A stretch of DNA of 64,000 bases, from assembly GCF_020164785.1 (NCBI RefSeq), contig NZ_JAIUGX010000003.1:1-64000 (forward strand), in the 5' to 3' direction. The DNA is from Mesorhizobium sp. ES1-1 (GTDB lineage: Bacteria; Pseudomonadota; Alphaproteobacteria; Rhizobiales; Rhizobiaceae). The notes under the pieces are model-generated. The model had not been told where the DNA came from, did not search any database, and saw only the letters and a program-made list of their open reading frames with translations. Numbering within the stretch: the first letter of the stretch is position 1; the number at the start of each line of letters is the position of its first letter. Positions 1-64,000 of this stretch are shown here, piece after piece. The position numbers and the translations under genes are program-made.

Positions 1-285
1 CTTTTTCATGGATAGTCCCCCGTGCCCCAATGGCCGGCGTGCTATGACGCAGCGTCACATGGATTGTCAATGCCGGCCTGGGCCGAAAGCGTGACTTCAA
101 GCCTGGCGCCGGTGGTAACTCCGGCACAAGCGAGCATCGCACAAGGTGGCGCACCGACGGGGCCCGGCGCTGGAAACCTTACAAGGCTGTAAGAGATATG
201 CCCGAGACCCGCCCTGACGAGCGGGTTTCGGAGCGAACTTATCCGCAGGGCTGCGAAGCCAGCTACACCGTATGATATGATTTGA
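1..285. other. Left-edge region without a supported gene
   Basis: I see no convincing gene here. A 110-codon open frame on the minus strand (42-374) runs across the composition boundary and into the next gene, and shows no recognisable domain. The first 250 bases are GC-rich like the main chromosome, while the sequence becomes clearly AT-richer from about 270, where the retron cassette begins. The boundary may mark one edge of transferred DNA, or the region may hold decayed sequence. Confidence 0.4.
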
Positions 286-966
286 TTGAATGCTGTTATA
301 AGTGCGAGCCGAGCGCTTGACTCGAAAATCTCTATCAGCCTAGCTGATTTCAGTAACACTGTGCTTGTGGCCATGGCTGTCTACGACAAAGTTCGACAAT
401 TAACAGTAGCACGCTTGCTTGATGAGGCTGAGCGAGCATCGGAGATTTTTGACATTTTTTTGGCGGGACCGTACATAAAACCGGATCTGCCTCCTGAGGA
501 TGAAGTAAATGTTAAGTCGATTGCTTCGATATTGCGGTACTATTTGTATCATAAGCTATCAGAGTGGGGGCATAATATATACCTCGGCGAGGACTATGCT
601 TTGCGCGAGGCCGGTGTTTCGCACTATGGCACAAGCAACAATGCGGTATTATATGAGCGGCATTACATATCAAAACATATTGATGCAGTAATTGTTCTTC
701 CATCAAGCCCTGGGTCTTTCTGCGAAATCGGGGATTGGGTCTCTGATCGGGATATCTGCTCTGACATGCTAATCGTGGTAGAAGGTATTCATGAGGGTGT
801 CGCTAACTATATCAATGACGGTATTGTGAAGTTTGCTCGAAGCAACCATGCGACGGTACACTACCATGCATATAGTGACCAGGATGGCGTCCTCAATCTG
901 TGCGCCGTATTCATAAACGAAGTTGCTCAGAGGTTACGTATCGAGAGACTCTATGGCAGAAAGTAA
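286..966 (+). CDS. Retron effector: nucleoside 2-deoxyribosyltransferase-like protein
   Basis: Predicted toxic effector of a retron defence system, of the NDT-like (N-glycosidase) kind. The frame shows the family's glycine/proline loop FLAGPYI (A60-G61-P62) and SPGSFCEIGDW, whose E147 (numbered from 286) fits the catalytic glutamate of nucleoside deoxyribosyltransferases and of the retron-Eco1 (Ec86) effector. The frame opens with TTG at 286. GTG 361 or 367 or ATG 373 (protein from MAVYDK) are alternatives, and no good Shine-Dalgarno separates them. The 3' end overlaps the start of the winged-helix gene, so the two are probably co-translated. Base composition is AT-richer than the neighbourhood, suggesting transfer. 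In Eco1 the NDT and winged-helix parts are one protein; here they are separate genes. Confidence 0.75.
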   Translation: MNAVISASRALDSKISISLADFSNTVLVAMAVYDKVRQLTVARLLDEAERASEIFDIFLAGPYIKPDLPPEDEVNVKSIASILRYYLYHKLSEWGHNIYLGEDYALREAGVSHYGTSNNAVLYERHYISKHIDAVIVLPSSPGSFCEIGDWVSDRDICSDMLIVVEGIHEGVANYINDGIVKFARSNHATVHYHAYSDQDGVLNLCAVFINEVAQRLRIERLYGRK

Positions 967-1285
967 TTTATCAAGCGCCGAGCTGTATGTAATTGCTCTT
1001 CGCATAATACAACCCGCTAGAGTTCAGGACATAATTTCAGCTTGCCGCGATATATGGGGTATAGAAGTCACCGAGGAACTAAAAAGTTCCGTAATGGCGG
1101 TCCATGAAAAAATGCGGGCAGACGGCTACCTAGTAAGCGTTCGCAAGGGAACGTTCGTACTAGACGCGCGCGGAACAGCAATTGCAGCCCGACTGGTGAC
1201 AGAAAGAGCACTGGACAACGCAAGATTGTTCTTGATGAAAAAGCAGCGAAGACAGTACCATCGGGCTGCGGGGCGGCATGGATAG
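953..1285 (+). CDS. Retron accessory winged-helix DNA-binding protein
   Basis: Small protein of 110 residues that looks like a stand-alone winged helix: a helical first half followed by a wing-like segment around DGYLVSVRKGTFVLDARG. I chose ATG 953 (MAESNLSS), preceded by GAGAG about 8 bases upstream and overlapping the NDT stop codon by 14 bases. The frame is open from ATG 923, but that would give a longer overlap. By comparison with type II retrons it should be the DNA-binding half of the effector module. Its 3' end contains a possible a1 sequence of the following non-coding RNA, and its stop codon directly abuts the first RNA hairpin. Confidence 0.65.
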   Translation: MAESNLSSAELYVIALRIIQPARVQDIISACRDIWGIEVTEELKSSVMAVHEKMRADGYLVSVRKGTFVLDARGTAIAARLVTERALDNARLFLMKKQRRQYHRAAGRHG

Positions 1286-1421
1286 GACGCTGCATCAGCG
1301 TCCTGGTTTTCAGGTCTTGCGTGTAAAAGGCGCGCTTTGTAAGAGCCGCTCGAGAATGGCTGCATAGCAGCCACGAGCGGAGTTCTCGAGCGCCTCTTAC
1401 AAAGCACGCACTAAGCAATCT
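1223..1421 (+). ncRNA. Candidate retron msr-msd non-coding RNA
   Basis: The 156 bases between the winged-helix gene and the reverse transcriptase are highly structured. A perfect 8-bp hairpin with loop CAT lies at 1285-1303 (msr-like). A long stem pairs 1334-1345 with 1394-1405 (12 bp), then after a 2x2 internal loop 1348-1356 with 1383-1391 (9 bp). It encloses a perfect 7-bp hairpin at 1357-1373, and TGCGT/ACGCA extends its base. This is the expected shape of an msd. A possible a1/a2 pair is 1223-1233 with 1413-1421 (AGATTG and CTT around a two-base bulge), which sets the boundaries given. The priming guanosine was not identified and the ends are estimates. Confidence 0.65.
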
Positions 1422-1441
1422 CTAGGATTGGTTTTTGTCTA

Positions 1442-2452
1442 ATGCCGCCCCGCTCCTACTACAATTCCCCAAGAGTCGACGATTATCTGGCGCTCGCTAG
1501 GGCCTTTTTCGCGGAGGATGCCGATGCAGCGGCGGCATTCGCCGAGGTGGAGCGACGGCCGTACATAGAGAGCGAGACCCATCTGGCATCGTATCTCGGA
1601 ATTTCCCCTTCTATAATACGCCAAATATTACGCCATCCTAAATTTCACTACCGAACCTTCAAACTTAAGAAAGCCGACGGAACTAACAGGATCATATGTA
1701 CGCCAAGAACTTATCTGAAAGTAATACAATGGTGGATCAGCGACAATATTTTATATACCGAACAACCGGACGTTTCTGTGCATGGATTTTGCAAGGGGCG
1801 TAGCTATATTACAAATGCCTCTGCGCATTCCGGTGCAAAGCATTTGTTGAATCTTGATATACGTAAGTTCTTCCCAAGCATAACTGAAGAGATGATCGTT
1901 GGGGTATTTCGTACATTAGGCTACAGCCCAGCTGGTGCTAGCCTTTTGGCCCGGCTTACGTCACTAAATGGTGAGGCACCTACTGGCGCTCCGACAAGCC
2001 CTGCAATCGGGAATCTTGTGCTGGCTGAATTCGACAAAGCGGTATCGGCAGCCGCGACTGCGAACAATATCTTATATACTCGCTATGCCGACGACCTCAC
2101 GTTTTCGTCTCAGAACCGTATCAATGAGGATTTCCTCGCAACCATATCGACGCTGGTCCAGAGCAGTGGCTTTGAACTGAACCTTAAGAAGACACGTTTC
2201 TTGGGGCGTGGTGCCCGGATGGACGTGACCGGGCTCGTTATCAATCAGGGGCTTAATCTTCCAATTGAATGGCGCAACTGGGCTCGAGGGTACTTGCAGC
2301 GTGTAGTGCGAAATCCCGCAGCTTTTATCGACCATCGTTCAACCATAGCTGGGATTCTCGGAGTACTAAAATCGATAGATCCGACGGAAGATAGGGGGCT
2401 GACACAGAAGGCTAAGTCCGCTCTCAGGGCAATCCAAGAGCAGGCATCCTAG
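1442..2452 (+). CDS. Retron reverse transcriptase
   Basis: 336-residue reverse transcriptase that would copy part of the preceding RNA into multicopy single-stranded DNA. The retron-type signatures are all present: the NAxxH motif (N125-A-S-A-H129), the polymerase active site YADD (Y215-A-D-D218), and the VTG motif (V262-T-G264) near the C-terminal thumb that recognises the msr. The length is typical of retron RTs. There is no maturase/HNH domain, which argues against a group II intron. Start ATG 1442 lies 20 bases after the putative a2 sequence, so RNA and RT are probably on one transcript. Together with the NDT-like and winged-helix genes this points to a type II-A-like retron; the subtype is inferred from gene content only. 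Confidence 0.93.
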   Translation: MPPRSYYNSPRVDDYLALARAFFAEDADAAAAFAEVERRPYIESETHLASYLGISPSIIRQILRHPKFHYRTFKLKKADGTNRIICTPRTYLKVIQWWISDNILYTEQPDVSVHGFCKGRSYITNASAHSGAKHLLNLDIRKFFPSITEEMIVGVFRTLGYSPAGASLLARLTSLNGEAPTGAPTSPAIGNLVLAEFDKAVSAAATANNILYTRYADDLTFSSQNRINEDFLATISTLVQSSGFELNLKKTRFLGRGARMDVTGLVINQGLNLPIEWRNWARGYLQRVVRNPAAFIDHRSTIAGILGVLKSIDPTEDRGLTQKAKSALRAIQEQAS

Positions 2453-2478
2453 CGATCGGCAAAAAGGTGACCCCCAAT

Positions 2479-2656
2479 CCCCATCTTCAAAGGCCCGGAT
2501 AAACGCCTCCTGGGAATATCGGCCTTGCCAAACTGTCACATCCGCTTCTTGCCTTCGATGTGCTTGTGCAGCAGTTTGCGCGACGTCTCGTCCGTAGCAT
2601 TTGGCGGTCGGTCCATGTGCAGCGCTAAGATGGTTTCGTAGAAGATGAGGTTTCCA
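2479..2656 (-). pseudogene. lepA: Decayed duplicate of the lepA 3' end
   Basis: About 178 bases align by eye with the 3' end of the intact lepA (3332-3510), in the same orientation, with scattered substitutions and small indels. The copy contains the same landmarks (AAACGCCTCCTG, CATCCGCTTCTTGCC, GTAGCATTTGGCGGT). A deletion near 2580-2600 breaks the frame and the lepA stop codon is not preserved. Such a remnant is expected when an element integrates at a gene's 3' end and supplies or duplicates that end. It separates the retron from the tRNA gene and lepA. Confidence 0.8.
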
Positions 2657-3012
2657 TCCTCGTTATGCACAAGGATGACACCCCAAGATGTTGGGGTCAC
2701 AAGGGCTACGCAAACGAATCCTTGACGGCACAGAACGAGTCGCCTTGTATTGTCTTAGGCTCCTGTTGAGAGTGCGCCCGGAAGCTCTGAGCCGGTCTTT
2801 TTTCCCGCATATGTGCGTTTTGCCCCGATTGGCGGCTCTTTTGCGGACGCGGAGAGGTGTCCTATGGCGATCAAGAGAAGGGGGAACATCGAGTTTAAAT
2901 TAACTGTCTGTTACCACTATAATTAGTGTTTGCAGGTAGATGCGGATTTGAAAACAATTGGAGAAACGAATCAGCCCGCCACGGAGGCGGGCTGACTGAG
3001 AGAAAGTTTTAG
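2657..3012. other. Gene-poor stretch between lepA remnant and tRNA, with a strong hairpin
   Basis: No supportable gene. A 71-codon frame (2688-2903) has no recognisable features. A 20-codon frame at 2864 (MAIKRRGNIEF...) has an N-terminus that vaguely recalls tyrosine recombinases but stops at once; I do not call it. A perfect 10-bp hairpin with loop ACGGA lies at 2971-2995 immediately upstream of the tRNA. It could be a terminator for upstream transcription or the end of a mobile element. The sequence around 2900-2970 is AT-rich compared with the chromosome. Confidence 0.4.
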
Positions 3013-3085
3013 GCACCCGTAGCTCAGTGGATAGAGCGAGTCTTTGCTAGGGACCGGGTCGCAGGTTCGAATCCTGCCGGGTGCA
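3013..3085 (+). tRNA. tRNA, Arg-like body with GCU anticodon
   Basis: 73-nt cloverleaf without an encoded CCA. The acceptor stem (GCACCCG/CGGGTGC), D stem (GCTC/GAGC) and T stem (GCAGG/CCTGC around TTCGAAT) are perfect. The anticodon stem is weak, with an A27/C43 mismatch and a U31/G39 wobble. The loop TTGCTAG places GCT at positions 34-36, which would read Ser AGC/AGU codons. However, the short 5-base variable loop rules out a normal tRNA-Ser, and the body with A20, C35, U36 and A73 resembles tRNA-Arg. It may be a mutated tRNA-Arg(UCU/CCU), an island-borne oddity or a decaying gene. Confidence 0.75.
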
Positions 3086-3281
3086 TTCCAACTTTCAAAC
3101 GAAGAATCTCATATGTAAATTAATAGCTCAACAAAAAAGAGTGCTATTTTGATGCTTTCTTTTTTCGTGGGTTGTGGTGGCGCCCCGTTTCGCAGCTGCG
3201 GCATCTATCACGTCACCGCACTGCCGCAACCCCCGGGGTGGGACCCGCTGCCTGCGGCAGCTCCCACCCGGACTTGCGCTC

Positions 3282-3323
3282 GCATCGACCCACCGGGTCG
3301 ATGCGTTCGGCCAGAGGCCGAAC
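3282..3323 (-). terminator. Paired hairpins downstream of lepA
   Basis: Two adjacent perfect stem-loops lie just past the lepA stop codon: 3282-3304 (10-bp stem, loop ACC) and 3305-3323 (8-bp stem, loop AGA). There is no clear T-run on either strand, so this is either a weak intrinsic terminator or a transcript-stabilising 3' structure. Confidence 0.5.
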
Positions 3324-3326
3324 CGC

Positions 3327-5132
3327 TTAGTCCCCCATCTTCAAGGCTTGGATAAACGCCTCCTGCGGAATATCGACCTTCCCAAATTGCCGCATCCGCT
3401 TCTTGCCTTCCTTCTGCTTGTCCAGCAGCTTGCGTTTGCGCGAGACGTCGCCGCCGTAGCATTTGGCGGTCACGTCCTTGCGTAGCGCCGAGATGGTCTC
3501 GCGGGCGATGACCTTGCCGCCGATTGCGGCCTGGATCGGGATCTTGAAGAGGTGGTGCGGGATCAGCTCCTTCAGCTTCTCGCACATCTGGCGGCCGCGC
3601 TTTTCGGCCGCCGTGCGGTGGACCAGCATGGAGAGCGCGTCGACCGGCTCCTCATTGACCAGGATCGACATTTTGACGAGGTCGCCCTCCTTGTAGTCGG
3701 TGAGGTGGTAGTCGAACGAGGCGTAGCCCTTGGAGATCGACTTCAGCCGGTCGTAGAAATCGAAGACGACTTCGTTGAGCGGCAGATCGTAGGTCAGCAT
3801 TGCGCGTTTGCCGACATAGGAAAGGTCGGCCTGGATGCCGCGCCGGTCCTGGCAGAGCTTCAAGATGCCGCCGAGATAGTCGTCAGGCGTCAATATGGTG
3901 GCGCGGATCCATGGCTCCTCGATGGCCGAAATCTTGACCACGTCAGGCATGTCGGCCGGGTTGTGCAGCTCCTTGACCGAGCCGTCATTGAGCAGCAGCC
4001 GGTAGACGACGGAGGGCGCGGTGGCGATCAGGTCGAGGTTGAACTCGCGCTCCAGCCGCTCCTGGATGATTTCGAGATGCAGCAGGCCGAGGAAGCCACA
4101 GCGATAGCCGAAGCCGAGCGCGGCCGAGGTTTCCATCTCGAAGGAGAAGCTGGCGTCGTTGAGGCGCAATTTGCCGACGGCGGCGCGCAGATCCTCGAAA
4201 TCGGCGGCGTCGACCGGGAACAGGCCGCAGAACACCACAGGCTGCGCCGGCTTGAAGCCGGGCAGCGCCTTGGCCGTCGGGCGCTTGTCCTCGGTGATGG
4301 TGTCGCCGACGCGGGTGTCGGCCACTTCCTTGATCGAGCCGGTGAAGAAGCCGAACTCGCCGGGGCCGAGCTCGTCGACATTGATGCGGGCGGGAGTGAA
4401 GACGCCGGTGCGCTCGACCAGATATTTGGCGCCGGTGCCCATCATGCGGATGGTCTGGCCCTTTTTCAGCACGCCGTCGATGACGCGCACCAGCACGATG
4501 ACGCCGAGATAGGCGTCGTACCAGCTGTCGACCAGCATCGCCTTGAGGGGTGCTGCGGCGTCGCCCTCGCGCGGCGGCGGCAATTGGTGGACGATGGCCT
4601 CCAGCACGTCGGGAATGCCCAAGCCCGTCTTGGCCGAGATCAGCACGGCGCTGGAGGCGTCGATGCCGATGACTTCTTCCACCTGGCTGCGGATGCGCTC
4701 GGGCTCGGCGGCCGGCAGGTCGACCTTGTTCAGCACCACGACGATCTCGTGGTTGTTGTCGATGGCCTGGTAGACATTGGCGAGCGTTTGCGCCTCGACG
4801 CCCTGCGAGGCGTCGACGACCAGCAGCGAGCCCTCGCAGGCAGCGAGCGAACGCGACACTTCATAGGCGAAGTCGACATGGCCGGGCGTGTCGATGAGGT
4901 TGAGGATATAATCCTCGCCATTGTTGGCATGGTACTTCAGCCGCACCGTCTGCGCCTTGATGGTGATGCCGCGCTCGCGCTCGATGTCCATCGAGTCCAG
5001 CACCTGCTCCTTCATGTCGCGCAGCTCGAGCCCGCCGGTCAGCTGGATCAGCCGGTCGGCAAGGGTGGATTTGCCATGGTCGATATGGGCGACGATGGAG
5101 AAATTCCGGATGTGGTCGAGAGGGGTGCTCAT
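3327..5132 (-). CDS. lepA: Elongation factor 4 (LepA), ribosome-associated GTPase
   Basis: 601-residue translation factor that acts on elongating ribosomes. The N-terminal GTPase motifs are intact: AHIDHGKST (P-loop), DTPGH (G3) and NKVD (G4). EF-G-like domains and the LepA-specific C-terminal domain follow, ending at ALKMGD. I chose ATG 5132 ([20 protein letters not shown]), which gives the usual family length; the frame is open 47 codons further upstream but that part is not conserved in character. A decayed duplicate of the 3' end lies at 2479-2656, so the present 3' end may have been supplied or preserved during an integration event. Confidence 0.97.
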
Positions 5133-5245
5133 GGCGCGCGCTTTAGCAGGGGCGGGGTTGAGGGGCAAGCGGGGCGCGGTGTTCGGGGGCGCGGGAAGGG
5201 GGAAGGATGCTGGACGTAGTGCAATCACCAGCTCATCTTGGATCC

Positions 5246-5617
5246 ATGCCGCATCAACCCGTCCCTCCCGCAAAACGCAGCTTCGCCCGCTCGCTACGTC
5301 GCGAGATGACCGAGGCTGAAGACAGACTATGGAGCGAGTTGCGTGACCGCAGGCTCGACGGGATAAAATTTCGGCGTCAGGTTCCGATCGGAAAATACAT
5401 CGCCGATTTCGTTTGCGCCGAAGCTCGGCTGATCGTCGAGATCGATGGCAGCCAGCACGCGGACTCCGATCACGATCGCATTCGCACCGCGCAGCTGGAA
5501 GCGGAAGGATTTCGCGTGCTGCGCTTCTGGAATGACGATGTGCTGAAAGAAATGAACGCCGTCTGCGACACGATCATAGCCTATGTGCGGGACAAGAGCC
5601 TGCTGCCGTGGCGCTAG
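5246..5617 (+). CDS. DUF559 domain protein, Vsr/PD-(D/E)XK nuclease-like
   Basis: 123-residue protein with the DUF559 pattern: [17 protein letters not shown], then [32 protein letters not shown] and LRFWNDDVL. The family has the restriction-endonuclease-like fold seen in very-short-patch repair nucleases; D of IADF and the ExD of VEID fit the PD-(D/E)XK core. The biological role of these short genomic copies is unknown. Start ATG 5246 (MPHQPV) is preferred over the first frame codon at 5207. It is divergent from lepA and followed by a repeat-rich intergenic element. Confidence 0.85.
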
Positions 5618-5621
5618 GCTT

Positions 5622-5791
5622 CCCCTTCTCCCCTTGCGGGAGAAGGTGGATCGGCGCGCAGCGCCGAGACGGATGAGGGGTGTTCCAGCGGAGTGGAGCA
5701 CTGGTGTTCCAGCCGAGTGAGACGTTGGTGTTCCCTGGAACACCCCTCATCCGTCGCCTGCGGCGACCCCTTCTCCCGCAGGGGGAGAAGG
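5622..5791. repeat. Intergenic inverted-repeat element with internal 24-bp tandem repeats
   Basis: The arms 5668-5687 and 5736-5755 are perfect 20-bp inverted repeats. They are flanked by two GC-rich hairpins (5622-5646 and 5767-5791, both starting CCCCTTCTCCC). Between the arms is a tandem repeat of 24 bp: unit 1 at 5680-5703, unit 2 at 5704-5727 and a partial third beginning at 5728, each starting GTGTTCC. Elements of this general look are common between rhizobial genes. No terminal transposase is present. Confidence 0.8.
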
Positions 5792-5897
5792 CAAGAGCAG
5801 CGCGGCGATCACGAACCGGTGAGCGATGTAACGAAGCTTCGGGTGGCGGCGAAATGGGTGATGACAGGCGCATCCGGCGCCTCAGGGAGCAAGCCCA

Positions 5898-6590
5898 ATG
5901 CCCAGAAAACTCATCGCCTTGGCCGGCCTCCTCGCAGCATCCTTGTTTTCCTCGCTCGGCAGCGCCTTCGCCCAGCCGCTCACCGTGGTCGAGCTGTTCA
6001 CCAGCCAGGGCTGCTCGTCCTGCCCGCCGGCCAATGCCAATCTGATCAAGGTCAAGGACCAGCCCGGCGTGCTGGCGCTATCGTTCAACGTCACCTATTG
6101 GGACTATCTCGGCTGGAAGGACACGTTCGGCAAGGCGGAATTCACGCAGCGCCAGGTCAGCTACGAGCCGGCGCTCGGCCATGACGGGCCGTTCACCCCG
6201 CAAGTGGTGGTCAATGGCCGTGCCGATGCTGTTGGTGCGGCGCCCGGCGAGATCCAGCGCCTGATCTCGAGCGCCGGTTCGGCCAAGGGCCCGTCGCTGT
6301 CGCTTGCCGGCGGCAAGGTCGCCATCGGCGCCGGTTCGGCGCCGGGCGGCAAGGCCGATGTCTGGCTGGTGCGCTACGCCAAGGGCGTCGTCCAGGTGCC
6401 GGTCGGGCGCGGCGAAAACAGCGGCCGCACGCTGCCGCATGCCAATGTCGTCCATTCGCTGAAGAAGCTCGGCAGCTGGACGGGCGGCGCCACGGCGCTC
6501 GACCTGCCGGCGGCCCAGGGCGACCTGCGCACCGCCGTGCTCGTGCAATCGCCGGGCGGCGGGCCGATCCTCGCCGCCGCAGCCGACTAG
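5898..6590 (+). CDS. Secreted DUF1223 thioredoxin-like protein
   Basis: 230-residue exported protein. It has an N-terminal signal peptide (hydrophobic to about residue 26, cleavage near AFAQ), then VVELFTSQGCSSCPPA with a CxxC pair (C39, C42) in the position of a thioredoxin-fold active site, and the family's NVTYWDYLGWKD segment. Members of DUF1223 are periplasmic and of unproved function; the fold suggests a redox or metal role. Downstream genes are also secreted and redox-linked (Met-rich protein, exported MsrA), which supports a periplasmic oxidative-stress setting but proves nothing. Confidence 0.85.
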   Translation: MPRKLIALAGLLAASLFSSLGSAFAQPLTVVELFTSQGCSSCPPANANLIKVKDQPGVLALSFNVTYWDYLGWKDTFGKAEFTQRQVSYEPALGHDGPFTPQVVVNGRADAVGAAPGEIQRLISSAGSAKGPSLSLAGGKVAIGAGSAPGGKADVWLVRYAKGVVQVPVGRGENSGRTLPHANVVHSLKKLGSWTGGATALDLPAAQGDLRTAVLVQSPGGGPILAAAAD

Positions 6591-6679
6591 ATTCGCGCCA
6601 AGATATTGCGCAACGCCGCATGGGCGGCATCGCAAACCCCGGCCGCCGAAAGCGCGCGCCTTCCCAACCCAAGGAGACC

Positions 6680-6982
6680 ATGATGACTATTCTTTCCCGC
6701 ATGACGCTGCCGGCCCTTGCTTTCGCCCTGTTCTCGACCGCGCTGACCGCCGTCGGCATCGCCCGCGCCGAGGATGCGATGAAGCCGGCCGACCCGATGG
6801 CCACCGATGCGATGAAGCCCTCGACTGATGCCATGAAGCCGGCCACCGACGCGATGAAGCCGGCGGATCCGATGGCGACCAATGCTATGAAGCCTTCGAC
6901 CGATGCCATGAAGCCTGCCGATCCGATGGCCACCGATGCCATGAAGCCGGCGACGGACGCGATGAAGCCCGCAGGGAATTAA
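6680..6982 (+). CDS. Secreted methionine-rich repeat protein (DAMKP repeats)
   Basis: 100-residue protein with a signal peptide of about 30 residues (ending GIARA), then a mature part built only of short repeats: eight xAMKP units and three DPMAT units, giving 11 Met in about 70 residues. It resembles the MxKDx-type pentapeptide repeat proteins of other proteobacteria. ATG 6680 follows an ideal AAGGAG (6671-6676). The mature chain is low-complexity and probably disordered. The next gene is an exported methionine sulfoxide reductase, so this could be a periplasmic sacrificial Met pool or a metal (copper) binder; both are inferences. Confidence 0.8.
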   Translation: MMTILSRMTLPALAFALFSTALTAVGIARAEDAMKPADPMATDAMKPSTDAMKPATDAMKPADPMATNAMKPSTDAMKPADPMATDAMKPATDAMKPAGN

Positions 6983-7013
6983 GGCCGGCATTGCTGACAA
7001 TGGCGGATTTTGG

Positions 7014-7197
7014 TGCTGCCCCTCACCTGCCTGCCGGCATCCTCTCCCCGTTAAGGACGGGGAGAGGGGCGCTGTCGTCGACGATTTCGCAGACTGTCAG
7101 CGTTTCAGAAGGAACGCCGGCGCTGCAGCCAGCCGCTCTCTCCCCGTCACTATACGGGGAGAGATGTCCGGCAGGACAGTGAGGGGCGGCGCTGCCG
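7014..7197. repeat. Intergenic inverted-repeat element
   Basis: The gap between the Met-rich gene and msrA (6983-7303) contains two facing copies of a GC-rich palindrome: CCTCTCCCCGTTAAGG... near 7051 and TCTCTCCCCGTCACTATA... near 7137. The outer parts are also complementary (CCCCTCACCTGCCTGCCGG against CCGGCAGGACAGTGAGGGG). I see no gene in this gap. It resembles the element at 33851-34005 in layout. Confidence 0.7.
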
Positions 7198-7303
7198 TTG
7201 TTCGAATGCAACCGAATGTGAGCCAGCCGACGCAACTCGCGCATCGCGCGACCGTACCTGATCCGATAGACTGAATGCCAATGGAAGCCAAAGGAGCGCA
7301 GCC

Positions 7304-8035
7304 ATGACCGACATCAAGACCCCAAGCCGTTCGTTAGGATTTATCAAGGGCGGACTGGCCGCCCTGGCGCTGGCCGCCGCCGGCGCCTCGTTCTGGCTGA
7401 CGCCGGCCGTCTCGGCGGAAGACGCGGTGGTGATCCCGCCGCCTTCTGTCGACGAGAAGGCTGCGCCCGGCAGCGAGAAGGCGATTTTCGCCGGCGGCTG
7501 CTTCTGGGGCGTGCAGGGCGTGTTCCAGCACGTCAAGGGCGTCAGCAAGGCCGTCTCCGGCTACACGGGCGGGGCCAAGGACGACGCCGTCTACGAGACG
7601 GTCGGCTCCGGCCGCACCGGCCATGCCGAATCCGTCGAGATCACCTACGACCCGTCGAAAGTCACCTATGGACAGCTGCTGCAGGTCTATTTCTCGGTCG
7701 CCCACAATCCGACGCAGCTGAACTACCAGGGTCCGGATTCAGGCACGCAATACCGCTCGACGATCTTCGCCGAGACCGCTGCGCAGAAGAAGATCGCGCA
7801 GGACTATATCGCCCAGCTCGACAAGGCCAAGCTGTACGGGGCGCCGATCGTCACAACGATCGAGACCGGCAAGACCTTCTACCCGGCCGAGGGCTACCAT
7901 CAGGATTTCCTGACGCTGAACCCGACCTATCCCTATATCGTCTACAACGACCTGCCCAAGGTTGCGAACCTCAAGCAGCTTTTCCCTTCGCTCTACAGCG
8001 AAAAGCCGGTGCTGGTGCAGTCGGCCAGCAACTGA
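7304..8035 (+). CDS. msrA: Peptide-methionine (S)-S-oxide reductase, exported
   Basis: Reduces the S-epimer of methionine sulfoxide in proteins, using a thioredoxin-like donor. The catalytic GCFWG motif is present (C66), with GYTGG and the family's EVTYDPSKV-like, HNPTQLN-like and FYPAEGYHQDFL segments. Compared with cytosolic MsrA it carries about 50 extra N-terminal residues including a hydrophobic stretch (GGLAALALAAAGASFWL), so it is probably periplasmic or membrane-anchored. ATG 7304 is preceded by AAAGGAG. Only the catalytic MsrA domain is seen; no MsrB fusion. It lies directly downstream of the Met-rich secreted protein. Confidence 0.93.
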   Translation: MTDIKTPSRSLGFIKGGLAALALAAAGASFWLTPAVSAEDAVVIPPPSVDEKAAPGSEKAIFAGGCFWGVQGVFQHVKGVSKAVSGYTGGAKDDAVYETVGSGRTGHAESVEITYDPSKVTYGQLLQVYFSVAHNPTQLNYQGPDSGTQYRSTIFAETAAQKKIAQDYIAQLDKAKLYGAPIVTTIETGKTFYPAEGYHQDFLTLNPTYPYIVYNDLPKVANLKQLFPSLYSEKPVLVQSASN

Positions 8036-8068
8036 ACGAAGTCTCCCCCTTGAGGGGGGAGACTGGGC

Positions 8069-8569
8069 CTACATGCCCTTCATCGCGTCGCAGGACACGT
8101 TGGGGTTCATGTCGGCGAAGGTGCCGGTCGGATTCTTCTTCCACGCCCAGACATGCAGCTCGTAGAAGGGTCCGAGCCCATAGCGGTTGGGAGCGCTGTT
8201 GAAATTGAACAGCTGTCCTTCCAGCGAGGCCGGCCCCTTCGAGGTGATGTATTCGACAGCAACGAGTTTCATCGTGCCGTCCGCCATCGGCTCGTACATG
8301 ACCGCCTCCGGCTTGGCGAGATCGACGGCGTCGTCCTTCAAATAGCCGGCGTTGACGTAGTGGATGCCCATGGCGCCGCCGGTGATGCCGCTGGCGCAGG
8401 GGATCGGCGCGTAGCCTTCGGCGGTTGCCGCCGCTACGGTCTCGAAACGGCTGTTGGCCGCCCGAACCTTGGCGTCCAGCGTGTCCCCGTCATGAGCGTT
8501 GGCGGCCGTGGCCGCGATCGACAGGATCGACAGGTTGATGAGGTGCTTGGTCCATAGGTGGATGTTCAA
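8069..8569 (-). CDS. Secreted protein of unknown function
   Basis: 166-residue protein that I do not assign. A TTG start at 8569 is proposed because it follows GGAGAGAG at a short distance and opens a clean signal peptide (hydrophobic to about residue 24, cleavage ANA|HDGD). The mature part has conserved-looking blocks GGAMGIHYVN, PEAVMYEP, VAVEYIT and YELHVWAWKKNPTG, and ends with a Cys pair partner (VSCDAM). The frame is open further upstream (to 8677) but without a sensible N-terminus. It is convergent with msrA. Confidence 0.7.
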   Translation of the reverse strand: MNIHLWTKHLINLSILSIAATAANAHDGDTLDAKVRAANSRFETVAAATAEGYAPIPCASGITGGAMGIHYVNAGYLKDDAVDLAKPEAVMYEPMADGTMKLVAVEYITSKGPASLEGQLFNFNSAPNRYGLGPFYELHVWAWKKNPTGTFADMNPNVSCDAMKGM

Positions 8570-8649
8570 TGTCTCTCTCCATTTGTTCGTGATGATAGGC
8601 GGGAGCGGCCTGCCGCTCCCGTCGTCAAGCCGAATCCCGGCTGTGCGCG

Positions 8650-8862
8650 TCAGCGGTCCTGCCTGGTGAAGTCCCAATAGTGCGGCAGCCCCTCGTCCTC
8701 AGGCAGGCCGATGTCGCATCTCAGATGACGGTCTTGTGGTGGCCGCCGGCCGCCGCCGCCCGGCAAGCGCGATCGCAGCGCCGCAGCGATGCGCCGCAGC
8801 AGGCCCGGCAGACTGATTTGCCCGGCGTCTCCCATGGAGGGCGCCGGGTCGCCGGCCTGCAT
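8650..8862 (-). CDS. Short protein, possibly DUF1127-like
   Basis: About 70 residues. The segment LLRRIAAALRSRL followed by a basic stretch and CDIGLPEDEGL recalls the DUF1127 layout (amphipathic helix, arginine-rich linker, RDIGL box) common in rhizobia, and it ends HYWDFTRQDR. DUF1127 proteins are small cytosolic proteins, several of which bind RNA. The start is uncertain: ATG 8862 or ATG 8835. It is in the same orientation as its neighbours on both sides. The call rests on a short motif only. Confidence 0.45.
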   Translation of the reverse strand: MQAGDPAPSMGDAGQISLPGLLRRIAAALRSRLPGGGGRRPPQDRHLRCDIGLPEDEGLPHYWDFTRQDR

Positions 8863-8917
8863 TCCATCAGCCAGGCCGGCATCGCCGCGAAGGGCAATCC
8901 GATGCTGGTCGAGCGCA

Positions 8918-9190
8918 TCAATGGTAAAAGTAAGGGTCGAGGACCCGCACCTCCGTGATCTTGTCGACCGGCAGCGAATTCTTCTGGGCTGTGCTGCGGA
9001 TCGCCTCGGGCGACGGCGCGTCATAGATGCAGAAGCTCTGCTTCTTGTCGGGCGAAACGAAGGACTGGACCCAGGTCACGCCCTTCTCGGCGTTGCGCAG
9101 GATGACGCCGTCCATGGCGCTGGCGCCGGCATCGTTGACCGGCACGACGAGGCCATCCGGAAATGTGCGTTCTACAACATAACGAGGCAT
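8918..9190 (-). CDS. DUF4242 small protein
   Basis: 90 residues beginning MPRYVVERTFPDGL, with WVQSFVSPDKKQSFCIYDAPSPEAI and a C-terminal ITEVRVLDPYFYH. This is the pattern of the DUF4242 family of small ferredoxin-fold proteins, whose function is not established (some members are annotated as nickel-binding). It is transcribed divergently from the LuxR-type ATPase regulator at 9426, sharing a 235-bp intergenic region, so regulation by that protein is plausible. Confidence 0.8.
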   Translation of the reverse strand: MPRYVVERTFPDGLVVPVNDAGASAMDGVILRNAEKGVTWVQSFVSPDKKQSFCIYDAPSPEAIRSTAQKNSLPVDKITEVRVLDPYFYH

Positions 9191-9425
9191 ATCGATCTTC
9201 CTTTTCCATTGTTACACGCCCGCTTCGAGCGCTGCCGGACTAAGACCACGCCCATAAAATCTGCGCATCGGAACCTTTCCCTATGTTTTGTGGGATGATT
9301 CCCTATACTGGATGCGTTATGTGCAAAGCGGCACCGGCGTGTGGAGAGGGCCACATTGCGGGTTGTGGTCCCGAAGGTTCGTGGCGGAGCATCGGGACGG
9401 CCGAGACACGATCCCTGTTGAGCAG

Positions 9426-12020
9426 ATGACAATGCTTCTGGAACGGCAGACACAGCTGGAGCAGCTGGACGGACTTCTAGCGGAGGCCGCTCGCGGGCGC
9501 GGCCGCGTCGCGGCGCTGGCCGGCGAGGCGGGCGCTGGCAAGTCGGCGCTGGTCGAGGCCTTCCTAGCCGGTGTGGCGGACGGGACGCGCATCCTGCGCA
9601 GCGCCTGCGAGGACCTGTCGATCCCCGACCCGCTCGGGCCTCTCTACGACCTCGCCCGCGAGGCGCAATGGGCGATGCCGCGGGCGATCGACGACAGGCA
9701 GGGCGGCAGGCTGCCCCTGTTCTCCGACGCGCTGGCTGTGTTCGAGACCAAGGCGCGGCCGACGCTGCTGGTGATCGAGGACCTGCATTGGGCCGATGAC
9801 GCGACGCTCGATTTCGTCCGCTTCCTCGGCAGGCGCATCGCCAACACCCACATATTGCTGCTGCTGACGGCGCGCACCGACCGCAGCGAGGGGCAGATGC
9901 GCGTGCGGCGCGCGCTGGGCGAAATCCCATCCGGCGGCATCGCCCGGATCGAGGTGCCCTTGCTCAGCGAGGCGGCGGTGCTGTCGCTGGCCAAGGCCGC
10001 CGGCCGCGACGGCGCCGCCATCTACAGGGCAACGGCCGGCAATGCCTTCTTCGTCACCGAACTGCTCAGCGCCGAAAGCGAAACGGCGCTGCCGGCCAGC
10101 GTGCGCGATGCCGTCGTGGCGCGGGCCGAACGCCTGTCGCCCGGCGCTCGCTCGATGCTCGACGCGGTCTCGGTCTTCCCGAGGCGGGCCGATGCATGGG
10201 CCTTGACCGGCCTGTGCGGCGTGGCGAGCGCAGGGCAATTGGCGGAATGCGTCTCGAACGGCTTGCTGGACGATCTGGGCGATGGCTATGCCTTCCGCCA
10301 CGAGATAGCGCGCCACGCCGTCGAGATGATGCTGACGACCAGCCACAGGCGGGCCTTCAACCAGCGCGCGCTGTCGGCGCTGCTCGACAAGGGCGGCGCT
10401 CCGATCGCGCGGCTGGTGCACCACGCCGTCGAGGCCCACAATCTCGAGGCGGTGCGCCAATTCGCGCCGATCGCCGCCCGCGAGGCCTCGCGCCTCGGCG
10501 CCCATCGCGACGCCGCCGGCTATTGCGAGGTGGCCCTGCGCCATGCCGACGCGTTGCCCAGGGACGAGCGCGCCGCCCTCTACGAGCAATACGCCTTCGA
10601 GTGCCATCTGATCGCGCGTATCGACGAGGCCATCGGCGCGCAGGAACAGGCGCGCGCGCTGCGCCAGGCGCTTGGCGATACGCTGAAGGAAGGCGATAGC
10701 CTGAGATGGCTGTCGCGCCTCGCCTATCTGCAGGGCGACCGGCAGGCCGCCGACCGGTTCGGCGCCGAGGCGGTCGCGCTTCTGGAGACCGTTCCCCCGA
10801 GCGCCGAACTGGCGATGGCCTATTCGAACCTGTCGCAACTGGCCATGCTGGCGGAAAGGCTCGACGAGACGTTGGCGCTGGGCGCCAGGGCGATCGAACT
10901 CGCCGAGCGGCTCGACCGGCCGGACGTGCTTTGCCACGCGCTCAACAATGTCGGCGCCAGCGAACAGTGGCTGGACCTCGCGAGCAGCCGGCTGCATCTT
11001 TCCCGAAGCCTCGAAATCGCCCTGGAGGGAAATTTCCAGGAGCATGCCGCGCGCGCCTTCACCAACAGCGCCTGCGGCGAGATGAACCAGCTGTGCTACG
11101 CCGAAGCGCAGACCTTCCTCGACCGCGGCATCGACTATTGCGTCGAGAACGATCTCGCGACATGGCGCGACTACATGCGGGGCGTGCGGGCCCAGTTGCT
11201 CTTGCGCCAGGGGCTCTGGAACGATGCCGCCGCAGAAGCCCTGGAGGTGATCACCAACGACCAGGCGACGCCCCTGGTGCGCTACCCCGCTCTTGTGGCG
11301 CTGGTGAAACTGCGCCTTCGGCGCGGCGATCCGGCGGCGGCGCCGCTGCTGGCGGAAATGACGCGGTTCCTCGAGAGGGGGACCGAATTGCAGAGGCTGC
11401 TGGCCTACGCCGCCATCCTCGCCGAGCAGGCCTGGATCGGCGAGGCGGAAAAGGCCGAGGCGCTGCGGCTCATCGACCTTGCGGCGTCGCTGGCGCCAGC
11501 GCCGGCAGTGTTTGCCGAACTGGCGAGCTGGCGGATGCTGCTGGTTCCCGACAGTGACCCCGGCGACACGACCGGAATGGCCGCGCCGTACCGGTTACTC
11601 TTGGCCGGCAACTGGCGGGACGCGGCTTCGGCCTGGGCCGATCTCGGCGCGCCCTATGAACGCGCCTTGGCGCTTGCCCAGGGCGACGAGCCGGCGCAGC
11701 GCGAGGCATTGGAGATTCTCGAAGCGCTTGGCGCCAGGCCGGTCGCCCAGCATGTGCGCGACATCATGCGGCGCAACGGCGTCATCCGCATCGCGAGGGG
11801 CCCGCGCCAGACCACGCGCGCCAACGGCGCCGGCCTGACGCAGCGCCAGATGGAGGTGCTGCAGCTGATCGAGCGCGGCTTCTCCAACAAGCGGATCGCC
11901 GAGCATCTCACCATCTCGCCGAAGACAGTCGATCACCACGTCTCGGCGGTGCTGGGCAAGCTCGATGCCGTCTCGCGCGGGCAGGCCACGGCGGCAGCGC
12001 GCGACTCGGGCCTGCTGTGA
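9426..12020 (+). CDS. LuxR-family regulator with N-terminal ATPase and TPR-like region
   Basis: 864 residues. Near the N-terminus is a Walker A (AGEAGAGKSALV) and a Walker B-like LLVIEDLHWADD, typical of the AAA-type STAND ATPases fused to regulators. A long helical TPR-like middle follows. A C-terminal LuxR/GerE helix-turn-helix begins LTQRQMEVLQLIERGFSNKRIAEHL and continues with SPKTVDHHVSAVL. Such proteins are ligand-controlled transcription activators (MalT-like architecture). The frame is open from 9288, but MTMLLERQTQLEQLDGLL at 9426 is the natural start. The divergent DUF4242 gene is the obvious candidate target. Confidence 0.9.
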   Translation: MTMLLERQTQLEQLDGLLAEAARGRGRVAALAGEAGAGKSALVEAFLAGVADGTRILRSACEDLSIPDPLGPLYDLAREAQWAMPRAIDDRQGGRLPLFSDALAVFETKARPTLLVIEDLHWADDATLDFVRFLGRRIANTHILLLLTARTDRSEGQMRVRRALGEIPSGGIARIEVPLLSEAAVLSLAKAAGRDGAAIYRATAGNAFFVTELLSAESETALPASVRDAVVARAERLSPGARSMLDAVSVFPRRADAWALTGLCGVASAGQLAECVSNGLLDDLGDGYAFRHEIARHAVEMMLTTSHRRAFNQRALSALLDKGGAPIARLVHHAVEAHNLEAVRQFAPIAAREASRLGAHRDAAGYCEVALRHADALPRDERAALYEQYAFECHLIARIDEAIGAQEQARALRQALGDTLKEGDSLRWLSRLAYLQGDRQAADRFGAEAVALLETVPPSAELAMAYSNLSQLAMLAERLDETLALGARAIELAERLDRPDVLCHALNNVGASEQWLDLASSRLHLSRSLEIALEGNFQEHAARAFTNSACGEMNQLCYAEAQTFLDRGIDYCVENDLATWRDYMRGVRAQLLLRQGLWNDAAAEALEVITNDQATPLVRYPALVALVKLRLRRGDPAAAPLLAEMTRFLERGTELQRLLAYAAILAEQAWIGEAEKAEALRLIDLAASLAPAPAVFAELASWRMLLVPDSDPGDTTGMAAPYRLLLAGNWRDAASAWADLGAPYERALALAQGDEPAQREALEILEALGARPVAQHVRDIMRRNGVIRIARGPRQTTRANGAGLTQRQMEVLQLIERGFSNKRIAEHLTISPKTVDHHVSAVLGKLDAVSRGQATAAARDSGLL

Positions 12021-12053
12021 TGGCGCCGCGGCGCAGGCCAGGCGCCACGGGCT

Positions 12054-12153
12054 AGCAATTCCAGGAAAAGTGTGAAACGGTTTTCCGTCCGGAATGGCGT
12101 CAAAACAATGAGATAGAGCAATCCGCCGTTTCCGTTAAATGGTGAATTGCTCT
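12054..12153. repeat. Rhizobial intergenic palindromic element
   Basis: Contains GGAAAAGTGTGAAACGGTTTTCC (imperfect palindrome around 12064-12087) and a second stem whose arms AGAGCAAT (12115-12122) and ATTGCTCT (12146-12153) are perfect complements. This motif type is scattered between genes in rhizobia. It lies between two convergent genes and overlaps the mscS-family stop codon by two bases, so it could also serve as a terminator. Confidence 0.75.
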
Positions 12154-14701
12154 AGCTGGGCGCCGTCGCCTTGCGCCATGGCAGGCTCCAGCGCAGCTTT
12201 TCCAGCGTCGCCTTGGCGTCGACCGGTTGCGGGCCGGCTTCCGCCTCGCGATAGCGGGCCGAGCCCGGCGGCGGATAGGCAAGCGTGTTCTTGAGCGTCA
12301 GCTTGTCGATCTGGGCAAAATCCGGAAACGGCAGGTTCTCCGCCTCGCGCCAGTCGCTGACGCGCTTTTCGGCGGCCAGGCGCTTGCCGTCGTCGATCGG
12401 CAGGTCGGCGGCGCTGTATTCCATCTGCGCCGGGAAGGCGAATTGCGCGCCGGCCTCGTCGAGGATGTTGATGATCGACAGCAGGATATCTTCGCGGATA
12501 GCAAGGAATTCGCCGCCATCGGCCGTCATGATGTAGGTCGAGATGTCGACATCGAGCGAATAGGGGCCGAAGCCGACGAAGCGCACGCGGCACGGATCGT
12601 CGATGACGCGCGGATGCGCGATCAGCAGCTTGCGCAGCTCCGCCAACGTGTAACGCAATTGGTCGGGCGTGGTCTCGTAGCGCAGCTGCAGCGTAGTCAC
12701 GAAACGGGTGCGGTCGCGATGCGCGTAATTCTCGATCTGCATGCCGGCGAAGTCGGAATTCGGCACCGAGATGATGGTGCGGTCGAGCGAGCGGATTCGC
12801 GTCGAACGCATGCCGATATGCTCGATCGTGCCGGACTGGTCGCCGAACTTGCAGAAATCGCCGACGCTGACGGGTCGGTCGGCGTAAAGCGTCAGGCCGG
12901 AGAGGAAATTCTGCAGGGTCGGCTGCGCTGCAAGCGCGACCGCCAGGCCGCCAATGCCGAGACCGGCGATGACGCCCTCATAGGGAATGGCGAGCACCTC
13001 GGCGAGCAGCAGGAAGGCGACGACCAGCACGGCGACGCGGGCGACGCCGGTGGACAGCGAAATCAGCGTGTCGTGGTAGCCCGGCGCCGGCCAGCGGCCG
13101 CGGTATTGGCCGGCGATGGTGCCGATGAAGTGCCACACCACCGGCACGAAGCCGATGACGATCAGGCTCCAGCCCGCCGCCTTGACCGGGGCGGCGATCG
13201 CCTGAGGCAGACCGAGGGGACGCAGGGCGAAAAGCAGGAACAGGCCAAGCACGACAGCGCGCACCGCCCATGCGACGACGCGCAGGAAGGTCGAGCGTTG
13301 CGCTTCGGCCTGGACACCGGCAACAAGCCGGATGGCCGCGTTGGCGAGGAAACCGACGGCAATGCCGGCCAATGCCGCGAAGCCGAGCGCAAGCCACTGC
13401 CAGCGTTCGATGGGTCCGGCGCGGGTGAGCAGGTCCGGGCTGATCACACGAGCAAATCCGCGCGTGGCGAAGAACGGGTCGCTGGCGGCGAAGGCGGCGA
13501 ACTCGGGCGCCACCGGAACATCCTCTATATCGGCATAAAGGGCGCGGATATTGGCCAGCGTCTCGGGCGTGAACTGCCAGATCTTGCCCTTATCCGAGGT
13601 CACAGGGCCGACGACGACATTGCCGGACGGATGTTCGAAATAGACATAGGGCGTGTTGGACTTGGGATCGTCGGGGATCTCCTGCCAGTAGACATAGCCG
13701 ATACGGTCGATGACCTTTTTCAGATAGCGCTCGAGCAGGACCGCCTCGTCGGCGCGCACCGCCGGATTGTAGTCGCGCAGGTCGAGCGCCGCTTCGGCCG
13801 GGTCGCCGACCTCGGTGATGCCGCCGAGCAGCATCTTGAACGTATCGCGCGGCGAAGCGAGCTTGTCGGGATCGTCGACCATGTCGACGGCTTCGCCGCG
13901 AGCCGCCTGGAATTCCGCGAGCTTGGCCCGCAACTGCCCGAGCGGCGGGCCGACGATGAACCATGCGCCATTCCTGGCGCGGAAGGCGACATCGAAGACG
14001 ACGTTGGTGTCGTATTGCTGCAAGCTCGCCGTCACCATGTCGCCCGCGATCGCCTCGTGCGGCAGGCTCCACAGGCGAAACGTCGTCTTGTCGATGACCG
14101 AAAACAGAAGCTTGGTGTAATCGGGCATGTTGAGGCCGCCGCGATCGGCATCGCTGACATCTATGAGGCCGGCAGCCAGGGCGGCCAGCCCCATGCCGCC
14201 GCCGGTGGCGCGTGCCACATTGTCGGCGCCGCTCTCGTTCATGGTCTGCAGGAAGGAGCGCATGACCGTCATCGGGCTGGTCTGGTCGACGCCGATACCC
14301 TCGACGGCGGTGACGCGCACGCCGGTCCACCATTCGGCGGTGGCCGATGCGAAGCGGCCCATGAAGCTCGCGCCGTCGGGCGCCTGGACGAAGGAGAATT
14401 CGCCCTGCCGGTCGCCCTCGAACCAACGGCCGACAAGGGTCTGGCCATCGGCCTTGGCCTCGATGCGGCCATTGTAGAGGGGATAGACGCCCTTGACCTC
14501 GGCGCCGGTCTGCTCGAACCTGATCTGCGCGCCGCCGCCACGCCATTTGGTGTCCCAGACGCCGGTCCAGTTGGCCGTCTCCTGCGCATGCGCCAGAGAC
14601 GGCAACAGGCCGGCGAGAGCCAGCGCGGCGAAGAGCGCGATCGTCCGCAGCAACAGGAAGACCAGGCCTTCGCGCCACGCCGGGGAGATGACATCACGCA
14701 T
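12152..14701 (-). CDS. Large MscS-family mechanosensitive channel with periplasmic N-terminal domain
   Basis: 849 residues. A signal peptide (ending about SLAHAQ, residue 40) leads into a long soluble region of roughly 390 residues, beginning NWTGVWDTKWRGGGAQ, presumably periplasmic. Several transmembrane helices follow, then the MscS core: the pore-lining glycine/alanine helix GVIAGLGIGGLAVALAAQ, the beta domain DFCKFGDQSGTIEHIGMRSTRIRSLD and the C-terminal alpha/beta domain. It should open under membrane tension and release osmolytes. It is much longer than E. coli MscS (286 residues) and closer in size to MscK-type proteins, but the N-terminal part is not one I recognise. Its stop overlaps a palindromic repeat. 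Confidence 0.88.
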   Translation of the reverse strand: MRDVISPAWREGLVFLLLRTIALFAALALAGLLPSLAHAQETANWTGVWDTKWRGGGAQIRFEQTGAEVKGVYPLYNGRIEAKADGQTLVGRWFEGDRQGEFSFVQAPDGASFMGRFASATAEWWTGVRVTAVEGIGVDQTSPMTVMRSFLQTMNESGADNVARATGGGMGLAALAAGLIDVSDADRGGLNMPDYTKLLFSVIDKTTFRLWSLPHEAIAGDMVTASLQQYDTNVVFDVAFRARNGAWFIVGPPLGQLRAKLAEFQAARGEAVDMVDDPDKLASPRDTFKMLLGGITEVGDPAEAALDLRDYNPAVRADEAVLLERYLKKVIDRIGYVYWQEIPDDPKSNTPYVYFEHPSGNVVVGPVTSDKGKIWQFTPETLANIRALYADIEDVPVAPEFAAFAASDPFFATRGFARVISPDLLTRAGPIERWQWLALGFAALAGIAVGFLANAAIRLVAGVQAEAQRSTFLRVVAWAVRAVVLGLFLLFALRPLGLPQAIAAPVKAAGWSLIVIGFVPVVWHFIGTIAGQYRGRWPAPGYHDTLISLSTGVARVAVLVVAFLLLAEVLAIPYEGVIAGLGIGGLAVALAAQPTLQNFLSGLTLYADRPVSVGDFCKFGDQSGTIEHIGMRSTRIRSLDRTIISVPNSDFAGMQIENYAHRDRTRFVTTLQLRYETTPDQLRYTLAELRKLLIAHPRVIDDPCRVRFVGFGPYSLDVDISTYIMTADGGEFLAIREDILLSIINILDEAGAQFAFPAQMEYSAADLPIDDGKRLAAEKRVSDWREAENLPFPDFAQIDKLTLKNTLAYPPPGSARYREAEAGPQPVDAKATLEKLRWSLPWRKATAPS

Positions 14702-14841
14702 GGGAGTGCCCTTTTCTCATCGGCTCGGTGCCGAGGCCGCAGAAAAGGTTATTCCGCCTGAAGATGAATATAGTCTTTCCCCAACGGCATCCGGCCGGAG
14801 GATCAGCGAGATAATCCGAGATTAGCCCTTTGCAGGGTGGG

Positions 14842-15846
14842 TCAGTCGTAGGTCAGGTCGGTCGCCTTGCCGCCAAACACCCGGTAGGCATAGAAGGAAT
14901 AGAAGATGATGACCGGCAGCACGACCACCGTGCCGGCCAGGATGATCGCCAGGCTTTCCGGGGCGGAAGCCGCCTGCCATATGGTCAGCCGGTCCGGCAC
15001 CACAAAGGGATAGAACGACCAGGCGAGACCGGCGAAGCCCAATGCGAAGATCGCCGCCAACGTCAGGAACGGCGTCAACGCATGGCGGTCTTCGGGCTTC
15101 GGCAGATGGAATGTCTGCCGCCACAGCCAGAGGAACAGCACGGCCGACAGGACCGGCAATGGCGACAGATAGAGCATATCGGGCCAGACAAACCATTTGG
15201 CGAAGATGCGCGGGCTGGCAAAGGGGGTCGCCAGCGACACGGCGGCCATGCCGAGCGCGGTCAGTACCAGCGCCGTGCGCAGCCAAAGCACCGCTTTTTT
15301 CTGCAACTCGCCTTCCGTCTTGTAAATCACCCAGGCCGCGCCCATCGCCGCGTAAGAGGCGGCAAGACAGAATGCGACCAGCACGCCGAACGCCATGCCG
15401 CTGAAGCCGACGTCGAGGCCAAGCACATAGACGCCGAGCATGTAGCCCTGCGCCAGCGAGGCGATGACGGAGCCAAGGAAGAAGAGGCGGTTCCAGCGAT
15501 GCTTGCGCTCGGTCGGCACCTTGGCGCGGAAGTCGAACGCGACGCCGCGCAGGATCAACCCGACCAGCAGCACGAAGACCGGAATATAAAGGGCCGTCAG
15601 AATGATGCCATGCGCCAGCGGGAAGGCGACCAGCAGCAGCCCGACCGCGAGCACCAGCCATGTCTCGTTGGCGTCCCAGAACGGACCGATCGCGGCGATC
15701 ATCGTGTCCTGTTCGGCATCCTCGGCGGCTGCGAACAGGATGCCGATGCCGAGGTCGAAACCGTCGAGGATGACGTAGATCAGGATGGCGAGGCCCATCA
15801 GGCCGGCGAAGATCAGCGGCATCAGAGTTGGCCAGTCGAGGGTCAT
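14842..15846 (-). CDS. cydB: Cytochrome bd-type ubiquinol oxidase subunit II
   Basis: 334-residue integral membrane subunit with eight or nine hydrophobic helices, starting MTLDWPTLMPLIFAGLMGLAI with the family's YVILDGFDLGIGIL box. It pairs with CydA to reduce oxygen to water with quinol as donor, without proton pumping. ATG 15846 lies 4 bp after the cydA stop, so the two are one operon. No small CydX-like gene is visible directly downstream; a short frame at the 3' end was not supportable. Confidence 0.95.
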   Translation of the reverse strand: MTLDWPTLMPLIFAGLMGLAILIYVILDGFDLGIGILFAAAEDAEQDTMIAAIGPFWDANETWLVLAVGLLLVAFPLAHGIILTALYIPVFVLLVGLILRGVAFDFRAKVPTERKHRWNRLFFLGSVIASLAQGYMLGVYVLGLDVGFSGMAFGVLVAFCLAASYAAMGAAWVIYKTEGELQKKAVLWLRTALVLTALGMAAVSLATPFASPRIFAKWFVWPDMLYLSPLPVLSAVLFLWLWRQTFHLPKPEDRHALTPFLTLAAIFALGFAGLAWSFYPFVVPDRLTIWQAASAPESLAIILAGTVVVLPVIIFYSFYAYRVFGGKATDLTYD

Positions 15847-15850
15847 GGTC

Positions 15851-17212
15851 TTACTCCCCAGCGACCGGTTGCGACATCGGCGCGTTGGCGACACCCGGCA
15901 GCGGCGAGGTGTCGCCATCCTTGGCGGCCTTCAGCGCCAGATGCACCAGCACGCCGAGATACGCGATCAGCAGGAACGCGTAGAGGATGAGGTAGACCGC
16001 CAGGGTCAGCGCGACATGGCTGCCCGCCACCGGGCCAACCGCGTCGGCGGTCTTCAGCACGCCGGTCACCAACCAGGGCTGGCGCCCGATTTCGGTGGTG
16101 TACCAGCCGGCCAGCGTCGCGAGCCAACCCGACAGCGCCATCGGCACCATCAGCAAGGCCAGCGGCTTCGGCAGGCGGTGACGACGCTTGAGGTAGAACG
16201 CGGCCGACCATGACACGACGAGCATCAGAAGCCCGGTGCCGACCATGATGCGGAAGCTCCAGAAGAGGGGGAAGACGGGCGGGTGGTTGCCGACATAATC
16301 GTTGAGCCCCGGCACGACGCCACTGGAGCTATGCCTGAGGATGAGGCTTGCACCGTCGGGAATGGCGACCTCGAACCTGTTCTCCTTGGCCGCCTCGTCG
16401 GGCATGGCGAAGAGAACCAGCGGCACGTTGGGGCCGGTGTTCCAGTTGGCCTCCATGGCGGCGATCTTCTGCGGCTGGTGCTCGAGCGTGTTCAGGCCGT
16501 GCTGGTCGCCGGCGAGAATCTGGATAGGGATCAGGATGGCGGCTGTGAAGATGCCGGTGCGCAGCGCCTTCCACATCGATTCCGAGCGGTCGCCCTTGAG
16601 GTAGCGCAGCGCCGACAGGCCAGCTATCAGGAACGAAACCGTCAAGCCGGATGCGAGCAGCATGTGAACCAGCCGGTAGGGCATGGACGGATTGAAGACG
16701 ATTGCCCACCAGTCCACGGCATGCGCCACCCCGTCGCGGATCTCGAAGCCGGCCGGCGTCTGCATCCAGGAATTCAGCGCTATGATCCAGAAGGCGGACA
16801 GGGTGGTGCCGCCGGCGACAAGCACCGTCGCCAGCGTATGGATGCGGTTCGACACGCGGCGAAAGCCGAACAGCATGATGCCGAGGAAGGCCGCTTCGAG
16901 GAAGAAAGCGGTCAGGATCTCATAGGCCAGCAGCGGACCGGCGATGTTGCCGACCTTCTGCATGTAGCCCGGCCAGTTGGTGCCGAACTGGAAGCTCATC
17001 GTGACGCCCGAAACGACGCCCATTGCGAAGGACAGCGCGAACACCTTCACCCAGGTGAAATAGGCGCGCATCCAGGCGGAATCTTTCGTCGCATTGTAGC
17101 GCAGCTTGAAGAACAGCAGCACCCAGCCGAGCGCGATGGTGATCGTCGGAAACAAAATGTGGAATGAAATATTGGCGCCGAATTGCATGCGCGAGAGGAT
17201 GAGCGGGTCCAT
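15851..17212 (-). CDS. cydA: Cytochrome bd-type ubiquinol oxidase subunit I (CIO type)
   Basis: 453 residues. It begins MDPLILSRMQFGANISFH, where H18 matches the axial haem ligand of E. coli CydA (H19), and carries the WFAT-like GWYTTEIGRQPW signature. The protein is short and the Q-loop between the middle helices is compact, which places it in the cyanide-insensitive oxidase (CIO) group rather than the long-Q-loop E. coli type. It is first in the cydAB operon. In the 270-bp upstream region I found no FNR/FixK box; a 12-bp palindrome GACGCATGCGTC sits at 17318-17329. Confidence 0.95.
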   Translation of the reverse strand: MDPLILSRMQFGANISFHILFPTITIALGWVLLFFKLRYNATKDSAWMRAYFTWVKVFALSFAMGVVSGVTMSFQFGTNWPGYMQKVGNIAGPLLAYEILTAFFLEAAFLGIMLFGFRRVSNRIHTLATVLVAGGTTLSAFWIIALNSWMQTPAGFEIRDGVAHAVDWWAIVFNPSMPYRLVHMLLASGLTVSFLIAGLSALRYLKGDRSESMWKALRTGIFTAAILIPIQILAGDQHGLNTLEHQPQKIAAMEANWNTGPNVPLVLFAMPDEAAKENRFEVAIPDGASLILRHSSSGVVPGLNDYVGNHPPVFPLFWSFRIMVGTGLLMLVVSWSAAFYLKRRHRLPKPLALLMVPMALSGWLATLAGWYTTEIGRQPWLVTGVLKTADAVGPVAGSHVALTLAVYLILYAFLLIAYLGVLVHLALKAAKDGDTSPLPGVANAPMSQPVAGE

Positions 17213-17486
17213 GGCGGGCTCCGGCTGCTTCTAATGCACGCAAGATAGGCTCGCGCCGACCGCAGGTCAAAGCGGCGTCCCGCCGCGAGGCGGAACGTCG
17301 CGGCCTCCGGGCAAGATGACGCATGCGTCGCGTCTTTGTGCCTACGCATCGATTTCGGGCAGCTCGCCTAAGTCACGCAGGGTCATTCACGAAAGCTGGC
17401 GGGAACTGGCGGCAGTTCCAGGACTCGCGGTTGCACGCACAGCCATTCGGCCTATATGAGGAGACCTCTTTCAGGCAGCCGTCACC

Positions 17487-18413
17487 ATGCCCTCCATTTT
17501 GTCCATTTCCGGGGTCTCCAAGACCTACGCCACCGGTTTCACCGCGCTCAAGGAAGTCAATCTCGACATCCAGCGCGGCGAGATTTTTGCGTTGCTCGGG
17601 CCCAACGGGGCCGGCAAGACGACGCTGATCTCGATCGTCTGCGGCATCGTCAACCGCTCGTCGGGCACCGTCACCGTGGACGGCCACGACATCAACAAGG
17701 AGTACCGCGCGGCGCGGGGCCTGATCGGCCTGGTGCCGCAGGAACTGACCATCGACGCTTTCGAAAGCGTCTGGGCGACGGTGAATTACAGCCGCGGCCT
17801 GTTCGGCAAGCCGGCCAATCATGCCTTCGTCGAGAAGGTGCTGCGCGACCTGTCGCTTTGGGACAAGAAGGATGCCAAGGCGATAACCCTGTCGGGCGGC
17901 ATGAAGCGCCGGCTTATGATCGCCAAGGCGCTGTCGCACCAGCCGCGCATCCTGTTTCTCGATGAGCCGACCGCCGGCGTCGACGTCGAGCTGCGCCAGG
18001 ACATGTGGGAGATGGTGCGCAAGCTGCGCGAGGACGGCGTCACCATCATCCTCACCACCCATTATATCGAGGAAGCCGAGGCGATGGCCGACCGTGTCGG
18101 CGTCATCACCCGCGGCGAGATCATCCTGGTGGAAGACAAGGCGGAACTGATGCGCAAGCTCGGCCGCAAGCGCCTGGTGCTGGAACTGCGGAGCCCCCTG
18201 ACGGCCATTCCGGAAGCTTTATCGCGCTACGCACTGGAGCTGTCGCCCGATGGCGGGCAGCTCACCTATACCTATGACAACCAGGCCGAGCGGCCGGGCG
18301 TCGCCTCACTGATCCGCGACCTCGAGGCCGGCGGGATCCAGTTCCGCGACATCGACACGCAAAACAGTTCGCTCGAGGAGATCTTCGTCAATCTGGTGAG
18401 GAAGGACGCATGA
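17487..18413 (+). CDS. ABC-2 type exporter ATP-binding protein
   Basis: 308-residue ATPase: Walker [10 protein letters not shown], signature LSGGMKRRL, Walker [13 protein letters not shown], switch histidine in [10 protein letters not shown]. The last 80 residues form the C-terminal extension typical of ABC-2 (drug, polysaccharide or antibiotic) exporters and of YadG-like proteins. It is coupled by an ATGA overlap to the permease. The substrate cannot be told from the sequence. Confidence 0.93.
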
Positions 18414-19189
18414 ACCCGCTGGCGGCCATGAATTTTCGCGCGGTCTGGGCCATCTACCGGATGGAAATGGCGCGTGCCTTCCGCACCGTGTTGCAGAGCA
18501 TCGTCTCCCCTGTCGTTTCGACGTCGCTCTACTTCGTCGTCTTCGGCTCCGCCATCGGCTCGCGCATCACCGAGATCGATGGCATCAGCTACGGCGCCTT
18601 CATCGTGCCCGGACTGATCATGCTGTCTTTGCTGACGCAGTCGATCTCGAATGCCTCCTTTGCCATCTACTTTCCGAAATTCGTCGGTTCGATCTACGAA
18701 TTGCTGTCGGCGCCGGTCTCCTATCTGGAAATCGTCATCGCCTATGTCGGCGGCGCGGCGACCAAGTCGATCATCCTCGGGCTGATCATCCTGGCGACGG
18801 CTTCGATGTTCGTGCCGCTGACGATCCAGCATCCATTCTGGATGGTCGCCTTCCTGGTGCTGACGGCGGTTACTTTCAGCCTGTTCGGCTTCATCATCGG
18901 CATCTGGGCGAAGAGTTTCGAGCAGTTGCAGCTGGTGCCGCTCCTGATCATCACGCCCCTGACCTTCCTTGGCGGCAGCTTCTATTCGATCAACATGCTG
19001 CCCGAGGTGTGGCGAACCGTGACGCTGTTCAATCCGGTGGTCTACCTGATTAGCGGCTTCCGCTGGAGCTTCTACGGCAAGTCGGACGTATCTGTCGGCG
19101 TCAGCCTCGGCATGACCGTCGTCTTCCTGCTGATCTGCATCGCCATCGTCGGCTGGATCTTCAGAACCGGCTACCGGCTAAGGAACTGA
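18410..19189 (+). CDS. ABC-2 type exporter permease
   Basis: 259-residue membrane protein with six predicted helices and the ABC-2 transporter pattern, including a re-entrant region at [23 protein letters not shown] and the C-terminal [13 protein letters not shown] box of YadH/NodJ-like permeases. It overlaps the ATPase gene by four bases. Together they would form a 2+2 exporter. The NodIJ family is related in sequence, but the absence of nod genes nearby gives no reason to call this NodJ. Confidence 0.9.
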
Positions 19190-19261
19190 CCGACGGCCCA
19201 GCTGTTCCAGCGCATCGAGGTCGATTGAAGAACCTGCAAGGGCGTTCCGGAAGTCGGCACG

Positions 19262-20299
19262 TCAGATCGCCTTGACCAGCCGTAGCAGGCCCAGCATCTC
19301 GATGTAGGTACCCTTGCGGAAGGCGATGTAGACCGGCTCCTCGACACCGTGGAAGCGACGCTTGAAAGCGGCCTGGCCTTGCAGATTGAACCTGCGACGG
19401 TTGACCCACGGCGAATCGTAGGCGCGCTGGAAGGCCTTGCGCCAGAAATCGCTTTCGGCAAATCCGCTCGGCACGATATCGAGCATCGGCGACAGGCCCA
19501 GCGTAACGACCGCGATGCCCTCTTGGCGAAACCGGTCGACGGCGAACTTGGTCAGGCCGATCTCGGCATGCGGCGAGGCGTCGAGATGCTTGCGCTTGAA
19601 GGCGGTGGTGTAGCCGATGACCTTGCCATCGCGGAAGATCGGATCGAAGTCGAGCAGGGCGATCAGTTCTCCATCCGGGCTGTGCAGCACGAAACGGCGC
19701 ATGTCGGGCCCGAGCTGGTCGTTGAATGGCCGGTTAAGGAACTCCATCTCCCAGCGCTTGACGATGCGATCGCCGCGCCAATTATCCGACAACCGCTTGA
19801 TCTCATCGAGAAAGACCGTTCGCTTGTCCTCGTCGAAGGAAAAACCCTTCTTCAACAGCCAGCGTTCCGAATAGCGAACCGTCTCGTTGCGCTTGCCGGA
19901 AAAATCATGTCCGGGAAGCTCTAGGCGGGTGTCGACGCCGAGGCGATTGATCCTGTAGCCAAGTCCGGCCAGCACATGCGCGGTCTCTTCGCCGATCTGC
20001 ACGAACCACGGGCCGCCGGCCATCTCGACGAAGCGCCTGATGTAGTCGGCCCGGCGCGCCGGTGCCGCCACCGGATCGCCGAGCGCGAAATGATGTTTCA
20101 TCTTGGTGCCGAACGCGATGTAGCCGTCGGCGTCGCCGAAATAGGACAGTTTGCTCTGGACCGCGCTGGAATAGGCGAGCGAGAAGTCGCCATGGCGACG
20201 AACCAGCGCCAATCGCTGGACATGCGTCAGCGCCTGGCGCTCGACCTTGGGCGCCGCACGCTCAAGGATGTTGTCGACATAGTGCCGCAAGGAGGGCAT
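19262..20299 (-). CDS. DUF2156 protein, MprF-like aminoacyl-lipid synthase domain
   Basis: 345 residues corresponding to the soluble C-terminal domain of MprF/LysX-type phosphatidylglycerol lysyltransferases: SYFGDADGYIAFG, a GDPVAAPA turn, a GNAT-like core with FVQIGEETAHVLAGLGY, and VVTLGLSPMLD. No N-terminal flippase helices are present. It would transfer an amino acid from aminoacyl-tRNA to a lipid head group, though the lipid and amino acid are unknown. It is divergent from the flavin monooxygenase gene. Confidence 0.8.
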   Translation of the reverse strand: MPSLRHYVDNILERAAPKVERQALTHVQRLALVRRHGDFSLAYSSAVQSKLSYFGDADGYIAFGTKMKHHFALGDPVAAPARRADYIRRFVEMAGGPWFVQIGEETAHVLAGLGYRINRLGVDTRLELPGHDFSGKRNETVRYSERWLLKKGFSFDEDKRTVFLDEIKRLSDNWRGDRIVKRWEMEFLNRPFNDQLGPDMRRFVLHSPDGELIALLDFDPIFRDGKVIGYTTAFKRKHLDASPHAEIGLTKFAVDRFRQEGIAVVTLGLSPMLDIVPSGFAESDFWRKAFQRAYDSPWVNRRRFNLQGQAAFKRRFHGVEEPVYIAFRKGTYIEMLGLLRLVKAI

Positions 20300-20599
20300 G
20301 GTGGAATTCCGGGCCGCCTACGGCGCCGCGCCACGAAAGGCGCGCATGCCGTAACAGTTTCATTCTTCGCGTGAGCGTGAACCGCACAGGATTCCAGCTT
20401 GCGCGCGTGGGACAACAGAGACCCCCAGCCCCGGGTCTCGAATCGATCACATTGCCGCGACCCGATTATCGCCCATATCGCGCATATGCCATATAAAGCG
20501 CAACCGGGTCGGGTGCGAGACCCAAAAAAGGGGTCGCATCCCGCGCCCTTCGGGACGCGCCGGTTCGGCCGAATGGACATCGTAGAAGGCATGGCGGAC

Positions 20600-21793
20600 A
20601 TGACAATTGAGGCAAGGCCGGGCCAACCACCATTGGAACACTTGATGCCTGTCGAGCCGGCCATCGTCATCGGCGCCGGCGCGGCCGGGCTCGCCGCAGC
20701 ACATGCTCTGATCAAGGCAGGCGTGCAAACCGTCATCCTCGAAAAGGAAACCCGGTTGGGCGAACCCTGGCATCGACGCCATCGGCAGCTGCATCTCAAC
20801 ACCCATCGCGATCTGTCGGCACTGCCCGGCGCCGCCTATCCGGCGGGAACTCCCGCCTTTCCCGGAAGGGAGGCGGTTATCCACCATATGAACGCGTTCA
20901 CGGACAGCAACCGGCTGCCGGTGCGGTTCGGCGTCGCCGTCGAGGACATCACGCTCAAGAGCGACCATTGGGCCGTACGGACCAGCGTCGGCCAGCTCCT
21001 GGCCCGCAATGTCATCATCGCCACCGGGCGTGACAGGCAGCCATTCATTCCCGACTGGAAAGGGATGCCGGATTTTGCAGGCCGAATCATCCATTCGGCG
21101 GAGTTCGGCGACGCGCGCGACTACGCGGGCAAGAAGGTGTTGGTCGTCGGCGCCGGCAATTCCGGGTTCGATGCTCTCAACCACATGGCGGGCGTGAAGA
21201 CGGCGGCCATCTGGCTTTCGGCCCGCGGCGGTCCGGCCATCCTGCCCAAGCGCATCTTCCGTATCGCCGTGCACCGGCTTTCGCCGTTGATGGCGCGCTT
21301 GCCGCTATGGATGGCTGATGCCGTGATCGCGGGGACGCAGCGCCTGGTCTTCGGCGACCTGACCAAATTCGGCTTGCCGGCCGCGCCTTTGGGAGGCGCC
21401 AGCCGCCTTACCACGGACTATACGGCCATCGCCGCCGACGACGGGGCCATAGGCGCCATCAAGGCCGGCAAGATCACCGTTGTGCCCGCCATCAGGGAAT
21501 TCACCCGCGACGGGGTCGTCCTGGCCAACGGCAATGTCATCCATCCCGATATCGTCATTGCCGCCACAGGCTACCGCACCGACCTTGAGGCCATGGTCGG
21601 CAAGCTTGGCGTGCTCGACGCCAGGGGCGTGCCGCTGTTCAACGGCGGCGAAGGCAATCCGGCGTTGCCCGGTCTGTGGTTCACTGGCATGCGTCCCAGC
21701 ATTCGCGGCTGCTTCGCCAATGCCGCCATCCTCGCCAAGGCGATCGCCAAGCGGATTGCCGGCACGGCTGGCGCTACCGCTGCATCACGCTGA
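20600..21793 (+). CDS. Flavin-containing monooxygenase-like protein
   Basis: About 397 residues. FAD-binding GAGAAG near the N-terminus, the FMO/Baeyer-Villiger fingerprint FAGRIIHSAEF (FxGxxxHxxxF), NADPH-binding VVGAGNSG, and a C-terminal ATGYRTD box. The order and spacing match single-component flavin monooxygenases, including the YUCCA-like branch; substrate unknown. The frame is open from 20399. I prefer ATG 20600, preceded by AGAAGG about ten bases upstream; ATG 20591 and ATG 20645 are alternatives. It is divergent from the DUF2156 gene and overlaps the convergent small gene by nine bases. Confidence 0.85.
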   Translation: MTIEARPGQPPLEHLMPVEPAIVIGAGAAGLAAAHALIKAGVQTVILEKETRLGEPWHRRHRQLHLNTHRDLSALPGAAYPAGTPAFPGREAVIHHMNAFTDSNRLPVRFGVAVEDITLKSDHWAVRTSVGQLLARNVIIATGRDRQPFIPDWKGMPDFAGRIIHSAEFGDARDYAGKKVLVVGAGNSGFDALNHMAGVKTAAIWLSARGGPAILPKRIFRIAVHRLSPLMARLPLWMADAVIAGTQRLVFGDLTKFGLPAAPLGGASRLTTDYTAIAADDGAIGAIKAGKITVVPAIREFTRDGVVLANGNVIHPDIVIAATGYRTDLEAMVGKLGVLDARGVPLFNGGEGNPALPGLWFTGMRPSIRGCFANAAILAKAIAKRIAGTAGATAASR

Positions 21794-22009
21794 TTTCGGC
21801 TCGAGCCTGCGAAACCCGACGGCCTCCATCAGCATGTCTTCCTCGACCATGCCGGCATTGTGCAGCGCCAGCAAGTTGAGAGCGATTTCCCTTGCATCGG
21901 GCGAGTCGGGCAATGCTTCGCGGCGCCGGCAGGCCTCGTCGAAAACGCGCTGCAACTTAGCGATGTCGGCGGGCTTGAGCAAGCCACGGTCATAAACGGA
22001 CTTGGGCAT
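21785..22009 (-). CDS. Small conserved-type hypothetical protein
   Basis: 74 residues (MPKSVYDRGLLKPADIAKLQRVFDEA...), soluble and helical, with no signal peptide. The family is unknown to me by name, though proteins with this opening are frequent in rhizobia. AGGAGA lies just upstream of ATG 22009. The last nine bases overlap the end of the convergent monooxygenase gene. Confidence 0.65.
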   Translation of the reverse strand: MPKSVYDRGLLKPADIAKLQRVFDEACRRREALPDSPDAREIALNLLALHNAGMVEEDMLMEAVGFRRLEPKSA

Positions 22010-22143
22010 GGCCGGTCTCCTTGCAAGAGGAGCTAGGGCATCATTCCTAAATTGCCAGACCTTTCGAAGGCTTGGACGATGTCATTCGACGACGGGAGGG
22101 CTTCAATTGCCGAAGCGCCTCCCGAATTGCGGTTCGGGCGGTG

Positions 22144-24147
22144 TCAGACCGCGATCTTGCCGCCGCCCTGCCTGGTGATGGCGACGACCGAGGGCCGCAC
22201 GGGCATGTCGGGCTTGAAGTCCGGCCAGCGCGTCGACAGGTCTTCATAATAGGATGGGCGCCCGAAGCCTTCCCAATCCTCACCGCCGTCGCCCGGATGC
22301 TGGACGGCGACGAACGCCGTCCGGTCGTCGGGAGCAAATAGCGGGCCGCACATCTCGGCGCCGATGGGCACGCGGAAGAACAGTTTCGAGGTCGCCCGCG
22401 CGGCGCCCTGCGTATCCACCGCCCAGAGCCCGTCGGTGCGCCCGGTGGATTTCGGCCCCTGGCCGTCGGTGGCGACCCACAGGCGCCCCGCGGAATCGAC
22501 GGCGCAATTGTCGGGCATGCCGAACCAGCCATTGGCGGTCGTCGCCGTCGAAAAGGTTGCGCCGACATCGGCCACGGCCGGGTCGCCGCATTTCAGCAGC
22601 ACCTCCCATTTGCCTTTCGTGCCGGCGAAGTCGCCGTCGTCCTCTGATATTTCGATGATGTGGCCAAAGGCATTCTCGGCGCGGGGATTGGCGGCGTCGA
22701 CCTGGTCGGCCTTGCGCTTGGAATTGTTGGTCAGCATCACATAGACCTTGCCGTTGACGGCATTGGGCTGAATGTCTTCGGGCCGGTCCATCTTGGTGGC
22801 GCCGAGCAGGTCGGCCGCGCGGCGCGTCTCGATCAACACGTCGCCTTGGCCGGCAAAGCCGTTCTCGGCGGTCAGCGGTCCCTGGCCGAAAACGATCGGG
22901 AGCCACTCGACGGTGCCGTCCTCGGCGAATTTGGCGACATGCAGCGTGCCATCGTCGAGCAGGTCCTTGTTGGCGGCATGGTCGTCGGCGTCGAAGCGGC
23001 CGGCGGTCACGAACTTGTAGACATAGTCGAAACGCTCGTCGTCGCCGAGGTAGAAGACGACACGGCCATCCCTGGCGACGATCGACTCGGCGCCCTCATG
23101 CTTGAAGCGGCCCAGTGCCGTGCGCTTTTTGGGCATCGATGTCGGGTCGTTCACATCAACCTCGACGATCCAGCCGAAGCGGTTCGGTTCGTTCGGTTCC
23201 TTGCCGAGGTCGAAACGGTCGTAATGCGTGCCCCATTCATAGGCGCCTTCAGGGATGCCGAGGCGCTTGTAGTTGGCGGCTTCCTTGTGGCCTTCGGGCA
23301 GCGCGCTGGAGAAATAGCCGTGGATGTTCTCCTCCGACATCACATAGGTACCCCAGGGCGTGACGCCACCGGCGCAATTGTTGATCGTGCCCAACACCCT
23401 GGTGCCGGTTGGATCAGCGTTGGTCTTGAGGCGATCGTGGCCGGCGGCCGGGCCGGAAACCACCATCTCGGTATTGGCGGTGATGCGGCGGTTGAGCTTG
23501 CCGTCGCGAACCACTTGCCATTTGCCGGCCACCTTGCGGATCTCGACGATGGTGCCGCCATGGGCGGCCATCTCGACATCGACCTGCTCCTTGCTGAGCG
23601 GCGCGACCTTTGCCGTCTTCTTGCCGTCCTTCTCGACGATCTCGACGATGCCGGGGAACATAAGATGCGGGTTGGTGTATTCGTGGTTGACGACGAGAAG
23701 GCCGTGCTCGGCCGAGCCGTCGATCGGGATATAGCCGACATAGTCATTGTTGTAGCCGAACTGCCGGGACTGGCCTTGCGCCGACTGTTTCGCCGGGTCG
23801 AAGTCCGGCGAGTCGGGGAACAGCGGATCGCCCCAGCGCAGCAGCACGTCCGCATCATAGCCCGGCGCGACATGGTGCCTGTCGTCGATGCCGGCCTCGA
23901 GTTCGTCGAAGACGAAGGCCGAGCCCTCGGCGGCGCGTGCATCGTCTGCTGCACTCATGGCCAATGGGCCGACCGTGGCGGCGATGGCCGAGACGGCGAG
24001 CGATCCTTTCAGGAAGCCGCGTCGCGAGAAGCGCGCGGCGATGATCTCGCCCATGGTCCTGTTATCGGTAGGATTCGTGGCCGGCCCGTCGTTTTCCTCC
24101 AGCAGGCTGGTGCGGAATCGGGTGTCGGGAGAGCGTTGTTCGGTCAT
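22144..24147 (-). CDS. PhoX-family (DUF839) secreted phosphatase
   Basis: 667 residues. The N-terminus has a twin-arginine signal, FSRRGFLKGSLAVSA (R42-R43), preceded by a long polar leader as usual for PhoX. The mature protein shows the PhoX beta-propeller pattern, e.g. NNDYVGYIPIDGS, LVVNHEYTNP, VTPWGTYVMSEE and GMPDNCAVDSAGRLWVATDG. PhoX enzymes are calcium/iron-dependent phosphatases exported folded by Tat, active on organic phosphate esters. Start ATG 24147 follows AGAGG; the frame extends to 24198 without a better start. No Pho box was confidently seen upstream. Confidence 0.9.
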   Translation of the reverse strand: MTEQRSPDTRFRTSLLEENDGPATNPTDNRTMGEIIAARFSRRGFLKGSLAVSAIAATVGPLAMSAADDARAAEGSAFVFDELEAGIDDRHHVAPGYDADVLLRWGDPLFPDSPDFDPAKQSAQGQSRQFGYNNDYVGYIPIDGSAEHGLLVVNHEYTNPHLMFPGIVEIVEKDGKKTAKVAPLSKEQVDVEMAAHGGTIVEIRKVAGKWQVVRDGKLNRRITANTEMVVSGPAAGHDRLKTNADPTGTRVLGTINNCAGGVTPWGTYVMSEENIHGYFSSALPEGHKEAANYKRLGIPEGAYEWGTHYDRFDLGKEPNEPNRFGWIVEVDVNDPTSMPKKRTALGRFKHEGAESIVARDGRVVFYLGDDERFDYVYKFVTAGRFDADDHAANKDLLDDGTLHVAKFAEDGTVEWLPIVFGQGPLTAENGFAGQGDVLIETRRAADLLGATKMDRPEDIQPNAVNGKVYVMLTNNSKRKADQVDAANPRAENAFGHIIEISEDDGDFAGTKGKWEVLLKCGDPAVADVGATFSTATTANGWFGMPDNCAVDSAGRLWVATDGQGPKSTGRTDGLWAVDTQGAARATSKLFFRVPIGAEMCGPLFAPDDRTAFVAVQHPGDGGEDWEGFGRPSYYEDLSTRWPDFKPDMPVRPSVVAITRQGGGKIAV

Positions 24148-24349
24148 TGGCTGGCCTCTGGCTTGCTTTGGCTGCGTATGTTGCCTGCTGAAATCCATAC
24201 CGCCGTCGGATCACATTTTGGTGACATTGCGCGTCGCTTACAACCGGCGGGACACGCTCGGCGGCGCAACCCCTGCTTGACGCGCCCTCCTGCTTCGGAA
24301 ACAAAGCCGCGATGAGCGCGGCGGAGCCGTTTTCAGGGAGGGCGCGACA

Positions 24350-24691
24350 TTGAGTTTTTCGGGATTGCTGCAGCTTGGCTTTTCGACCTTGATCTTCCTG
24401 CTCGGGGCCACAGCCGCCAAGCAATGGGGGTTGGCGCCGAGCCTGGGCAAGATCCTGCTGACGCTGGCGCTCTACTCGCTGGGCAATCTGATCATGCTCA
24501 GGCTGATCCGCGAGTTCGGCATGTCGGTGTCGTTCAGCCTGTCGGCGGTCATCCAGCTGGTCTCGGTCAATGTCGTGGCGCTGGTGTTCTTCGGCGAGCG
24601 CGTCAACGCGCTGCAGTCCATCGGAATCGTGCTGGCGATTGCGGCTGTGGCCCTGATCACCCTCGGGCCCTATCTGCAAGGACGATTGTAG
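24350..24691 (+). CDS. Small four-helix EamA/SMR-like membrane protein
   Basis: 113 residues with four hydrophobic helices and a C-terminal GERVNALQSIGIVLAIAAVALI segment typical of EamA/SMR half-transporters. The start is TTG 24350, supported by GGGAGG about eight bases upstream; no ATG gives full helix 1. The size and fold match ArnE/ArnF-type lipid-carrier flippase subunits as well as EmrE-like drug exporters. It is in one operon with a PAP2 phosphatase 13 bp downstream, which favours a lipid-linked role, but this is inference. Confidence 0.75.
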   Translation: MSFSGLLQLGFSTLIFLLGATAAKQWGLAPSLGKILLTLALYSLGNLIMLRLIREFGMSVSFSLSAVIQLVSVNVVALVFFGERVNALQSIGIVLAIAAVALITLGPYLQGRL

Positions 24692-24704
24692 AGGGCCAAT
24701 AGCG

Positions 24705-25400
24705 ATGAAGAATGCCGTGACCGCGCTGCTCGGCCGGGTCGAATTCCCGGTGCTGCTGGCCGGGCTTGTCATTGCGGGCGGGCTGTGGGGGTTCGAGGAA
24801 TTGATGGAGGTGGCGCGCTCCACCACGCCGCATGCCTTCGACACCGAAATCCTGCTGGCCTTCCGCGAGGCCGGGCACCCGGACAGCCCCGTCGGGCCGT
24901 TGTGGCTGGAAGGGGTGATCCGCGACATCACCAGCCTCGGAAGTTTCGTCGTGCTGGCGCTGATCACGACAGCGACGATCGTCTATCTGCTGCTGATCCG
25001 CCGTTGGACGTCGGCACTTCTTGTCTTCGTCTCGATCGCCGGCGGCCAGCTGCTGTCGAGCCTGCTGAAGCTCGAGGTCGACCGGCCGCGGCCCGAGCTC
25101 GTCTCGCATCTCGTCACCGAGACGTCCCTATCCTTTCCAAGTGGCCATGCCATGCTGTCGGCCGTCACCTATCTGACGCTGGGCTCCCTCGCTTCGCGCT
25201 TCCTGCATGGCCGGACGGCCAGGATCTATGTGCTGGCGCTGGCGGTGATGACAACCCTGCTGGTCGGGGCGAGCCGCGTCTATCTCGGCGTCCACTGGCC
25301 GTCCGACGTGCTGGCGGGGTGGTGCGCGGGCTTCGCCTGGGCGATGGTCTGCTGGCTCGTCGCGCGGGCGCTTCAGCATCGCAAAGCGGTCGAAGAATGA
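24705..25400 (+). CDS. PAP2-family membrane phosphatase
   Basis: 231-residue membrane protein with the three PAP2 catalytic motifs: KLEVDRPRP, PSGHAM and SRVYLGVHWPSDVLAGW, set between predicted transmembrane helices. The family dephosphorylates lipid phosphates (undecaprenyl diphosphate, phosphatidate, phosphatidylglycerophosphate, lipid A); the substrate cannot be fixed from sequence. It follows the small SMR-like gene in the same operon. Confidence 0.9.
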   Translation: MKNAVTALLGRVEFPVLLAGLVIAGGLWGFEELMEVARSTTPHAFDTEILLAFREAGHPDSPVGPLWLEGVIRDITSLGSFVVLALITTATIVYLLLIRRWTSALLVFVSIAGGQLLSSLLKLEVDRPRPELVSHLVTETSLSFPSGHAMLSAVTYLTLGSLASRFLHGRTARIYVLALAVMTTLLVGASRVYLGVHWPSDVLAGWCAGFAWAMVCWLVARALQHRKAVEE

Positions 25401-25415
25401 TGGAGCATCCATGCC

Positions 25416-25464
25416 TCAAGCATGCTTGATGATGCTTGAAACATCACAATGATGGTATTATACT
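25416..25464 (+). promoter_or_regulatory. Promoter with overlapping palindromic operator
   Basis: A sigma70-type promoter TTGAAA (25436-25441), 17-bp spacer, TATACT (25459-25464) precedes the XRE gene. A perfect 14-bp palindrome TCAAGCATGCTTGA (25416-25429) and a further half-site ATGCTTGA (25432-25439) that covers the -35 box look like operator sites, most simply for self-repression by the XRE protein. Confidence 0.65.
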
Positions 25465-25498
25465 CATCCGCAGCAGACTCAGACGGGGATTTCGGCCG

Positions 25499-25768
25499 AT
25501 GATCACCGCCGCGCAGATGCGTGCCGCAAGGGCGCTGGCGGGCATCGATCAGAAGACGCTCGCCGAGCGCGCCGGCGTTTCGCTTCCAACCATCCAGCGG
25601 ATGGAAGCCAGCGACGGCGTGGTCCGGGCCGTGGTCGATACGCTGATGAAGGTCATCCAGGCACTCGATGAGTCCGGGGTGGAACTGATCGGCGACAATC
25701 AAGCCAGCGAGCGTGGCGGCAGGGGCGTGCGCCTCAAGCCCCACGCGGCGCCGAACCCTCGATCCTGA
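25499..25768 (+). CDS. Small XRE-family transcription regulator
   Basis: 89 residues. It is almost entirely one helix-turn-helix domain: MITAAQMRAARALAGIDQKTLAERAGVSLPTIQRME. The tail (GDNQASERGGRGVRLK) is basic and has no ligand domain. ATG 25499 is chosen over ATG 25436, which lies inside the promoter. Homologous small XRE proteins next to SulP transporters are common in alphaproteobacteria, and the sulP gene begins 79 bp downstream on the same strand, so it probably controls that operon as well as itself. Confidence 0.88.
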   Translation: MITAAQMRAARALAGIDQKTLAERAGVSLPTIQRMEASDGVVRAVVDTLMKVIQALDESGVELIGDNQASERGGRGVRLKPHAAPNPRS

Positions 25769-25847
25769 GCCGGTACAAAGTCGCGACGGCGACCGCCGAC
25801 AGTCCTGCCGACGATCCCGCCGCCCTTCACGGAGCGGAAGACAGTCC

Positions 25848-27551
25848 ATGGACCAGGTTCGGCAGGCAATCCATCAATCGTCGCGTCCGACATTCGCAGA
25901 AATGTTCACGCCCAAGCTGGTGACGGTGTGGCGCGAAGGCTACACATTCGACCACCTCAAGGCCGATCTGCTCGCCGGCCTGACCGTCGCCATCGTGGCG
26001 CTGCCGCTGTCCATGGCCATCGCCATAGCGTCCGGCGTGACGCCGGAGCGCGGCCTCTACACCGCGATCATCGGCGGCTTCCTCATTTCGGCTCTTGGCG
26101 GCAGCCGCTTCCAGATCGGCGGCCCGGCCGGCGCCTTCATCGTGCTGGTCGCGGCGACGGTGGCGCGCGTAGGCGTCGATGGATTGCTGCTGGCGACAAT
26201 GATGGCCGGCGTCTTCCTGCTTGCCATCGGATTTCTCAGGCTCGGCACCTACATCAAGTTCATTCCCTATCCGGTGACGGTCGGCTTCACCGCCGGCATT
26301 GCCATCATCATCTTCTCGGGTGAGATCGTCGATCTGTTCGGCCTGAAGCTTGCCGGTAAGGAACCGGGACCGCTGGTGCCGAAGCTGATCGCGATCGGCC
26401 ATGCCGCGGGGACGGTGAATGTCCAGGCAATGCTGGTGGCGGCGATCACCATCGGCACCATCGTGCTGCTGCGCTGGTGGCGGCCCAAATGGCCGGCCAT
26501 GCTGATCGCCATCGGGCTTGCATCGCTGGTCGCTGCGCTGCTGTCGCTGCCGGTCGAAACGATCGGCACCCGCTATGGGGGCATTCCGAGCAGTCTGCAA
26601 CTCCCGTCCCTGCCTCCGGTCAGCCTCGCCAGGATGATCGAGGTGCTGCCGGACGCGACCGCCTTCGCGCTGCTCGGAGCGATCGAATCGCTACTCTCGG
26701 CCGTGGTCGCCGACGGCATGACGGGAAGGCGGCACCGCTCCAATTGCGAACTGGTGGCGCAGGGCTTCGCCAACATCGCCTCGAGCCTGTTCGGTGGCAT
26801 CTGCGCCACCGGCACCATCGCGCGCACCGCCACCAATGTGCGGGCCGGGGCACATGGCCCGGTCGCTGGAATGACGCATTCGACCGTGGTGCTTGTGCTG
26901 ATGCTGGTGGCCGCGCCACTGGCCAGCTACATCCCGCTCGCGGCCCTGGCCGGGGTGCTGGCGGTGGTCTGCTGGAACATGATCGAGAAACAGGCCTTCG
27001 CCACGCTGCTGCGCGCATCGCGCGGCGACGCACTGGTGCTGTTGGCGACGTTCCTGATCGTCATCTTCCGCGACCTGACCGAAGGCATCGTCGTCGGCTT
27101 TGCGCTCGGATCGATCCTGTTCATCGACCGCATGTCGAAATCCGTCGCGGTCGAGGCGGACCTGGCGCAGGAGGACGTCGCCGACCGTGGCCAGGCCTAT
27201 GATTCCAGCGAGGCGGCCGACGCCAGCACCGTCGTCTACCGCATCTCCGGTGCGTTCTTCTTCGGCGCCGCCTCGACGGTGGGCGCCGTGCTGGATCGCA
27301 TCGCCGACCAGCGCAAGAACTTCATCCTCGACTGTTCCGCCGTCCCGCTATTCGATTCCACAGCAGCCAATGTCATCGAGGGCGCCGCGCACAAGGCCCG
27401 GCGGGCCGGCGTGCACTTCATCATCTCAGGCGCTTCGCCACAGATCAGGCGCACGCTTGTCAACCAGGGCGTCAAACCGCCGCTTGTAACCTATGCCGTA
27501 TCGGTGGAAGAGGCACGGGCGCTTCTGGCACGGGCGCCCGAGCAGGCGTGA
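25848..27551 (+). CDS. SulP-family anion transporter with STAS domain
   Basis: 567 residues: 10-12 hydrophobic helices beginning LLAGLTVAIVALPLSMAIAIASGVTPERG (SulP helix 1 region), the conserved GGPAGAF and CATGTIARTATNVR segments, then a C-terminal STAS domain (VVYRISGAFFFGAAS... FILDCSAVPLFDSTAA). It carries sulfate, bicarbonate or another anion; the substrate is not decidable. ATG 25848 gives the natural N-terminus. The gene ends three bases before the convergent CHAD gene. Confidence 0.92.
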   Translation: MDQVRQAIHQSSRPTFAEMFTPKLVTVWREGYTFDHLKADLLAGLTVAIVALPLSMAIAIASGVTPERGLYTAIIGGFLISALGGSRFQIGGPAGAFIVLVAATVARVGVDGLLLATMMAGVFLLAIGFLRLGTYIKFIPYPVTVGFTAGIAIIIFSGEIVDLFGLKLAGKEPGPLVPKLIAIGHAAGTVNVQAMLVAAITIGTIVLLRWWRPKWPAMLIAIGLASLVAALLSLPVETIGTRYGGIPSSLQLPSLPPVSLARMIEVLPDATAFALLGAIESLLSAVVADGMTGRRHRSNCELVAQGFANIASSLFGGICATGTIARTATNVRAGAHGPVAGMTHSTVVLVLMLVAAPLASYIPLAALAGVLAVVCWNMIEKQAFATLLRASRGDALVLLATFLIVIFRDLTEGIVVGFALGSILFIDRMSKSVAVEADLAQEDVADRGQAYDSSEAADASTVVYRISGAFFFGAASTVGAVLDRIADQRKNFILDCSAVPLFDSTAANVIEGAAHKARRAGVHFIISGASPQIRRTLVNQGVKPPLVTYAVSVEEARALLARAPEQA

Positions 27552-27554
27552 GCG

Positions 27555-28505
27555 TCAGCCCAGGGCTGTCGGAATGGCTGCGGCCTCGCGCGGGACGGCG
27601 GCGGCAAGATCGTCGCGCGCCTTGCGGGCAAGTTTGCGTGTCGAGCGCTTCGGACTGTGCGCGAACAGTTCGGCCGCCTGCGCGAGGCAACTCTTCTTCA
27701 GCTGCTTTTCCGAGCGCTTCAGGAGCTTGCCCAGTAGCCGGGTGTCTTCGGGCGATCCGAGCGGCTCGCCGTCGCTTTCGAGCAACGCGCGCATGACGAA
27801 GACATCGTGCAGAGCGCCCAGCCCCTTGTCGAGTTCGTCGACGGCCTTGCGCCGCCCCTTGATCGATTTCGGCCACAGCCTGCCCAGCAGCGACAGGTGC
27901 ATGCCATGCGTCTTGGCCGCCTTGCGCAGATCGTGGAAGTCATCGGCCGTGCCACGCGAGCCCGCTTTGTCCAGCGCCTTGCGCGCCCGGCGCAAGGTCA
28001 CGCGCGCGCCATCCGCCAGGACGTCGGCGGCCTGTTCCGGCTGATCGGGCAAGGCAAGGCTCTCAATCCGCTTTATGCCTTCCTCACAGGCGGCGGTGGC
28101 CGCGCCGATGACCGCTTCAAGCCCGCCCCCCTCATGCAATTCATGCTGGCGCGCGGCAAGCCTGTCGCGCACGGTCTCAAGGCCGCCGCCGGCACTTTCC
28201 TTGGGGAAGCTTGCCGCCAGCCGGTCGACGGTCTCGATCAGCGCCGTCGCCTCACGGGGCTCGGCAAGCAGGCCGGCGACGTTGCGATAGCACTGGTTCT
28301 CCGTGTCACAGAAATGTTCGTCACCGGAATGAACCAGGCGCAGCAGGGCGCGGGCGTTCTTCAGCCGCTTGCGGCACTTGTGCAGCGCCTGTTCCGGCCG
28401 GCCGCGCGCCGCGTCGAGATGGTGGAGCGCGCTGCCGATCTCCTCGGTCAGGATGCGCCGGACCTCCCCGGTCAGAGGCCTGCGCGGATCGATACGAAAA
28501 CTCAT
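27555..28505 (-). CDS. CHAD domain protein
   Basis: 316 residues of helical bundle with the regularly spaced histidines and basic residues of CHAD domains (ALHKCRKRLKNARALLRLV, FHDLRKAAKTHGMHLSLL). CHAD proteins bind polyphosphate granules and often accompany CYTH enzymes. It overlaps the upstream CYTH gene by four bases (ATGA), so both are co-translated. The start ATG 28505 (MSFRIDPRRPLTGEV) is preferred over the longer frame to 28586. Confidence 0.88.
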   Translation of the reverse strand: MSFRIDPRRPLTGEVRRILTEEIGSALHHLDAARGRPEQALHKCRKRLKNARALLRLVHSGDEHFCDTENQCYRNVAGLLAEPREATALIETVDRLAASFPKESAGGGLETVRDRLAARQHELHEGGGLEAVIGAATAACEEGIKRIESLALPDQPEQAADVLADGARVTLRRARKALDKAGSRGTADDFHDLRKAAKTHGMHLSLLGRLWPKSIKGRRKAVDELDKGLGALHDVFVMRALLESDGEPLGSPEDTRLLGKLLKRSEKQLKKSCLAQAAELFAHSPKRSTRKLARKARDDLAAAVPREAAAIPTALG

Positions 28506-28975
28506 GCGGCGATCTCCGGAATCCCCCCGAGGGCGAGCGACGCGTTGTAGAATTTCGGTTCGCCGGTGACTTCCCGGCCGAGCCACTTAGGCAGCATTTC
28601 TTCCGGCACCTCGTCCGGCGTCTCCAGTTCGGCGACCACCAGCCCCGCCAGCGCTCCGCCAAAGACATCAACTTCGTAGAGATAGCCACGGTGCCTAACA
28701 TGGTGACGTGTCTTCTCGATGACACGGCCAAGGGCGAAGTCCAGCATCTCCAAAGCCTCGGAAAGGGGGATGGAATATTCGAACTCGTCGCGCTCACGGG
28801 CCGTGGCGCCGAATTTAAGCGTCAGCTTCGCGGATGCGCCATCGCTGATGCGTATGCGCACGGTCCGGCCAGGCGCGGCGGCCAGATAGAACTGGAGGAT
28901 ACGGATATCGGCCTCGACCAGGTCCCGCCATGCGGTGCCGGAGACCAGGAATTTGCGTTCGACTTCCTTGCCCAT
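28502..28975 (-). CDS. CYTH domain phosphohydrolase/polyphosphatase
   Basis: 157 residues. The N-terminal ExExK signature (E4-V-E6-R-K8) opens a CYTH triphosphate tunnel; RVRISDG-like and KFGATARERDEFEY strands follow. Prokaryotic CYTH proteins are tripolyphosphatases or thiamine-triphosphatases. It is paired with the CHAD gene by ATGA overlap, together equivalent to the CYTH-CHAD fusion YgiF of E. coli. It is divergent from the TetR regulator with its operator in between. Confidence 0.88.
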   Translation of the reverse strand: MGKEVERKFLVSGTAWRDLVEADIRILQFYLAAAPGRTVRIRISDGASAKLTLKFGATARERDEFEYSIPLSEALEMLDFALGRVIEKTRHHVRHRGYLYEVDVFGGALAGLVVAELETPDEVPEEMLPKWLGREVTGEPKFYNASLALGGIPEIAA

Positions 28976-29032
28976 ATGCGCACTAAAGCGTCTGCCCGCC
29001 GGCAAGGCAAGACGGGCCGGTCGTCGATTGAC

Positions 29033-29054
29033 TTTAATCAATCGTATGATTAAA
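29033..29054. promoter_or_regulatory. TetR-type operator
   Basis: Perfect inverted repeat TTTAATCA-N6-TGATTAAA in an otherwise GC-rich region, nine bases upstream of the TetR GTG start and between divergent genes. It is the natural binding site of the CecR-like regulator that follows, giving autoregulation of the export operon and possibly of the CYTH/CHAD pair. Confidence 0.75.
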
Positions 29055-29062
29055 CGTGTTGC

Positions 29063-29758
29063 GTGATCAGGTCATCGAACATCAAAGCTGCGCGCCAAGC
29101 GGCGTCTCCCGCCGAGCCTACCCGCATGGCGCTGGTGCAGGCGGCGCTGAAATTGTTCGGCAGCCAGGGATTCGACGGCACCTCGACGCGTCAGCTTGCC
29201 GCGGAGGCGCAGGCCAATATCGGCTCCATCGCCTATCATTTCGGCGGCAAGGAGGGCCTCCGGGCAGCCGCCGCCGATTATATCGTCGAGACGATCCAGA
29301 CAGTGGCGGGCCAGGCGCTGGGCGATGCGCTTAAATCTGGCGGGGCGGAGGCGGCGCAGGCGCAGCTTTTCGCCGCCCTCGAGCGGATGATCGGCTTCGT
29401 CCTGGTCAGCCCGCAGGCGGGCGAGATCGTGCAGTTCGTGTTGCGCGAGCTGTCGCATCCGACCGCGGCACTCGATCGCATCTATGAAGGCGTGTTCGAG
29501 CCGACGCATCGCCAGCTCTGCCAGCTCTGGGAACAGGCGACCGGCGAGCCGGCCGAGAGCGAGGCGACGCGGCTGACCGTGTTCACGCTGATCGGCCAGG
29601 TCATCTATTTCCGCATCGGCCGAGAGGCAGTGATGCGCCGCATGGGCTGGCGCGACATCGGCGCCGCCCAGGCCGCCGAGGTGCTGGCGGCCACATCGGG
29701 AAATCTCGCGGCCATACTGGCCGCGAGATTGCCTAGCAAGAAGGGGCATGAATCATGA
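29063..29758 (+). CDS. TetR-family regulator, CecR-like
   Basis: 231 residues. N-terminal helix-turn-helix LVQAALKLFGSQGFDGTSTRQLAAEAQANIGSIAYHF with GGKEGL, and the CerR/CecR-type C-terminal domain (DUF1956) in which an RELSHPTAALDRIYEGVFEP segment is typical. In E. coli CecR controls the ybhGFSR export operon; here the gene overlaps the first gene of an equivalent operon by four bases. The GTG start at 29063 is used; ATG at MALVQAAL (29126) is an alternative. Confidence 0.9.
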   Translation: MIRSSNIKAARQAASPAEPTRMALVQAALKLFGSQGFDGTSTRQLAAEAQANIGSIAYHFGGKEGLRAAAADYIVETIQTVAGQALGDALKSGGAEAAQAQLFAALERMIGFVLVSPQAGEIVQFVLRELSHPTAALDRIYEGVFEPTHRQLCQLWEQATGEPAESEATRLTVFTLIGQVIYFRIGREAVMRRMGWRDIGAAQAAEVLAATSGNLAAILAARLPSKKGHES

Positions 29759-30705
29759 GCTTTCTCTGTTCGCTGCCGCTCGCCGCGCAGCTTTTCGGGG
29801 CATGCGCGCCGGTGGCGCCGCTGGCCGTCGGCTATGTCGAGGGTGATTATGTGCTGCTAGCGCCGATCGAGGTGGCGCAGGTCGAGACGGTCACGGTCAA
29901 GCGCGGCGATCGGGTCACGTCGGGTACGACCGTGGTGACGCTGGAAAGCGCCGACGCCAGGATCGCCGTCGCCCAGGCCGAGGCGGGGCTCGCCCAGGCG
30001 CGGGCGCAACTGGCAGATCTCCAGGTCGGCAAACGGCCGGAGGAGATCGCTGTGCTGAGGGCCGAGGTCGACATGGCCAAGGCCCAGGCGGCCGACGCCA
30101 AGCGCAGATACGACCGCGCGGCCGATCTGTTCAAGCGCGGCGCCGGCACCCAGGCGGATTTCGACACTGCCTCGGCGACGCTTGAGACCGCCAGCGCCCA
30201 AGTCGGCCAGGCCGGCGCCAATCTCGCCGTCGGCGGCCTGCCGGCGCGTCCCGAAACGATCAAGGCCGCGGAGAACCAGGTCAAGCAGGCGCAGGCGACG
30301 CTGGAGCAGGCGCAATGGCGGCTGGCCAAGCGGGTGTTGGCGTCACCGTCTCCGGGCCGAGTCAACGATGTCATCCGCAACCCGGGCGACACGGCCGGCC
30401 CGACGGCGCCGGTCATCTCGATCCTGCCCGACGGCGCGGTAAAGCTCAGCGTCTACATTCCAGAAAGCGCCTTTTCCTCGGTCAAGGTCGGCACGGTGCT
30501 CGCCGTCCACTGCGATGGCTGTGGTGACGGCGTGAAGGCGCGGGTCAGCTATGTGTCGCCCGACCCCGAGTTCACGCCGCCGGTGATCTATTCGCTCGAG
30601 AACCGGCAGAAGCTGGTCTACCTGGTCGAGGCGCGGCCGGAAGGCAGTTCGGGCCCGCTGCAACCTGGCCAGATCGTCGATGTCGAGCTGGACGCCGGAC
30701 AGTGA
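29755..30705 (+). CDS. HlyD/YbhG-like periplasmic adaptor of ABC exporter
   Basis: 316 residues. N-terminal hydrophobic segment with a possible but imperfect lipobox (LFGAC), a biotinyl-lipoyl-like half domain (VETVTVKRGDRVTSGTTVVTLES), a long alpha-helical coiled coil (about residues 65-190, AxA-rich with repeated Q/A/K), and a beta-barrel C-terminal region. It would link the inner-membrane ABC pair to an outer-membrane channel; no TolC gene is in the window. ATGA overlap with the regulator and GTGA overlap with the ATPase indicate one operon. Confidence 0.9.
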   Translation: MSFLCSLPLAAQLFGACAPVAPLAVGYVEGDYVLLAPIEVAQVETVTVKRGDRVTSGTTVVTLESADARIAVAQAEAGLAQARAQLADLQVGKRPEEIAVLRAEVDMAKAQAADAKRRYDRAADLFKRGAGTQADFDTASATLETASAQVGQAGANLAVGGLPARPETIKAAENQVKQAQATLEQAQWRLAKRVLASPSPGRVNDVIRNPGDTAGPTAPVISILPDGAVKLSVYIPESAFSSVKVGTVLAVHCDGCGDGVKARVSYVSPDPEFTPPVIYSLENRQKLVYLVEARPEGSSGPLQPGQIVDVELDAGQ

Positions 30706-31622
30706 ACGCCATCGACGTCAAAGGCCTGGTCAAGCGGTTCGGCGACAAGACAGTCGTCGACCATGTGACCATGTCGGTGGCCGAAGGCGAGATCGTCGGC
30801 TTTCTGGGGCCGAACGGTTCGGGCAAGACGACCACCATCCGCATCATGTGCGGCCTGCTGACGCCGGATGAGGGCGAGGGCACGGTGCTCGGCTTCGACA
30901 TCCGGACAGAGAGCCTGCGCATCAAGCGTGAAGTCGGCTACATGACGCAGAAATTCTCGTTCTACGAAGACCTGACGATTGGCGAGAATCTCGAATTCGT
31001 GGCGCGTCTCTACCAGCTCAGACCGGTCGAGGACTATGTAGCGCGGACGCTGGAGGAGCTTGGCCTGACATCGCGGCGCAACCAGCTTGCCGGCACGCTC
31101 TCAGGCGGCTGGAAGCAGCGTCTGGCGCTGGCGGCCTGCATCATGCACAAGCCCAAGCTGCTGCTGCTCGACGAGCCGACGGCCGGCGTCGACCCCAAGG
31201 CGCGGCGTGAATTCTGGGACGAGATCCATCGTCTCGCAAGCGGCGGGCTGACCGTGCTGGTCTCCACCCACTATATGGACGAGGCCGAGCGCTGCCACCG
31301 TATCAGCTACATCTCCTATGGCAGGATGCTTGCTACCGGCACTGTCTCCGAGGTCGTCAAGAACGCCGGGCTGACCACTTTCATCCTGCAGGGCCCGCAC
31401 CTGGACAAGGTCGCGGCGGCGCTGCACGAACGCCCAGGCGTCGACCAGGTGGCGCCGTTCGGCGCCACGCTCCATGTCGTCGGCTCCGACAGGGCCAGGC
31501 TCGAGGCAGCGCTCGCCGATGTCGAGAAAGAGCATGAAGGCGTGACCGTTACTCCGGGCGAAACCAGCCTCGAGGATGTCTTCATCCAGTTCATGTCCGG
31601 CTCGAAGGACAATATGGCATGA
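30702..31622 (+). CDS. ABC exporter ATP-binding protein (YbhF half-like)
   Basis: 306 residues with Walker A GPNGSGKTT, signature LSGGWKQRL, Walker [16 protein letters not shown] and VSTHYMDEAERC. A C-terminal ABC-2 associated extension follows. It starts at GTG 30702, overlapping the adaptor stop by four bases. E. coli YbhF contains two fused ATPase domains; here there is only one, so a homodimer is needed. Confidence 0.93.
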   Translation: MNAIDVKGLVKRFGDKTVVDHVTMSVAEGEIVGFLGPNGSGKTTTIRIMCGLLTPDEGEGTVLGFDIRTESLRIKREVGYMTQKFSFYEDLTIGENLEFVARLYQLRPVEDYVARTLEELGLTSRRNQLAGTLSGGWKQRLALAACIMHKPKLLLLDEPTAGVDPKARREFWDEIHRLASGGLTVLVSTHYMDEAERCHRISYISYGRMLATGTVSEVVKNAGLTTFILQGPHLDKVAAALHERPGVDQVAPFGATLHVVGSDRARLEAALADVEKEHEGVTVTPGETSLEDVFIQFMSGSKDNMA

Positions 31623-32755
31623 ACAGCATGTTTTCCTTCGCGCGGCTCGGCGCGCTGCTGATCAAGGAATTCATCCAGATGCGGCGCGACCGCATCACTT
31701 TCGCCATGATGCTCGGCGTGCCGCTGATGCAGCTGGTGCTGTTCGGCTTCGCAATCAACAGCGATCCCAAAAGCCTGCCGACGGCGCTCGTCGCCACCAG
31801 CAACGACCAGTATACGCGCGCCATGGTCTCCGCGCTCGAGATGACCGCCTACTATCATTTCGACCATGTGGTGCGCAGCGCCGCCGAGGCCGAGGCGCTG
31901 ATGGCCAAGGGCGCCGTATCCTTCGTGGTGACCATCCCCGCCGATTTCGCCCGCCGGGTCGAGCGGGGCGACAACCCGCAGATCCTGATCGAGGCCGACG
32001 CCACCGATCCTTCCGCGGCGAGCGGCGCCGTCTCGACCCTTGGGCAGGTGGCGAGCCAGGCGCTGCTGCGCGCCCAGGGCATGCAGGAGACGGCGGCCGA
32101 GAATGCCAGGGGTCAGCTGCAGGTCGTGGTGCACCGGCGCTATAATCCGGAAGGCGTCTCGCAATACAATATCGTACCCGGCCTGCTCGGCGTCATCCTG
32201 CAGATGACCATGGTGATGATGACTGCCATGGCGCTGACCCGGGAGACCGAGCGCGGCACGATGGAAAACCTGCTTGCCATGCCGTCCAGTCCGGCCGAGA
32301 TCATGCTGGGCAAGGTGCTGCCCTTCCTCGTCGTCGGCGCGGTGCAGATGGTGGTGGTGCTGGTCGCGGCGAAGCTACTGTTCAGCGTTCCGTTCGTCGG
32401 GTCGCTGACGCTGCTCCTGTCAGCGGTGCTCGTCTTCGTGCTGTCGCTGGTGCTGCTCGGCTACACGATCTCGACCATGGCGCGCTCGCAGATGCAGGCG
32501 ATGCAGCTGACTTTCTTCTTCTTCCTGCCGTCGATCATGCTGTCGGGCTTCATGTTCCCCTATCGCGGCATGCCCGGCTGGGCGCAGACCTTGGGCGAGA
32601 TCTTCCCGCTGACGCATTTCCTGCGCATCACGCGGGCGGTAATGCTGAAGGGCGCGGACTTCAGCGCGATCGGAAGCGAGGTCGGCTGGCTGCTTGTGTT
32701 CGTCGTGGTGTTCGCCGGCACGGCGCTGCTGCGCTTCCGGCGCACGCTGGATTAG
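31619..32755 (+). CDS. ABC exporter permease (YbhS/YbhR-like)
   Basis: 378 residues: N-terminal helix followed by a large periplasmic loop (about residues 45-170) and five C-terminal helices with the ABC-2 pattern LAMPSSPAEIMLGKVLPFLVVG and IMLSGFMFPYRGMPGWAQTLGEIFPLTHFLRI. Only one permease is present where E. coli has two (YbhS and YbhR), again implying a homodimer. The ATGA overlap with the ATPase is clear. The stop codon interleaves with that of the convergent dehydratase gene (32752-32755). Confidence 0.92.
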   Translation: MNSMFSFARLGALLIKEFIQMRRDRITFAMMLGVPLMQLVLFGFAINSDPKSLPTALVATSNDQYTRAMVSALEMTAYYHFDHVVRSAAEAEALMAKGAVSFVVTIPADFARRVERGDNPQILIEADATDPSAASGAVSTLGQVASQALLRAQGMQETAAENARGQLQVVVHRRYNPEGVSQYNIVPGLLGVILQMTMVMMTAMALTRETERGTMENLLAMPSSPAEIMLGKVLPFLVVGAVQMVVVLVAAKLLFSVPFVGSLTLLLSAVLVFVLSLVLLGYTISTMARSQMQAMQLTFFFFLPSIMLSGFMFPYRGMPGWAQTLGEIFPLTHFLRITRAVMLKGADFSAIGSEVGWLLVFVVVFAGTALLRFRRTLD

Positions 32756-33735
32756 GCGGCGGCCATGATCCCGGCATAGGTGACGAAATCGACATTGCCG
32801 CCGGAAAGCACCACCGCGATGCATTTGCCGGCGAGTGCGATCTCGCCCGAGGACAAGGCCGCCAATCCGACGCAGCCGCCCGGCTCGACCACCAGCTTAA
32901 GATGAGCCATGGCATCGCGCATCGCCTGTGCCGTCGCCTGATCGGAGACGGCGATGGAGCCGGCAAGGGTCCGGCGGTTGACCTCGAAGGTGATCAGCCC
33001 AGGCTCGGCCGTCAGGATCGCGTCGCAGATCGAGCTGTGGCCCGGCTGGTTCGAAACCCTGGCGCCGGCGGCGAGCGAGTGGCGGGTATCGTCGAAATGC
33101 TCCGGCTCGACCGCCCAGACATCGGTGCCGGGAGAGGCGTCCTTGACGGCGATGGAAATGCCGCTAATCAGGCCGCCGCCGCCACAGGGCGCGACCACCG
33201 CATCGAGTTCGACGCCCAGAGCCCTCGCCTGGCGCATCAGTTCAAGCCCGATCGTGCCCTGGCCGGCGATGATCGCCGGGTCGTCGAAGGGCGGCACCAG
33301 AACCATGCCCCTCTCGATATAGGGTTGCACGATGGTCATGCGGTCGTCGCGAAAGCGGTCGAACGGCACCACCTCCGCGCCCATCGTGCGGACATTGCCG
33401 ATCTTCATCGCCGGCGCGTCGGCGGGCATGGCGATGACCGCCTTGACCCCGAACATGGCGGCGGAGGCTGCAACCCCCTGCGCGTGATTGCCCGAGGAGA
33501 AGGCGACGACGCCGCGGCTGCGCTCCTCTTCGCTCAGCGAGGACAATTTGTTGTAGGCGCCGCGGAACTTGAACGAACCGGTGCGCTGCAGCGTCTCCGG
33601 CTTGAACAGGATACGGCCGCCGAAGCGCTTGTTGAGTTCCTGCGACTCGATCAGCGGGGTTTCGACGATCAGGCCGGAGAGCCGGGCGGCGGCGGCGTGG
33701 ATGTCGGCGATGCCGGGAGGGGCGATGGCGGTCAT
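32752..33735 (-). CDS. PLP-dependent threonine/serine dehydratase
   Basis: 327-residue fold-type II PLP enzyme. PLP lysine in TGSFKFRGA (K56), GNHAQG, and the phosphate-cradle glycines APCGGGGLISG. It deaminates L-threonine or L-serine to 2-oxo acids. There is no C-terminal ACT regulatory domain, so it is of the catabolic or racemase-like short type rather than IlvA; serine racemase activity is possible. ATG 33735 is used (MTAIAPPGI). Confidence 0.9.
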   Translation of the reverse strand: MTAIAPPGIADIHAAAARLSGLIVETPLIESQELNKRFGGRILFKPETLQRTGSFKFRGAYNKLSSLSEEERSRGVVAFSSGNHAQGVAASAAMFGVKAVIAMPADAPAMKIGNVRTMGAEVVPFDRFRDDRMTIVQPYIERGMVLVPPFDDPAIIAGQGTIGLELMRQARALGVELDAVVAPCGGGGLISGISIAVKDASPGTDVWAVEPEHFDDTRHSLAAGARVSNQPGHSSICDAILTAEPGLITFEVNRRTLAGSIAVSDQATAQAMRDAMAHLKLVVEPGGCVGLAALSSGEIALAGKCIAVVLSGGNVDFVTYAGIMAAA

Positions 33736-33850
33736 GGCAGGTCCGGAGAAGAGGTGTCGTTCACGCATGATGCTCGCAAAGGCATGGGGCGCACCATTGG
33801 AAAAATGTGACCGTTACAATGTTGGCGGTTTTTGGGGGGCACGGCGGCAC

Positions 33851-34005
33851 GCCCCCCTCTGCCCTGCCGGGCATCTCCCCCACGAGGGGGGAGATCAAGC
33901 GCTCAAGACTCTTCGCCAATCTCCAATGCTTACAAAAACGCGCTGCACTCGAAGCTGCCAATCTCCCCCCTCGTGGGGGAGATGGCCGGCAGGCCAGAGG
34001 GGGGC
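33851..34005. repeat. Intergenic inverted-repeat element
   Basis: Left arm 33851-33895 and right arm 33961-34005 are almost perfect 45-bp inverted complements. Each arm contains its own palindrome (CATCTCCCCCACGAGGGGGGAG type). The 65-bp spacer shows nothing coding. It is of the same class as the elements near 5622 and 7014, and fills most of the 297-bp gap between the dehydratase gene and the next gene. Confidence 0.85.
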
Positions 34006-34032
34006 GCTCTCCCGCCCATACGCTCGGCAGTT

Positions 34033-34353
34033 TCACCCCAGCAAAGCCCTCTGCCTCTTTGTGCCACCCAGCTTGCGCCAATTGTTGAAGCGGTGGCTGG
34101 CGGCGGCAAATGAGATCTTCATCTGCTGGGCGACGGAATAGCGCGACTTGCCTTCGTCGAACATCCGGTAGCAGCATTCGACGCCCTCCTCCGTCAGCTT
34201 GCCGTCCTGGGCCTTGTTGTGGGGGTTGGCGGGGTCGAACTTCTCGACCCGCTGCTCAACCAGCCCTTTCAGGCGCTGCAGATCGGCCTCGATGCTGGCG
34301 ATGAGATCGAGAACGGGCTTTGGGTCAAAGTTCTGAGGAGATTGTGCCGTCAT
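34033..34353 (-). CDS. Small helical protein with HTH-like segment, unknown function
   Basis: 106 residues. A coiled-coil-like N-terminal half (VLDLIASIEADLQRLKGLVEQRVEK) is followed by KLTEEGVECCYRMFDEGKSRYSVAQQMKISFAAASHRFNNWRK, which reads as a helix-turn-helix. DNA binding is plausible. ATG 34353 is chosen over the longer frame to 34476, which would run into the intergenic promoter region. It is divergent from mbfA. Confidence 0.65.
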   Translation of the reverse strand: MTAQSPQNFDPKPVLDLIASIEADLQRLKGLVEQRVEKFDPANPHNKAQDGKLTEEGVECCYRMFDEGKSRYSVAQQMKISFAAASHRFNNWRKLGGTKRQRALLG

Positions 34354-34480
34354 CCGATGGATCCTTCTGCTGGTTCCCACACTATATAAGTGAACATTCA
34401 CTGATAATGAAGAGGCGATCGCTTCGACAAATGTCGGATCTAGGGCCTGGAGCGCGGTTGACCTCGAGCCGGGCAAACCT

Positions 34481-34503
34481 TAGTTTAGAACCATTCTAAA
34501 CTA
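34481..34503. promoter_or_regulatory. Irr-type iron control element (ICE-like palindrome)
   Basis: Perfect 10-bp inverted repeat with a three-base spacer: TAGTTTAGAA, CCA, then its complement, ending 13 bases before the mbfA start. The TTTAGAA/TTCTAAA core matches the ICE sites bound by Irr in rhizobia, where mbfA is a known Irr-repressed gene. Lying over the transcription or translation start, it fits repression in low iron. Confidence 0.75.
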
Positions 34504-34516
34504 GGGTGAATTCCTC

Positions 34517-35500
34517 ATGCTTTCCCGGGTTTTCGGTTTTGGCCGCCGCTCCTTCGATTCGCTTTCCGAGCAGGAGGTTCTCGCCCTGGCGATTTCGTCC
34601 GAGGAAGATGACGGACGCATTTACCGCGCCTATGCCGACGGACTGTCGGAAAGCTTTCCGCACTCGGCCAGGGTTTTCGAGGACATGGCCAAGGAGGAAG
34701 ACGGCCATCGCGACTCGCTGATTGAACTTCATCGCAAGCGTTTCGGCGAGCGCATCCCGCTGATCCGGCGCGATCATGTGAAGGGCTATTACGAGCGCAA
34801 GCCGGACTGGCTGGTGAGACCGCTCGGCATCGACCATGTCCGCGGCCAGGCTGAAGCGATGGAGCGGCAGGCTTATTTGTTCTATGTCGAGGCGGCGAAG
34901 CGCACCACGGATGCCTCGACAAGGAAACTGCTCAACGACCTGGCTTTGGCCGAACAGGGCCACGAGTCTCTGGCCCAGCGCCTGGAACTGAAGCACGTGC
35001 CGGGCGCCGTGAAGGACGAGGAGGCGGCGGCCGAGCAGCGCCAGTTCATCCTGACCTATATTCAGCCGGGTCTTGCAGGCCTGATGGACGGATCGGTCTC
35101 GACGCTGGCGCCGATTTTCGCCGCCGCCTTTGCCACCCACGATACCTGGCAGACCTTTCTGGTCGGCCTTGCCGCCTCGATCGGCGCTGGCATTTCCATG
35201 GGCTTCACTGAAGTCGCGTCCGATGACGGCAAGCTGTCGGGGCGCGGCTCGCCGATAAAGCGCGGCATCACCACCGGCGTGATGACGTCGGCGGGCGGCC
35301 TGGGCCATGCCTTGCCCTATCTCATCCCGCATTTCTGGACGGCGACCGCCGTCGCCGCAATGGTCGTGTTCTTCGAACTTTGGGCCATTGCCTTCGTCCA
35401 GAACCGCTACATGCAGACGCCGTTCCTGCGCGCCGCCTTCCAGGTGGTGCTCGGCGGCGCCCTGGTGTTCGCGGCGGGCGTGCTGATCGGCAACGCCTAG
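34517..35500 (+). CDS. mbfA: Membrane-bound ferritin MbfA (erythrin-VIT1 iron exporter)
   Basis: 327 residues in two parts. The N-terminal ferritin-like (erythrin) domain, about 1-165, has iron-ligand clusters SSEEDD, KEEDGH (E60-H64) and AEQGH. The C-terminal VIT1-like membrane domain has four or five helices with LAGLMDGSVSTLAPIF. MbfA exports iron and protects against iron-driven peroxide damage in rhizobia. The palindrome immediately upstream is an Irr-type site, so expression should rise when iron is plentiful. Confidence 0.93.
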   Translation: MLSRVFGFGRRSFDSLSEQEVLALAISSEEDDGRIYRAYADGLSESFPHSARVFEDMAKEEDGHRDSLIELHRKRFGERIPLIRRDHVKGYYERKPDWLVRPLGIDHVRGQAEAMERQAYLFYVEAAKRTTDASTRKLLNDLALAEQGHESLAQRLELKHVPGAVKDEEAAAEQRQFILTYIQPGLAGLMDGSVSTLAPIFAAAFATHDTWQTFLVGLAASIGAGISMGFTEVASDDGKLSGRGSPIKRGITTGVMTSAGGLGHALPYLIPHFWTATAVAAMVVFFELWAIAFVQNRYMQTPFLRAAFQVVLGGALVFAAGVLIGNA

Positions 35501-35531
35501 TTCTGGATAGGCCGGCGCGCCGCGGAACCGG

Positions 35532-35903
35532 TCAGGGGATCAGATCGATTTCCTCGGTCTCGCCGCCATCGCAGGTATAGCAGCAATCCTCGCACTTCTC
35601 CTGGTTGCCCGGGCCAACGCCCCAATATGTCTCTTCGTCGCCATCGACCCAGGCGCCGTAGCAGATCGATTCGCCGGCGTGGCAGGAAATGGGCAGCTGC
35701 TTGGTCTCGCCATCGTCAAGGTAGAAGTCCTTGCCGTCGCCGGGCCAGACATAGTCGCGATCCTGGCTGTAGAGTTCGACGCGCATGGCATTGGGGTGGC
35801 TGTTCTTGATGGCGAAGATGACATCCTCGGCCTGCGCCGCCGGCGCAAACAGTGCGAGAAGAAAAAACGCGGACAGCACGCGCCGCGAACAGGCGTAAGA
35901 CAT
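35532..35903 (-). CDS. Secreted small cysteine-rich protein
   Basis: 123 residues. Clear signal peptide (VLSAFFLLALFAPAAQA|ED), then about 97 acidic residues with cysteines in SCHAGESICYGAW and a cluster KCEDCCYTCDGG near the C-terminus. The even cysteine count suggests disulfides or metal binding in the periplasm. I do not recognise the family. It is convergent with mbfA, 31 bp away. Confidence 0.7.
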   Translation of the reverse strand: MSYACSRRVLSAFFLLALFAPAAQAEDVIFAIKNSHPNAMRVELYSQDRDYVWPGDGKDFYLDDGETKQLPISCHAGESICYGAWVDGDEETYWGVGPGNQEKCEDCCYTCDGGETEEIDLIP

Positions 35904-36072
35904 GGCAACCCCCCTGAAAGAACCGGCCCACCGCCGACGGGATGATCATCGCACGCGGCGGCCCGCCGCCAAAGCGGCGATTGCAGCATTTCCCGGCTGT
36001 TTTCAGGGCTGGCCGTCTCCTTCCGGACAGGAAACAGGGGTCTCCTATCGCGGCACCATCGATCGCCCCGCA

Positions 36073-37563
36073 TCATTGTTCCCGGCGAAAGCCCCCGGCT
36101 GCGACCTGGCGTCCCAGCCTGGTGACTTCCCGCACCAGAAGCTCGAGGTCGGTGCTCCGGGTGCGATGGTTGTTGATCGCCACGCGCAGCCAGTGCTCGC
36201 CATGCACGGTGGTATCCGACAGCGTGGCGATGCCCTGTTCTTGCAACAGAAGCATGATCTCGGTGTTGAGCGCCTTCAACGCCTGGCCGGCCAGGCCCGG
36301 CTGGTAGCGGAAGCAGACGATGTTGATGCTTGGCGGCGAGGCCAGTTCGAGCAGCGGCTCGGCCTCGATCAAGTCAGCCAGATACCCCGCTTGCGCGATG
36401 TTCTGGTCGATCAGCCGGCCGAACTTGTCGGCGCCATGCTGCTTGAGCGCCATCCAAACTTTCAGCGCCCGGAAGCCGCGCGATGTCTGCAGACCGTAGT
36501 CGTTCAGCCATTCGCCGGAGGCGAGGCCGCGCGGCGTCGATTCCAGATATTCCGGCGTGACGGCGAAGGCGCTGCGATGCGCGGCGGCATCCCTGACCAG
36601 CGCGCAGCCGACCTCGAACGGCGCATGCAGCCATTTGTGGGGATCGAGCGCGATCGAATCCGCCAATTCGATGCCGGCGACGCGATGCTTGTTGCGCGGC
36701 GCCAGGGCGATCAGGGCGCCGATGCAGCCATCGACATGGAACCACAGCCCTTCCTCATGGGCGAGCTTGGCCAGTCCGCGCAAATCGTCGATGGCGCCCG
36801 TATTCACCGTGCCAGCATTGCCGATGACGCAGGCCGGCCTGAACCCCGCCGCGCGATCTTCGGCGATTGCCGCCCGCAAGGCCGCCATATCGATGCGCAG
36901 GCCGGCATCGGTCGGGATGCGGCGCAGGGCCCGGTTGCCGAGGCCCAGCGCCTCCATGCCCTTGCGATGGCAGGAATGGATCTGGTCCGACCCATAAAAC
37001 CGCAACGGCTTTTCGATGCCGGCGACGCCGTGCTCGCGCACGTCGATGCCCGCCTTGGTGTTGCGCGCGACGGTGAGGCCGATGATGTTGGCCATCGAGC
37101 CGCCGCTGACCAGCGTTCCCGAGGAGGAAGCGGGAAAGCCAAGCATTTCCTTGCACCAGTTCACCACCTGGCTGTCCATCAGCCCGGCGGCGTGGTTGCC
37201 GCCGCCGAGGTTCGAGCCCTGGATCGCCGCCAGGAAATCGCCGAGCGCGCCGGTGAAGTTGCTCGAGCCCATATACCAGGCCCAGAAGCGCGGATGGATA
37301 TTGCCCATCGGATAGGACATCACCGTCCGCGACACCTCGCCATAGACGGCGGCCAGGGACGATGGCGAGCGCGGCAGGGAGGCAGCGAATACGTCCTTCA
37401 CATTCGCCGGCATCTCCTGCCAGACGGGGCGGTCGCGCACGTCGCGCAAATAGTCGACCGCATCGTCGATGACCCGGTGGGAAACGGCCTGGACGTCGCC
37501 CCAGTCCAGCGGGTCGAGCGTTTCCTCCGTCAACCCGCCGGATGTCTTGTATGCGTCGTCCAT
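36073..37563 (-). CDS. PLP-dependent group II decarboxylase (aromatic/acidic amino acid type)
   Basis: 496-residue fold-type I enzyme. PLP lysine K310 in LDPHKWLHAP, and GNAGTVNTGAIDDL plus LWFHVDGCIGA as expected for the AADC/cysteine-sulfinate/glutamate decarboxylase superfamily. Substrate is not determined. An excellent AAGGAGG precedes ATG 37563. It begins 11 bp after the cysteine synthase stop, so the two PLP enzymes form one operon and may act in sequence. Confidence 0.9.
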   Translation of the reverse strand: MDDAYKTSGGLTEETLDPLDWGDVQAVSHRVIDDAVDYLRDVRDRPVWQEMPANVKDVFAASLPRSPSSLAAVYGEVSRTVMSYPMGNIHPRFWAWYMGSSNFTGALGDFLAAIQGSNLGGGNHAAGLMDSQVVNWCKEMLGFPASSSGTLVSGGSMANIIGLTVARNTKAGIDVREHGVAGIEKPLRFYGSDQIHSCHRKGMEALGLGNRALRRIPTDAGLRIDMAALRAAIAEDRAAGFRPACVIGNAGTVNTGAIDDLRGLAKLAHEEGLWFHVDGCIGALIALAPRNKHRVAGIELADSIALDPHKWLHAPFEVGCALVRDAAAHRSAFAVTPEYLESTPRGLASGEWLNDYGLQTSRGFRALKVWMALKQHGADKFGRLIDQNIAQAGYLADLIEAEPLLELASPPSINIVCFRYQPGLAGQALKALNTEIMLLLQEQGIATLSDTTVHGEHWLRVAINNHRTRSTDLELLVREVTRLGRQVAAGGFRREQ

Positions 37564-37574
37564 GACGGCCTCCT

Positions 37575-38660
37575 TCAGACGGCGAACTGGCAGCCGGGCG
37601 TCGAGCGCGACAGCGCCATTTCGTCGGCGTCCATTTCGGCCTCGATGCCGTCGAACAGGGGCGTCGACATATAGCGCTCGCCGGTATCGGGCAGCATGCA
37701 CAGGATCACTGATCCGGCCGGCGACGCTTCCGCGACCTGCCGCGCGACGGCGAAGGTGGCGCCGCCGGAAATGCCGGTGAAGATGCCCTCCTGGCGCGCC
37801 AGCGCCCTCGCCCATTTGATGCCCTCGGGCCCGGCGATCGGCATCACCTCGTCATAGAGGCTCGCGTCGACCGCTTCTTGCAGGACATTAGGGATGAAGT
37901 CGGGCGTCCAGCCTTGCACCGGGTGAGGCTCGAAGGCCGGATGGCTGGCAGCGGGAGCGCCATCGGCGGCGCGCTGCTGTGCCTGGCCGCTGCCGATCAG
38001 CCGGGCGTTGGCGGGCTCGGCCAGTATGATCCGGGTTTGCAGCCGTTCGCGGCGCAACACACGGGCAACGCCGACGACGGTGCCGCCGGTTCCGTAGCCG
38101 GTGACGAAGCTGTCGAGGCGCGAGCCGGCGAAATCATTGACGATTTCGCGCGCCGTCGTCGCTTCGTGGATGGCGGCATTGGCCGCGGTTTCGAACTGGC
38201 GGGCGAGGAACCAGCCATTGGCCTCAGCCAGTTCGACCGCCTTCCTGTACATGCCGAAGCCTTTCTCGGCACGCGGCGTCAGCACCACCTTGGCGCCCAG
38301 CATGCGCATCAGCTTGCGGCGCTCGACGGAAAAGCTGTCGGCCATGGTGACGACAAGCGGATAGCCCTTCTGGGCGCAAACCATGGCCAGGCCAATGCCG
38401 GTGTTGCCGCTGGTCGCCTCGACGATCGTCTGCCCGGGCTTCAGGGCGCCGCTGCGTTCGCCCTCCTCGATGATGTTGAGCGCCAGCCGGTCCTTCACCG
38501 AGGCGCCCGGGTTGAAGAACTCGGCCTTGACATAGATCGTCGCATGGGCCGGTCCGAGATTGTTGACGCGGACCGCCGGCGTATCGCCGACAGTGTCGAG
38601 AATGCTGTCGTACAGACGGCCGCGTCCGTTCGTGGTTCGGATTTTCTGTTGCTGCCGCAT
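37575..38660 (-). CDS. Cysteine synthase family enzyme (O-acetylserine sulfhydrylase-like)
   Basis: 361-residue fold-type II PLP enzyme. PLP lysine K56 in NPGASVKDRLA, TSGNTG substrate loop, and GTGGTVVGVARVL phosphate site. It is longer than CysK (about 320 residues), with an insertion around HPVQGWTPDFIPNVLQEAVD and a C-terminal tail, as in the CysK2-like rhizobial proteins. It would join O-acetylserine with sulfide or another nucleophile. AGGAGAGACAGGA precedes ATG 38660. Coupling with a decarboxylase is suggestive of a specialised two-step route rather than bulk cysteine synthesis. Confidence 0.88.
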   Translation of the reverse strand: MRQQQKIRTTNGRGRLYDSILDTVGDTPAVRVNNLGPAHATIYVKAEFFNPGASVKDRLALNIIEEGERSGALKPGQTIVEATSGNTGIGLAMVCAQKGYPLVVTMADSFSVERRKLMRMLGAKVVLTPRAEKGFGMYRKAVELAEANGWFLARQFETAANAAIHEATTAREIVNDFAGSRLDSFVTGYGTGGTVVGVARVLRRERLQTRIILAEPANARLIGSGQAQQRAADGAPAASHPAFEPHPVQGWTPDFIPNVLQEAVDASLYDEVMPIAGPEGIKWARALARQEGIFTGISGGATFAVARQVAEASPAGSVILCMLPDTGERYMSTPLFDGIEAEMDADEMALSRSTPGCQFAV

Positions 38661-38868
38661 TCCTGTCTCTCCTGCTGATCGTTCCAGTTCACGAGCCGGT
38701 TACAAACCGGCGGGTCGGGCGGCGAGGTTTCGAGACTTCGCCGCGATATGACTTGCCGCTCGCGCGGCAGGGGGCGTCCGACCAGATTGGTCAGCGGATG
38801 CGCCGTGTCGGTTTTGGTGATAAAGCAGAGGCCGACAGGCCAGCGTGGGAGCAGGCGTGGAAACGCTC

Positions 38869-40896
38869 ATGGAAACCACCCGATCTAAGCTTGGCGGCGG
38901 GAAGCCTGCGCTTTGCGTGCGCCTGCTTGGACCTCTGACGATCACGCGCGGCGGAGCCCCGGTGGCGCTTGCCGCCTCGCGCAAGCTGCGTGCCCTGCTT
39001 GCCTATCTGGCGCTCGCGCCGCATCCGGTTGGCCGCAGCCGCCTGTGCGAGTTGTTATGGGATGTGCCCAACGACCCCCGCGGCGAGTTGCGCTGGTGCC
39101 TCAGCAAGCTTCGCGGCGCGCTCGATGAGCCCGACAGGCGGCGGGTGTCGACGCAGGGCGACACGGTCGCGCTCGACCTCAGCGATTGCCTTGTCGACGC
39201 GCTGGAGGTCACCGCCGCCGCCGCGCAGGGGCTCGGCACGCTCGACGCCGGACGCTTGCGAGCTCTGGCCGACCTGTTCGCCGGCGACGTTCTCGACGGG
39301 CTGGACCTCGAGCGCAGCCCGCATTTCAACAGCTGGCTGATCGCGCAGAGGCGCCGGTTGAACTCGTGCCACGCCGCCGTGCTCGAACATCTCGTGGCGA
39401 CCCATCCGGCGGGCTCGCCGGACGTGTCGGCCCATCTCGACAGATGGGTGGAACTGGCGCCGTTCGATACGCGCGCGCATCAGGCGTTGTTGTCCAGCCT
39501 GGCGCAGCGCGGGGATATCGGCGCTGCCGAGCAACATCTGGCAGCCGCAGCGGAGCTGTTTCGGTCGGAAGAGCTGGATTTCACGCCGCTGCGCGAGGCA
39601 TGGCGGGAGATCCGTGACCGGCGCCCTCGTGCTTTGCTGCCACCTCAACCGCCGGGTCCGGGCTCCGTACCGCAATTGGCAGGCGCGTCAGCCGACACCG
39701 GCCCTGCCGAAAAAAGCCACGCCTCGCTGGCGGTGATGCCATTTACCGAGGAGGTCGGCCCCGGCATGCGCGGTGGGGTAGCCGACGGCTTCACCCATGA
39801 CATCATCACCCGCCTTGCCAAGCTCAGGGATTTCTTCGTCATCGCCCGCGGATCGGTCTTCGCACTGGCGGAGAGGAACATCGCGCCCGAGGATGCGGGC
39901 CGCAGGCTCAATGTCGACTATGTTGCCACCGGAACGGTGCGAAGCCCGGCCGGCCGTCTCATCGTCAGCGTCGAACTCATCGAAGTGCGCAGCGCCAGGA
40001 TCGTCTGGGCCGAAACCTTCGAGCGGCGCCCCGACGACGTCTTTGCCGTGCTGGACGACATCGGCAACAGCATCGTCTCCTCGATTTCGGCTGAGATCGA
40101 AACGGTCGAGCGCAACCGCGCCATGCTCAAGGCGCCCAATTCGCTCAATGCCTGGGAGGCCTATCATCGCGGCCTCTGGCACATGTACCGCTTCACCCGG
40201 GCCGAGAACGAGCAGGCGCGGCATTTTTTCAGCAGTGCCGTCCGGCTCGACCCGACCTTTGCCCGCGCCTATGCCGGCCTGTCCTTCACCCACTGGCAGA
40301 ACGCCTTCCAGCGCTGGGGCGACCGCGACCGCGAAAGCGCGCTGGCCTTCGAAAGCGCCGGCCACAGCCTGCTGGTCGACGATCACAATCCGGCCGCGCA
40401 TTGGGCGATGGGCCGGGCGCTGTGGCTGCGTGGCGAGAAGGAGGGCTCGCTTATGGAGCTCGAACAGGCGGTCGACATCAGCCCGAACTTCGCGCTTGGC
40501 CATTACGCGCTGTCCTTCGTCCATTCGCAGTCCGGCGACCCGGTGGCGGCGATCCGTTCCTCCGATCATTCGCGTCATCTGAGCCCATTCGACCCGCTGC
40601 TGTTCGGCATGCTGGGCTCGCGCGCCATGTCGCATGTGCGGCTCGGCCAGTTCGAAGAGGCGGCGGAATGGGCGTTGAAGGCGGCGGCGCGGCCGAACGC
40701 TCACAACATCATCCTGGCGATCGCCGCGCACTGCCTGGCGCTGGCTGGCCGGATCGACGAGGCGCGCGGCTTCGCCGCCGCCATCCGCACGACATTGCCG
40801 AACTACAGGGCCGACGATTTCATCGGCACTTTCCGCTTCGAGCCGGAAGCAGCGGCGCTGTTCCGACAAGGCGCCATGCGGATCGGACTGGCTTAG
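38869..40896 (+). CDS. BTAD-type transcription regulator with TolB-like and TPR regions
   Basis: About 675 residues. N-terminal OmpR-like winged helix (ALCVRLLGPLTITRGGAPVALA through LLAYLALAP), then a bacterial transcriptional activator (BTAD) helical domain to about 230. A TolB-N-like alpha/beta domain (LAVMPFTEEVGPGMRGG..., IVWAETFERRPDDVFAVLDD) follows, and then TPR repeats to the end. Similar proteins are described as CadC/SARP-like regulators. GTG 38845 is a possible earlier start. Its divergence from the cysteine synthase/decarboxylase operon makes that operon a candidate target. Confidence 0.85.
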   Translation: METTRSKLGGGKPALCVRLLGPLTITRGGAPVALAASRKLRALLAYLALAPHPVGRSRLCELLWDVPNDPRGELRWCLSKLRGALDEPDRRRVSTQGDTVALDLSDCLVDALEVTAAAAQGLGTLDAGRLRALADLFAGDVLDGLDLERSPHFNSWLIAQRRRLNSCHAAVLEHLVATHPAGSPDVSAHLDRWVELAPFDTRAHQALLSSLAQRGDIGAAEQHLAAAAELFRSEELDFTPLREAWREIRDRRPRALLPPQPPGPGSVPQLAGASADTGPAEKSHASLAVMPFTEEVGPGMRGGVADGFTHDIITRLAKLRDFFVIARGSVFALAERNIAPEDAGRRLNVDYVATGTVRSPAGRLIVSVELIEVRSARIVWAETFERRPDDVFAVLDDIGNSIVSSISAEIETVERNRAMLKAPNSLNAWEAYHRGLWHMYRFTRAENEQARHFFSSAVRLDPTFARAYAGLSFTHWQNAFQRWGDRDRESALAFESAGHSLLVDDHNPAAHWAMGRALWLRGEKEGSLMELEQAVDISPNFALGHYALSFVHSQSGDPVAAIRSSDHSRHLSPFDPLLFGMLGSRAMSHVRLGQFEEAAEWALKAAARPNAHNIILAIAAHCLALAGRIDEARGFAAAIRTTLPNYRADDFIGTFRFEPEAAALFRQGAMRIGLA

Positions 40897-41004
40897 GTCC
40901 GGCCAAATTTCGCCGTCGAGCCAGCCGGGTTAACGGATCGGAAGGAGTTGCTTAACCGTTCGCGGTTATTTGATGTCGGTGGGGGGCCTGACAGAGTGAG
41001 TGTG

Positions 41005-41184
41005 ATGAGCGATAGCCCTGACAAGCGCAATGAATGGCGAGCTATTTTCTACGTGCAGGCCCGCATTGCCATCCTGTTCGTCCCGGTGGTCGCAAGCCTG
41101 CTGATCGTCGCCGCGCTTGCCGGCAACGAACGCAAATCCGTTCCTACGATGATCGATCCGACCGTCACGGGGTCGGTGCGATAG
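41005..41184 (+). CDS. Small single-helix membrane protein
   Basis: 59 residues. A basic/acidic N-terminus (MSDSPDKRNEWRAIF) leads into one hydrophobic helix (IAILFVPVVASLLIVAALA) and a short tail ending TVTGSVR. The frame is open from 40948, but ATG 41005 is the most natural start. Function is unknown. Confidence 0.55.
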   Translation: MSDSPDKRNEWRAIFYVQARIAILFVPVVASLLIVAALAGNERKSVPTMIDPTVTGSVR

Positions 41185-41255
41185 GCTTTCAGGCTCAGCG
41201 GCGGAACCCGGCGCATCCCGGATCATTGTGCCTCAGGGATAACCCGGAGCACGTG

Positions 41256-41429
41256 ATGACCAGAGCCCTCGACGTCAACGACAATAACGAGCAGACCCCA
41301 AAGCGCCCGCCGCAACCCGAAACCGGCGACGACCTCAGGAAGAAGAAGGTCGAAGGCATCGCGCTACAGGTGAATGAGAACAGCGTGGATAACACCGGCT
41401 CGGTCGAAAAGCCGTCCAAGCCGGACTGA
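41256..41429 (+). CDS. Small hydrophilic protein of unknown function
   Basis: 57 residues, strongly polar and probably disordered (MTRALDVNDNNEQTPKRPPQPETG...). ATG 41256 is preceded by CGGAG at a good distance, and a textbook terminator follows 38 bp after the stop codon, which together support it as a real gene. No domain is recognised. Confidence 0.6.
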   Translation: MTRALDVNDNNEQTPKRPPQPETGDDLRKKKVEGIALQVNENSVDNTGSVEKPSKPD

Positions 41430-41467
41430 CAGAGCTCGATCCGACGTGGCCGCGAGCCACGACAACG

Positions 41468-41494
41468 AAAAAGCCCGGACGCACCGGGCTTTTT
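41468..41494 (+). terminator. Intrinsic terminator
   Basis: AAAAAGCCCGG, loop ACGCA, CCGGGCTTTTT: a perfect 11-bp stem flanked by A- and T-runs, so it can work in both directions. It separates the small-protein gene from the convergent UBP zinc finger gene. It is almost identical to the terminator at 48220-48248. Confidence 0.92.
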
Positions 41495-41531
41495 CCTTGG
41501 CTCCGAGACCCCAAGCAGAGATTCACCGAGA

Positions 41532-41840
41532 TCAGTAAAATCGCGGTATCGGTCCGTTCTGGGGCGTCACGTCATCGCCAAGGTCCAGAAACACCTCGTC
41601 GATATAGCACCATCCCCATCCCTCGGGCGGATCATAGCCTTCGATGATCGGGTGGTTGGTGGCGTGGAAATGCTTGGTGGCGTGACGGTTGGGGGAGTCG
41701 TCGCAGCAGCCGACATGGCCGCAGGTACGGCAAAGCCGCAGATGCACCCATTCCGACCCGCTCTTCAGGCATTCCTCGCAGCCGAGCGCGCTCGGCGTCA
41801 CGGGTTTGATCCCGGCCGCGTGTCTGCATTCATCCGCCAT
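41532..41840 (-). CDS. UBP-type zinc finger protein
   Basis: 102 residues forming a single UBP/ZnF domain: CEEC, CRTCGHVGCCDDSPNRHATKHFHATNH, then GWCYIDEVFLDLG. The Cys/His pattern matches the domain that binds the ubiquitin C-terminus in eukaryotic deubiquitinases; bacterial copies have no known ubiquitin partner. It lies 65 bp downstream of the flavoprotein gene on the same strand, and the pair probably forms an operon. Confidence 0.88.
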   Translation of the reverse strand: MADECRHAAGIKPVTPSALGCEECLKSGSEWVHLRLCRTCGHVGCCDDSPNRHATKHFHATNHPIIEGYDPPEGWGWCYIDEVFLDLGDDVTPQNGPIPRFY

Positions 41841-41905
41841 CGCGCTCTCCTATTCGTGTCTCTGTCGACGCATGATTCTGTTCCGAAAGGGGTCTCGCTT
41901 CAGGA

Positions 41906-43585
41906 TCATAATTGAGGCGCGGCGGCGCGGCTGGCGTCCTGTGCAAGATAGGCATGCAAGGCCGCGACCACCTGGGCGCCCTCGCCGACCGCCGCCGCGA
42001 CGCGCTTGACCGAGCCGGCGCGGACGTCGCCGATGGCGAACACGCCGTCGCGGTTCGTCTCCATCGCGCCACGCCCCGGCCCGAGCTCCAGCCCGGTGCG
42101 CACGAATCCCCGGCCGTCCAGCGCCACATCGCAATCGGCCAGCCAGTCGGTGTTCGGGTCGGCGCCGATGAACAGGAAGATATGGCGGATCGGCCGCGTC
42201 GTCGGCGCGCCGCCTGCCCGGTCGCGCCAGCGCACCGTTGCGAGATTGCTGCCCTCGCCGTCCAGGGCCTCGATTTCGGCGCCGGTCCGCACCTCGATGT
42301 TTGCCTGCGCCCGGATGCGTTCGACCAGATAGTGCGACATGCTGGCCTCGAGGCTGGGGCCGCGCGCCAGCAGCGTCACCTTGCGGACATGGCTGGCCAG
42401 GTAGACGGCCGCCTGGCCCGCCGAATTGCCGGCGCCGACGAGAGCAACCTCCTGACCGCCGCAAAGCCGCGCCTCGATCGGCGAGGCCCAATAATGCACG
42501 CAGGATCCCTCGAATTGCGCCAGATTGGCGAGATCGAGGCGGCGATAGCGCGCGCCGCTGGCGATCACCACGCTGCGCGTGCGCACCGTCTCGCCGTCGC
42601 CGACGTCGAGGGCGTAGCCGCCGCCATCGGCCGCGGCCCTCAGGAGCTTGGCCTCGTCGGGTATCACCATTTCGACGCCGAATTTCTGCGCCTGATTGTA
42701 GGCGCGCGCCATCAGCGCCATGCCCGAAATGCCGGTCGGGAAGCCGAGATAATTTTCGATGCGCGCGGAAGCGCCGGCCTGGCCGCCAAAGGCCCGGCAG
42801 TCGAGCACGATCGTCGACAGGCCCTCCGACGCCGCATAGACGGCCGCAGCCAGCCCCGCCGGTCCGGCGCCGACAATGGCGACATCGTAGATCCGGGCGC
42901 TGTCGATCGGCCGCATGAGGCCGATGCAGCGGGCAAGGTCCCGCTCGCCGGGGTTGAGCAGCAGCCTGCCGTTTGGACACAGGACGACCGGCAGGTGATG
43001 CGGGTCGACGTCGAAGCGTTCGACCAGCGTCTTGGCGCAAGGATCGCTGTCGGAATCGAGCACGCGGTGCGGCTGGCCGCTGCGCGCCAGGAAGCCTTGC
43101 AGCCGCACCACATCGCTGTTGTCGGCGGGCCCGACGATGATCGGCCCGCTGGTGGCGCTTTCGAGGAGCCCGACGCGACGCAGAATCAGCGCCCGCATGA
43201 TGCGTTCGCCCAGATTGGCCTCCTGTACCATCAGGTCGCGCAATCGTTGCGAGGCGATGACGAAGGCTTCCACCGGCTCGGCGGCAAGTGCATTGACCAG
43301 CGAGGGACGGGCCGAAAGCTGCGCCAGTTCGCCGACGAAGCTGCCCGGACCGTGCGTGACGATCGTCTCGCGCCGGCCAAGCCCGCCATCCTGGACGATA
43401 TCGACGCTCCCCGACAGAACGACGATCAGGCCGGGCGCCACATCGCCGGCCTTGACGATGTACTCACCCGCCGAATAGGCGCTGTTCTCGCCGAAGCGAC
43501 GCATGCGCTCGATATCGGCCTGCGCCAATGTGGGGAAGGCCTGGTCGCGACGGGCGCCGAAGATTGCAGTGCTGGATTGAGACAT
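41906..43585 (-). CDS. Cyclic-nucleotide-binding domain fused to thioredoxin-reductase-like flavoprotein
   Basis: 559 residues in three parts. Residues about 15-150 form a cNMP-binding-like domain (GEYIVKAGDVAPGLIVVLSGSVDI, GSFVGELAQLSARPSLVNALA). About 160-230 is a thioredoxin/glutaredoxin-like linker. From 235 on is a pyridine-nucleotide oxidoreductase with FAD site VGAGPAGLAAAVYAASEG, NADPH site LVGAGNSAGQAAVYLA and C-terminal FAIGDVRAGSVKRVAAAVGEG. The CxxC of thioredoxin reductase is replaced (CVHYWASPIEA), so it cannot be a normal TrxR. The cNMP domain suggests control by cAMP/cGMP. Confidence 0.85.
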   Translation of the reverse strand: MSQSSTAIFGARRDQAFPTLAQADIERMRRFGENSAYSAGEYIVKAGDVAPGLIVVLSGSVDIVQDGGLGRRETIVTHGPGSFVGELAQLSARPSLVNALAAEPVEAFVIASQRLRDLMVQEANLGERIMRALILRRVGLLESATSGPIIVGPADNSDVVRLQGFLARSGQPHRVLDSDSDPCAKTLVERFDVDPHHLPVVLCPNGRLLLNPGERDLARCIGLMRPIDSARIYDVAIVGAGPAGLAAAVYAASEGLSTIVLDCRAFGGQAGASARIENYLGFPTGISGMALMARAYNQAQKFGVEMVIPDEAKLLRAAADGGGYALDVGDGETVRTRSVVIASGARYRRLDLANLAQFEGSCVHYWASPIEARLCGGQEVALVGAGNSAGQAAVYLASHVRKVTLLARGPSLEASMSHYLVERIRAQANIEVRTGAEIEALDGEGSNLATVRWRDRAGGAPTTRPIRHIFLFIGADPNTDWLADCDVALDGRGFVRTGLELGPGRGAMETNRDGVFAIGDVRAGSVKRVAAAVGEGAQVVAALHAYLAQDASRAAAPQL

Positions 43586-43839
43586 GGCCGCAAGCGTAGC
43601 GAAGCGGCGGCCCGGTTTGAAGCGGTTTGTTCAGGAACTGGCCGGATGGGGAGGGCCCTTTACCTCCCCGGCTGGAGATATGGCGCAACATATCTTACCC
43701 GGCTGGCGTGGCTGTTCAGATAGCCGGCCCTCTCCAGGCCGACGCAGGGACAAATCATTTCGGACAAGACACCGGAATAGAGCTTAGTATTCATCAAGAT
43801 TCGTGCCATCACTCGTGGAAACCGCTTTCACTTTTGGAC

Positions 43840-46047
43840 ATGCCGCACAACAGACACCAATCGCACGCGAACCGGCGCAAAAGCACGAGCCCGCCGCTCA
43901 TCGATTTCGAGGCAACCGTCCGGTGCAGCCCGGCAAGCATGATGTTTGCCGACAACACAAAGCCGGATTGTCCGATCGCGTTCGTGAATCAGGCCTTCTC
44001 GGACATGACCGGCTATACGTCGGCTGAAGCGGTCGGCCGGAACTGCCGGTTTCTTCAGGGGCCCGAAACAAGCGTCGATTCAATCGCGCTGCTGCGCGAA
44101 GCACTGGCTTCGGGCCAGGTCATCAAACTGGAATTGCTGAATTACCGCAAGAACGGCGAGGCTTTCTGGAACGAGGTGCAGATCAGCCCTCAAGTCAACG
44201 AGGCGGGCGACATCTTAGGGTTCATCGGCGTCCTGACGGATGTCACCGAACGACATCGACTGAACGCCGAAACAGCGCAGATGCAGTCCCGCCTGGCTTC
44301 CATCCTGGACAACATGCCGGGCTATCTCTTCCAGCGCAGTCTCAAGGCCGACGGCGCGCTTGCCTTGACCTATTGCAGCCCCTGGCTGGGAAACATTCTC
44401 GGCATCCCGCTTGGCGATCTGGCGAACGGCACGGACCTGTTGGCCTACATGCATCCCGACGACGTCGGCGCCGCCCGCCAGAGCATCGCGCAATCGGCCG
44501 CCGATCTTAGCCCGCTTCTGCTCGAATTTCGCCTGATGACGCCGGGTGGCGGCGTCCGCTGGATACGCAACCAGTCCACACCGCGCCACACATCCTCAGG
44601 CGCCGTGGTGTGGGACGGAGTGGGCCTGGACATCACGGCGGAAAAAGCCGCCGAGGAACGCCTGTCCTATCTGGCCTTTCACGATCCGCTGACCGGCATG
44701 CCTAACAGGGAGCTTTTTGCCACCGCGCTCGCCAAGGCCGTTGCCCTGGCGGTTACAGCCGACACGCATCTGGTTCTGTTCCGGGTCGACCTCGACGCCT
44801 TCGACGAGATCAATGACGAGCTCGGCCGCGTCGTCGCGGACTCCATCCTGCGCAACGTCGCGAAGCGGATCAGCGACTTTGCCGAATCGCATGATGGGTT
44901 TGCGGCACGCATCGGCGGCGACGAGTTCGCGGTGTTTTATGCAATGTCCAGGTCGGATGGGACGGTTCAGGATGCCGCCGCAGCGCTCAGCCACATCCTG
45001 GCTGAACCGCATCCCTTGGCCGAGGGCAACTATGCGGTGGAGGCTGGCATCGGTGTCGCGGATTACCCCTTCGAGACCAGCATCGACATCGCCTCACCGA
45101 CCGCGGCGCCGGAGTTGATGAAACGTGCGGCCCTCGCCCTGCAGGCAGCAAAACGCGTCGGGCGCGGTATTCACCGCGTCTATGTGGCCGAAAGCGACAC
45201 CAGCCAGCACAATCAGATCATACTGCGCCGTTCGCTGCGCCGGGCGATCGAGGAGAACCAGTTCAAGCTCCATTATCACCCGCTGGTCGACCTGGGCTCG
45301 GGCACGATCGTCGGGGCCGAGGCGCTGGTGCGATGGAACCACCCGGAGCTTGGCCTTCAGGCACCGGATATCTTCATTCCCTTCGCCGAATCCTCGGGCC
45401 TGATCGTTCCGCTAGGCGGCTGGATCTTCAAGGAGGCAATGCAGCAGGTGAAGGCCTGGCAGGCCCGTGGCATCGCGGTGCCGAGAATTGCGATCAATGT
45501 CTCGGGCGTGCAGCTGCGCGATCCAGGGCTTCTCGCGACCGTAGAGGCGGCCCTGTCCCAAACAGGCATGGATGCGAGCCAGTTTGAACTCGAGCTGACG
45601 GAAGGCTTCATGATCGAGGCGTCGCCGTCCACTCTGAAGGTTCTGCGATCCCTCAAGATGATGGGGTTCATGCTTTCCGTGGACGATTTCGGCACAGGCC
45701 ACGCTTCGTTCCGGTATTTGAGGGATTTCCCCGTCGACAAGGTCAAGATCGATCAGACATTCGTGCGCCAGATGGTCATCGATTCCAGCGACGCATCGAT
45801 CATTCGAGCCATCATCGGTTTGGCCAAGAGCCTGGATCTTGACGTCGTGGCCGAGGGCATCGAAACCACCGTCCAGCGCGACTTCCTTCGCGACGAAGGC
45901 TGCCGGGTCGGCCAGGGATATTTCTTCAGCGTCCCGCTCACGGCCGAAGATTTCGGCTACCTCATAGAACGCGACGTCAGGCTTCCGTGGGAAACATCGG
46001 CCGCGTCGCCCGCGCGCCGGAAACAAAAAAAGGCCCAAGCACGATGA
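43840..46047 (+). CDS. LOV blue-light receptor with GGDEF and EAL domains
   Basis: 735 residues. Residues about 20-135 are a PAS domain with the LOV signature GRNCRFLQG, in which C69 is the flavin-adduct cysteine. A second PAS domain follows (about 155-265, ending GVGLDITAEKAAEERL). The GGDEF motif (359-363) and the EAL motif (E494-A-L496) are both intact, with ELTEGF, DDFGTGHASFRYL and VVAEGIET of active EAL domains. It should make and/or break cyclic di-GMP in response to blue light. ATG 43840 is the chosen start, with GGA shortly upstream; the frame is open to 43627. The stop overlaps kaiC by ATGA. Confidence 0.93.
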   Translation: MPHNRHQSHANRRKSTSPPLIDFEATVRCSPASMMFADNTKPDCPIAFVNQAFSDMTGYTSAEAVGRNCRFLQGPETSVDSIALLREALASGQVIKLELLNYRKNGEAFWNEVQISPQVNEAGDILGFIGVLTDVTERHRLNAETAQMQSRLASILDNMPGYLFQRSLKADGALALTYCSPWLGNILGIPLGDLANGTDLLAYMHPDDVGAARQSIAQSAADLSPLLLEFRLMTPGGGVRWIRNQSTPRHTSSGAVVWDGVGLDITAEKAAEERLSYLAFHDPLTGMPNRELFATALAKAVALAVTADTHLVLFRVDLDAFDEINDELGRVVADSILRNVAKRISDFAESHDGFAARIGGDEFAVFYAMSRSDGTVQDAAAALSHILAEPHPLAEGNYAVEAGIGVADYPFETSIDIASPTAAPELMKRAALALQAAKRVGRGIHRVYVAESDTSQHNQIILRRSLRRAIEENQFKLHYHPLVDLGSGTIVGAEALVRWNHPELGLQAPDIFIPFAESSGLIVPLGGWIFKEAMQQVKAWQARGIAVPRIAINVSGVQLRDPGLLATVEAALSQTGMDASQFELELTEGFMIEASPSTLKVLRSLKMMGFMLSVDDFGTGHASFRYLRDFPVDKVKIDQTFVRQMVIDSSDASIIRAIIGLAKSLDLDVVAEGIETTVQRDFLRDEGCRVGQGYFFSVPLTAEDFGYLIERDVRLPWETSAASPARRKQKKAQAR

Positions 46048-47774
46048 AGAAATCCTCGCGGTCTGCGGCCCCGCCCGGCGGGGGATCGGCGGACCCGATT
46101 CCAACGGCGAAGCCGATCGTCAAGAAGAGGACCGGCATTCCGGGATTCGACGAGATAACGGAGGGCGGCCTTCCCGCCGTCGGGGTCACCGCCATCGTCG
46201 GCGATCCTGGCTCGGGCAAGACGGTCTTTGCCCTGCAGATGCTCGTCAACGGCTTCCGGCGCGGCGAGCCCGGCATCCTGGTCGCCTTCGAAGAGCCCAC
46301 CGAACAACTCAGGTACAATCTTTCCTCATTCGACTGGGGTTTTGCCGACATAGCGAATGACGATATCTGCCTGATCGATGCGCGCCTGCCGGCCGATACG
46401 ATACAGACCGGAGGGTTCGACCTCTCCGGTCTTTTGGCCAGCCTCGAAGGGAGGATCGCGGAGTCCGGCGCAACCAATCTGGTTTTCGACGGCATCGACA
46501 TGCTGCTCGGCGCTCTCAACGATGAGGCGCTGGAGCGCCAGGAAATGGCCAGGCTTGGCGAATGGGTTCGCCGTTCCGGCGTGACGGCCATCATCACCGT
46601 CAAATCCTACGGAGCAAGCGAGCGCGACGAACAGCGCACCGCCGTCCTGCAATTCCTGTCCGACAGCGTGGTCAGGTTCCAGGGCAGCCTGACCCCTGAT
46701 GCGTTTTCGCGCACGGTGCGGATCGTGAAATACCGCGGCTCGGGGTTCGCCGCCAATCCGGTGCCGTTCGTGATCGGGGAATCGGGCATTGAAGTCATCG
46801 GTTTCGGTGGCATCCGGCTCGACTATCCGATTTTCTCCGAGCGCGTTTCAACGGGTGTCGACCGGCTCGATGCAAAGCTCGGCGGCGGTTACGTTCGCGC
46901 CAGCTGCACTCTGGTCTCGGGGGCTCCAGGCACATCCAAGACCAGCCTTGGCGCCAGCTTCCTCAACGCCGCGTGCGAGCGCGGCTCGCGGTGCCTGTTC
47001 GTCAGCTTCGATGAGAGCAGCTCGCAGATCGTGTCGAATATGAGATCGATCGGGCTGGATCTCGCCAGACACGTCGAGTCCGGCCTGCTGACGATGGAAT
47101 CCTTCATCTCGGCAAGTCGCAGCCCCGAGGAACATTTCGTCGCGATCCGCAAGATGATCGCGGGTCATCGACCGGAATTCATGGTCATCGATCCGCTGTC
47201 GGCCCTGCTGAAAATGCAACTTCCCTTCGCCGAGATGATCGGCGAGAGGATACTGGAACACGCCAAGCTTGCCGGCATTACCGTGCTGTGTACGTCGCTG
47301 CTGGACAGTGTCACGGGAACGCAGGAGCTGTCGGCAAGCCATGTCTCTACCCTGGCGGATACGTGGCTGCACGTTTCCTATGTCGCCAGCGAAGGGGAGC
47401 GCAACCGGGCGCTGACGATCATCAAGTCGCGCGGAACGGCGCATTCGAACCAGGTCAGCGAAATGGTGCTGGGCCCGGGTGGCATCGACATCGTCGACGT
47501 CTACACGGCCGAAGGCGAAGTCCTCATGGGGTCGGCACGCCATCAGAAGCAGGCAAGCGATCGCAGGAAGGAGCTTCAGATGGAGATTGCCGGCCAGCGC
47601 GCCCGCTTTGAACTCGACAAGGATGTCGCGGATCTCAAATCGGTCCTGCAGCGGGCGGTGCAGAACCTCGAATGGAAGGAGCGGGAAGTTGCGCTCCTGG
47701 GGCTGGAGGAGAAAGCCCTGCGCGAGGGCGCCAGAACCGACGCCGATGAGCGGCTTATATTGAGGCAAGACTGA
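46044..47774 (+). CDS. kaiC: KaiC-family double-RecA ATPase/autokinase
   Basis: 576 residues with CI and CII halves. CI: Walker A GDPGSGKT (53-60) and catalytic glutamates in FEEPTE. CII: P-loop GAPGTSKT (293-300), with Ser in place of the usual Gly before Lys, and FDESSSQ where cyanobacterial KaiC has YEES. The autophosphorylation pair is kept: SHVSTLADT, S435/T436, matching S431/T432 of Synechococcus KaiC. A charged C-terminal coiled-coil tail of about 80 residues follows. It is co-translated with the LOV protein and followed by kaiB. No kaiA is present, as usual outside cyanobacteria. Confidence 0.95.
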   Translation: MKKSSRSAAPPGGGSADPIPTAKPIVKKRTGIPGFDEITEGGLPAVGVTAIVGDPGSGKTVFALQMLVNGFRRGEPGILVAFEEPTEQLRYNLSSFDWGFADIANDDICLIDARLPADTIQTGGFDLSGLLASLEGRIAESGATNLVFDGIDMLLGALNDEALERQEMARLGEWVRRSGVTAIITVKSYGASERDEQRTAVLQFLSDSVVRFQGSLTPDAFSRTVRIVKYRGSGFAANPVPFVIGESGIEVIGFGGIRLDYPIFSERVSTGVDRLDAKLGGGYVRASCTLVSGAPGTSKTSLGASFLNAACERGSRCLFVSFDESSSQIVSNMRSIGLDLARHVESGLLTMESFISASRSPEEHFVAIRKMIAGHRPEFMVIDPLSALLKMQLPFAEMIGERILEHAKLAGITVLCTSLLDSVTGTQELSASHVSTLADTWLHVSYVASEGERNRALTIIKSRGTAHSNQVSEMVLGPGGIDIVDVYTAEGEVLMGSARHQKQASDRRKELQMEIAGQRARFELDKDVADLKSVLQRAVQNLEWKEREVALLGLEEKALREGARTDADERLILRQD

Positions 47775-47802
47775 TTGTCGCTGCTATACGGACAAAACGC
47801 CG

Positions 47803-48144
47803 ATGACTTCGATCACACCGACGAACGCAACCCAACCCGGCCCGAGCGGATCACGACCGCCAGGCGCGGCTCCGAAGACGATCAAGCTCAAGCTTTACGT
47901 GGCCGGCGCCACGCCGAACTCTGTTCGCGCCGAACACAATTTGCACACGGCAATCAAGAGCATTGCGGCAGAGGTCATGACCTTCGAGCTCCAAGTGATC
48001 GACGTCTTCACGCAGCAAAAGCGCGCCATCCTCGACAACGTTATCGTCACGCCGACGCTGATCATGGAAAAGGGCGACAGACGGCATACCCTTGTCGGAG
48101 ACTTGAGCGAAACGGCGCGATTGCACGCGATGCTCCTGGCTTGA
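47803..48144 (+). CDS. kaiB: KaiB-family protein
   Basis: 113 residues. After a Pro/Gly-rich leader of about 25 residues comes the thioredoxin-like KaiB domain: LKLYVAGATPNSVRAEHNL, FELQVIDVFTQQKRAILDNVIVTPTLI, GDLSE. KaiB binds phosphorylated KaiC and, in cyanobacteria, switches fold. It starts 28 bp after kaiC, and an intrinsic terminator lies 75 bp downstream, closing the operon. Confidence 0.93.
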   Translation: MTSITPTNATQPGPSGSRPPGAAPKTIKLKLYVAGATPNSVRAEHNLHTAIKSIAAEVMTFELQVIDVFTQQKRAILDNVIVTPTLIMEKGDRRHTLVGDLSETARLHAMLLA

Positions 48145-48219
48145 CCGAGAACTTGTCGCGGTAGAGACAAACTTTCACGAGATTGGCGAATCGCACTGCG
48201 GCGGGCAGCCGTCAGCAAA

Positions 48220-48248
48220 CAAAAAGCCCGGACGAACCGGGCTTTTTG
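48220..48248. terminator. Bidirectional intrinsic terminator
   Basis: CAAAAAGCCCGG, loop ACGAA, then the perfect complement, with A- and T-runs on the two sides. It closes the kaiBC operon from the left and the tRNA-Leu transcript from the right. It differs from the terminator at 41468 mainly in the loop. Confidence 0.92.
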
Positions 48249-48290
48249 TTGAGTCTCTGAGCCAATACCGCCTGGCTCGAAACGGGAAAA

Positions 48291-48375
48291 TGGTGCCCAG
48301 AAGAGGACTCGAACCTCCACTCCTTGCGGAACACGGACCTGAACCGTGCGCGTCTACCAATTCCGCCATCTGGGC
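48291..48375 (-). tRNA. tRNA-Leu(CAG)
   Basis: 85 nt with encoded CCA (48291-48293 on the complement). Acceptor GCCCAGA/TCTGGGC, anticodon stem CACGG/CCGTG around TTCAGGT, giving anticodon CAG, and a long variable arm (TTCCGCAAGGAG...) typical of class II tRNA-Leu. T loop TTCGAGT. All stems are intact. Confidence 0.97.
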
Positions 48376-48783
48376 TGGTGCGGGCTCATGTAAGCGGGCA
48401 AACGAAGTGTGTCAACGCGCTTTTTCGAAGCTGGGTGGTCTTGGCGATAGCGTGCATGGCAGCTGGAGCATGCATTCTCATGCAGCGCTGGTCGACCCCC
48501 ACTCCGTCGAGCTTCGCTCGACACCTCTCCCCCGAACGACGGGGTAGAGGAAGGGCCCCCTTCCTTTCCCTCTGGAGGGGGAAAGGTGGCGCTGCGAAGC
48601 AGCGACGGATTGGTGGAACCACGTGGCGATCAAGCCTCCCGCCGATCAGTCACGTAACTTCGCGGAATACCTGTACGCGGCCTAGCCATGAATCGAGAAA
48701 ACATGTCCTGCCCGCCAATGACGGGACGGCAACGAACGAAATCAGAGGGCGACCAATGGCCGTCATCATGGGCAATGCTACCC
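48376..48783. repeat. Intergenic region with palindromic repeat remnants
   Basis: No gene is supported between tRNA-Leu and gpmA. There is a perfect 7-bp hairpin GTCGAGC/GCTCGAC (48506-48522). GC-rich sequences around 48523-48610 (CCTCTCCCCCGAACGACGGGG, CCCTCTGGAGGGGG, GGCGCTGCGAAGCAGC) belong to the same class of intergenic element as elsewhere in the window. The remainder (48620-48780) holds nothing I recognise. Confidence 0.55.
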
Positions 48784-49404
48784 TCAGCCCTCCAGCACTT
48801 CCTTGGACGCAACGGTGGAATCGGCGTTGAGCTGGTAGATGATCGGCACGCCGGTGGCGAGTTCCTCCTTGACGATCTCCTCGCCCGACTTGCCGTCCAG
48901 CGCCATGATCAGCGCGCGCAGCGAGTTGCCATGCGCGGCGACGAGCACCGTGCCGCCACTCAGCACATGGGGCTGCATATCGTGCAGGTAATAGGGCCAG
49001 ACACGCGCGCCGGTGTCCTTCAGGCTTTCACCGCCGGGCGGCGGCACGTCATAGGAGCGGCGCCAGATAAGCACCTGCTCCTCGCCCCACTTCTTGCGGG
49101 CGTCGTCCTTGTTGAGGCCGGAGAGGTCGCCATAGTCGCGCTCGTTCAGCGCCTGCTCGCGGATGGTCTTCAGATCGCCCTGGCCAACCGCGTCGAGAAT
49201 GTACTGGCAGGTTCTTTGCGCGCGGATCAGCGCCGAGGTAAAGGCGATGTCGAATTTCAGGCCGCGCGCCTTGAGCTTTTCGCCCGCCGCCTTGGCCTCG
49301 GCATGACCCTGTTCGCTCAGGTCGACATCGCGCCAGCCGGTGAACAGGTTTTTCAAATTCCATTCGCTCTGGCCGTGGCGCACGAGCACGAGGGTCCTCG
49401 ACAT
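48784..49404 (-). CDS. gpmA: 2,3-bisphosphoglycerate-dependent phosphoglycerate mutase
   Basis: 206 residues interconverting 3- and 2-phosphoglycerate in glycolysis. It has [10 protein letters not shown] with the phospho-accepting histidine (H10-11 region), [14 protein letters not shown], and the second histidine in [12 protein letters not shown]. It is somewhat shorter than E. coli GpmA (250), as is normal for alphaproteobacteria. ATG 49404 ([11 protein letters not shown]) is used. Confidence 0.95.
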
Positions 49405-49481
49405 ATCCGCTCCTTCAGGGTTTGACGGTCCGGGAAGTCTAGCGGTTCCGTCGGACGTTCGTGAACAACTTGCCGGGCCGC

Positions 49482-50294
49482 TCAGCTGAGGCCGAGCACG
49501 TCCCGCATCGAATACAATCCGGGCTTCCTGCCACGCGCCCATAGCGCCGCCCTCACCGCGCCACGGGCGAAGATGGCACGGTCCTCGGCATGATGGGACA
49601 GGGTGATGCGCTCGCCGGTGCCGGCCAGGATCACGCTGTGGTCGCCGACAACAGAGCCGCCGCGCAGCGCGGCGAAGCCGATCGAGCCGGGTTTGCGCGC
49701 GCCGGTGTGGCCGTCGCGCGAACGCACGTCATTGCCGGCAAGCGCCACCTCGCGCCCGGCGGCGGCAGCCTCGCCGAGCAGGAGCGCCGTGCCCGACGGG
49801 GCGTCGACCTTGTGCTTGTGGTGCATTTCGAGGATCTCGATGTCGAAGTCGTCGGCGGCCAGCGCGCGCGCCGCCTGTTCGACCAGCACCGCCAGAAGGT
49901 TGACGCCGAGGCTCATATTGCCCGACTTGACGATCATCGCGTGGCGCGCCGCCGCCGCGATCTTCGCATCGTCTTCAGCCGTGCAGCCGGTCGTGCCGAT
50001 GACATGGACGATATGCGCCTGCGCCGCGTAGCCGGCGAACTCGACCGATGAGGCCGGCGCGGTGAAATCGAGCACGCCGTCGGCCTTGGCGAAGACCGGC
50101 AGCGGATCGTCGCCGATCGCCACATCGATGCGGCCGATGCCGGCAAGCTCGCCAGCGTCCTTGCCAAGATGGGGCGAGCCCGTCCGTTCCACGGCGCCGA
50201 TGACGCGCGCGCCTGATATGGAATGGATGGCGCGGACCAGCGTCTGGCCCATGCGGCCCGCCGCGCCCACCACTACAAGTCCCATATCGCTCAT
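49482..50294 (-). CDS. dapB: 4-hydroxy-tetrahydrodipicolinate reductase
   Basis: 270 residues; reduces the dapA product in lysine/diaminopimelate synthesis. NAD(P)H site [13 protein letters not shown], dipicolinate-binding [15 protein letters not shown] with the catalytic HH, and C-terminal [11 protein letters not shown] 50294 is used rather than GTG 50297. It overlaps the upstream ABC exporter stop by one base. Confidence 0.96.
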
Positions 50295-52153
50295 CACGGT
50301 CTCCCGGCTGCCTTCTCCGCACGGCTGAGCGGCGGTTGAGTTTGGATCGGCCTGGCGTCGTCGACAAGGCCCAGGCCCTTCTTGCCCTGCACCCGGTGGA
50401 AACGGGAATAGACGCTGTGCGGATCGGCCATCAGCGAGGCATGCGTGCCTTCCTCGATCAGCCGCCCCTGCTCCATGACGATGATGTGATCGGCATTGAC
50501 CACGGTCGACAGGCGATGCGCGATGACGATGGTGGTGCGCCCCTCCATGACCTGGATGAGCGCCTGCTGAACGCGGGCCTCGGCTTCATTGTCGAGCGCC
50601 GACGTCGCCTCGTCGAGCAGCAGGATCGGCGCCTGCCGGACGATGGCGCGGGCGATCGACACGCGCTGGCGCTGGCCGCCCGACAGCGTCGCGCCGTTCT
50701 CGCCGACCGGCGTGTCATAGCCCTGCGGCTGCTGGCGGATGAACTCGTCGGCCGCGGCCAGGCGCGCGGCCTCTTCTATCTCGGCGTCGGTGGCCGACGG
50801 CCGGCCATAGCGGATGTTGTCGCGGATGGTGCCTTCGAACAGATAGGGCGCCTGCGAGACATAGGCGATGGAGCTGCGCAGGGATTGCTTGGTGACCTTG
50901 GAGATATCCTGGCCATCGATTTCGATCGTGCCTGAATCGACGTCGTAAAAGCGCTGCAGCAGCGCCACCAGCGTCGACTTGCCGGCGCCGGACGCGCCCA
51001 CGATGGCGGTCATCTTGCCGGCTGCGGCGACGAAGCTGAGATCCTGCAGGACAGGTACCTCTTCGACATAGCGGAAGGATACGTTGTCGAACCGCACCTC
51101 GCCCGAAGTGAAATGCGCCACTTTCGCGTCCGGTGCGTCGCCCTGCTTCGGTTCGAGATCGAGCAGCTCATAGATCATGCGCGCATTGACCAGCGCGCGT
51201 TCCATCGTGACCTGCATGCGGGCTAGGCGGCGCGCCGGATCATAGGCGAGAATCAGGGCGGTGATGAATGAGAAGACCGAGCCCGGCGGCTGGCCGAGAA
51301 CCAGCGCCCGGTAGCCGGAATAGGCGATGACAGCGGTGACAGCGAGGCCGGCCAGCATGTCGGAAATGGGCGACAGCCGCTCGGAAACGCGGGCGATCTT
51401 GTTGCTGCGCTGCTCGGCGGTTTCGGCCATGATGCCGATGCGGCGCGACAGCTCCTCCTCCATGGTGAAGGCCTTGACGATGGCTATGCCTTGCGTGGCT
51501 TCCTGGATGGAGCCGCTAAGGCGTGCATTGATCAGCACCGACTCCCGGTTGATCTTGCGCACCCGGCGGGTGATGTAGACCACGGCCCAGATCAATGGCG
51601 GCCCGATCAGCAGCGAACTGAGCGACAGCACCGGATCCTGGTAGACCATGAGGCCGATGAGACCGACCAGCGTAACGGCGTCGCGGGTGATCGAGATCAG
51701 GGTCAAGGACAGGAGATCGCGGATGCCGCTGACATTGCCACCCAGTTGCGCCGCCAGTTGGCCCGAGCGCGTGTCGTTGAAGAAGTCGACGCCGAGCTTC
51801 ATGAGATGGTCGAAGGTGCGCTTTTGATAGCGGGCGATCAGATGGTTGCCGATCCTGGCCAGAACCACTGCCTGGCCATAGCCGGCGAAGCCGCGCACCA
51901 TGAACGCACCCATGATGCCGATGCAGATCCAGACGACGGAGTCGGCGCGCCGTTCGTAGAAGATCTCGTTGACCATCGGCGACATGACCCAGGCGGAGAA
52001 GGCGGTAGAGCCTGAAACCAGCAGCGAGCAGACGATGACGACCGCATAGGACCAGCGATGCTCGCGGCCATTCTCGGCGATGATGCGGCGAAGTACGGCA
52101 GTGACTTCGCCGGGATGGGCCTTCTGCTTCTTGTTTGAGCTTTGAAATGTCAC
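50294..52153 (-). CDS. MsbA-like ABC exporter (fused permease-ATPase)
   Basis: 619 residues: six N-terminal helices of an ABC exporter, then an ATPase with Walker [12 protein letters not shown], signature LSGGQRQRV, Walker [13 protein letters not shown] and H-loop IAHRLST. It is a homodimeric half-transporter close to MsbA/lipid exporters. The GTG start at 52153 is used, with a poor Shine-Dalgarno, so the N-terminus may be slightly shorter. Confidence 0.92.
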
Positions 52154-52230
52154 TTCCGGGGACTTCGTCGGTTTCGCCGCCCTCAGGCGCGCAATTTGGC
52201 ACCCCTCTTAACGCCGCCGCGCCGGCTTGC

Positions 52231-53271
52231 CTATGCCCCGGGGTGACTAACTTCGTCGCGCCAGCGCCGCCCCGAAGTCTGGACGCCAAACAGCGAAGGG
52301 TTGCGGGCATAGGCGGCGAGGCCGAGAAGCGCGGCCAGCGGGTGGGTGATCACATAGACCGGCATGGTTCGCATCAGCGCGCTGTGCGGCGCCTTGTCCT
52401 CGAAGGCAGCGCGGAAATTTCCGGCTTTCAGCGCCGGCACGATCTTCTGCGCGATACCTCCGGTGAGAAACACGCCGCCGCGGCTCATGAACACCAAAGC
52501 GAGGTCGCCTGCCGTGCGCCCGAGGCAGGTGACGAAAATCTCCAGCGCTTCCTCGGCGACCGCATCCGTCCCCGCCAGCGCCGCCGCGGTCACTTCGGCG
52601 GGCGTGGTGAATGGCGTCGGCTTGCCGTCGGCCCTTGCCACCGCCCGGTAGACATTGACGAGACCGCGACCCGACAGGATCTGCTCACCCGAAATGCGGC
52701 CCTCGAGCTTCTCGATATGCGGGAAAACCTCGAAATCGCGCGGCGTGCACGGGCCGATGTCCATGTGGCCGCCCTCGCCCGGCACGGGTATCCAGCGGCG
52801 AAGCGCATGCACCAGCCCGGCGACGCCAAGACCGGTGCCGGGCCCAAGCACGACGCGGCCGGCATCGGGCTCGGGCGTGCCGCCGCCGATCTTTTCCATG
52901 TGCTCCTCGCCAAGCGCGACGACGGCCAGCGCCTGCGCTTCGAAATCATTGAGCACGACGATGTCGCTCAGGCCGAGACTGGCGAACATCTGCCTTGGCT
53001 TGACGACCCAGGGGCAGTTGGTGAGCTCGATCTCGTCGCTGTCGACGGGCCCTGCCACGGCCAGCACGGCCGAATTGGGGCGGACCGAAGAGCGGTCGAG
53101 CACCGCCGCCTGGATCGCTTCGTCGATCGTGTTGTAGCTGGCGGTCTGGACGATGGTCGGCTCGCCCGCCTCCACATTGGCGTCGAGCACGATCGAGAAG
53201 CGCGCATTGGTGCCCCCGATATCGCCGATCAGGATCGGAAACCGCAGCAAAGTCTCGTCTTCGGCTGACAT
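52231..53271 (-). CDS. glk: Glucokinase
   Basis: 346 residues phosphorylating glucose with ATP. N-terminal phosphate loop [20 protein letters not shown], sugar-binding [10 protein letters not shown] and [10 protein letters not shown]. It belongs to the E. coli Glk type, not the ROK family (no ROK CXCGxxGC zinc motif). ATG 53271 ([11 protein letters not shown]). Standing separately from its neighbours, with 77 bp between it and the ABC exporter. Confidence 0.94.
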
Positions 53272-53378
53272 GATCCTGATCGTTCCCGCTGATGACGAAG
53301 TTGCGCACGTTCCGAATGGTTGAACTAGCGCATGGCCCCGGAAAGGGAAAGCGCCAGTTCGCCCGTCCCTCCGCAGGT

Positions 53379-54458
53379 TCAATTCATTGGTGGCCGCGGA
53401 CGGGGGAGCGGGACGCCGATCTCGGGCGTCGAGGTGAAGGCATTCATCGAGGCCGGTAATGCGTTGCCACCGGTCGTGATCGGGGGCGGCGGAGCCGCTT
53501 CGGGTTCGGACGCCGCGACCGCCGCTGAGCCGCCGCGATAGGTCGCGGCCTCGGCCGAAACCGGCCCCGGCGCGTCGAGTACCGCGCGGCATTCCCTGGG
53601 CAGGTTCGCCATGGTCATCAGGTCGCGGGCTTTCGGCGCATCCGGGTTCTTGTTGGGGCGCCACGGCTCCTGCGTGAACCACCATGCCAAGGGCTTGCCG
53701 CAGCCATCGTCGGCCGGGGTCGTTTCCTGCGCCTTGCAGCCGGGCGATCCGGGCTGGCAGCCGATGCGCATGTGGAAATGATAGTCATGCCCCCAGAAGG
53801 GCCGAACCTTGCGCAGCCAGGTCCGGTCGCCCCGCACGGTGTCGCACAGCTTCTTCTTGATGCCCGGATTGACCAGGATGCGCTCGACCTGCGGGTAGCT
53901 CGCTGCGCGCCGAAGCAATCGGGTATGCGCAGGCGTCCACAACGCGTCCTTCACCAGATGCGTCTTCTCGTCGACCATCAAGGTGGCGCTGATGCTTTCG
54001 CGTTGCGCCATCGACAGTGGCCGGCTTGGCATCGGGGTCAGCCAGATGTCGGCGTCGAGCCCGATCTGGTGCGATGCATGGCCAGACGTCATCGGACCGC
54101 CTCGGGGCTGCGAAATGTCGCCGATCAGCAGGCCCGGCCAGCCATCGGCGGTGGCGTCGCGCGACAATCTTTCGATCAGCGCAATCAAAGCCGGATGACC
54201 CCAGCGGCGGTTGCGCGATGGCCGCATCACCTCCCAGGTAGGGCCGTCCATGGGAATGGCGACGCCGCCGGCGAAACAGCCCTTGGAGTAGAAGCCTATC
54301 GATTGCGCCGCGGTCACGGCCGGCAGTTTCCTGGCGCCGAACAGGTCTTTAGCCCGCTCCTCGGCAGCCGCCGGCTGCATGGCAAGACCAGCCAGGGCGA
54401 GCACGCCAAGGGCGGCCGCCCGCAATGATGTCCCGCCAAACCGCATCGCTGTCTTCAT
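53379..54458 (-). CDS. mepA: Penicillin-insensitive murein endopeptidase
   Basis: 359 residues. Signal peptide ([18 protein letters not shown]), then the MepA LAS-peptidase fold: [27 protein letters not shown] (zinc ligands H and D) and [11 protein letters not shown]. It cleaves D-Ala-mDAP cross-links in the periplasm. The last 50 residues are a proline-rich tail ([15 protein letters not shown]) not seen in E. coli MepA. ATG 54458 is used; TTG 54461 precedes it. Confidence 0.94.
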
Positions 54459-54521
54459 CAACCCGGGTCCTCATGGCAATCGCGGCCGAATCATAACACG
54501 CAGTGCCCTCGGCTTCGACCG

Positions 54522-55424
54522 TCAGCGCTTTATCGGGCTGCGTGCCTCGCCGTCGCGCCAACAGCCGCTTGCCCACATATGATCGAGGGCCGCGCGGTAA
54601 TCGGGAAAGCGAAAGCGGTAGCCCGCCGCCTTGATCGCCACGTTGGCGACGCGTTTGTTCTCGCCATAGAAGGACCGCGCCATGGGCGAAAGTTGGGCGG
54701 CGTCGAAGGGAATTTCGGGGGGCGGCTCGACGCCCATCAGCGACGCGGCATAGGCGACGACATCCTGCGGCGGCGCCGGCTCGTCATCGGTGACGTTGAA
54801 GATACCGCCCGTATTGTCTGAAATGAGCTGCCACAACGCGCCCGCAATGTCGTCGCAATGGATGCGGTTGAACACCTGGCCGGGTTTGACCAGGCGCCGC
54901 GCCGTACCGTTTTCGACATTGACCAAAGCGTTGCGGCCGGGACCGTAAATGCCTGACAGGCGCAGGATCGCCACCGGCAGGCCGAGATTCCTGCCCAGTT
55001 GCAGCCACTCCGTCTCGGCCTTAACGCGCATCACCGAGCGCTTCGACACCGGCCGGCATTGCGCCGTCTCGTCGACCCATGCGCCGTCATGATTGCCGTA
55101 GACACCGACCGTGGAGAGATAGCCGATCCATTGCAGGGCTGGCATCCGCTGCATGATCGCGGCGCGACCGGCGTCGAGAACGGGATCGCCGGCCTCCTCC
55201 GGCCCGACCGAGACCAGCAGATGCGTCGTCTGCTCCAGCGCGGCGCCGGCCTCGTCGGTCAGCGCGCCGTCGAACAGCAGAGGGGCGACGCCGACATTGC
55301 GCAGTGTCTCGAATTTCTCCGGAGAGCGCGTCGTGCCGAAGATCGTCGCTGCGCTCTCATTGGCGAGGGCAAAGGCCTTGCCGGAATAGCCGGCACCGAA
55401 GATGAAGATGCGTTTTCCGCTCAT
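54522..55424 (-). CDS. NAD-dependent epimerase/SDR-type protein
   Basis: 300 residues of extended-SDR type: [14 protein letters not shown] (glycine-rich NAD site, YeeZ-like), [12 protein letters not shown] and [13 protein letters not shown]. The YxxxK catalytic pair is not obvious, as in the YeeZ-like subgroup. It overlaps the queG stop by four bases and is translated with it. Function unknown. Confidence 0.85.
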
Positions 55425-56575
55425 GCAAATGCCCTGGTTGGCCGCGACAGACGCCATTCCTCCCGGACAGTGTCGTCGCTTTCGGTGTTCAAGCCTGTTT
55501 CGGCCGTTTGCGAATATTCTGCATCGGAGACAAGCCGCGCCAGCGCCCATATCGCCGCGCCGCGCACCAGCGGCGAGCCATCGCCGAGCAAGGCGCGCAC
55601 GGCGCCGGCAAGCGTGGCATCGCCGGAATTGCCCGCGGCGATCAGCACGTTGCGGATGAAGCGGTCGCGGCCGATGCGCTTGACCGGCGAGCCGGAGAAG
55701 AAGGCGCGGAATGCCGTGTCGTCCAGTCGCAAAAGGTCGGCAAGTGCGGGCTCGCGCAGATCGTCGCGCGCGGCAAGTTTCGCTTCCGACGCCGCCCTGG
55801 CGAACTTGTTCCAGGGGCACGCGGCCAGGCAATCGTCGCAGCCATAGATGCGGTTGCCGATCGCCTCGCGGAATTCATGCGGGATCGGGCCCTTGTTCTC
55901 GATGGTGAGGTAGGAAATGCAGCGCCGCGCGTCGAGCCGGTACGGCGCCGGAAAGGCATCGGTCGGGCAAGCATCGAGACAGGCGCGGCAGGAGCCGCAA
56001 TGGTCGATCTCGGCCAGGTCGGGGGCCAGTTCGGCGGTCGTGAAGATCGTGCCAAGGAACAGCCAGGAGCCGTGCGCGCGGCTGACCAGATTGGTGTGCT
56101 TGCCTTGCCAGCCGAGCCCGGCGGCTGCCGCCAACGGCTTTTCCATGACGGGCGCCGTATCGACGAACACTTTCACATCGCCTCCGGCGCGCGCCACGAT
56201 CTTGCCGGCGATCTCCTTCAGCCGCCCCTTCATCACTTCGTGATAGTCGCGGTTCCTGGCGTAAACCGAGACGGCGCCCCTGTCGGGCCTGGCCAGCAGG
56301 TCGCGCGGATCATGGTCGGGGCCGTAATTCATCGCCAGGACGACGATCGAGCGCACCTCTGGCCAGAGCGTCGAAGGGACGCTGCGCCTTTCCAGCGTCT
56401 CGGCGATCCAGCCCATCGAACCGTGAAAACCGTCGGCGACGAATTCGGCCAGGCGGGCCGGGGCCAGCGGGATGGCATCGGGGGTGGTGACCGCGATGGC
56501 GTCGAAGCCGGCGCGCTGCGCCTCCGCGTCGATCAGCGCGCGCAGTTTCGCGGCGTCAGAAATCGAGGTCCGCAT
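55421..56575 (-). CDS. queG: Epoxyqueuosine reductase
   Basis: 384 residues; last step of tRNA queuosine synthesis, cobalamin-dependent. The two [4Fe-4S] clusters are seen as [12 protein letters not shown] and [16 protein letters not shown]-like C-terminal segment follows ([23 protein letters not shown]). The stop overlaps the SDR gene, and its start overlaps the GST gene end by 20 bp. Confidence 0.95.
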
Positions 56576-57248
56576 AATGCGACACCGGCGACAGGCCGCG
56601 CACGCGGTCGGTCAGGAGCGGCCGGAAGGAGGGCCGGGATTTGACCCGCGTGTACCATTCGCGCGCGGCGGCGTGTTCGCGCCAGTCGATCTCGCCCAGA
56701 TAGTCGAGCACCGACAAGGTCCCCGCCGCTGCGAGATCGGCATAGGTGACCCTCGATCCGGCAAGCCAGTGGCGGGTGCCGGCAAGCCAGTTGGTGTATT
56801 TCATATGCTGGCGGATGTTGGCCCGCGCCGCGCGGATGGCGCCGGAATCGGGCGAGCCGCCACCGGCCGTTTCCGGCATGATCGGCTTCAGCACGCGTTC
56901 GCGCACCAGATGCCGTGTCACCTCGCTCTCGGCCTTGTTGAGATACCAGTCGGTCAGCCGGCGGATTTCGGCGCGCTGCATGGGGTCCTCGGCAAACAGC
57001 CGCTTGTCGCGCTTCAGGACGCCGCGCGTCTCGTCGAGATATTCGGCGATCACGGTCGCGCCGACGATGGGCACGTCGCCCTCGGCAAGCAAAATGGGCA
57101 GCGTGCCGGCAGGATTGAGCGCCAGGAACTCCTTGCGCCGGGTCCACGGCTTTTCTTCGATAAGCGCCAGCTCCTCGCCATACTCGCCGAAGGCGAGGCG
57201 GACGAAGCGGCAAGTGGCGAACATGGGATGGTGGAAAAGCGTCAGCAT
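56556..57248 (-). CDS. Glutathione S-transferase family protein
   Basis: 230 residues: N-terminal thioredoxin-like domain ([38 protein letters not shown]) and an all-helical C-terminal domain. A cysteine rather than serine sits near the expected active site (TCRF), as in omega/beta-like GSTs. It is upstream of queG in a three-gene overlapping operon (GST-queG-SDR). ATG 57248. Confidence 0.9.
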
Positions 57249-57407
57249 GGTTCCGCAATGATAAAGCACACTGGCGAATCGCCGGGCGCACCGGTAAGTC
57301 TTGGCCGCCCGGTTAGCGGGCCGTCAGGGTGTTGCGACCTATAGGGGCAGTTCAACGCCATGACAAGCAAGCCATTCTGTCAGCCATCGCGCTAATCCGA
57401 GGTAGAA

Positions 57408-58214
57408 ATGGAATCCCAGACCATCGTCGAAGCCCTGCTGCTCGGCCTGTTGGAAGGGCTGACCGAATTCATCCCGGTTTCGTCGACCGGCCATATCCTG
57501 CTCGCCGGGCATTTCCTCGGCTTCCACTCGACCGGCAAGGCCTTCGAGATCCTCATCCAGCTCGGCGCCATCCTGGCGATCCTCAGCGTCTATTTCCGCC
57601 GCCTGTGGCAGATGCTGCTCGAGCTGCCGCATGACCGGCTGACGCGCCACTTCGTCATTGGCATCCTCATCGCCTTCCTGCCCGCCGCGATCATCGGCGC
57701 GCTGGCGCATGATTTCATCAAGACGGTGCTGTTCGAATCGCCCAGGCTGATCTGCATCATGTTGATCATCGGCGGCGTCGTGCTGCTGGCGGTGGACCGC
57801 ATGAACCTGAAGCCGGTCTACCGCGACGTCGAACGGTTCCCGACGCGGCTCTACCTGCAGATCGGATTGTTCCAGTGCCTGTCGCTGATCCCGGGCACCT
57901 CGCGCTCCGGCTCGACCATCGTCGGAGCGCTGCTTCTGGGCGTCGACAAGCGGGCGGCGGCGGAATTTTCCTTCTTCCTCGCCATTCCGACAATGGTCGG
58001 CGCCTTCGCCTTCGACCTGTTCAAGAACCGCAACGTGCTGACCACGGCCGATTTGCCGATCATCGCCATCGGCTTCGTCGCCGCCTTCGTCACGGCGCTG
58101 GTGGTGGTGCGCTACCTGCTCGATTACGTCTCGCGCAATGGCTACTCGCTGTTCGGCTGGTGGCGGCTGGTGGTGGGGATCGTCGGGCTGGCGGCGTTGT
58201 TCATCTGGGGGTGA
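57408..58214 (+). CDS. uppP: Undecaprenyl-diphosphatase
   Basis: 268-residue membrane protein that recycles the peptidoglycan carrier lipid. It has both BacA/UppP signatures: [14 protein letters not shown] (residues about 17-30) and PGTSRSGST with the catalytic arginine and serine. It also confers bacitracin tolerance. It is divergent from the GST gene. Confidence 0.96.
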
Positions 58215-58235
58215 GGAGCGGTCCGCGAAGCGGAT

Positions 58236-58310
58236 GGAAAGCCAATTGCTTGGCTTTCCGAATGACGAACGCCCCGAGCCAGCGAAGGGCGAGCAACGCC
58301 CGTCAGTGAC
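58236..58310. repeat. Small intergenic hairpin element
   Basis: A perfect 8-bp stem GGAAAGCC/GGCTTTCC at 58236-58259 is followed by a GC-rich half-palindromic stretch (58270-58310). It lies between convergent uppP and yraN. Without a T-run it is a weak terminator at best. Confidence 0.5.
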
Positions 58311-58316
58311 CCCCTC

Positions 58317-58694
58317 TCAATTCCGTCCATAAAACGCATTCTCGACATGCACCGGCCAGCGCCAGGGCAGGACCGCGACCATGTCGAAGCGCATCGACAG
58401 TCTGCCGTAATCGGGCTGGCGCGACAGCCATAGGTCGCCGGCGGCTTCGATGCGGCGTTCCGATTCGTGGGCGATCGCCTCCATCGCCTCGATCAGCGTG
58501 CGGCGGGCCTTGACCTCGACGAACAGCACGAGGTCGCCGCGCCGCGCGATCAGGTCGATCTCGCCGAAGCGCGTGCGATGACGGCGCGCCAGGATGCGGT
58601 AGCCCTTCAGCATGAGCGCCATTGCGGCCAGCCATTCGCCGCGATGGCCGCGCCGATAGGCCTTCTGGCGGCTGGCGCTCGGGCGCTCAGCCAC
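58317..58694 (-). CDS. YraN-family (UPF0102) nuclease-like protein
   Basis: 125 residues with the restriction-endonuclease-like pattern [21 protein letters not shown] (D and ExK of the PD-(D/E)XK core). The GTG start 58694 follows GGGAGAAG with six bases spacing and gives the usual N-terminus [18 protein letters not shown] 58733 is the alternative. It lies downstream of rsmI in the same orientation, the usual rsmI-yraN arrangement. Confidence 0.88.
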
Positions 58695-58781
58695 TGCCAA
58701 CTTCTCCCAGATCCAGTTTGACCATGGTCTCATCCCTAACCCGGTTTCGATCTCTTGCGTTTGCTGACCATCGACTCGGGA

Positions 58782-59693
58782 TCATGATCTGTCCTTGAGC
58801 TCCAGCAGCCGCCGGTAGAGCGCCTGCTTCTGGCCGCCGGTCATCTTCGCCGCCTCGGCCGCTGCCTTGGACGCCGGCATTTCCGCGGCCAGCGACAGTA
58901 GCAGACGATCGATGTCGGCGGGTTCGTCCGCTTTGGCCTCGGCCGGACCGACGCAGACGACGATCTCGCCCTTCGGCGTGTCGGCGGCGGCATAATGGTC
59001 GGCCAGAGCCTGCAGCGTGCCGGTGCGCATCTCCTCGAACGTCTTGGTCAATTCACGGCCGATGGCGGCCTTGCGCGCGCCGCCGAGCGCCTCGACCATG
59101 GCGCCAAGGCTTTCGGCCAGCCGGCGCGGCGATTCAAAGAAGATCAGCGTCGCCGGTACGGATTTCAGCGCCTCCAGCCTTGTCAGCCGCTGTGCCGACT
59201 TCACCGGCAGGAAGCCAGCGAACAGGAACGCGTCGGACGGCAGGCCGGATGCGGTCAGGGCGGCGAGCGGCGCCGACGGGCCCGGGATCGGCACGACGCG
59301 AATGCCCTGGTCAAGCGCCTCGCCGACCAGCCGGTAGCCCGGATCCGACACCAGCGGCGTGCCGGCGTCGGAGATCAACGCGACGCTCTTTCCGCCCTGG
59401 AGCGCCGCGATCAGTTTCGGCCCGGCCTCACCGGCATTGTGCTCGTGATAGGCAGTGGTTCGGCGGCGGATGCCGTAGCGGTCGAGCAGGACGCGCGACA
59501 CCCTCGTGTCCTCGCAGGCGACGATATCGGCGGCGGCCAGCGTTTCCAGGGCCCGTAGCGTGATATCGGCCAGATTGCCGATCGGCGTCGCCACCAGATA
59601 GAGCGCCGCCTCAAGCGGCCGCGCCGCGATTTCGGCCTGGCCGACCACATAGCTGCGCTTGCCCGTCTCGACGGTCACTGATGGCTTCTCCAT
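58782..59693 (-). CDS. rsmI: 16S rRNA (cytidine-1402-2'-O) methyltransferase
   Basis: 303 residues of the tetrapyrrole-methylase-like fold: LYLVATPIGNLADITLRAL, ACEDTRVSRVLL, ALISDAGTPLVSDPGYRL and IPGPSAPLAAL. Methylates the P-site cytidine of 16S rRNA. ATG 59693 is used; the frame extends to 59762. Confidence 0.95.
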   Translation of the reverse strand: MEKPSVTVETGKRSYVVGQAEIAARPLEAALYLVATPIGNLADITLRALETLAAADIVACEDTRVSRVLLDRYGIRRRTTAYHEHNAGEAGPKLIAALQGGKSVALISDAGTPLVSDPGYRLVGEALDQGIRVVPIPGPSAPLAALTASGLPSDAFLFAGFLPVKSAQRLTRLEALKSVPATLIFFESPRRLAESLGAMVEALGGARKAAIGRELTKTFEEMRTGTLQALADHYAAADTPKGEIVVCVGPAEAKADEPADIDRLLLSLAAEMPASKAAAEAAKMTGGQKQALYRRLLELKDRS

Positions 59694-59820
59694 TCGGCCC
59701 TGTTTGGCACGGCTGGCGGCGGCTTGCAAAGCAGATGGAAGCGAGCGCCATTCCTTCGCCATAGTAGGGAACGAAACCGTCGATGGCAGATTAGCCCCTG
59801 ATTCCGCGGAGGACAGGATG

Positions 59821-60006
59821 ATGGACAGCTTGGCGATTCAGGACGTTTTCGAACCCTACTATGCTGGCCGCGACCGCGCTGCCGCCCCAAAGGACAAGCG
59901 GACGGCTTCGAAGGTGGATTGCAGCCCGATCCGACCGGCCGCAGGCGCCTTGCCGACCAATGTCACCCTTTCCGACAACGAACCCGACAGCACGACGGAG
60001 CACTGA
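59821..60006 (+). CDS. Small hypothetical protein
   Basis: 61 residues (MDSLAIQDVFEPYYAGRDRAA...), hydrophilic, no recognised domain. GGAGG lies eight bases upstream of ATG 59821 (ATG 59818 also possible). Eight bases separate it from the next small gene; the two look like a pair. Confidence 0.55.
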   Translation: MDSLAIQDVFEPYYAGRDRAAAPKDKRTASKVDCSPIRPAAGALPTNVTLSDNEPDSTTEH

Positions 60007-60013
60007 CCGGACG

Positions 60014-60202
60014 ATGCCCAATCGCTTCGATATCTTCATCACCCGTCTCGAGACGAAGACAGCACGCAACGGCGTGCCGCTCCCCCCGATGGGCGGCCAG
60101 CACCGCGCCCGCCGCGACAAGATCGGCGCCAAGCCGGGTCGCTCCGGCGAGTCGCTGGCCGAGAAGAGCCGCTCCAAACACCGCCAAAAGCATGACGCTT
60201 AG
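60014..60202 (+). CDS. Small basic hypothetical protein
   Basis: 62 residues, strongly basic (MPNRFDIFITRLETKTARNG... KSRSKHRQKHDA), probably nucleic-acid or ribosome associated, but no family recognised. It lies seven bases after the preceding small gene. Confidence 0.5.
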   Translation: MPNRFDIFITRLETKTARNGVPLPPMGGQHRARRDKIGAKPGRSGESLAEKSRSKHRQKHDA

Positions 60203-60251
60203 CCTCTCGAAGGGCGCGGTGGCATTGCGACTCTAAGAGGCGGAAAAGACT

Positions 60252-60575
60252 TCAAGTCAGGTATCGCGAAACGCGTGTTTCGAGAAGCCGCACCAAGGCT
60301 GGGTCCATGAATCGGTAATTGTCCGGGATATCGAGGCAGATGACGCGGGCCTTGCCCAGGCTTGTCCTGAATTTCGTCTGCATCTTCGCCCGATGCGCTT
60401 TTTCCATCACGAAGATGATATCGGCCCACGCCACCAGTTCATGAGTGAGTGGCGTATCGGCATCGTGGTTTGTCCCGGCCGATGTAACCTCGATATCTCG
60501 ACGCCGGGAAAACACCTGCTCGGCGGTCGGGCTGCGCAATCGGTTCTGGCTGCAGACGAACAGTATCTTTTTCAT
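60252..60575 (-). CDS. Low-molecular-weight protein tyrosine phosphatase-like protein
   Basis: 107 residues. It starts MKKILFVCSQNRLRSPTAEQVF, the LMW-PTP P-loop (C-x4-N-R-x-S-P-T), with VFSRRRDIEVTSAGT following. It lacks the usual DPY at the C-terminal side in standard form (LDIPDNYRFMDP), so it belongs to the divergent short subgroup with unknown substrate. Confidence 0.85.
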   Translation of the reverse strand: MKKILFVCSQNRLRSPTAEQVFSRRRDIEVTSAGTNHDADTPLTHELVAWADIIFVMEKAHRAKMQTKFRTSLGKARVICLDIPDNYRFMDPALVRLLETRVSRYLT

Positions 60576-60755
60576 GAGGCTGGCGCGCCAGGTCCCTTAG
60601 AGATGCCGGTCTTGGCTGAGCTCGCCGCAAGCGCCTCGACGAGGGGCGCCGCAAATGCCGGGATGAACGAAGGCAGGACCACGCCGGCCCTCATACAACT
60701 AACTCCGCCTTTGCAGAAGGCGAAATCATCGCACCAAACCGAGGGCCCGCCTGGC

Positions 60756-60932
60756 CTACCTGTTCGCCCAGACCAGACCGGCGAGGCCGACCAGCATGGT
60801 GAAGAGGCCGATATAAAGCCATTGCGACTGCCCGGTCATGAAGCTGCCGCCAACTACACCGATGCCTTGCAGAGCCCATAGGGCGCCGATGGCGAGCACA
60901 ATCAATGCCAGCAGATTTTTGGTCAGTCTCAC
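60756..60932 (-). CDS. Small two-helix membrane protein
   Basis: 58 residues from GTG 60932: a hydrophobic helix NLLALIVLAIGALWALQGIGVVGG followed by a second helix WLYIGLFTMLVGLAGLVWANR. This resembles short rhizobial membrane proteins of unknown function. The frame could start at 60986. Confidence 0.6.
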   Translation of the reverse strand: MRLTKNLLALIVLAIGALWALQGIGVVGGSFMTGQSQWLYIGLFTMLVGLAGLVWANR

Positions 60933-61241
60933 GGGCGGATCTCGCTTTCCAAGTCGATCGCTCACGGCAGTAATGGGGAGCTGCAAGAGCTCAAGGAACT
61001 CTCACAGTCACGTGGCCTTCTACTTGGATAGGATTGCCGGATATTGTCAAATGGACTGATGGAACGGGCGAAATTCCACTCGGCAATTCGTTCTCGCAGA
61101 CCGGAAAATCACTGACACACTGTTACCCGCCGACTCCAAACGTGTGCATCTGCCACGGAACTGCCAGCTGGGTGCCGCATTTCCTGCCTTATTTGCCACC
61201 AAACGGCTTGGGTCTGTCAAAAACGGAGCCACCCCCACCTG
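60933..61241. other. Intergenic region without a recognised feature
   Basis: 308 bases between a small membrane gene and the RlpA-like gene. It is AT-richer than average, with no convincing gene, repeat or promoter that I can support. A long minus-strand frame across it is a shadow of the RlpA-like gene. Confidence 0.4.
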
Positions 61242-61610
61242 ATGAAGATTATAAACCAGACCGCGCTTGTCGCGGTAACGATCGCTGCTGGCCTGATGGC
61301 CGGCGCCTCCACCACTCCCGCCAATGCCGCTGGCGGCCAGTGTGGCCGTGCTTCCTGGTATGCCCTGCACTCGAAGACGGCGTCGGGCGAGCGTATGAAC
61401 CCATCGGCACTGACCGCCGCGCACCGCACGCTGCCCTTCGGCACCAGGCTGCGGGTCACCAACCAGGGCAATGGTCGCAGCGTCGTGGTCCGCATCAACG
61501 ACCGGGGCCCCTTCATTCGCGGCCGGGTGCTCGACCTGTCGAAGGGCGCCGCCAATCAGCTCGGTTTCATCGGCTCCGGCCACACCGCCGTGTGCATGGC
61601 GCGCGTCTGA
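61242..61610 (+). CDS. RlpA-like double-psi beta-barrel protein
   Basis: 122 residues. Signal peptide ([18 protein letters not shown]) then the RlpA/DPBB domain: [40 protein letters not shown] and VRINDRGPF with the catalytic-type aspartate. RlpA enzymes are septal lytic transglycosylases; this copy lacks the SPOR domain that directs RlpA to the septum. Confidence 0.92.
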
Positions 61611-61863
61611 GAGGACTTACCGGGGCTGGTGCCGCCTGTCCGGACCAGCCTCTCGGTAAACCAGCACGCGGCTCTCTTCGCACTCGCACATTGAGCCGGC
61701 GCCCCCCATCCCAGCCGATTTTCCGCGCATTTGAACGATCCCGGCCAATGGCTGCGTAACGTCACGTATTGCATCGCAGCAATTAGTTGTTACCTTCCCC
61801 GTGAGGCATCAAGGGCCGGCGCTGTCGTCTGCCCTTGCGTCGCAGGCGCCAGCGGGGTTCTCG

Positions 61864-63147
61864 ATGTTCTACCAGCTCTATGAGATGAACCACGCCGCAT
61901 TGCAGCCCGCCCGCGTTTATGCCGACGCCGTTCGCCTGTTCTACTCCAACCCGCTCAACCCGCTTGCCCATACGCCCTGGGGCCGTTCGATCGCAGCCAC
62001 GGCCGAGTTGTTCGAGCGCACGACGCGCCGTTACGGCAAGCCTGCCTTCGGACTGAGCAAGACCGTTGTCGACTGGAAGAGCGTCGACGTCACCGAGAAG
62101 ACGGTGTGGTCGAAGCCGTTCTGCAATCTGATCCGGTTCGAACGCGCCGTCGCTCCCGGGCGCAAGCCCGACCCGAAGCTGCTGATCGTGGCGCCGATGT
62201 CGGGCCACTATGCGACGCTGCTGCGCGGCACGGTCGAGGCGATGCTGCCCCATGCCGACGTGCACATCACGGACTGGACCGACGCGCGCATGGTGCCGCT
62301 CGCCGAAGGCGGTTTCGATCTCGACAATTATATCGACTATGTGATCGAGATCCTGCACGCGATGGGCCCCGACACGCATGTGATGGCGGTCTGCCAGCCA
62401 TCCGTGCCGGTGCTTGCCGCCGTTGCGCTGATGGAAACGCGCGGCGATCCATTCGTTCCTTCCACCATGACCCTCATGGGCGGACCGATCGACACGCGTC
62501 GCAACCCCACCGCGGTCAACATATTGGCGCAGGAAAAAGGCATCGACTGGTTCCGCGACAATGTCATCATGCAGGCGCCCTGGCCGGTGGCCGGCTTCGG
62601 CCGCGAGGTCTATCCGGGCTTCCTGCAGCTGTCGGGCTTCATGGGCATGAACCTCGACCGCCACATCACTGCCCACAAGGATTTCTTCGTTCACCTCGTG
62701 AAGCATGACGGTGACAATGCCGAGAAGCATCGCGATTTCTACGACGAGTATCTGGCGGTGATGGATTTGACAGCCGAATTCTACCTGCAGACCGTCGACA
62801 CGGTCTTCGTCCGCCAGGCCCTGCCCAAGGGCGAGATGACGCATCGCGGCACCAGGGTCGATCCGTCGGCAATCCGAAATGTCGCCCTCTTCACCGTCGA
62901 AGGCGAGAACGACGACATCTCCGGCTTGGGCCAGACCAAGGCGGCGCATGATCTGTGCCCCAACATTCCCGCCGACAGGCATGCCCATTACATGCAGCCG
63001 GCGGTCGGGCACTATGGCGTGTTTAACGGCTCGCGCTTTCGCTCCGAGATCGTGCCGCGCATCGTCGACTTCATCACCAGCTACGGTCGTCAGAACCGTG
63101 TCGCGGTCAAGCCGAGACTGGTCCGCGCGGCCAAGAAGCAGGCCTGA
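61864..63147 (+). CDS. phaZ: Intracellular polyhydroxyalkanoate depolymerase
   Basis: 427 residues. N-terminal MFYQLYEMNHAALQPARVYADA and central APMSGHYATLLRGTV are family hallmarks. The nucleophile is cysteine C177 in VMAVCQPSVP, as in the PhaZ1-like intracellular depolymerases, and a terminal histidine lies in the PAVGHYGVF box. It mobilises stored polyhydroxybutyrate. ATG 61864 is used, although the frame is open from a GTG at 61801. Confidence 0.95.
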   Translation: MFYQLYEMNHAALQPARVYADAVRLFYSNPLNPLAHTPWGRSIAATAELFERTTRRYGKPAFGLSKTVVDWKSVDVTEKTVWSKPFCNLIRFERAVAPGRKPDPKLLIVAPMSGHYATLLRGTVEAMLPHADVHITDWTDARMVPLAEGGFDLDNYIDYVIEILHAMGPDTHVMAVCQPSVPVLAAVALMETRGDPFVPSTMTLMGGPIDTRRNPTAVNILAQEKGIDWFRDNVIMQAPWPVAGFGREVYPGFLQLSGFMGMNLDRHITAHKDFFVHLVKHDGDNAEKHRDFYDEYLAVMDLTAEFYLQTVDTVFVRQALPKGEMTHRGTRVDPSAIRNVALFTVEGENDDISGLGQTKAAHDLCPNIPADRHAHYMQPAVGHYGVFNGSRFRSEIVPRIVDFITSYGRQNRVAVKPRLVRAAKKQA

Positions 63148-63314
63148 CCGACAGCCATTGGCTTGAAAAGATGCGATAATCGGCAATTCTGTTGCACAAT
63201 AGACGCTGTCCTGCCCTTCGGGTAACCATGCCGACAATACGTCCGTCGTCGTAATTGACACGGAGTGTAAATCCCCCTTAACCTTTCGTTAACAACAAGG
63301 GGCGAGCGGGGACA

Positions 63315-63932
63315 ATGATATCCTCATCAGTGGCGCGACGGCTGCGCTTGTGCGTGGCGACTGGGCTGGTAATGGCGGCGGGCTGGGCGGCGCCGGCCTT
63401 GGCGGCAGGGGCAATGGCGACGGGGGGCCTGACCTCGCAGCCGATCGGCCATTATGATTTCTGCAAGCTCAACCCCGGCGAATGCTCGATCCGCCCGGCC
63501 GATCTCGCGCCGGCAATGATGAGCGACGGGTTGATGAGCAAGCTGGTCAGCGTCACCGTCAAGGTCAATGCCGCCGTCAAGCCGATGAGCGACCTGGATA
63601 TCTACGGCAAGGATGAAGTCTGGGCCTATCCCGACAATGGCGTCGGCGACTGCGAGGACTACGTTCTGGAAAAGCGGCGCGACCTATCGCGGATGGGTGT
63701 CTCGCTTGCCGATCTTCTGATCACTGTGGTTCGCAAGCCCGACGGAGAAGGCCACGCCGTGCTGACCGTGCGCACCGACAAGGGCGACTATGTGCTCGAC
63801 AATTTGACCGACAGGGTCAAGGCATGGGATCAGACCGGCTACCGCTTCCTCAAGCGGCAAGCGATCGACAATACAGGCCGCTGGGTTTCTATCCGGGGTG
63901 GCCAGCAGATCCTGGTGGGCGCGGTTCGCTAA
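63315..63932 (+). CDS. Bacterial transglutaminase-like cysteine protease (BTLCP)
   Basis: 205 residues. Signal peptide (ATGLVMAAGWAAPALAA), then the BTLCP domain with the catalytic triad visible: C113 in GDCEDY, H147 in GHAVLTV and D162 in VLDNL. Family members such as LapG cleave periplasmic substrates of the c-di-GMP-controlled adhesin system, but the alphaproteobacterial short forms are mostly uncharacterised. Intact and complete; 68 bases remain to the window's end. Confidence 0.9.
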   Translation: MISSSVARRLRLCVATGLVMAAGWAAPALAAGAMATGGLTSQPIGHYDFCKLNPGECSIRPADLAPAMMSDGLMSKLVSVTVKVNAAVKPMSDLDIYGKDEVWAYPDNGVGDCEDYVLEKRRDLSRMGVSLADLLITVVRKPDGEGHAVLTVRTDKGDYVLDNLTDRVKAWDQTGYRFLKRQAIDNTGRWVSIRGGQQILVGAVR

Positions 63933-64000
63933 GGCATCGGCGCCGTCTCACAGGCGGCTGCCTTGGCTATTCTGACGAGGCGAAGCTCGCTTCGATCTGT

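What the first reader, a model, noticed from the sequence alone, without database searches (positions are those of the whole stretch)
43840..48144. LOV-GGDEF-EAL photoreceptor co-translated with kaiC and kaiB
Sequence: a LOV domain with intact adduct cysteine (GRNCRFLQG, C69), both GGDEF and EAL motifs intact, overlaps kaiC by ATGA and is followed by kaiB and a terminator. This joins blue light, cyclic di-GMP and a KaiBC timer in one operon. Known: KaiC/KaiB occur outside cyanobacteria, without KaiA. Inference: light-set c-di-GMP could act on, or be timed by, KaiC phosphorylation. The combination is not one I know as described.
Basis: partly seen in the sequence, partly recalled or inferred. 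Interest (0 to 1): 0.85.

Follow-up and report, generated by a model that had tools for sequence, protein, structure and literature searches.

The report
Blue-light c-di-GMP enzyme with KaiBC
A bacterium carries a compact three-gene insert that puts a predicted blue-light-sensing enzyme of the second messenger c-di-GMP next to the clock proteins KaiC and KaiB, a variant of a known clock cluster in which this enzyme takes the place usually held by a histidine kinase.

Summary
In detail: 43840-46047 encodes LOV-PAS-GGDEF-EAL; kaiC (46044-47774) overlaps it by ATGA; kaiB (47803-48144) follows. Corrections: the LOV domain keeps its adduct cysteine (C69) but has Leu132 instead of the signalling glutamine; the terminator belongs to the tRNA-Leu side and is found in relatives without the operon; the genes fill a ~4.56 kb insert. 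No orthologue of the first gene was found in 145 other genomes of the genus. The pairing is not private to this strain: five clusters in three genomes of two further families of the order pair kaiC-kaiB with an EAL protein; two of these also have LOV, in another gene order. The window's KaiC lies in a divergent 12-member clade (100/100 support) with an EAL gene in the cluster in 8 of 12 loci, against 3 of 106 outside, where a histidine kinase is usual. GGDEF/EAL neighbours of kaiCB were reported in 2011; I met no report of the LOV version. Best reading: a light- and KaiBC-gated c-di-GMP phosphodiesterase module. Coupling is inferred, not shown. New variant of a known kind.

The parts
43655..48214 (.). 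Inserted segment (~4.56 kb) holding the whole three-gene unit, between a cNMP-binding/thioredoxin-reductase-like gene and the terminator + tRNA-Leu(CAG)
   Evidence: Alignment to the empty site of G010, where the two flanks lie 6 bp apart, and synteny; GC 0.6145 against 0.6614 in 14 kb of flanks, weak evidence
43840..46047 (+). LOV-PAS-GGDEF-EAL protein, 735 aa
   Evidence: Pfam; motif positions; PDB sequence matches
43912..44268 (+). LOV domain: C69 present, glutamine position reads Leu132
   Evidence: phmmer alignment to 6rhg, 120.5 bits
44674..45165 (+). GGDEF domain: GGDEF, DLD and IND kept; H to R and G to A in the NDxxGHxxGD motif; no RxxD inhibitory site (E349 at the R)
   Evidence: meaning of the residues recalled
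45229..45936 (+). EAL domain, predicted phosphodiesterase: E494, N553, E588, D615, D616, K636, E672, Q692 kept; loop 6 reads DFGTGHASF instead of DFGTGYSSL
   Evidence: meaning of the residues recalled
46044..47774 (+). kaiC, 576 aa, two ATPase domains, S435-T436 at the phosphorylation sites, FDE instead of FEE in CII, long C-terminal tail
47803..48144 (+). kaiB, 113 aa
48221..48247 (.). Terminator hairpin on the tRNA-Leu side; older than the insert
   Evidence: fold z -3.84 for 48180-48270; present in G010 without the operon; this flank aligns in 6 of 10 relatives

Best explanation
A light- and timer-gated c-di-GMP module. Shown: one compact insert encodes a LOV-PAS-GGDEF-EAL enzyme whose gene overlaps kaiC, followed by kaiB; the enzyme stands in the cluster where related kaiC-kaiB clusters carry a PAS histidine kinase (in L192 and L193, of the same KaiC clade, a kinase gene stands in the very same slot before kaiC); and an EAL domain with its catalytic letters is what the c-di-GMP partners of this clade share. 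Inferred: KaiC and KaiB form a KaiA-less, hourglass-type phosphorylation timer as in Rhodobacter sphaeroides; KaiC (or KaiC-KaiB) acts on the enzyme through its N-terminal or PAS region and shifts its balance towards c-di-GMP breakdown; blue light on the LOV domain sets or gates the same enzyme. The likely output is a time-of-day dependent change in c-di-GMP, hence in surface growth or motility.
For: ATGA overlap in the window. In L032, of another family, kaiC-kaiB and kaiB-LOV-GGDEF-EAL can each be read with an ATGA overlap although the gene order differs; L078 has enzyme > kaiC > kaiB in the window's order with an 11-nt overlap. EAL gene in the kai cluster in 8 of 12 loci of the window's KaiC clade against 3 of 106 other loci (Fisher p 1e-7, not corrected for kinship); clade support 100/100. 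Outside the clade 74 of 106 have a histidine kinase and no c-di-GMP enzyme in the cluster. EAL catalytic letters are kept in all eight, while GGDEF is absent in three and degenerate in three. KaiC keeps a phosphorylatable pair (S435-T436), aligned to the pair that is SS in 8dba and EE in the S413E/S414E mutant 8fwi (PMC10076222 passages). Changed c-di-GMP levels shift the clock of S. elongatus (PMC13001216 passages).
Against: No experiment; contact between KaiC and the enzyme untested. In S. elongatus c-di-GMP did not act directly or consistently on Kai proteins in vitro (PMC13001216). LOV lacks the glutamine; loop 6 of EAL and part of the GGDEF motif deviate; KaiC has D for E in the CII pair and S for G in the CII P-loop. 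Of the eight EAL-bearing loci of the clade only three have a LOV cysteine, and the other two of these have another gene order; LOV occurs in 3 of 118 loci. On the KaiC tree the c-di-GMP partner is not one clean group: the label needs 4 changes, at least 2 forced by well-supported branches. The unit is rare: found whole in 1 of 146 genomes of the genus.
Confidence: 0.42

Rival explanations
1. Reverse direction: the LOV-GGDEF-EAL protein is the input arm. Light changes local c-di-GMP or GTP, or the protein itself binds KaiC, and so resets the timer; the output lies elsewhere.
For: The enzyme is first in the operon and carries the only obvious environmental sensor; enzymes that change c-di-GMP shift S. 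elongatus phase and period (PMC13001216).
Against: c-di-GMP had no consistent direct effect on the S. elongatus Kai proteins in vitro; five of the eight c-di-GMP partners of the clade lack a LOV cysteine, so light input is not the common feature, while EAL is.
Confidence: 0.2
2. Shared cargo only: the genes travel and are expressed together because both serve a stress or surface lifestyle, but the proteins do not act on each other.
For: The unit is an insert at a variable site (6 bp to 9.1 kb between the same flanks in the six relatives where both were found) and was found whole in 1 of 146 genomes of the genus.
Against: The pairing recurs in other families in another order with tight overlaps and is concentrated in one KaiC clade.
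Confidence: 0.25
3. A flavin redox or oxygen sensor, not a photoreceptor: the LOV domain without glutamine signals poorly and the module reads metabolism.
For: Leu, Ala and Met stand at the glutamine position in the window, L032 and L098.
Against: Glutamine-less LOV receptors retain light responses, and one natural LOV-GGDEF of this kind was shown to respond (PMC9098866 passages); the adduct cysteine is kept in all three.
Confidence: 0.13

Closest known systems
kaiC-kaiB-histidine kinase clusters (Rhodobacter sphaeroides KaiBC, PMC10076222; Bradyrhizobium BRADO1478-1481, PMC3899966)
   Same: KaiC with two ATPase domains, a phosphorylatable pair and a long C-terminal tail; KaiB next to it; no KaiA; PAS-type sensor protein in the cluster
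   Different: The partner is a c-di-GMP enzyme with LOV instead of a histidine kinase, placed before kaiC; KaiC belongs to a separate clade with ST, FDE and GTSK/GTAK letters
kaiC-kaiB clusters with a GGDEF/EAL protein (De Luca et al. 2011, PMC3164672)
   Same: A GGDEF/EAL protein adjoins kaiC/kaiB (passages and legends)
   Different: The text names PAS/PAC-GGDEF-EAL, with 0 occurrences of 'LOV'; it places the gene downstream of kaiC or kaiB, whereas here it is upstream. Figures and supplements were not seen
SL2 of Synechococcus elongatus, a LOV-GGDEF-EAL protein
   Same: Domain set; blue light drives c-di-GMP breakdown in vitro (PMC8846402, PMC13001216 passages)
   Different: No shared operon with kai genes is mentioned in the passages read; its LOV is called canonical there, whereas the window's lacks the glutamine and is followed by a further PAS
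Glutamine-less LOV receptors (LOV-deltaQ), PMC9098866
   Same: Glutamine replaced, predominantly by Leu or Ile in that set; one member is a LOV-GGDEF
   Different: No link to Kai proteins in the passages read

Membership tests
KaiC | two KaiC ATPase domains with P-loops | tested here: met
   PF06745 two stretches; GDPGSGKT and GAPGTSKT (the second has S for the usual last G)
KaiC | S/T pair at the CII phosphorylation sites | tested here: met
   S435-T436 aligned to SS of 8dba and EE of 8fwi
KaiC | catalytic glutamate pairs in CI and CII | tested here: inconclusive
   CI FEE met; CII FDE; 10 of 12 members of its clade have D at this place
KaiC | autophosphorylation / ATPase timing | not testable with these tools
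   needs biochemistry
KaiB | KaiB domain | tested here: met
   PF07689 46.1 bits, cut-off 27; below the NCBIfam equivalog cut-off (TIGR02654 48.5 of 145.3 bits)
cyanobacterial KaiABC clock | KaiA present | tested here: not met
   0 matches to PF07688 in the genome; control rings in S. elongatus
LOV photoreceptor | adduct cysteine in GxNCRFLQ | tested here: met
   C69
LOV photoreceptor | active-site glutamine | tested here: not met
   Leu132; reported as generally dispensable (PMC9098866)
LOV photoreceptor | flavin binding and photocycle | not testable with these tools
   needs spectroscopy
EAL phosphodiesterase | metal- and substrate-binding residues | tested here: met
   E494, N553, E588, D615, D616, K636, E672, Q692 (roles recalled); loop 6 deviates
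GGDEF diguanylate cyclase | GGDEF motif and substrate residues | tested here: met
   GGDEF 359-363, DLD, IND (roles recalled); H to R and G to A nearby, so activity is open
kaiC-kaiB-histidine kinase cluster | histidine kinase in the cluster | tested here: not met
   none in the window's chain of genes; partner is LOV-PAS-GGDEF-EAL

The most novel reading that the evidence does not exclude
In a separate branch of KaiC the usual phosphorelay kinase partner has given way, once or more, to a c-di-GMP phosphodiesterase, giving a transferable clock-to-second-messenger module; on two occasions (the window; L032/L098) a LOV domain was added, so that light, timer and c-di-GMP meet in one coupled operon.
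Probability: 0.33. Interest if true: 0.8.

Novelty: new variant of a known kind. Interest (0 to 1): 0.56.

Why it matters
Whether KaiBC keeps time outside cyanobacteria, and how such a timer would be set and read out, is open. A three-gene unit with a predicted blue-light sensor and a measurable chemical output (c-di-GMP) would make both ends of the question testable in a reconstituted mixture and in a laboratory E. coli host. It would also link the report that c-di-GMP shifts the S. elongatus clock (PMC13001216) to a genetic unit.

Tried and rejected
Rejected: chance neighbourhood (recurrence with overlaps in other families). Rejected: the terminator as a part specific to the operon. Not supported: a simple transposon or tRNA-duplication island in its present form; no exact repeat of 9 bases or more between 43560-43960 and 48150-48400, and the ORF list shows little room in the insert beyond the three genes. 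Considered: one origin for all LOV-GGDEF-EAL/kai units. The window LOV is 33-37% identical to those of L032 and L098, which are 61% identical to each other, and the KaiC trees place them apart, but with support of only 81-88, so two recruitments are likely, not shown. The quick tree puts the six c-di-GMP clusters of the order together (support 82); the careful tree does not. The long branches of L078 and L197 make the inner order of the clade unsure. Fisher tests treat loci as independent, and the loci were gathered by similarity to the window's KaiC, so p values overstate; a first, cruder count (7 of 12 against 3 of 112, entered by hand) is superseded.

Dropped before the counts: the genus's own shorter kaiB-kaiC loci (L033-L037), L038 and L039, and the three plasmid clusters L201-L203 (annotated with a histidine kinase in L202 and L203 and a response regulator in L201). 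In 27 of 118 loci neither a kinase nor a c-di-GMP enzyme passed my cut-offs; two are in the clade (L103, L105). For L103 Pfam shows a PAS-HisKA protein running off the contig after kaiB; others may be contig ends or kinases that my seed missed. L160 has GGDEF-EAL genes within 5 kb that fell outside the 350-base chain rule. The intervals rest on ends of tblastn matches and are too long for G001 (its match starts near residue 147); one search replaces them.

Literature: ten searches. I saw passages of PMC3164672, PMC13001216, PMC6848086, PMC3899966, PMC11832031, PMC5520375, PMC9098866, PMC8846402, PMC10076222 and PMC6627678, none in full. That I met no LOV protein encoded with kaiC-kaiB rests on (2 of 2 papers listed; 15 of 21 listed; 10 of 25 listed; 6 of 6 listed) in this open-access library only; several of those papers, such as PMC6378743, I know from the listing alone. 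The Legionella kai operon paper is not held.

Full report
WHAT IS THERE. The window holds three co-directional genes: a 735-aa LOV-PAS-GGDEF-EAL protein (43840-46047), kaiC (46044-47774, overlapping by ATGA) and kaiB (47803-48144). Pfam scores are over cut-offs (EAL 235.7 bits, GGDEF 96, PAS_9 82.6, PAS_3 80.8, KaiC 287.3, KaiB 46.1). By PDB sequence search the LOV domain resembles a bacterial LOV (6rhg, 120.5 bits) and the GGDEF-EAL part matches 5m3c and 4rnh; the best KaiC matches are 8dba and 8fwi, which are R. sphaeroides KaiC (PMC10076222, passages).

The LOV domain keeps the adduct cysteine C69, but the glutamine that relays the photochemical signal is Leu132 (fvgvQtdvt / figvLtdvt). In the two other LOV proteins of kai clusters the position reads Ala (L032) and Met (L098). 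Dietler et al. report around 350 putative glutamine-less LOV receptors, predominantly with leucine or isoleucine there, and a blue-light response for one proteobacterial LOV-GGDEF (PMC9098866, passages). A PAS domain lies between LOV and GGDEF. The terminator (48221-48247) is present at the empty site of G010.

THE INSERT. In G010 the same neighbours (PLP-dependent enzyme, TPR protein, zf-UBP protein, reductase-like gene, tRNA-Leu, histidine-phosphatase-family gene, dapB; Pfam names) are in the same order. There the two flanks of the window's insert lie 6 bp apart, which puts the insert at 43655-48214. Of ten relatives of the genus examined, three are empty or nearly so (G010 6 bp, G001 33 bp, G011 72 bp), three have other material (G003 0.80 kb, G012 0.87 kb, G009 9.1 kb), and in four the left flank was not found in the stretch fetched (G008, G004, G005, G002; in G008 the reductase gene lies about 15.6 kb from tRNA-Leu). 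GC of the insert is 0.6145 against 0.6614 in 14 kb of flanks; 11 of 252 other windows of this size in the 64 kb are as low, so composition is weak evidence. Among 146 genomes of the genus (own included) the best other match to the LOV protein is 37% identical and starts at residue 127; one match reaches further (G045, residues 46-711, 33%), so I found no orthologue. Among 60 other genomes of the genus searched with KaiC, five carry a shorter kaiB-kaiC type at about 32% identity (G017, G033, G035, G052, G058) and one, G018, has a fragment 64-74% identical to KaiC residues 493-576, about 2.3 kb from a phage-integrase-family ORF. So this kind of KaiC has probably entered the genus at least twice.

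RECURRENCE. In the order, 27 of 397 genomes have KaiC at E <= 1e-76; weaker matches were not followed. I read the neighbourhoods of 118 loci (27 stretches from the order, 80 loci, 9 from class and phylum searches, L032 and the window). A LOV cysteine motif was found in ORFs of 3 of 118: window, L032 (G077) and L098 (G274). L032 runs kaiC > kaiB > PAS-LOV-GGDEF(GGNEF)-EAL and can be read with ATGA at both junctions. L078 (second cluster of G274) runs dCache-PAS-GGDEF-EAL > kaiC > kaiB with 11- and 4-nt overlaps. L076 and L077 (two clusters of G243) run EAL > kaiC > kaiB, with a GAF-GGDEF gene after kaiB in L076 and divergent from the EAL gene in L077. L197, from another part of the phylum, runs PAS-GGDEF-EAL > kaiC > kaiB > GGDEF. 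L104 (Rhodoferax) has kaiC > kaiB > hybrid kinase > receiver-EAL. In L192 and L193 a PAS kinase stands before kaiC, in the slot of the window's enzyme.

A KaiC CLADE. The window's KaiC groups with 11 others (L032, L076, L077, L078, L098, L103, L104, L105, L192, L193, L197), with 100/100 support in a careful tree of 25 rows, 98 in a quick tree of 53 and 99 in a fast tree of 124. Letters (53 rows): phosphorylation pair ST in 11 of 12 (SA in L032), where most of the others read SS; FD for FE in CII in 10 of 12; A or S for the last G of the CII P-loop in 12 of 12 (also in L136, L140 and L160 outside). With a rule of same strand and gaps up to 350 bp, an EAL protein is in the cluster in 8 of 12 against 3 of 106 outside (Fisher p 1.0e-7); any GGDEF or EAL protein in 8 of 12 against 7 of 106 (p 3.4e-6). 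Outside, 74 of 106 have a histidine kinase and no c-di-GMP enzyme; inside, L192 and L193. These p values ignore kinship, and the trait is not a single clean group on the tree (4 changes, at least 2 forced). All eight EAL domains keep the catalytic letters (their meaning recalled), whereas GGDEF is lacking in L076, L077 and L104 and reads GGNEF in L032 and L098 and GDDEF in L078. Breakdown of c-di-GMP is therefore the better guess for the common activity.

HOW IT MOST LIKELY WORKS. R. sphaeroides KaiBC is described as an hourglass timer without KaiA, whose KaiC tail forms a coiled-coil dodecamer (PMC10076222, passages). The window's KaiC aligns along the tail to residue 564; a coiled coil was not tested. 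No KaiA was found in the genome. By position the LOV enzyme stands where PAS kinases stand elsewhere. I infer that KaiC state gates the phosphodiesterase and that blue light does so through LOV. The reverse, and mere co-transport, are not excluded. The genome has 21 GGDEF and 15 EAL matches, so any effect would be on a crowded network or local.

WHAT IS KNOWN AND NEW. kaiC-kaiB with GGDEF/EAL neighbours was stated in 2011 (PMC3164672). A LOV-GGDEF-EAL phosphodiesterase is known (SL2). c-di-GMP affects the S. elongatus period and phase, without a consistent direct effect on Kai proteins in vitro (PMC13001216). A Rhizobium LOV kinase affects exopolysaccharide and nodulation (as cited in PMC6627678). 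I met no description of a LOV protein encoded with kaiC-kaiB (listings partly capped). Its family holds a genus with 1.5-1.6 Mb genomes, which would fit a wide Rhizobiaceae with Bartonella, and the genus might be Mesorhizobium; this is recall and guess, not tested.

Noticed in passing
window 41906-43585 (-): Cyclic-nucleotide-binding domain fused to a thioredoxin-reductase-like FAD oxidoreductase, next to the insert; matches at E <= 1e-150 in 16 of 41 genomes, own included, all in the genus.
   Followed up: partly
window 43655-48214: The interval between the reductase gene and tRNA-Leu(CAG) is a variable insertion site: 6, 33 and 72 bp in three relatives, 0.80, 0.87 and 9.1 kb in three others.
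   Followed up: partly
L031 7795-8045: G018 holds a C-terminal KaiC remnant 64-74% identical to the window's KaiC, about 2.3 kb from a phage-integrase-family ORF at 10303-11733.
   Followed up: partly
L038 (G000 contig 8, 59061-60515): A second, divergent KaiC-like protein in the same genome with no KaiB hit nearby and a PAS histidine kinase 1.1 kb on.
   Followed up: partly
L248 (G000 contig 18, 289133-289480, -): One other LOV-like domain in the genome, 42% identical to the window's.
   Followed up: no
L076 and L077: G243 has two paralogous kai clusters, each with an EAL protein whose N-terminal half looks hydrophobic (by eye) and a separate GAF-GGDEF gene, and with FEQ for FEE in KaiC CI.
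   Followed up: partly
window 48423-48655: The stretch between tRNA-Leu and the histidine-phosphatase-family gene matches many places in genomes of this genus, up to about 230 bp each: a dispersed repeat family.
   Followed up: no
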